A stretch of 32,500 nt of DNA from Acropora yongei (Eukaryota; Cnidaria; Anthozoa; Scleractinia; Acroporidae): assembly GCA_014634225.1 (NCBI GenBank), contig BLFN01000027.1, positions 1,165,315 through 1,197,814 on the forward strand, in the 5' to 3' direction. Of the stretch, positions 1 through 32,500 are shown piece after piece. Both the position numbers and the translations under genes were made by a program. The first letter of the stretch is position 1. Every line of letters begins with the position of its first letter. Below the pieces are notes generated by a model. That model saw only the letters and a program-made list of their open reading frames with translations. It was not told the origin of the DNA and ran no database searches.

Positions 1-106
1 AACATTTACTAGAGCTTTCGCTAAATTACCTTTTTGGCGCCTCAAGTCGAAATTTATGTGAAACGAGTGATTTTGGTCGAATTATCATTGTTCAGTGACT
101 GAAGGA

Positions 107-136
107 CCGACGTTTCGAGTCTTAGCTCATCATCAG
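107..136 (-). ncRNA. Hammerhead-ribozyme-like motif, Penelope-type
   Basis: Read on the minus strand, the segment has the hammerhead core CTGATGA (136-130), a short stem GAG/CTC (128-126 with 119-117), the box GAAA (116-113) and then CGTC, where GTC fits an NUH cleavage triplet. The ACGT between GAAA and the cleavage site is self-complementary, as in minimal hammerheads of Penelope-like retroelements that are thought to act as dimers. One extra U (129) sits between the core and stem II, and helix I is not obvious, so it may be a degenerate copy. No reverse transcriptase is seen nearby. Confidence 0.35.
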
Positions 137-599
137 AGCGTATTTAAATATTGAACACTTCTCTGGTTTCAAACCTTCTCCAATCGCTCAGTTGTTTCCA
201 AACTGTGGATATTTATTTGCATACAGCTGCCAAAGACAGGTTTTGGGGTTTGGCATTTATTCATGTCAAAGCAAGGATTAATAGAGTTGATGTCCACGAA
301 GACAATATTGTCTTGCTAAATCGCACACATTTTGACTATTTCAAGCCGATAAGCATGGCATGACAGATTTCCACCCATGTTCAGAAATGTAGGCAATCGC
401 AAGAGTAACAAATCACAAATATCACCAAATGTCACATTCCCCGACTCTACCTCGGAACTTTTTTTCTCGACATGAATCTACCGAGGTTTAACTCTATCGT
501 CACTGCTTGTGGAAGAACATCAGCGAGAATCAAATCATTTCGACGATGTCAGTTCTTGCAGCGAAAATTCCTCGTCTGAATCTAGTTTAATGGCGTTAC

Positions 600-1025
600 T
601 CCCACGAATATCCAATCGCTCAGTAGTGGACCATCCGAAATAGTTATCGGGAGATCAGTCGTAGATTCGAGTCCTACTCGGAGTATTTCAGACTTTCCCG
701 AGTCACCACAGCTCCTTAGAGTCTCCGTGCTAGAGCATCGGATTACTCCGATTTTTTTCCGAGATTCCCCAAGCCAGCATCGAAAACTTGCATCTATACA
801 TTGATTATACAGAGTCAGTAGTAACCACTTACTTTGATATACACTTGAGAGAGACAGTTTTGCCGGAATTTCTGCCCTTAGAGTCTAGCAGGACAATTGC
901 CACCAGAGCTTGTCTAACGACCTTGCTCATCCAAGCCTCCAAAAGTTCAATGGTGAAGCTGCTTGAAGTAATATTGTAAAGGTTATAGGTTCAACGTCTG
1001 TCGGGAGGGTTCGGAAATTTCTCTT
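600..1025 (+). repeat. Degraded tRNA-derived SINE-like repeat, probably interrupted
   Basis: At about 668-695 a tRNA B-box-like GATTCGAGTCC is followed by CTACTCGGAG, and CTCAGTAGTGG lies upstream in A-box style. Downstream come two variants of a tail also seen in the 8875-9030 copy, for example CCGATTTTTTTCCGAGATTC near 750. A second part near 980-1015 (AAGGTTATAGGTTCAACGTC, then CTGTCGGGAGGG) resembles the end of the 8875-9030 copy (AAGGTATCAGGTTCTACCGT). I read this as fragments of one SINE family around about 190 bases of other sequence. The boundaries are approximate. Confidence 0.4.
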
Positions 1026-2229
1026 TTTTTGTTACTGCTATATGGAAAAATCTCATTTGTACGAGAATTTCCCAGGAGCGGCAATGGCTTTTTCATGAAA
1101 CTACGCACGTGATTTACAAGCCTGTTTTCGTGGGCTCCTAAACATCCCGCGTGGGTTCATTGAACAAGTAAACCATGGAAAAATTTTAATTGCTTTTACA
1201 ATATTCGTTATGACGGATTTCAGTGGGAGGTTTCAGGTTTTAATGAAAGGTTTTTGGTGTTGCCAGGTGCGAGTGTTTAGATTATTTGTGTGATATCGCC
1301 ACACGAATGAAGCTACATGGCTTAGATCCAACAACCAAACCAATAGAAAACAACGCGGCAAAGGGATATGATTACAACTCCCGGTGATTCACGCGCGAAC
1401 AAACCTGGGCTACTACTCGCTCCGCGTTATGGGGACTTTCTTACCGACTCTAAAAGCGTTGTGGGGGATTCTTCGCGTGGGAACTGGTCACTGGTGGTGT
1501 CGTAGAGAATCGTTTTGCAAGAGAGCCAAATAAGTCATTTTGAAATGCATGGGAAAGATGTCAAATCTCAGCTGTAATTGTGGAAACAACCTGGAATCTG
1601 ATAAACAATCTCGTTGTATTATCTTTCCGTTTTTACAAAAGATCGGCTAGATATTGTTTACAGCATTACGGCACGTTTGACCAACAAACTGGGACGCAAT
1701 CATATTTCTCTGGCTGTGCTGTTTGTTTTTAGAACGCGGAATTGACATTATGGGTTTTAATTCTTTCCTCCTTGCCTTTTTTCTTTTAATTTCGTCGTGA
1801 TGACAACGTCCATAGATCAATATTAGAATTTAATTCGGGTGGATATTGTTAGAAGATTTTCACAAAATTAACAAACTGTGCCGGAAATTTCGCTTTTAAA
1901 AACTGACGTAGACAAACGACTTAAATTTTAGTGTGGCTGTTTTTTTTTTTCACTTGGAAATATTAAAAAAAGGGGTCCAAAATTAATATTCTGAATTTTA
2001 CCTTACAGTAATAGGTTGTATAAAGTCACTAGAATTTTTCGCTTACTGAAAGATGGCCACTTATTTTGTGGGGTTTGTTTCAAACGAGCATGATGTTAAC
2101 AGGTTTTTCTCGTATGCAAATGTTTCACTTAGAAATGTCTGGAAAATAAATTGCATTTCAAATCTCTGTGTGTAATTGCACGATAATATTGGTCTCTCTC
2201 GTGTCTTTTGAGTGATAATTTCTTCGTGA

Positions 2230-2952
2230 AAGAAAACAAGCGAGCGCATATGTTGTCACACAGGGGCGTTGAAAGGAAGTGACTCAGTTCGAATTTACTG
2301 CTTACAAATTGCGCAGCAACTAAAAGGTAGAATAACTGGGAAATTGTTCATGAAAGGCACCAAATTCCGTCAGTTTCCTCAAGGCGGCCTTGCGAGTATT
2401 CGAGATGAATGGTGGAGTGAAGGTTTCGAGTGTGAGTCGTTTTCGGACTCGTTCGGGCTTCGGAATAAGGAACGGTTAGCGTTGAAATACAGTTCTCTTA
2501 TGGACATAATGGAGGAACGCATGAAACGCGAAGAGTGTATCTTGTCTACAAGCCCTCACAAGAAAGTGGTCAATGCTATTCGATATGCCAAAGCTGTTAA
2601 CTCAACTCTCGAATCCAGCCTTGAAAAAACCTTGGACATGTTGCATCGCGAGTTTGAGCAGGAATTTCATCGGATTGTCGATGCTGAACGAAAAGTTTGC
2701 GAAGAATATCCGACTCTTGGGCGCTATGCTCAAACGGTGCTAACAGAAGCGACAAATAGACAGTTTCAGAGACGCTTAATCAAAATGATGGCAACCAGAA
2801 AAAGGAAAGAAGAGTTTGAACGCACTCGAGTTCGTTTTTCATTGCCAAGTTTATCTTCGGATGAAACCTCGAGACGTAAAAAGCACTGCTTTTTCACTTA
2901 TCCTCATCCTACGAAAAAGCACAGTGATATTGTCTACCTTCCTCCAATTTAA
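2230..2952 (+). CDS. Hypothetical protein, charged and helix-rich (single frame or terminal exon)
   Basis: I do not recognise this protein. The frame is open from just after a stop at 2227-2229 to TAA at 2950-2952. The first ATG is at 2350 in a weak context and would give 200 residues. The frame is open further upstream, and a possible 3' splice site (ACACAG, ending 2263) precedes it, so it may be the last exon of a longer gene. The protein has a Gly/Trp-containing start, a long Glu/Lys/Arg-rich stretch with heptad-like spacing (about residues 65-180 counted from 2269), a basic KRKEE segment, and a Ser/Lys/His-rich tail ending YLPPI. There is no signal peptide, membrane segment or Cys pattern. 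Codon use looks balanced and the frame is much longer than chance frames nearby. Whether it is expressed cannot be seen. Confidence 0.5.
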   Translation, partial: KKTSERICCHTGALKGSDSVRIYCLQIAQQLKGRITGKLFMKGTKFRQFPQGGLASIRDEWWSEGFECESFSDSFGLRNKERLALKYSSLMDIMEERMKREECILSTSPHKKVVNAIRYAKAVNSTLESSLEKTLDMLHREFEQEFHRIVDAERKVCEEYPTLGRYAQTVLTEATNRQFQRRLIKMMATRKRKEEFERTRVRFSLPSLSSDETSRRKKHCFFTYPHPTKKHSDIVYLPPI

Positions 2953-4435
2953 AGAAGGAATATTTGAGTTGTTTTGTTTATATTGAGGTGTTAAGTATCT
3001 TCAAGTTCTTTTGTAATTGTCAGTGTACTGCTAAGTAATGAAATCCCAGGGCCCAGTTGTTCGCAGCCCGATTCTTCAAATCCCGAGACTTCTCAGTAAC
3101 GTCTCAAATCGTCACTCGTGCATGCATTTCTTTACCGCAAAGGCATCATGAGACCAAGTTTGGTCGAGAACGTTAACCCACAACGGTAAATCTTTTGTTA
3201 TCCATCTGTGCTTCAAGGCAGTGCTTGTTGTAGCGGGGAAGTATCCGGGATGGAATTATGATCAATTACGTTCCCCATCTCTAGCGAAAATTAATATCTG
3301 ATAGCGATGTTTTAGTTGACATTGTCGCCTACATTCCCCGCTTTCGCCGACTGAGAGTTTTAGCCAGTACCCGGCATTGGAAAGAATGTATCATTGTGCA
3401 ACATTTTCCTTAAATGGTTTGTCATGAATTTTTCCACTGAATCTGTTATATTATTGGTATCATCCGGAACACCACATTCAAGCCTGAAGGAAAAGTTAAT
3501 GAAAGGTTACACGAGTATGGTTTTGAACACGCCCTCGGAATTTTTTTGCCCCGGGGATAGCCGACAAGGCCAAATCAGGGCAAATTTTGAACTAAAGGAA
3601 GCCCGACTGAATTTTGATGTTTTCTGTTCCGGCACTAGTAAATTAAACTTTTCCTTCATACGAAAGCTAATTAACCTCCGTTCCCAGTGAGTGAAATTTC
3701 TTCGCAATAAGTAGAAAGATTCAATCGACTGTGGAGGTCTTTGATTTATCCAGTGCAATAGAATTTCTTTTCCAAATGAGACGTTTCCCTTATTGTTTCA
3801 GAACGGTTCTTCCCTTTATTTGGGAGAAAAAAAAATATGTGAGAGTTCTAAGAGGTGGTCTTATCTGTTGTCTTTCGACAGAAAAGATCGAGAAGGATTC
3901 TAAATCTGCTAACAAACTAAAATAGTTCAAGTGGAAAACGCCCTTACAATGCTTTTGTTTTTGTTCATAAGACCTATTGTCAACTGTGAAATCAGCGACA
4001 GTTCTTTCCTACTCGTCATTTGAGTTCAATCTGTTTTATTGTAACTTGTGGGAAAGGGATTGTCATCAATGATAAGCTACGTTTCGCTGCACTTCATCCG
4101 TTGTTTCTACGCTTGACTTGCGAATGCAAATGAATTTGATTCTCGTGTGGTCGTTTTCGCGCCTTCAATAATTTAGCGGTAGTTTCATGAGCGGGTGCAA
4201 CCTGTTGATCCAGAGCCAATTAGGAAATAAGGTTTGTTGGCATTTGTAATCTCAAGCAGACACTAAGGTCTTTTCACTGTGGCTGTTTTGAACGCAGCTA
4301 TCAAAAACCATTATTTCTGCTTCAAAATGGCGCATTAGCCGTGCCAGAACATTTGAGTCGATTTTCTAAGGAATGGACCATGTTAGTTTCACGCTGCGAA
4401 GTGTTCTAAGGATCAAGGGATAAAGAAATATCAGG
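2953..4435. other. Intergenic region before the sulfatase gene
   Basis: No supported gene. Overlapping short frames at 3394-3758 lie on both strands and look like chance. Near 3048 the sequence CAGGGCCCAGTTGTTCGCAG has the look of a transposon terminal sequence, but I cannot find its partner. The end of this stretch must hold the promoter and 5' UTR of the gene starting at 4436; I see no clear TATA box. Confidence 0.5.
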
Positions 4436-4448
4436 ATGTCTTCACCAG
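4436..4448 (+). CDS. ARSB-like: Sulfatase exon 1: start codon, MSSP
   Basis: ATGTCTTCACCAG is followed by the strong donor GTAAGATAC. The exon ends in phase 1 and its G completes Asp5 with the AT that opens exon 2. An in-frame TAA at 4421-4423 lies just upstream. This exon is needed because exon 2 has no ATG, and the join places the start 13 codons before the hydrophobic core of the signal peptide. The assignment rests on phase and spacing, so another upstream exon is possible. Confidence 0.65.
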
Positions 4449-7400
4449 GTAAGATACTTACGTTTATGGCCTATTATGACGCACGTAAAAGTCAAGTTAA
4501 TTTGTAATCGTTCGGATTCTCATTATGTTAGCATTTGAATTTGTTTTCTGGTAGTAAAGAAATTGAAAGAGACAGTGGAGTGTTATTTGACGAGAGCTGA
4601 GAACAATATTTTTCGAAAAGTAACTTTTCTTTCGACTTGACGAAAATGATTATTCAGTTGTTGTCAAGGTTTCACTTTGGGAAATTTCAAAGCAAAATCA
4701 ATTTTTATTATTTGGTTGAGTTGAGAGATGACAAGAATTTTTTACGATGCGAAGCACCTTTATGGCGTTAATTAAGGATAAGACTCGCTGACAAAATAAA
4801 GCAAAGATTACTCATAAATAAGTCATGAACAAAAGTCATCGAGATCACAAAAGAACTAACGAAAAGTGGAATGGTAGGTTAACTCCGGAATCGGAATTGC
4901 AAGGATTCGCTTCAACAGAAATATCCACGGTGCATTTTAGTTTCCGTGTATTTAGGTTGACTTTCGCTTTTCTTAAAATGAAATTTCCCAGTTTGAAAGC
5001 GAGAGATGACAGAATACTGTCTTGAGAGGAGTTTAAAAGAGTGCTTAGTCTTAAGTAAAGTCGAAACATACAGAAAAAGGAGTATCCCACACTGATAAGT
5101 ATTAACTGCAAATCAATCAAGCAACTGAACATTACTCGGTGATTTGGTAAATATTTCTCACAAGTGCATTAGACATGAGTTTCAAGCAAAGTGGCTTTCC
5201 AATCAGTTTCCTTTTAAATCATCTCATTGTCACAAACTGCCTTATTTTGTTTTTACCGAAAAATTTGCTTCATTGAACTTTCAGCTCTTTCTTTCCCATA
5301 GAATTCTCGGAATTAAAATTATTGCTTACCACCTCATTCAAATTATAAATTGTTTTCCATTCATTTCTCGTCTGTCGTTTTTCTGTTTTGAAAGTTTTTG
5401 AAAACGACAAAGAATGACAAGAATCTTACAAGAGTATATATATTTCGGGAGGAGTAATTAGTTCTAAAATGTCGGCATAACGCATCAGAAAAACTTCCCA
5501 GTAGAAGATCTTCCACGTATAAAATCTCACGAATCTTGTGTAAGACTGAACGTTTATTGAACTTTCAAACTTCACATTCAGTCCTTTTTCTCTTGAGGCG
5601 TTTAAATAAGTCTTCGTCGGTTTTGGTGAAAGTCATTATCACAAAAAAAACCAAAACAAGCGAGCACAATTTTTGATGATTATTTTCGAGCATTTCACAC
5701 AATTCTCGCATCTGTTATCCTGTTGATCGTTGCTCGCATTTCTTTCTCCTGGTACCTGCCATTGATGACCTCTTTATGTGGTTGGAGGTAACAGTTTTCC
5801 TCTTAGCACTGGTGCAGGTTTTTCTTTTCATAGAATACCCGGAGGACTGTAGGAGATTCCGTCAATTAAGAAAAAAATTAACTGAAATTATTCTCCGATT
5901 TCCTAGAAAGCTTCCAAGTGCTGAGTCACTTAGTTATGGTGGTTATTCTTACTGGTCAAACTGCAGCGGATTTTGAGCTCTCTTTTTGAGTCCATTACGT
6001 GATACCTGTATTTGAGATAGTGGCTGAAAACAGTTCAAGTGAAAGCAATGCTTTTTATAACATCCACGTTGTCTTTGTTTCAATTTCTTATCTTGCCAAG
6101 GAATGAAAAACCTAACGTGACATGTAAATTCAGCCTGAGACAAATTATTGTAACACTTGCTGAACATTTCAAAACAAAAACTCTTTGGTTCTTGTAATTT
6201 CCTTAAGAGTGAGATGGTAACAGTTGATCCCCTTTTAACCCCTAAGGATGGAAGGAGTGTGAACGCTGAAGAATCATCTCTCTCAATTGTCATTGTAACT
6301 ATTTAATTTCTACATTTCAGATTACGTGGCTTTTCTTCGCCGTAGCCCTAGATCACTGGTCCTAAGAATATGTGTTCTGCTCTGTTCGATTTCTTGGGGA
6401 AATGCACAGAACGCTCAATATGCAGGGAAACCGCACATTATTATGATCGTTGCTGATGATTTAGTAAGTGTCGTTATTGGTTGGCTGACCAGCCTCCTGT
6501 ATTTTCCTTTATATTTTGCCTTATTGTGTGCGTTAACTTAAGACAGGCTCGATAAAGTCGTCATGAAAAAAACTCAGTTTTATTATGGTTTTGTTCATGA
6601 AATACTTTCGTAATTTTAGGGTTGGGATGACGTCAGTTTTCACGGCTCGCCCCAAATCCCCACGCCGACATTGGATGGTCTGGCAAACTCGGGAGTAATT
6701 CTCAATAATTATTACGTGTCACCAATGGACACTCCGTCGAGAGCGGCTTTCATGACAGGAAAATATGCCCTCAATTTAGGTAATATTTGTTCTTGTCGTT
6801 TACAATTATCAACAAATCTGAACTATCACATTCTCTCTTTCCGTTTGCACATGCGACTTTCGTCGCCTCAACTCAATACAATTTTTGTAGCTCTAGATTC
6901 GTTCGTGGAAACTGCACAATTTCAGCGAGATTTGTCAGTGTTTGGAACTTGCCCGATTATACATAACCAACTGGTCTGCCTCGTGACGATTGAGATTCTT
7001 AACCTGTTGAGTTTATTTGTTCCAAATGGCCCTCAAAAGCCCGAGAAGGGAGGAGTCACATTCAGATTCTCCATAGTGCGTTTGCTCAACCGAGTCTCCC
7101 TGAGGCACTCTAAAGCTTGACCGGTTTTTGTCCAGTTTTGCACAGAAATGCAAGGTGATATACGAATGAGACTATGTCTCATGCGCGGTATATCACTTCC
7201 CTGTACTCGCCCATACACTCACAAAGTGCAACCCCAACACCAGGAACTTCATACCCTACTCTTCTCGAATAGTGTGTGGGTTCTTTAAAGTCCCACATTG
7301 AACTTATAAACATGAAAGGTATTAGTGAGACGGAGCCTACGGTTTATAGTCCTTATCCGAGACGACTTGAAATTCTAACCATATGCGGGTGTAATTGCAG

Positions 7401-10400
7401 AGGCAGCACTTTCTCCTCAGTTGTTTTTCGACCATGGGTGATGGTCCGTCCGAAGTCGAATTTACGACCACTGATTCTCTTTTAGGACTTCAACACGACA
7501 CAATTCATAATAAACAGCCCCTTGGCGTGCCGCTCACAGAAAAGTTACTGCCCCAATACTTGCGGCAATTGGGGTATTCAACGCATGCCGTAGGAAAGGT
7601 AGGCGTTTCGAATTGCAAGTTAAGTATGTAGAAACCGTGTTAAGTTGTAATCCTGCGGCGCATTTACATTTTCTTTAGATTGTTATCTCGTCAAAGAATT
7701 GCGAGAGGAGACGAAATACTAGGCTCGAGTACCAGCCGCTGTTTCGGGAAATGAGCCTGCGCTCATCCCCGAAAAGACGGCTGGACGCGTGAACGAGACA
7801 TTGTTGATTTCCACCAATCAGAAGCTTGCCTGCCCAGATCGAGCAGGCAGATCAGAATAAATTTCAAGATGGCGGATGCGAAGGCACTGTTCGACTCGGC
7901 TTGTGATCGTGTTCTAGACCGTTTCAAAGTGGAAAATTTGAAAGACTTGCAACGGAAGGCATTAGAAAAGCTAGTAACATGCATAAATTAAATTACGTCA
8001 CAGACACGATCGGCTGGTCACGCGTCCAGCCGTCTCTTCTCAGGGAGGCACGCGGAACCGAGAGAGCGGCAGAAATCGAGCCTAACGAAATACAGGCGTC
8101 GCCCGAGACTTAGAGGACACGCGACACACGTGCTCCCCACGTGTCGTGTGTCCTCCGAGTCTCGCGCGACGCGTGTATTTAGCCTGCATGTGCTCTAAGT
8201 ATCAAGCAGAACAACGTTCTACTCGTCTGTCACGTTTAGCTTAGTTTCCTCGCAGCTTTCGGTCGAAAAGGCTGCATGAGCCATTTTGGCCTGTACTGAG
8301 ACGAATTTTTATTCCTGAGACGAAACTACTCTTAATGAAAAGAAAATGAAAATAGCAAGGCTGATCAAACATTCAAAGGAATACAAAAAATTTTTCATCC
8401 AACATTTCAAAAGCTACTGGCTTTTTCCACCTGGAGCCGCTTGCTCGAAACATGGTTAGCGCTAACCGTAAAAACGTCGTGACAGGAATATAGTGCACTT
8501 GTATGCCCCTAATCATCGGCTCCTGATGAAAAACAGTAACTGAAAAAATAGTGTTTATAACCACCCAGTTATAGTCGCAAGCTGACTACATTACTACCAA
8601 CAGCTGAAATTATCACTAACGTGACCTGCTTTTAAATGACTTTAAACCTAATCTTGTTTGTTCTCTACGCTCACAGTGGCAGTTGGGATTTTTCGCCAAG
8701 GAATTCACCCCCACCTACAGGGGGTTTGATTCTTTCTATGGCTTTTGGACTTCCGGTCAGGATTACTTTAATCACGTGACTTATGACGGAAGTTATGGTC
8801 TGGACTTGAGGAGAGATTTATCTGTGAGTATGTCATCGCCAAATGATTTTGTAGCCTTTCTCTCACTTGTTATCTATACCTTAGTGGTTGAGCATGCCAA
8901 ACCGCAATCTGAACTTGGGGAATGGGTTCGACTCCTAGTTCAGAAGACTCTGATTTTTTGCCGAGTTTCCCCGAGGGAAATACCGAACTATTAATCGGAA
9001 GGTATCAGGTTCTACCGTCGGAGTTCGTCATGGTCATAAAAAATTGATAGATCATTTTCTTATCACTGTGATTATGTCGCCCATGGTCGTAGTGAGAATT
9101 TGAAAACGTTAACTCAATCTTAATTGCGCGAAAGGTCTATTGTGTTCCGGCCAATACAAATCTAGTGCCAGTACATTTGCGTGGTGGTAATTTTCAAGAT
9201 GGCGTCGTAAAGAGAAGCTAAGTTTAGATATGTTTCCTCTAAATGATAAGAAGCTTTTGTTTGCGAGTGTGGTTTAGATCCTTGTTTTGCTGTTAAGTAC
9301 AATGCCTTGGTGTTGTCACTTCTATTTTAGAACTACCCTTTCATCTTATTTCATCAGGCGGTGTACAATGAGACTGGCACCTACGGCACAGAGCTGTTTA
9401 CTCGCGAAGCCGACAAGGTTATCAACGGACACGACAGCTCTAAACCATTGTTCCTGTATTTTGCACAGCAAGCAGTGCATGTTGGGAATGGGAACCAACC
9501 GCTCCAGGCGCCTCAAAAGTATCTCGACAGGCTCGGTTACATCGCAGACGAAAAGAGAAGAACTTTTGCTGGTGTGTTTTTTCAACTTGTTGCAACAGAT
9601 GTAAACTGTGGAATTAAGCATTAAGACCGAAAATATGGTCCCATTTGCTTCTTTCACTGGAAAAAAGGATAATCAATAGTTAAAACAGTTTAGAACCGAT
9701 CGAATTTTTCTTTGTTCCAGGAATGGTTTCTGCCCTGGACGAATCAGTGCGGCAAATAGTAACAACCTTAAAGCGGAAAGGACTTTATGATAATTCCATC
9801 ATAATATTCACCACCGATAACGGAGGCGCCGCTGGTGGATTAGACTCAAGTGCGGGCTCAAATTATCCCCTTCGTGGTGCTAAAAATACTTTATGGGAGG
9901 GTGGAGTGCGTGGCGTTGGATTTGTCCACAGCCCTCTTCTCAAGAAAAGAGGTAAGATTGAGGTTGTCTACATCCATGATTTCTTTACTTTCCTTCTATT
10001 TTCCTTGTTGCGTAGCCTAGAGTAGGCGGTGCCCTCTTACTTTATTCAACGCTGTTCGTACAAACGGGGGAAGTCGATGTTTTCAGGATACTGGGAGACA
10101 CAAAGTGTCCTGTTAATTTTAAGCCTAAACCACATGTTTTTGACTTAAGGTCAAGGGGTTATTTATTCTCATTTTTCGCGTGACGTCACGGCGGCCATGT
10201 TGGTGTGCAGAACAATAACGAAAAAAGTCTTTGGGAATTCTATTATTATGCAAAACTTGTGCGACATCTCGCCATTGTTTTGTACACCCACATGGCCGTC
10301 TCATTACGTGAGTGAAACTCAAGAATAGGTTAGGATTGGGGTTACTATTTTTGACTTTTTGGGGAGTAGATTTAGGAGGTCACTTCACTTGTACGCATTT

Positions 10401-12871
10401 CTCGCCAGAAATGATGGGGACGTTATCGACAAGGGCGAGGGGACACTCTGTACCGCTTTTTGAAGTCGGCTTGCATGTAAATCGGACAGCTGTTGTCGCA
10501 ATCTTAATCGCCCCTTGACTAACAGCTCCTTGATAGCAGGGTTTCTTTTTTCTTTTCTCTGTGAGAATGAAAGCAAACGAGTCGCGTGCAAAATGAGTTG
10601 CATTTAAGCTTGCAATTGTCTTGTGACCGATTTTTTAATTCCTTCCCAGGTCGAGTTTCAACCGCTCTACTTCACGCCTCTGACTGGCTCCCAACTTTCT
10701 ACTCCCTGGCTGGAGGGGATGTGAAAAGTTTGGGCCCCATTGATGGCTTCAACGTCTGGGATACGATTTCCAACGACGCCCTGTCTCCACGATACGAGGT
10801 CTTACACGGCCTAGATTCTTTGAAAGAGAAGAAGGCAGCTCTCAGGATTGGGGACTACAAAATGATCGTACATCAAAATCGCAGTTTCTATAGCGATTGG
10901 TACCCCAGGCCTGAAAGCCTGCACGAGCTAGACCAGGTTACGAAGCCGAGGTTATTGAAGCAAGCCTCTGTGGACTGCACTGTGAAACACCCTCATCCAC
11001 TGCTGTACACGAAAGCACCTATTTGTAACCCAGAGAAAAAACCTTGCTTGTTCAATATCAAGTGGGATCCGTGCGAGTATCATAATCTGGCAGATTTCAT
11101 GCCCAACACTTTGAAAGTCATGGTGGAAAGGCTGAAGTTTTATTACCGCAAATCCGCGCCTGTGATGTACCCTCAAGCGGATGAAAGTGCGAGTCCTGAT
11201 CGGCATGGGGGGGTCTGGTCACCGTGGAGGGAAAAACTCGATATTGATCAGACAATGAGCGATTATGTTTATCCTAATTCTTATTACGATTCACCAAAAC
11301 CAGCTTCCAGTCTTCCAAGCCAAAATCGACTTAATCAGTTCATGAAATATCAAGGGCTTGCACCTAATAGCAACGGTAATCAAAACCCGCTAAGCTTACG
11401 TTCGGATGTCGAAGATATTATCATCAATTTCCGGGATCATAATCATGATAAACTCGCAGACGCACAGCCTATTGCAACCATGGCAACGACAGCTTCAACA
11501 GCCACTACACCGACCACAGCAACACCAATCACTACGGCAAGCACAGCATCCCCAGCCACCACTGCCCCATTTCCTCCGTCCATACCACCGGCGATTGCGT
11601 CTGAAAAGAAACTGGATTATTCCGCACAGAGACCCAAACCTTTTCACCCTACCGGTTACCTGAAAGGTTTCTTCCAGCATCAAGTTGCGGGGTTTGTTCC
11701 TACCACCGAACCCTCTGCCGCTGGTGCTTCGTTCATTTCTGACACGGTGAAGGAAGTGGAACAGATTGTAGCTCAGTCTGCGAAGTATGTGAACCCTATC
11801 ACCTCACGTCCCACCCAGAAGATGGTCGCAGTGCATGCATGGCCATCCCAGGAATCACTGGTGCCCAAAGACGTGGAAAGCGTCATTCGACAACACGGTT
11901 TCACCAAGCAACTTGCGTCTAGTCGCGTGGAAGAGGTGTCCCAGCTGCCAACAGACAAACCTTCGGTGAAAATGACTGACAAGCCAGCTAGTTATGTTTC
12001 ACACACGCACGAAACGTTGCCGGAGATTCTCGACATTATCGATGAGTCGGCAGTGCCGAATGCTTATGCCGCTGGTGGCAGCGGCAGTCGGGAGATTCCG
12101 AAGATCTTCGACATTATCGACGAAGCTCACAACAAGCACAGCAAGGACTCACATAAACGAGGGCCAATAGCAACTAGCAAATTACTGACCAGTCATGACG
12201 TGGGCTCGGGAATGGGTGTAGGACTGGACGGCCTGCCACAGGGCATCTCCGTGTTTGGCAAGTTAGGGGATCAAAAGATTTTACCCAAGCCTAACGATAT
12301 CAAGGGCAAAGGAAGAGAGCACATTGTTGCCAAGATGAAACCAACCAAAGGATCGAAGAAAGCTAGGGTTCATAAATTTATTGGTAATATCACCATTGAT
12401 GGGCGCCGTTATCTCGTTGTTGGCACGGAGACCGAGGAGTCGGGTTCCATATCGTCGCATGTGGAAGGCAACACAATCACCCTGCACGTTCCCAAATCCA
12501 AGAAAACTAAAGATCACAAAAAGAAATCCAAGGACAAGAGCTCCTCTGAAAGCGCCGACAGCAAATCGGAAATCGGCACCGTTCATATACCCAGCGAACC
12601 TGGCATCGGAGAGATCACCGATTACGTCGACGAAGACGAAGATATCGAAAAACCGACCAATAAGACCTTGGCAGCCCATAACATCACAGCAGTGTCCACC
12701 GCTGGTAACAACACTAAATGCGAGAAAGTCGTCCAACTGGATACTTCCGACAACGCTGTTGTAGTATCGTCGGTCGTAATCGTCGTAATAGCTTCGGCAA
12801 TGGTCGTAGGTGTTGCTGTCGTTGCTATGGTGGCCGTTGTTGCTAGGCATTGTCAGAACACGAGGAATTGA
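4436..12871 (+). CDS. ARSB-like: Arylsulfatase B-like membrane-anchored protein, likely catalytically inactive (8 exons)
   Basis: Join of 4436-4448, 6321-6463, 6620-6779, 7486-7598, 8677-8823, 9358-9571, 9721-9951 and 10650-12871: 3243 nt, 1080 residues. Every intron is GT-AG and phases match. Sulfatases hydrolyse sulfate esters; ARSB removes 4-sulfate from GalNAc in lysosomes. Residues 1-34 are a signal peptide. The domain aligns with human ARSB nearly to its end: GGVWSPW at 527-533 falls where the human protein stops. Conserved residues are Asp50-Asp51, Arg93, Lys143, His233, Asp296-Asn297 and Lys318. The formylglycine Cys (human Cys91) is Asp89, and human His147 is Gln145. Residues about 534-1042 form a stalk with a Thr/Ala-rich mucin-like stretch (about 615-650), a repeated DIIDE motif (798-807, 824-833) and a Lys-rich segment (about 955-975). 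Residues 1043-1072 are a hydrophobic helix followed by an eight-residue polar tail, suggesting a type I membrane protein. A GPI signal is less likely because of that tail. Confidence 0.9.
6321..6463 (+). CDS. ARSB-like: Sulfatase exon 2: signal peptide and metal-binding VADD
   Basis: The acceptor TTTCAG ends at 6320 and the donor GTAAGTG follows 6463 (phase 0). It encodes the hydrophobic signal core [14 protein letters not shown], a probable cleavage region near GNAQ, and the strand IIMIVADDL, whose two Asp (50, 51) match the calcium ligands Asp53 and Asp54 of human ARSB. Confidence 0.9.
6620..6779 (+). CDS. ARSB-like: Sulfatase exon 3: altered signature 1 (PMDTPSR)
   Basis: The acceptor TTTTAG ends at 6619 and the donor GTAATATT follows 6779 (phase 1). 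It encodes [10 protein letters not shown] and then [13 protein letters not shown]. This fits the first sulfatase signature everywhere except the Cys/Ser position, which is a GAC codon (Asp89, near 6728). Confidence 0.95.
7155..7196. repeat. Hairpin in sulfatase intron 3
   Basis: GTGATATAC (7155-7163) pairs perfectly with GTATATCAC (7188-7196), and ATGAGAC (7166-7172) with GTCTCAT (7176-7182), leaving a 3-base loop and a small internal loop. It could be the end or remnant of a fold-back element. It lies in an intron and has no coding role. Confidence 0.6.
7486..7598 (+). CDS. ARSB-like: Sulfatase exon 4
   Basis: The acceptor CTTTTAG ends at 7485 and the donor GTAGGCG follows 7598 (phase 0). 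It encodes [20 protein letters not shown] and ends in GYSTHAVGK. This matches the human GLQH to VPLDEKLLP to GYTTHMVGK segment, including the active-site Lys (Lys143). Confidence 0.93.
7735..8180. mobile_element. Non-autonomous element with inverted repeats in sulfatase intron 4
   Basis: An 18-base perfect inverted repeat (7775-7792, AGACGGCTGGACGCGTGA, and 8018-8035) flanks a short open frame. On the left, 7735-7786 folds back on itself (CCAGCCG with CGGCTGG, ATGAGC with GCTCAT). On the right, about 8088-8176 forms a large imperfect hairpin around CACACGTG/CACGTGTC. The higher CG content contrasts with the AT-rich intron. I infer a fold-back DNA transposon derivative. The exact ends and target duplication are not defined. 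Confidence 0.55.
7869..7991 (+). pseudogene. RecQ-helicase-like N-terminal fragment (40 codons) inside the element
   Basis: ATG at 7869 opens a 40-codon frame ending TAA at 7989. The peptide contains [20 protein letters not shown]. The F-x-V-x-x-L-K-x-x-Q-x-x-A-L spacing resembles the motif that precedes the Walker A box in RecQ-type helicases. Nothing of the ATPase core follows, so it is at most a captured or truncated N-terminus. The resemblance is by eye only. Confidence 0.35.
8677..8823 (+). CDS. ARSB-like: Sulfatase exon 5: WQLG replaces WHLG
   Basis: The acceptor TCACAG ends at 8676 and the donor GTGAGTA follows 8823 (phase 0). The exon opens with WQLG, where active sulfatases have WHLG, so the active-site His is Gln145. 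It continues with the conserved [11 protein letters not shown] second AG six bases downstream (TGGCAG) could serve as an alternative acceptor and would delete Trp144-Gln145. Confidence 0.9.
8875..9030 (+). repeat. tRNA-derived SINE-like repeat in sulfatase intron 5
   Basis: TTAGTGGTTGAGCATG has A-box character and GGGTTCGACTCC (near 8925) is a good B box. The following GATTTTTTGCCGAGTTTCCC and AAGGTATCAGGTTCTACCGT resemble parts of the 600-1025 region, which supports one dispersed family. The tRNA-like part lacks convincing arm pairing, so it is not a tRNA gene. Confidence 0.45.
9358..9571 (+). CDS. ARSB-like: Sulfatase exon 6
   Basis: The acceptor TCATCAG ends at 9357 and the donor GTGTGT follows 9571 (phase 1). 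It encodes [27 protein letters not shown] (His233, equivalent to human His242) and the EKRRTFAG end that matches the human NRHHYAG segment. Human HEPLQVP is [12 protein letters not shown] here, a small insertion after the His. Confidence 0.92.
9721..9951 (+). CDS. ARSB-like: Sulfatase exon 7: TDNGG and [11 protein letters not shown]
   Basis: The acceptor GTTCCAG ends at 9720 and the donor GTAAGATT follows 9951 (phase 1). It encodes [10 protein letters not shown] (Asp296, Asn297, the third and fourth metal ligands), [20 protein letters not shown] (Lys318) and SPLLKKRG, all conserved with active ARSB. Confidence 0.95.
10172..10318. mobile_element. Fold-back (MITE-like) element in sulfatase intron 7
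   Basis: The left arm (10172-10222, containing GGCGGCCATGTTGGTGT and AGAACAATA) is an imperfect inverted copy of the right arm (10268-10318, containing TTGTTTTGTACACC and ACATGGCCG). About 45 bases separate the arms. There is no coding potential. Similar CGGCCATGTTGGTGT fold-backs are, from memory, common in animal genomes. Confidence 0.55.
10650..12871 (+). CDS. ARSB-like: Sulfatase exon 8: end of sulfatase domain, long stalk, membrane segment
   Basis: The acceptor TTCCCAG ends at 10649; the frame runs 2222 nt to TGA at 12869-12871. It encodes [23 protein letters not shown] and LHGLD, typical of the ARSB C-terminal half, then GGVWSPW, where human ARSB ends. The rest has no human counterpart: low-complexity Thr/Ala/Pro, repeated [10 protein letters not shown] and [10 protein letters not shown] 26 residues apart, Lys-rich and Asp/Glu-rich stretches, several NxT sites, and a Val/Ala-rich membrane helix. 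Confidence 0.93.
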
Positions 12872-12956
12872 TTTTCGTTAAATTTTTGCGACTCTTTATT
12901 TTTCAAATGAAGATATGAGATATTTTTATTGTTGATTTAGATAGCTTGGAAAAGAG

Positions 12957-12962
12957 TATAAA
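12957..12962 (+). terminator. Possible poly(A) signal of the sulfatase gene
   Basis: TATAAA, a known weaker variant of AATAAA, lies 86 bases after the stop codon and is followed by a T/GT-rich stretch (12972-12995) that would suit the downstream element. The first canonical AATAAA I find is far downstream at 14190-14195. The choice between them cannot be made from sequence alone. Confidence 0.35.
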
Positions 12963-13027
12963 TAGATAAACATACTTGATTGTCTTTTTTCCTGTTGATA
13001 CAAAGTCTTTTCGTGGGAAAATACAAA

Positions 13028-13449
13028 TTAAGACGGAATCCGCCAGATGTTGGAGTAACAAGTGGACAAAAATCTTGTACCAAGATTATTTACATTGTAT
13101 TGCAAACTTCTGTTGGGCTCTTTTAATTATCTTCTCAAAACAAGTCATTTCTAGCAACACCAAACGTCGAAAACGAATGTTGAACTTCGTAGGAAACGCT
13201 TAAAAGTTTTGGTGAAATGAAACTGATGATGGAATTTTGCCTGTGTTTCCACAAAATCACTGAACTTTAAAATTTATTTTCTCTCGTTCGCATGGGTAAT
13301 TATTTTTCGGTGTTATTTCAGGCAATTATTTATGTATTTAGCTTTAAAAAAATGTAAAAATGACTGTGAAATATTTAAAATTACTCTGGTACAGATTTTT
13401 GTCCACTAAAACCTGAAATTGCTCCACCTTCTATCGGATTTCGTCTTAA
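13028..13449. repeat. Long imperfect inverted repeat downstream of the sulfatase gene
   Basis: The left arm 13028-13084 begins TTAAGACGGAATCCG and contains AGTGGACAAAAATC. The right arm 13387-13449 contains GATTTTTGTCCACT and ends CGGATTTCGTCTTAA. The arms match over about 57 bases with a few gaps, and the outermost TTAAGACG/CGTCTTAA match exactly. The 300-base interior is AT-rich and non-coding. This is consistent with a MITE inserted near or in the 3' UTR. Confidence 0.6.
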
Positions 13450-16400
13450 GATCATTTTAAAGAAAACCTTTAAGGCTTTTTTCTCATTTTAACTTATTGC
13501 GATACAAGATAATGAGGAAATGTTAGCTGAAGGTATTGAAAACTGATGCTTCAGTCCTGACCAATATGAATTACACCTCGTCGGGTTTTCTTTAATTAAT
13601 CACGCACTCGACAAGCACTTGAGGTTATTGGTCTTCCAGATGAGCTTGTGATAGTTTGCAAGGAGATAAAAGATAATGTCAACCGTAATTCTAAAGCTTT
13701 CGCTCAGCGTTCACTCGTCCAAAATCAAATATTTTCTCCAAATAGGGAATTGTCCATATTTGGTCCGCACGCAAAAACCATTGTCTGCTCCAACGCTAAT
13801 TGCTGGAAAGGCTACAACAGCCGACCAGGGAAGTTGTAATTTTGCTATGATATCCGGCTGTTTGTCGAATTGCCGAGTTGCACTATTTGTCAAACGGCTC
13901 GTTGTTTACATTTTTCGACTAGTGCAATTTACTCTCTATTTTTTTTTGCCAAATGCCTCTGACTTCAAACGAAAATAATGCTGGCGTAATCACAAGAAGA
14001 ACTGCCCGTACAAGTCCTTGATGCTTTTCAAGATTTTGTTTTTCGGGATTTGTTCGATAAAAGTAAGACCCAACTGCTTTATTATTCATTTGTCAGTCAT
14101 TAATTGGTTTTTAAATATCAACATAAAAGAATACCTCTCTCAGGCCATGCCTAGATTAATGAGGTTACAAATTCGGAACAAATTCTTGTAATAAAAGCCG
14201 AATGTTATTTTACAGTTGAAATGCGGGAGCATAAGCCTTTTACTATATGTTTCATGTCAACCGGGATTTCAAGTTAATTGTACTGAAAGGATTGTCAAGA
14301 TCTTATCAAAACACATTTGAATTAAAGTCATTTGCGCCATCTCGTCCATGTTTGTTTTCGATCTTTACCTGTTAACCCGCTCTTTGATTGCCGCTAATAT
14401 GGACTTCGTGGTTACATATGATTGGTTAGGGCAGTGAAGGGCTCGATTTTGATCGTCTGTCCGATTTTTGCTTTGAAAATTATAATGCAAAGTTTTCTTG
14501 AGGTTATTATTTAACTCATTTGCATTCCTAGGTCGATCTCAGACAAACTTTGGCCATTTTTCTATCTGATTCTTATGTAACAGCCAATCAACAATTGTTT
14601 TATTTTTGACATTGGAGGAAAAATTATTGTAGCGGAAGAGTCTGTCTTGGTTTTAACTTTTCACGCAACCGACTATAACAAGCTATTTTGTTCTTTTTGG
14701 AAAGTAACTCAATAATTAAGCATAGAGCTTGCGTTTCGACCAATATCAAGTTTGCCGCCTGACGCCGGAAAAATAGTCGCATTTCATACACCATACGTAG
14801 CTTCGGCCGGCAAATGTGATATGTGTGAGCTGCCGCTGTTTGCATTGGAGTACAGCCGAGTACTTGGACCTTGGGAACAATCCAAATGACAAATGACGGC
14901 GAGTTGAATCACAATTTCGGCGCTCTCTATATGCTCTAAGGAAGGGCCAGGGCTCGAATCGTCATCTTGCTATCAGGCTGGTAATTTGATCTTTATTAGC
15001 TCGTTTTGATGTACCATATTTTCGTGTTTCTGTTAGATGTGGCTCAGACTCTAAGAATTTGACATTTTAGACGGCTATTTGAAAGTGAAACATGCCAGCT
15101 TTACGTATTGCAGGGAAGCTCCTTTGTGTTTGACACTCGAAATGCTTGGAAATCGATTGAGAGGCTGTTTTGGATCTAGGCCGAATTGAGATGGCCGACC
15201 ATTCGTGAAGGCAAGACGACTGTCCTGTCTGGTGCTTGTTCGCGGTTAAAACTTAAGTGTATCTTTGCGGCTTACGCATTTAAGTGGCCCTTTAAGGCTG
15301 ACGTTTATACTTTTTTATTGTTCTTTTGATTTGGCGAAAATCCAAATATTGAGGTCGCTGCATGGCAGCTCAATATAACATAATATGCGAGATGGCGACC
15401 AGCGAGGACACACCCCTTTGCGCGATTAATTTCCGCTGTTGTTTAGCACGAAATGAAATTTGGTAGTTGAGTGTTTATTCTTTCAGATTTAGGTTTTACG
15501 TTTCGTTTTTCAAGGACCTCTGTCTAGGAAAGCTTTGAAGCAGTGCTGAATCATGTGTGTTAAATTGTGTGGAGTTTGTTGTAGACTGTACTTAAAGAAG
15601 AAAAATTACTAGCGATGCGCGTACAATTTTGCCTTTACGAGGCGCTGACGTCACTTGTGTCACTGGCAATATGTCTTCTTAAGGCAAAATTCCGTGATTG
15701 GTTTGATATTGATTTAAGTTGTAATCTCGAGGAAAGCACTGAACTGAGTTGCAAATCGCGTAAATCAGTTGATATCGATATTCCACTGTTCTGTTTGGAA
15801 AGCTCAATATAATTGCGGTAATACTACTCATCTTTTTACAAAACAACGTTTAATCTGAAATCACTACATATTTAGGCCAACCACTGCTCAGTGGAACTCA
15901 ATGGCGCCTGAATGATAGTAAGCCTTAAAACGTGAATGGAATTGGGCATGCCAATTCTCTTTCTTGCGCACAGACATATAGACAATCGGTTTCATATTTG
16001 GGAAATAACGAGACCTCATATGTTATTTTCGTGCAAATAAAGCAAACCTCTGGCATTTCAAGTTTTTGTTTCACCGAATATGATCAAACCTAGTCTGATA
16101 CCGATGAAAGAACATTTCTAAAGTGATTTGCAATGATTTTGCCATTTCAATCCAGTATCGTCGATTAGTGAGAATTTTTCTAACATCAGCGTATACCAAC
16201 GTGTTTCTCGACTGGTCGAATTATTGATTTGCGTGAGCGTGTGAATTTGTGTTTTTTGAGATCAAAGGTTATCGTTTTTCCAGGGGATTTCGGTGGCAGG
16301 AAAACACTGGAAGTTGCATTCTTTCATGTGCTGTAAGATTTTAATTCAAGCGATGACGATCGCAATAAGGAGGCAGATAAGAAGTTCATGTCTAATCCGG

Positions 16401-18940
16401 AAAAGGGGATACTCGGAGCCCACTAACTGTACGCCTTGGGTGAAGTTCAAGTGTGTTGTACAGCTCTTTGCCGTAATTTCACTCATGCAGAACTTATCTT
16501 ATTTTGGCCTTGCCTACTTGCGGGCAAACAGCCAGAAAACAAATTTTTCTCTTGACAAAATGTTTACGCAAGGAAAGCCTGTCTCTGTAGGTTGATAAGC
16601 TCAGAATCTAGCGACCCAGCCTCTATATTTATTAGAGTGGCTTGAAGTGGATTCAAAACTTAGTTCTCTCTGAAATGCTACCATACGTCAAGCATGATAG
16701 ATTATTTTTTAATTGTAATTTGTTTTTTAACAATTTTGTCAGCGTGAATTCATACCAGAGTTTACAAAGCCTTCTCTCTTTGGTTTCCGCCCTTCAAAAC
16801 TCTTAATGTTTAAAGAATGCCTCCAGCAACGATGTAAGTGCCCTTTTGATGTAGTTTGCTCCACCCCAGCTGTTTTGATTAGAATCTATGACATATCTCT
16901 TAAGAATTGTGATTATTGTTTCCTTACAAACAGGTCTTTTAGCTCCCTTCAAAGCATGCTTTGAAGACAAATCGACGCAGCCGGCGGTACTTGTGCTTAC
17001 TAGATCGAGAGTCTTTGTTTACGACTTTAACGCAACTTTGCTAGAGTGCCATTTTCTACAATGCGTTCCGTGTCAATGGAATTCGACTGGATAAAATAAG
17101 GGTTGGGGGGGCTGCACTCGTTCAAAGTCATTGTCCTTTGACCAAAATTCATCTATAGACATGGAAATCTACCCTGTAAACGCCATTACAACCAGTAAAG
17201 AATAAAAAAAATAGTTATGGTTTATTTTAGGCAATGTAGCATACATTTGAGTTCAACTTTAAGCAGAAAAAGAGGCCATTGGCAAAAGATTTTGCCCTAA
17301 TTAATAACCTCTTCCAAAATCTGCCCAGAATCAACATACTTCTCCAAACCTTTGCCCCAGACAGATTACTGTATTAAGCTTATAGTAAAACACGTTTAAA
17401 AGTACTGATTTCATTGATGCATAATATGACTTTTCGATTTAATTTCATCGAGAATTAATACAATTACATTGCCTGTGTATTCGTCAAGAAATAGTCGAAC
17501 TTTTGTGCGCCTAGGGTAACAATTGTGCCGGAAAACAGTTTAAATGCTTTGTTGCTAATGTCGTTTGGTAAAGCTAGCAGGGAGTAACGAAAGATTTCCG
17601 AGGTCTCCCGAGATACCAACACCTAATTCTCGAATACCGGCTAGTAGTTCTTTCATATTTGTCCGTGTTAGTGAAACTGAGGTCTTAAATAGCTTGAAAA
17701 AGTCGTTTGTCAATATGATGTCTTATGGGTACTAGGAGAATGATTTCGTTGCATTTTCAAACTATGATCAAGGACAAAGTGTTATTGATTCAGAAATAAC
17801 ATTTCGCAATCGTGTCCCTTGAGAAATTGGTAAGTTATTTAAAACATGAGTGAAAGGAAATAACTATTGATTATTTTCTAACAACAAAATGCTAGTTTTT
17901 AAACGTGAATCGTTCAAGCTGCCCTTTTCGCCGATGGAGAGAACACTTACTATGGCGAGCAGTGTCAGCAAAGAACATGAGATACCACGTCAACGACAAG
18001 AATGCCGCTTACTGACCAACGAAAAATAAAACTTCTGCTTTTTTCGAACGGTTTCATTTTGTACATCTCTCCTATTCACGGCGCGAAATGACCTGATTTA
18101 CAGTGTAGGAAACGATGATTGCGCTAAACGAAAAAATATCACTTTTTTTCTTGTTATTTCCAAAGCGCTCTTAAGACTTTAATTGCAGGATAATTAGAAC
18201 ACATTGTGTAAGCCAAGTGACTTAGGGAATAATTGATGGTGATCGCAGAAACGCGAAGTTACATTGTCAGATCACTTCTCGCTGTCGTGGACGTTCCACT
18301 TGCTTGCATGTCGACCACGCCAGCTTAAGACTTCATAACTTACTCCGCCATTCTTGTCATGAGAACTGTCATGAGAAAATTTAGCGAAGCCCGGTACCTT
18401 TCATTTCTCTCTGCAATTTACAACTCTTCTTTACCTCGGCTCGGCAACAGTTTATCTTGTTTTCGTAGGAAGTCTTGCACCTTGTAGTAGATTGTTTTCA
18501 ATAATTTCTCCGTTTCTGTATCGTACGCCTGTTGTAATCGGCTGTTTTCGGTTCAGCGGCACCTCTTGTTCATTTTGTCCGCATTAGGAGATGCGCCTTT
18601 GCTCACCGAAGGCAGCATCTTAATCAAAAGTTGAACTCTACTGTTAAAAAGCTTTTTTAACTTAGTAATCTATGGTTGTTTAGACTTTTGCCCTTGATAA
18701 CGAGCGAAATCATATTTCAATATAATAAAAGAAGTTTATGATTTTTTTGAGTGGAAAAGTATGAATTCAATGAAGTAGCCTCACTTGATAGCAATTCTTT
18801 GTGAAATTTGCGATGTTAAAAGGTTATTTTCTCCACAGTCATCAGCTTTTTTGTTCAATCATTTGTAGACCGCTAGCTATGCATCGGTAGATTCAATATT
18901 CAGCGCTAATTTGCTGGCAGGGTAGAAAAGGCCGAGCCCA

Positions 18941-18969
18941 TTCTATTAACAAAAAAAAGGTTAATAGAA
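18941..18969. repeat. Small perfect hairpin
   Basis: TTCTATTAAC (18941-18950) and GTTAATAGAA (18960-18969) are perfect complements around an A-rich loop. No T-run follows and no gene is adjacent, so no function is assigned. Confidence 0.5.
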
Positions 18970-21900
18970 CTCGCCTATAAGACAGATTCAGTTACAAATT
19001 ATTCAAATCACAAGCAATTATCTGTTGCTCCGTAAGATGCCTGAAATTTGTGCAATTCCATCATCGGTTTCGGCTCTATTCAATCATTTATCATAAGTAG
19101 AGCACCCGCATGAAGAGCCATTTACAGTAAAGAACAATTTAAGTCGAAAAACGCACCCAGTTCTTGGGATGGCATCTCTGCGAAGATTTAACACAAACCC
19201 GATCATTTTGTAAATTCCATAAGCTTCACAATCTCTTCTTCACCGGAGCTGGTTTTGCATGGGACTAATACTATTATCCAGCAGTTCAATTGTACAGGAT
19301 CATAGTTAATTTAATCAAGCCCAACTCAACTATGTGATAGTTCCGGTATCTTCTCAAGTGCTCTGTGAAACAGGATTATCCAACGTTTGTTGGCACGCCA
19401 ATCTGACCTTAGAGACATCGTGCTATATCTAAAGAGACTGAAGCATTTGATTAACGGCCGGGTGTTGAACAGGGCAATCATTGGGCATTGACAGTTTATA
19501 AATTTGTGAAGGTTGAACTCGGGGCGAATTTAATATTTGGCAACCTTTGAGGCTAATAAACCTAACCCTTGATCAAATTAAACGGGGTTTAATTTTCACT
19601 TACTTAAAGTGTTAAAATGTCGCCGACGACAACTGGATGCAGTTTTGTCGCAAAGTGCAAGGAAAGTGTGAGTCAAAAGTACTGCAGGGAGGACAACTTT
19701 TGAAACAATAATAAAAATAGGTTTGTAAGGAACCGAAACCAAATTCTTGATCTGCTTGGTGGAAGAATTCAGTGGACTCTCAGACGATACTCGGTCTTGT
19801 TTTCCAAATTCCTATCCGATAAATGCAACTGTCACTAGGAGTGAAACTTAGGAAGCTCTAAGGCGCTTTGTGGAAAGAAAAGAACAACTTGAAAAACAAA
19901 GTACTTTGAAAGTGTAACTTTTTGGCAACCAAAACCAGTTTTGTTTGCCATATGTGTCCGCGGCCACTTCCTTCGCACGCACTTTTAAAAGTTATGTCAG
20001 GATTTCGGGCAGCTCTTTTTGCTTCGTTCGTGATCTCTTATTCAAGGAAGCTATTCTTGAATAAGGTGAGTTTTATTGTCTATCTTTTACTAAAAGCAGT
20101 TTTGACAACTCCCAGCGTTAACTTCTGGTTTTCTGTCTTAGGAATTGAGCGAAACCAATGAAAACTACAAAGAAGTTGCACAATAGCATTAACCATGAAT
20201 GATTTTTCAGAAATTTTGTCCTCTTGTAGACGGATAACGTTCATGATACTTCTAATTATGGTGAGACGGAACCATGTTTTCGAAAGGGGTGACTGATATC
20301 GTTCTAATACCTGGAATGTTTATTCATTTTTCATTTCAGCAGAATTCCTGTCAATAGAGCTTTGTCGTCTTTGGTAAGACCGCTATCATTCTTGGCTGAA
20401 GGCAAAAGAATTTAAATACACGACTTCTGGAGGATTCGCTGCCACAGGAAACATTTCCAATGAAAACTTGATTTCGTTTCTCTGAATTAAATTTAATTGC
20501 TTGGTCAAAAATGTCCGCACCAAATTAGAGTTGTTAAAAATAATACATTGAGACGTAGAATGAAGTATTTCAAGCACTAAAAAGACTCAGGTTTGTGTCC
20601 AGCAAATCAGAAGGGCCCGACGAATGGCAACTTGACCGTAGAAATATGAACCTGTGTCGTATAAGGAGTCTTGTATATTTTTTATAACGGAATGATTCTC
20701 TGGCAGGAGGAGTTGCTTATATTTTTCATGGTTGTTTCTTTTATTCAAATAGCACGAGATTAGGAATTAGTTTACTCTTTCGAAGGAAACTAACCATTCC
20801 GTTTGACGATAGATCTCGTGTACTAGCAGTCCAAACTGAAACATTACTCTGCGGTGTTTTGGAATGAATTTTGTGCAGCCGGAATACGCATTGAGTATGC
20901 ATTGCAACACCGTGGAATCAGGTGATACCTTTTAATGTATACCGACATTGGAGGCAAATCGTTATGGAATTAGCATCTTCATACCATACTTTTCAGAGGA
21001 CTCAGAAATGTGACTTTTGCCTGAAAAAAAAATGCTTCTTAAAACATTTGTCGCCGTAGGAATTTTAAGCACTTGGACAATTGTGTCTCTCAGCACATCT
21101 TTGATGTGTTAAAATCGTTATTTTTTTTCCTGCTGGAATCCTGAAAAGTATTAGTAACCAATTACTGTGTTATCTTTCATCTGATAGCCAATACTGTTAA
21201 CCCTTGTTGTTAATCGAAAACTTCCAGGGTGGAGACTTCTGGTAGTTAAGAGTAAAATAGTTCTGTTTAATCGAAAGGTGCGGAAATAACGTTGCTTTCC
21301 GACACGGAATAGATAAGATTGAGAGGCCTGATAAAGTGAAATCCCTCTTTGTGGATTTCCTCTTAAAATTTGATCTCACGTTGTGAATAATTACATCATA
21401 AAAATGTGTCATTAGAGAGACAAACTTGGAGGAGATTATCTAAATCTTCATAATTCGTATAATTGGCGCTCGCAAGAGCATTTCATTTTGAAGAAAACTA
21501 ACTGAAAACCGCAACCTTATTTTGCACCTGATAGCGCCTGAAAAGTTTGCTTCTTGAGCCTTTGTCTCTAATTAATGAAAGGAATAAAAAAGGAAGCTGT
21601 ATTCAACGCGTCTTACGTAACATTTTTATTTTAAGAAACCGGCGTTCAAGAGAAGTAGTACTCATCAACTCTGATTTGGTGCGGAGAGTTTTGTCAAAGC
21701 ACTCAAAATTTAATTAAAGCAAAAAAGAAGCCCAGGAAATTGATACCCTTTGCTTAGGCGGCGAACCGTAAAACGAAGCTTTATATAAAAGAGGCATGAC
21801 AGAGAAAAGAGGACAGAAAATATCCCAGACGAAAACCGGCCCATGCCGAGACACCAAAATGTCAAAATTGGACCAATGATGAACGAGCTAGATGAAGCAT

Positions 21901-22376
21901 TCCATGGGATTTAAATGTCTTCGAGGTTTACGGCAAAGCTCGTGATGAAAAAAGAAAGGTATTTTTCTGTTATTTTAAATGAATCTAGCGTTGCTTAGGT
22001 GTGGTTCCATATTTCTGTGGTCATATCGTCCGCCTGACTGCACAGCTCTAAAGTTAGCTACAAACCACAGCTCCACATCGATTGCACATCACTTGTCAAA
22101 AAAACATCATAAAGCATATGGGGGTCATTATTGCAGCGGGAGATTCTTGGGCGTGAGGCTAAGAAAACAGAGATGACAATCAGTTTTTATCGTATAATGT
22201 TAAACTGACAGAACTTGAAACTCATTGTTGCCGTCTGCGTTAGCACAGTTTTCATTAAAAAAAAAAAAAGAAAAGCGTCTAGAAATGATTAGCGCGGATT
22301 ATGTGAAAATTTCTCTCTAATGCCAGTCATGAATTAAGACAAATTGAAGCTAAATTCATCACCACTGTCTTCGCCT

Positions 22377-22442
22377 GCGAGCAGGTTCTCTGGGGGGGGG
22401 CTAGGTCCCACTCCTACTTGGTCCCCCAGAGAGTCTGCTCGC
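22377..22442. repeat. Inverted repeat with G-run and C-run arms
   Basis: GCGAGCAGGTTCTCTGGGGG (22377 onward) is an imperfect inverted copy of CCCCCAGAGAGTCTGCTCGC (ending 22442), separated by about 20 bases. CCGCCATCTTGG follows at once. The form suggests the fold-back end of a DNA element; a second end was not found. Confidence 0.5.
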
Positions 22443-22959
22443 ATGCTACCGCCATCTTGGATTAAACAATATTTTCTCTTAGCGGCTTAGGATCATTAGT
22501 ACAGTATCGAGACAGCAATCTTTCAAAGGACATTTGATAGCACCTACGGATTTGATCTTTGATCTCTTGTGTTAATCTGTAACAGATGAGACTGATCTCA
22601 GTTCCTGCGCTGCGACTGCAGTAGAGGAAATGTCTACACTTCATTAAGAGCATATGCGAATTCTCTGGTGAAGAGCGATAAGTGATTTAAATCAACGGCA
22701 TTCGTCACATAACAATTCAGCTAATTGGCCTCGCGGTGTAGACGCTGTCCGGCGTTAATCTCAACTTGTCAATGACAGCGGAGCATAGCAAATCAGTGCT
22801 TTGGAATTTTAGAACTTTCTTTGAGAGTGGACTGGTCAGTTGAATCGAATCATCGACTTATTAGCCGCGATTTGCGTTAAGCTTTTCAATTGACGCTTGG
22901 TGTTGACTCAAGCCGGCAAGCAGCAGTTCCAGCAGTTCACAGAGTTTAAGAAAAGCACA

Positions 22960-23023
22960 ATGACTTTCTGTGGTTTGCAATTACCACAGTGGGTTCTTTT
23001 TCTTCTTCTACTTCACGCAAAAG
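22960..23023 (+). CDS. SCUBE-like: SCUBE-like exon 1: signal peptide
   Basis: ATG at 22960 (GCACAATGA context) encodes MTFCGLQLPQWVLFLLLLHA, a clear signal peptide, and ends AAAG before the donor GTTTGA. Phase 1 joins to CT at 23247. The donor is weak, but the frame hits a stop downstream and the next exon fits in phase. Confidence 0.75.
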
Positions 23024-26000
23024 GTTTGAATGTCGAGCAGATTAAGATATTTAAATTCCTTTTTAGCTTTTCTTTAAAACGACTTTCTTTGCGTTGCTCG
23101 AAAGAAAATTTTCCGTCAACGAAGGAGTAGCTGATTGATTTGCGCAAAAGACTCCCTTAGCCCCTATTAATGAATCAACTGCTCTAACATAATGTCTATA
23201 GAGTTCTTCATTACCTCCTCAACTCATGTAGTTCAATGTCATTTAGCTGTTCACAGCGCAACCAAGGTTCCAGCATTGGAGATAGATCTCGCCACAGGCC
23301 ATGCCACACCACATGTACAAAATCCATCCGTCAAATCTCAAGTCACTGTGATTCACGGACCAACTCCTTCTTCGAAACCAGGTCTTTGTGATGGCCAAGC
23401 TGTTGTCCAGTTGGATTTTAGCGGAACGTACAAAAAGGCCAAGATTGAGCTCATTTATGGCGGAGAGCCGCGCCTTTGGACAGCCACTATAGCGGATACA
23501 AGGATGACATACGGTTTCGGTGCAAACCACGATTTCACTAGCAACTGCGCTTCTGTACAAGTATACAACCGCCAATTCCGAATTTACACCAATAAGCTAC
23601 CGGGTTACTTGAGTTATTCAATGAACGGGGACACTCTAATGCAAGTCAAAGATGATACCGTGGAAAAAGGAACGAACTTGACCATTGACGTGTCAGATGA
23701 AGCGGTGACATGGAGAACGCAATCACTCAACTCGACCAAAATGAAAAAATTAAAAAATCCTTACCTGTTCACATTGTCAGGTCAAGCCTCGACGTATGGT
23801 CCCCCAGTGGACACCTTCCTCTACGCAGGATTCAATCGAGTTCCTTATGGTAGTTTCCACAACGGATCAGGGCTTTGCAAGGTGCGAATAACTTTCAGGA
23901 AGGACTTGGGAAGAGGTAAGGACATATTGCAGTCGATACATGTATTTCCCCCACAATAACCTGGTTCTCCTCTGACTGTTTACAGAACGCGGATTAAGAG
24001 CGACTTGTTAATGTCTGTGTTTACATTTTGCTTACAAAACGTTTGGCGTAGCAGTGGGAAGGGTAGCTGTTTAATTTGCCATAGGCTGGATTTACATTAG
24101 CAAAGACGTGTTGAGTTTCACGATTGATATGCCAGCACTCCTCCGAATAAGTTTCACAGTAATCTGTTGAGTAATACTGCTACGTTTGTTCGTCAAAAAC
24201 CCCGTCTTTAAACTACAAACGAGACATATTATTCATTAGTCATTTTACTGGCTTACGGCTTTGCGCTTGATTGGTCCTGTACACTTAAATGGGTTCTTTG
24301 CTCTTAACTGAAATGGGTTTTTACACGAGATTAATTCTATTTTAAATTTCCCTGTTGCTTAATGATGAATCCCATATGCAAACAGCTCAGCGGCAAAGGT
24401 GACACCTCACTTAGCCTCATGCCAAAAAAAAAGTCGGCTTTACATGTTTGTTCGGCAAATCGGTAGCACTGCAGCACAGAAAGTCCAATTTATTATCAGT
24501 CTTTCTCAATGACTTAAAACAAATCTTGAGCTTTCAGCTCGACAGTTTCTGAACACTTGAGTCTTTCGAAGCCATCATCACTTGAAGACGTGATACGGTC
24601 TGTTACGAAACTGTCACTTTTTCACTAATTTCCGGAAATGAACATTGTTATGGGTTTTCAATTTCCGTCAATATTGGCCAAAGAAGACCGCCAGTTAAAA
24701 AAAAATAGCATCTTAGACCAACTGAGTGTCATACAGGAAGATATGAGAACCACACTTGCGCTAATAAACCAACTAAAGCTTCAACTCCGTGTGTTTGCTT
24801 TGCACCTATCAACGGCACGCGGCGATAGGAATCTTTTTGAGTAATGACGTTTTAAACGTTGATTCATTGTGCTATTTTTCGTCCAAGTCAGTCATTTCTC
24901 CACAAAAGACTCCATTACTTCTCCGTGGACCAGAAACCTAATCCGACGAGGAAATTACTCATGAAATCTATCACATATTGTTTGGTGGAATCGATCACAA
25001 AAAGTTTCAAACTGACAACAATAATTATTTATCGATGATTTTCTTGGGCATGTCGCTCTCAAAAACGCTGATCTTCTTTCAGTGTGTAGGTTAAGGGGTC
25101 ACAGCGGAGCGCATTCCATTTTGATAAAGAAGGATTGGTCGGAGCCGGCCAAAGGAATGGAAAATTCCATGCTGTTTTCCTGTTGGGCTGAATCCGATTT
25201 GACAGTTGGGGGTGGGGGTGAGGCTTTTTTGTTTTATTTTTTAACCCCAAGAACGATGAGAAAAGCACTCGTCTTTTGAGCCTGAGCTCTCTTGCTTTCC
25301 GTTTTAGCTAATATCTCAGAGAGGGGACATAAACGTTCCTAATTAGTATCATTTCATTTCTTAATCTTCCTTAAGAAACGTTTCTCTATGATCGCCAAGG
25401 TTATCATAATCCCCCACTTTTCGGATCTGACCTTTCCCGCTTTTTTGCCACTTAGGTATTTCTTTGTACCACGGTCTCTTACTTGTGGTTAGTGTTAAGT
25501 TCTATTTTAAATCGGTTTCAAAATCAATAAGCTTCAATCAATCCGGGTTTTAGCTTCGGAATAGACGAGTGTCCGTAGTATTTCGTTTTGTCGTTTTATT
25601 GAATTATCAACGAATGAGATATTTCATCAACAAGTTGCGATGATTAAAGCTTAACGTAATTGGTTTGAAAAGGCTTTTTCTCACCTGTTCTGTCAGCCTC
25701 AGTTTGACAGAGGCGGGGTTGCAGATTGTTCGAAATCGTTTTTCGACCCAAATTCTGGGCTGTTTTTAAAAGAGAATCGTTTCCTCAGGAATTATAGCTT
25801 CTATTAAATCCAAGACAAATAGGCCGCAAAGAATCGGGAAATCCTTACTTCATTCGCACGATAGGCTTGCTGAACACAGTGGATATCGTCGTTATCCTGC
25901 TTGTTAATAAGCTTAACTTTTGTCATTGGCTTGACAAACGCTTTCAAAATTCCCTTAATTCTTGTGTTATAACTCAATGTGAGGGAGTGTAATCAGGTAG

Positions 26001-29000
26001 ACTATAAATCGAATCCAAATGATCTGTTTATGTACAACAAATATTTAACCGATGATATGTCAAAGGCGATTTGGTTATGTTTTCGTTAAAAACATGCTTA
26101 TCCTTTCAATTTAATCTTTCAGTCATACATATATAGATTGTGCAAGAAATTTGTCAAATTTTATCAGGAAGATCTCATAATAAGTTCAAAATTCGTCGTC
26201 AATATCCATGGGAAGGCCCAGGATTAAAAAATAATTGAGGCTTTCTTTAAAGGACCCCAGATTCATGACGAAACTGAGGAAGAATTACTTTGTTAACCGA
26301 TTCTGTCGCGTATAGTAAATTATTTCACGTTTACTCATGGTGCCTTTTGCCTTCTTTTACCTCAGTGTATTAATGCGGCAAAGATTGAGATAAAATGTAA
26401 GAAAATAGCTTCTTTAAATTGAAAAACTTCAAAACAGTCTCAGAAATTAGGGCGTTTTGTAATTTGCTCACTCGCAGCACAGCCTCAGTTGCCGAGAGTT
26501 GTTCCGCATCAGTAGCACATATATACGCCTCGCAAAAAGCAGGGAGACCACTCTGCCATTAACGGAATTACTGGAATTACTTTTATAACGCGACTGAAGC
26601 ATGAGTCATTTCACGTGCTATTAGTCAAAGCGATTAGTCTGGACTGCTAAAAGCATTTCTTTTATCTTATCACTGTGTTTTTGTGACTTCTTTGCGGTGA
26701 GGAAACAATAAGATAAAAGCAGTTTAATAGTTGCAGTGTTCTGGCAAACTTAGGATCAAAACAACAGTTCAGATTTTTTTCTCCGTTTTGGATCAAGCAT
26801 TAACTTGTTTTTGCCGAATTTCAACTGACAAAGTTTAAGAGCTTTGGCTTCTTCTCACCTTGCATGTCATCCAATAATAATTGAGCGCACATCAATCTTG
26901 TCAAACATTTGGTGCGTTAAGAGAACGGTGAAAATTGAACTCACATCACAGAAGATCCTCCCGTGGTGTAGCCACTTCCCTTGTTTTTCAGGCCCAGACT
27001 GGAGTATTCTTATTTTCCTCCCGATATGAGGCTGGAATATTCTTATCGGACTATTCTTAGATTCAAGAGAAAATTGTTTCCGTTTTACAAGGTATAGAGG
27101 TATCAAATACACAGACTGCTTGTTGTCGAGAAGTGTATCATGTTACATTCTGACCACACAGCTTCTTTAAAGTGCTGTTTTATTGTTTAACTGCGTGGGT
27201 AGTTTTGCGGTCTCGAAAAAAGAAGAATATGGCTTACTTTTTGATTTAAATAGATTTTATTGTATTTTAGATATATTTGACATGCAAAAATATATTCTGA
27301 AAAAAATCTCAGGCACGGATACAGTCTTAACATTGTCTTGAAATCTCGAACTTTTAGGTTCAATGTTCTTACGTACCGCAAAGTGTGTACTGTGGTAGAC
27401 ATCATCATGTGAGCAATTAGAGGGTACTTAACGTGCTCAGGGAGTGACGCCATAAAGGAGCCAAAATTGCGAGAAAGGTCCTTACTCAGCAGGGAGCAGT
27501 AGACAATATATTATCCCTTTTTTCTTTTCATTTTTTTTTTGTAATACGAAAGATTAACTTTAAATCGACGATATTTACACCTTCTTAAAGAATCTCAGTC
27601 ACTCTCGAGTTACTAATTCCTTCTCAAAGTCCCTAACCTAACGCAGATGAAACTAAAAGAGAACTGCGAAAAAAGGAAGATGGTGACACTCTAACGCCAG
27701 CTTGGTGAGGCTTTCATCACCGTACTAGTATTCATGCGTGCGGTGGACCATATCACTTAGGTAGCTGTTTCACCCTTGTTCGACCTCAGCAACATTACAG
27801 ACAAAGCCATGGTACCCTCAGAGGACATAGGCTGGGCTCTTCACTGCGAGATCCCACGTTGGCTTAAAATCTGAATTTTGCGTGCAGTAGGGCCAATATG
27901 TCACAGCATTATTCTATGCTAAGCTCTCTAAAAACAACTCAACTTGAGTATTAGGACTAATTGTTCGGATACAACACGTTTCTGAGAACAATAACAACAT
28001 ACATTTTTCGTGAGAACAAATTCTTGATGGGATTATCAGATAACTCGTGGATGCATTATGGCATTGTTGGCGGCTTATGTTTTGTAAAGCAAATGTTGTT
28101 TTTACTTGGCTAGAACATAGGTCTGTTGTTATCATATAAGAAACAATTGCATGCGATTTAATCTCACGGGAAGTGTTTGTTTTATTTCATTCTGAAAAAT
28201 TCTTTTTTTCCCTGTAAATTCTTTTTAACGAAATTTCTTACATTCAAGGTGAAAGAGATAGTTTCTTCTTTACTATTTTTTTTTTCAGAGATTTGACCCT
28301 CTAAACGTTTTAAATATTTTCCTTGTTCAAAATACTCATCAATTAAGAGAAAATCAAACAATCCGGTGCTCAGTTGTTTCTTCACACAAAGCCTCTTCGT
28401 TCTTATCAAATTTTCTCGTGTACAAAAGCAGTGACGACGTAATTGTTGGAAATATTCTTCATTCTTCGATTCCACGAGCTATTTTCATCTCGGCGAAGAT
28501 TCGTTTAAGAAGAGGAGCGAAGAACATCTTAAAAATACAAAAATTCAAAGATTCTTCGCGAAACCGTTGATAATTATCCTGCGGGGCAAGTTAGTTCAAA
28601 CTCAGAGATTTAATCGGGTTGTTTTAGTATGAGGTGAACCTTCTACAGCACGAAGCGATGCAAAAATGTGGAGTACTGAAATTTTTATTTACTCTACGCC
28701 AACGGTGTATCGGTTTCTGATCTAGAAAGTTCAAAAAAGATGTCATACACTTGACTAAAATATTGACTTTCTCGTACTATGACATTGTCCTCATGTTAAA
28801 GTTATGGTAGTTATCTATCACTCATGTCCACAAATGCTCGAAATGTCCCGTTATAAGTCAAAGCGTAAGCCACCTTACATTACGGTAAGAGTTAATGTTG
28901 TTGTTGTTTTTTTTCGGGGCGAGGTGTAAGGTTACTGATTTGCCTCTTTGATGAGTAGCGTGAGGAGGACACTGAATTTATGGTCTCTATTGTCCTTATA

Positions 29001-32000
29001 TCTCACCAGGGGCCTGTTTCTCGAAAGTCCCGAAACTTTTCGGGCGCATTTCTTGTGACCTAATCCTCTTTGTATCTTCAACACGAAGGGGCCTCGAGGC
29101 ACGAAACTTTGCAGTTATTACAATTTTTATTCCCTTTAGAACCTATGAAACTTTTCGGGTGACATAATTCAAAACGAAGGTGTTCCGTGTCACGAAATTT
29201 TGCAGTTATTTTACTTTTTATTGCCTTTACAACATATGAAAAGACCAGCTTTTCAGAATAAGCGGGTCGGATTCTTACGAATGGCTTTTTGGGCTCGTGA
29301 AGTTTCGGGTCTTTTGAAAAACGCACCCCAGGGGCCTGTTTCTTGAAAGTCACGAGAACTTTTCGGGCCCAAAAAGCCAGTTGTCAAACTGCAATCCTCT
29401 TGTTTTGAAGAGCTGATCTTTTAACGTGTTTTTAACGTAAGAAACCAAGAGGATCGCAATGTTTCATGGTTTAGAACCTCAGCGTTGCGAAGATATAAAG
29501 GGAATTGACGCACACGAAATGGGCCCGAGAAGTTTCGGGACTTTTGAGAACCAGTGCTATTGCCTATCGAAGACAATAGGGGACACCTTATGACGCTTAT
29601 TTAGACAAGCATGCATCATTGAGTTCAATCCTGCTTCTTTTAATCTCTCACCTCGAGTTTTAATTATTTTTCTTGAATTTTCAATCATAGATTCAATATG
29701 CACGAGTGGTACACATGGTTGCCATAGAAATGCCAATTGTTTCCCCACCAAGCGCTCCCACAAATGCATCTGCAAACCTGGTTTCCGTGGAGACGGAAGG
29801 CAATGCGAAGGTAGTTCAATGAGTGTTGTGTAGCCTGAGTCCTGTGATCGAAATCAGCAAATCTGGATGTAATTTATTAACCCGTTCCACTACAATGATT
29901 GACAACATGGGAAAAAATGGAAAATGTACTGATTGGAATTTGAACTTTAGAGTCATTAATTGTTTGGATAACATTACTCTCCGCCTCTGTTATTGTTATT
30001 GTCGTTCGAAACGTCTTCATTGTTTTCAATTCGCATTTTTTATTTTTCTTTTGCAACAGGATACGATCCCTGTTCTATTGACAACGGTGGATGTCATCAC
30101 ATTTGTCAGAACGATGGTGGGCGAGTCTCTTGCAGTTGTAACGAAGGCTTTAAACTCCATCCAAATTTGAGAGACTGTTTGAGTGAGTAAACAGAAAGAG
30201 CTTTTAATATACTATTTTCCAGTTTCTAAAGCGAGTCTTAAGACCGCAATTTTTGCTTTGGTAGTTTGTTCTTCTTTCTGAATGAATTTAGATTGCAACC
30301 GTATTAATTCGATTAACCGCTCAATCTCGAAGAAGCGCCCACCTCGAATAAGTGCCCACCCTGTAAGTAGGAAAAGTAAATAAGCGCCCCTTTCCCAGAA
30401 GAAAAGCTGAAGTGCACTAAAGGACCATGAGGAGTGTTGACTATTATTTCTTTACTGGCTTACAATCTCTTGAATTCATTGTCTGACATTCTATGAGAAT
30501 CATCTGAAATTTTATTCAAAGTTTCAACTGTAATGTTATGTTTAAAGTCTACTTTGGTACAGCTTTGCAGCTTGTTCTTGTTTATTTTCTTTATTATTAT
30601 TTTTTTTTTGGCAAAGTAAACTTACTACTTTGTGGAAATGGTGAAAATTCAATAAGGTGCCCCGCCTCAAGCATATCATTCCCCTCGAATAAGCACCTAC
30701 CCTCAAGGGCCAAAAATGTAATAAGCGCCCACAGTGGTTTAATGGAATAACAAAGATTTCGCCTTCAGACTCGCTTTGAAAAAGAGGCTAAAATGAATTC
30801 GAAAATGGCCTATCAAGCATCTAAATTAAGGAACATCTTACCTTGCTTTCTCAAGTCGTATTGGAAGTAACATGCCTGTCATAGTCTTCAATAACTATTT
30901 TGGTTCTTTCCTTTGTACAGGCAAGGAAGAAATAATTACGATAAGAAAGAAAGTGCGCTTGAGACTGAGCGAAGCGACCCTATGCGATCAAGAGGATAAG
31001 GAAAAACAATTCCTCGCCAAACTTCAACAACGGCTTTTGAGTCCGGAAGTGTGCAACTTTCCTTGCAGAATTATCAGTCCAAATTTAAAGTGTCGCGTAA
31101 AAAATGGTCAAACTGTCGTGTCTGTAACTTTCGAAGTTGAGATGGATCAAAATGTCATTTCCACGTCCAAATTTTGTAACAACACCTGCTTGAAATGTCA
31201 AATGGAAGAACGACTTCGAAAAATAATTGCTGCAATACGTACGCTTACAGCAAATAGTAAGCTTAACGTGTCAGTTGACGATCAAACAATAAGCATTAAG
31301 AGGACGTCTCTGCGAATCACGAAGACGAGGGATGGCGTTTTCTGCATGAAGGACAAAGCGGGAACAAAAAAGAAAAGTAAACGATGTCTTCCTGGGACGT
31401 ATTTTGACATGATTTCTCAGCGTTGTGAGAATTGTTCTCGGGGATCTTACCAGCCCAACAGATCCGAAAACTTCTGCTTCCGTTGCCCGAGAAACAAGAC
31501 AACCCTGCATTCAGGAACAAAGGATATCTCTCAATGCACAGGTAAATAAGTAAATTTGTCTTCACGTACCTAAAACGTGTCGTTTTTTTTTACTTATCGA
31601 CGACTCGGGTAAGTGAATTTAAAAAATACGATTCATTTTCATTGCTTTACTTGGGAAGAAATACTAATAATCCTTGACAGAAAGGCTCTGGATTTTAATC
31701 CTGTGATGGCATCTCAATGCTTTTTAATGTAACTGAGTAGAATGTAAATGATATTTGCGACTCTCTCAACTTTCCAGCATCTTGGAAAGCTGATTCACAG
31801 CCGGAAAGTTCTCTCACGAGATATTCTATCCTTCTTATTTTTTTTAGACACTGTTTGTGGTGGAAACCTCACCTCAATGACTGGCGTCATTACATCGCCG
31901 AATTATCCTGACCCCTATCCCAAGGGAATCGAATGTGTTTGGAACATTCGTTGTCCTAAGGGACGCGGTTTACTTATGTTCATGCCAAATATATCAATAC

Positions 32001-32201
32001 CGCTGACCAGGGAATGCTCAGACCATTTGATCATGCGTGAGAATTCCAGTCCCTATTCAAAGACCACGTATTTACAGTGTGAATCGTATTCCAATCCTGT
32101 TACCTTTATTTCAAGAAGCAAGGATCTTTATGTCAAGTTCAGTTCGAAAACCAACGAAGAAATGGCTGATGGTTTTAAAATGTTCTACGTTACGTTTGAA
32201 G
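22960..32201 (+). CDS. SCUBE-like: SCUBE-like secreted EGF/CUB protein, 5' part (6 exons, continues past the window)
   Basis: Join of 22960-23023, 23247-23915, 29691-29810, 30060-30182, 30921-31541 and 31848-32201, about 650 residues, open at the right. SCUBE proteins are secreted or surface-bound glycoproteins that act as co-receptors or carriers in Hedgehog, BMP and growth-factor signalling. Order seen: signal peptide (1-20), an unrecognised domain (22-244), two six-Cys EGF modules (245-284, 285-325), a spacer with paired Cys (326-480), an ephrin-receptor-like GCC2/GCC3 motif (481-531, CLPGTYFD with further Cys), and a CUB domain (533-650) with ITSPNYPDPYP and ECVWNI. The spacer, Cys-rich motif and CUB order is diagnostic of SCUBE. 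Human SCUBEs have nine EGF repeats, so two EGFs behind a novel domain is unusual. All internal junctions are phase 1. The conserved SCUBE C-terminus should lie beyond the window. Confidence 0.85.
23247..23915 (+). CDS. SCUBE-like: SCUBE-like exon 2: unrecognised extracellular domain of 223 residues
   Basis: The acceptor ATTTAG ends at 23246 and the donor GTAAGGAC follows 23915 (phase 1 on both sides). The single-exon domain contains GLCDGQAVVQLDFSG, RLWTATIADTRMTYGFG, SNCASVQVYNRQFRIYT, three NxS/T sites and few Cys. It looks beta-rich and secreted. I cannot assign it to a named family. An alternative AG at 23255-23256 would break the reading phase. Confidence 0.8.
29009..29330. mobile_element. 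Terminal-inverted-repeat (MITE-like) element, copy 1
   Basis: It begins GGGGCCTGTTTCTCGAAAGT and continues CCCGAAACTTTTCGGG; it ends AAGTTTCGGGTCTTTTGAAA then AACGCACCCC, the imperfect inverted complement. The interior has two near-copies of a short unit (ACGAAACTTTGCAGTTATT near 29101 and ACGAAATTTTGCAGTTATT near 29193). There is no coding potential. Confidence 0.6.
29331..29553. mobile_element. Terminal-inverted-repeat (MITE-like) element, copy 2, abutting copy 1
   Basis: It begins GGGGCCTGTTTCTTGAAAGT immediately after copy 1 and ends CCCGAGAAGTTTCGGGACTT then TTGAGAACC near 29552. The interior differs from copy 1 and has its own imperfect palindrome (GCAATCCTCTTG with AAGAGGATCGC). It ends about 140 bases before EGF exon 3. 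Confidence 0.6.
29691..29810 (+). CDS. SCUBE-like: SCUBE-like exon 3: EGF module 1
   Basis: The acceptor ATCATAG ends at 29690 and the donor GTAGTT follows 29810; phase 1-1. The module starts DSICTSGTHGCHRNANC and ends CKPGFRGDGRQC, with six Cys in EGF spacing and the GFxGDG signature of calcium-binding-type EGFs. It is too short to show as a long open frame. Confidence 0.88.
30060..30182 (+). CDS. SCUBE-like: SCUBE-like exon 4: EGF module 2
   Basis: The acceptor GCAACAG ends at 30059 and the donor GTGAGT follows 30182; phase 1-1. It encodes DPCSIDNGGCHHIC, then SCSCNEGFKLHPNLRDC, an EGF with six Cys of the NGGC-xx-xC type common in SCUBE, LRP and fibulin proteins. Confidence 0.92.
30330..30735 (+). 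repeat. Repeat built on AATAAGCGCCC motifs in SCUBE-like intron 4
   Basis: Variants of AATAAGCGCCC occur near 30330, 30346, 30379, 30690 and 30720, all in the same orientation and several preceded by CCTCGAATAAG or CCTCAAG. The clusters bracket a 290-base AT-rich middle, so direct rather than inverted repeats bound it. The class is unknown. Confidence 0.45.
30921..31541 (+). CDS. SCUBE-like: SCUBE-like exon 5: spacer and GCC2/GCC3 Cys-rich motif
   Basis: The acceptor TGTACAG ends at 30920 and the donor GTAAATAA follows 31541; phase 1-1, 207 codons. A Lys/Arg-rich, largely alpha/beta spacer with three Cys pairs or clusters (VCNFPC, FCNNTCLKC) precedes RCLPGTYFD, CENCSRGSYQP and CFRCP, which match the Cys-rich motif before the CUB domain in SCUBEs. 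Confidence 0.9.
31848..32201 (+). CDS. SCUBE-like: SCUBE-like exon 6: CUB domain
   Basis: The acceptor TTTTAG ends at 31847 and the donor GTGAGG follows 32201; phase 1-1, 118 codons. It encodes VCGGNLTSMTGVITSPNYP, ECVWNI, RECSDHLIMR, YLQCES and FISRSKDLYVKF, matching the SCUBE-type CUB closely in order and spacing. There is one additional Cys (NIRC) beyond the usual four. Confidence 0.95.
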
Positions 32202-32500
32202 GTGAGGCTTGAACAAACAGTGCATATTCAGAAAGCAGTATTCCTTCCCGTTCATGTCATGGCTATGGTAGCAAGTTGTTAGATGTACGATTAACTTTGA
32301 TAGATGTAACGTGTCCAGTGCGTAATCTTGGGTTTAACTTAATGTTTCTGTTTGTGTTTAGGTATTTCTAGCTAGGATTGGGGTTATTGTTTCTGAATGA
32401 TTTTCCTTTGGGTGTTGTCGTTAAAACCTTAAATTCGGAAAGTTCGCGTTGTCATTTGGCAGACTACCGTGAAGTCAAAGAATTGTGCTTAAGTTCGTGC
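32202..32500. other. Right edge: intron of the SCUBE-like gene
   Basis: Follows the CUB exon donor. No further acceptor with an in-phase coding segment is evident, so the C-terminal exon or exons lie outside the window. Confidence 0.55.

What the first reader, a model, noticed from the sequence alone, without database searches (positions are those of the whole stretch)
6723..6740. Formylglycine cysteine replaced by Asp in an otherwise intact sulfatase signature
The segment reads [13 protein letters not shown]. Every other position fits the sulfatase signature; only the residue modified to formylglycine is changed (GAC instead of TGC, a multi-base change). All seven other exons are intact and conserved, so this is not ordinary decay. 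Sulfatases without this residue should lack normal turnover, which points to a substrate-binding or structural pseudoenzyme.
Basis: partly seen in the sequence, partly recalled or inferred. Interest (0 to 1): 0.85.

Follow-up and report, generated by a model that had tools for sequence, protein, structure and literature searches.

The report
Membrane-anchored dead sulfatase of cnidarians
This coral-like gene makes a membrane-anchored protein shaped like a sulfate-removing enzyme but lacking the residue that does the chemistry; relatives in corals, a sea anemone, a gorgonian and Hydra lack it too, so it is probably an ancient enzyme turned binding protein rather than a broken gene.

Summary
Codon 6728-6730 is GAC (Asp89) at the formylglycine position of an intact 8-exon, 1080-aa ARSB-like gene. 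A second catalytic residue is also lost: Gln145 replaces the His proposed to help release sulfate (human ARSB His147). The window and six homologues (five coral or coral-like, one sea anemone) all carry Asp plus Gln; a gorgonian and three Hydra-type proteins carry Ser. These 11 form one clade (100/99) beside mostly Cys-bearing cnidarian ARSB/I/J proteins, also with trait columns masked. Parsimony suggests Cys to Ser once, then Ser to Asp in hexacorals.

The protein has a 496-residue stalk, predicted mostly disordered, and a transmembrane block of 34 residues identical in 24 of 25 anthozoan-type sequences. Its C-terminal lobe is more conserved than in the Cys-bearing paralogues compared.

Best reading: a cell-surface pseudoenzyme that works by binding or assembly, not turnover. 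Activity, ligand and role are untested. Ten open-literature searches listed no description of it.

The parts
4436..4448 (+). Exon 1 (MSSP + 1 nt); the least certain exon
   Evidence: GT donor, frame fits; N-terminus differs from P0001
6321..6463 (+). Exon 2: hydrophobic signal-peptide-like stretch, then [12 protein letters not shown] with the first two metal ligands D50, D51
6620..6779 (+). Exon 3: first sulfatase signature
6728..6730 (+). GAC, Asp89 at the formylglycine position (human ARSB 91)
7486..7598 (+). Exon 4, ending at Lys143 (ARSB K145)
8677..8823 (+). Exon 5
8680..8682 (+). CAG, Gln145 in place of ARSB His147: second catalytic loss
   Evidence: residue table in PMC4014121 (passages)
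9358..9571 (+). Exon 6, with His233 (ARSB H242) kept
9721..9951 (+). Exon 7, with D296, N297 and K318 kept
10650..12871 (+). Exon 8: rest of the sulfatase domain, stalk, transmembrane helix, stop
10868..11236 (+). C-terminal lobe (residues 414-536), with 18 of the 23 clade-invariant positions
11249..12736 (+). Stalk (residues 541-1036), S/K/T/P/A-rich, predicted mostly disordered
   Evidence: composition; model of homologue P0001
12020..12046 (+). Stalk motif PEILDIIDE (residues 798-806)
12098..12124 (+). Stalk motif PKIFDIIDE (residues 824-832)
12371..12490 (+). Membrane-proximal four-strand module (residues 915-954)
   Evidence: model of P0001: strands 938-977, block pLDDT 84-88 for 941-980; position in window
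12719..12721 (+). Cys1031, the only Cys of the stalk
12752..12853 (+). Transmembrane block (residues 1042-1075), identical in 24 of 25 anthozoan-type sequences
   Evidence: hydropathy

Best explanation
The gene encodes a type I single-pass cell-surface protein: signal peptide, an arylsulfatase-B-like ectodomain without sulfatase turnover, a long flexible stalk with a small membrane-proximal beta module, and an almost invariant transmembrane helix with a very short tail. It arose from a duplicate of an ARSB/I/J-type enzyme in or before the cnidarian ancestor. The formylglycine Cys became Ser, which animals are not expected to mature, and in hexacorals Ser became Asp together with loss of the His that helps release sulfate. 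Most likely it works by binding: the fold, above all its C-terminal lobe, contacts an extracellular partner, while the transmembrane helix fixes its place or assembly in the membrane. In hexacorals Asp89 most likely takes the place of the formylglycine ligand at the Ca site and keeps the pocket folded. Shown: gene model, residues, clade, conservation pattern, predicted fold. Inferred: lack of activity, cell-surface location, binding role, Ca binding.
Against: No activity, location, binding or Ca data exist here. The gorgonian member keeps His and every other listed residue, with Ser as its only change; it is one partial gene model. Small-residue spacing in the helix is not above shuffles, so helix-helix packing has no positive support. 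The paralogue comparison uses different species and unproven orthology. The clade-invariant positions were picked from 11 rows, mostly close corals, and the C-lobe is variable in the Cys-bearing rows, which makes such positions easier to find there.
Confidence: 0.55

Rival explanations
1. A sulfated-glycan lectin: the old sulfate subsite (R93, K143, H233, K318 and the Ca site) still holds the sulfate of a glycosaminoglycan or mucin-type glycan without cleaving it, so the protein is an adhesion or matrix receptor.
For: All four Ca ligands, R93, K143, H233 and K318 are kept in the window and the five coral or coral-like homologues.
Against: Actinia lost H233; Hydra-type members lost one or both of D296/N297 and have Lys for R93. 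Asp89 puts a negative charge beside the expected place of the sulfate (inference).
Confidence: 0.22
2. A regulator of active sulfatases or of their substrates, as heparanase 2 is for heparanase 1: it sequesters substrate from, or pairs with, the Cys-bearing paralogues.
For: Cys-bearing paralogues exist in Stylophora, Montipora, Actinia and Nematostella; heparanase 2 is a precedent in glycosaminoglycan biology (PMC12406646, passages).
Against: No evidence of contact; whether the window's own genome has such paralogues could not be tested (genome search did not complete).
Confidence: 0.1
3. A changed enzyme: Asp (or Ser) and Ca support another hydrolase or transferase activity.
For: Ca ligands and leaving-group residues are kept in corals.
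Against: The nucleophile differs within the clade (Asp, Ser), His is Gln, Ala, Ser or Gly in 10 of 11 members, and Hydra-type members lost Ca ligands.
Confidence: 0.05
4. Sequencing error or a decaying pseudogene.
For: Only the substitution itself.
Against: Six homologous proteins from other records share the residue; all 8 exons open; domain identity 87.0-93.8% to five coral or coral-like homologues.
Confidence: 0.01

Closest known systems
Arylsulfatase B / I / J (PF00884; human ARSB structure 1fsu)
   Different: Asp for the formylglycine Cys and Gln for His147; about 500-residue stalk and transmembrane helix not aligned to 1fsu.
Cys-bearing cnidarian ARSB/I/J-type proteins (Stylophora P0039, Montipora P0041, Actinia P0048, Nematostella P0123, P0142)
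   Same: Sister set in the tree (99/95); 50.9-55.1% domain identity of the window to these five.
   Different: Cys and His present in all five; C-lobe much less conserved between species.
Heparanase 2 (HPSE2)
   Same: Works-like comparison only: an inactive relative of a glycosaminoglycan-degrading enzyme, kept in evolution (PMC12406646, passages).
   Different: Unrelated fold family (recalled); HPSE2 binds heparan sulfate and inhibits HPSE1, nothing like that is shown here; no transmembrane stalk mentioned in the passages seen.
Planctomycete and Lentisphaerae sulfatase homologues that lost the catalytic Arg
   Same: Natural sulfatase homologues suggested to be inactive (PMC5066984, section 7 read).
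   Different: They lost the Arg and not the nucleophile, and are bacterial.

Membership tests
Formylglycine-dependent S1 sulfatases (as active enzymes) | Cys (or Ser in anaerobic prokaryotes) at the nucleophile position | tested here: not met
   Asp89; pattern fails only at [CS]; the 4058-sequence alignment in PMC5066984 reports only Cys or Ser
Formylglycine-dependent S1 sulfatases (as active enzymes) | His that acts on the second formylglycine hydroxyl (ARSB H147) | tested here: not met
   Gln145; 164 of 173 Cys-bearing stretches covering both columns have His
Formylglycine-dependent S1 sulfatases (as active enzymes) | Four Ca ligands and the sulfate contacts (ARSB D53, D54, D300, N301; H242, K318) | tested here: met
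   D50, D51, D296, N297, H233, K318 in the window; not all in Actinia and Hydra-type members
Formylglycine-dependent S1 sulfatases (as active enzymes) | Sulfate ester hydrolysis | not testable with these tools
   needs recombinant protein
ARSB/I/J clade of the sulfatase superfamily (by descent) | Sulfatase domain and nesting among ARSB/I/J-type proteins | tested here: met
   Pfam Sulfatase 181.3 bits, cut-off 25; 1fsu best in sequence and fold; tree beside cnidarian ARSB/I/J-type proteins
Pseudoenzyme (fold kept, catalytic residues lost, gene maintained) | Loss of catalytic residues shared by homologues in a maintained gene | tested here: met
   11 of 11 clade members without Cys; intact gene and high identity
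Pseudoenzyme (fold kept, catalytic residues lost, gene maintained) | Absence of catalytic activity | not testable with these tools
   no assay
Sulfated-glycan lectin | Non-catalytic binding of sulfated glycans | not testable with these tools
   pocket kept in corals only in part of the family

The most novel reading that the evidence does not exclude
The pocket went from turnover to capture to mimicry. With Ser instead of formylglycine the ancestral protein could take up a sulfate once but not release it, because release uses the second hydroxyl of formylglycine and a His; Asp then replaced Ser as a permanent mimic of the sulfated residue. The hexacoral protein would be a sulfatase locked in its occupied state, a fixed conformation read by partners through the C-terminal lobe and the invariant transmembrane helix. 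The order Cys-Ser-Asp is what parsimony on the tree suggests; the trapping step follows from the published two-step mechanism (PMC10154612, passages); the mimicry is my inference.
Probability: 0.13. Interest if true: 0.8.

Novelty: new variant of a known kind. Interest (0 to 1): 0.6.

Why it matters
If right, cnidarians have kept a dead sulfatase at the cell surface since their common ancestor, with a transmembrane helix more conserved than its enzyme fold. It would add a membrane-anchored member to the known pseudoenzymes of glycosaminoglycan biology and give a testable handle on how cnidarian cells read or organise sulfated matrix. It also warns that proteins called 'arylsulfatase' in coral data may not be enzymes.

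Tried and rejected
Rejected: sequencing error, decay or a splice artefact (homologues and open exons). Rejected as a family-wide explanation: binding through an intact pocket, because Hydra-type members and Actinia lost pocket residues. Looked for small-residue spacing in the transmembrane core: not above shuffles (share of 20,000 shuffles at or above the observed count: 0.97 for i/i+4, 0.73 for i/i+7). Other Pfam domains in the protein: only Sulfatase reaches its cut-off; a type I phosphodiesterase model (same superfamily, recalled) stays below. Rfam at gathering thresholds: no match in the window.

Literature: ten searches of the held open library. 'pseudosulfatase' gave 0 papers, pseudoenzyme + sulfatase + formylglycine 0 papers; nothing on a Cys-less cnidarian sulfatase was seen in the listings. 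Most subscription journals are not held. Passages were read of PMC4014121, PMC5870055, PMC10154612, PMC12406646 and PMC12960093; of PMC5066984 passages and section 7. A search of PMC4014121 for the Ser mutants of arylsulfatase A found none, so the trapping of sulfate by a Ser variant rests on the mechanism passages, on recall, and on PDB titles of ARSA C69S.

Limits: the trees use 44 and 33 rows that I picked by hand (42 and 32 of the proteins, plus the window; two domains of one sponge protein in the first) out of 183 returned proteins. Homologue lists showed 120 of 562 and 120 of 634 hits and 54 of 54, with candidate and length limits. Fragments without the formylglycine column were left out of the residue counts. 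'Anthozoan-type' tails are mostly unnamed and grouped by likeness. No nucleotide sequence of homologues was at hand, so no dN/dS. Whether the window's genome holds Cys-bearing paralogues or FGE was not tested, and its species was not identified. That animals do not mature Ser, and the deep split between the corals compared, are recalled.

Full report
Exon 3 of a plus-strand gene reads [13 protein letters not shown], with GAC at 6728-6730 where sulfatases have the Cys codon. The gene has 8 exons between 4436 and 12871, GT/AG at all 7 introns, and encodes 1080 residues without an internal stop. Residues 42-362 match Pfam Sulfatase (E 3.6e-53), and the best solved relative is human arylsulfatase B, 1fsu (E 4.3e-120).

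A second catalytic residue is gone. The residue table in the sulfamidase structure paper (PMC4014121, passages) lists for human ARSB: FGly91; metal D53, D54, D300, N301; formylglycine contacts R95, K145, H147; sulfate contacts H242, K318. In the window eight of these ten are kept and two are changed: FGly91 to Asp89 and H147 to Gln145. The equivalent His is proposed, with some doubt in the paper, as the base that takes the proton from the second hydroxyl of formylglycine so that sulfate leaves. Both losses thus fall on the formylglycine chemistry, while the Ca and sulfate contacts stay.

It is shared. Three homologue searches gave 183 distinct proteins. Of 207 aligned stretches of these that cover the formylglycine column, 191 have Cys, 6 Asp, 5 Ser and 5 another letter, some of the last in short or poorly aligned stretches. 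The 6 Asp proteins are close relatives of the window: P0001-P0005, of which P0003 is named Oculina patagonica and P0005 Porites evermanni, and P0013 Actinia tenebrosa. All 6 also have Gln at the His position. Four of the 5 Ser stretches are the Hydra vulgaris protein P0034, two Hydra-like ones (P0032, P0036) and the gorgonian Paramuricea clavata P0059; the fifth is one domain of a wasp tandem protein (P0029). At the His position the Hydra-type proteins have Ala, Ser or Gly; Paramuricea keeps His. Hydra-type proteins also have Lys for R93 and lost one (P0036) or both (P0032, P0034) of D296/N297, and Actinia has Ser for H233. The match of losses is therefore not uniform, and the gorgonian differs from an active enzyme only by Ser.

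It is old. In a 44-row tree the 11 Cys-less proteins form a clade (100/99) beside a set of seven cnidarian ARSB/I/J-type rows (99/95) that includes Stylophora, Montipora, Actinia and Nematostella; six of those seven have Cys and the seventh, P0122, has Gly. Within the clade Hydra-type, gorgonian, anemone and corals branch in that order. With ten trait columns masked, 33 rows give the same clade at 100/99. The fewest changes over all rows are three: with bilaterian proteins outside, Cys to Ser at the base, Ser to Asp in hexacorals, and Cys to Gly in P0122. So Asp most likely replaced Ser. The gorgonian row is a partial, chimeric gene model, and a tree that holds the other ten together without it is not rejected (p-AU 0.073); Ser would still come first.

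It is constrained, in an unusual pattern. Between coral and Actinia the N-lobe is 71.7-73.5% identical (three pairs; Cys-bearing paralogues 64.1-66.0%, three pairs), but the C-lobe is 67.5-68.3% against 39.3-44.2%. Oculina-Porites here: 90.9 and 91.9%; Stylophora-Montipora Cys-bearing: 86.4 and 62.1% (species differ and orthology of the paralogues is unproven). Of 23 clade-invariant positions that at most 3 of 21 Cys-bearing rows share, 18 lie in residues 420-514 and 5 between 113 and 302 (my count from the list; the gorgonian row does not reach the C-lobe, and the C-lobe is more variable in the Cys-bearing rows to begin with). I read this as a shift of constraint from the active site to the C-terminal lobe.

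Mechanism. In S1 sulfatases one hydroxyl of hydrated formylglycine attacks sulfate and the second is needed for its release; formylglycine is made from Cys or Ser by FGE in aerobes or another enzyme in anaerobes (PMC10154612, passages). A Ser could accept sulfate but not release it, and Asp can do neither in the normal way. The SulfAtlas alignment of 4058 sequences reports only Cys or Ser at this position, with Ser in eukaryotes in just two sequences (PMC5066984, section 7 read). I put about 0.95 on no sulfatase turnover. A binding or assembly role is the best remaining reading (0.55 with its details). Pocket-based glycan binding (0.22), regulation of active paralogues as with heparanase 2 (0.10) and a changed enzymatic activity (0.05) are the rivals.

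Novelty. Sulfatase homologues thought inactive are in print, so the kind is known. A membrane-anchored, Cys-less sulfatase clade across cnidarians with Asp in hexacorals was not seen in ten open-library searches (listed under Tried and rejected); that is not proof of absence. One coral larval proteome mentions an 'arylsulfatase-B' protein (PMC12960093, passages); whether it is this one I cannot tell.

Noticed in passing
30830-32212, + strand: Two open stretches with an Ephrin_rec_like match (E 1.8e-12) and a CUB domain (E 7.3e-17), probably exons of one downstream gene; SCUBE-like by recall.
   Followed up: partly
2230-2952, + strand: Open 240-residue stretch upstream of the sulfatase gene, apparently unspliced, no Pfam match up to E 0.1.
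   Followed up: partly
23174-23959, + strand: Open 261-residue stretch, no Pfam match up to E 0.1 and no solved relative up to E 0.1.
   Followed up: partly
7771-8039 (intron 4): 22-nt inverted repeat, 95% complementary, arms 225 nt apart, inside intron 4; may be a small mobile element.
   Followed up: no
12020-12124: Two copies of a short stalk motif, PxI(L/F)DIIDE-like, seen in most anthozoan-type relatives although the surrounding stalk varies; perhaps a binding motif.
   Followed up: partly
protein P0122 (unnamed source, contig up to 6669 nt): A 592-residue protein in the otherwise Cys-bearing cnidarian set has GTQSR in place of CTPSR, so a separate loss of the formylglycine Cys, with His and the other listed residues kept.
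   Followed up: partly
protein P0029, residues 22-399 (Ampulex compressa): First domain of a tandem wasp sulfatase has Ser at the formylglycine position while the second has Cys.
   Followed up: no
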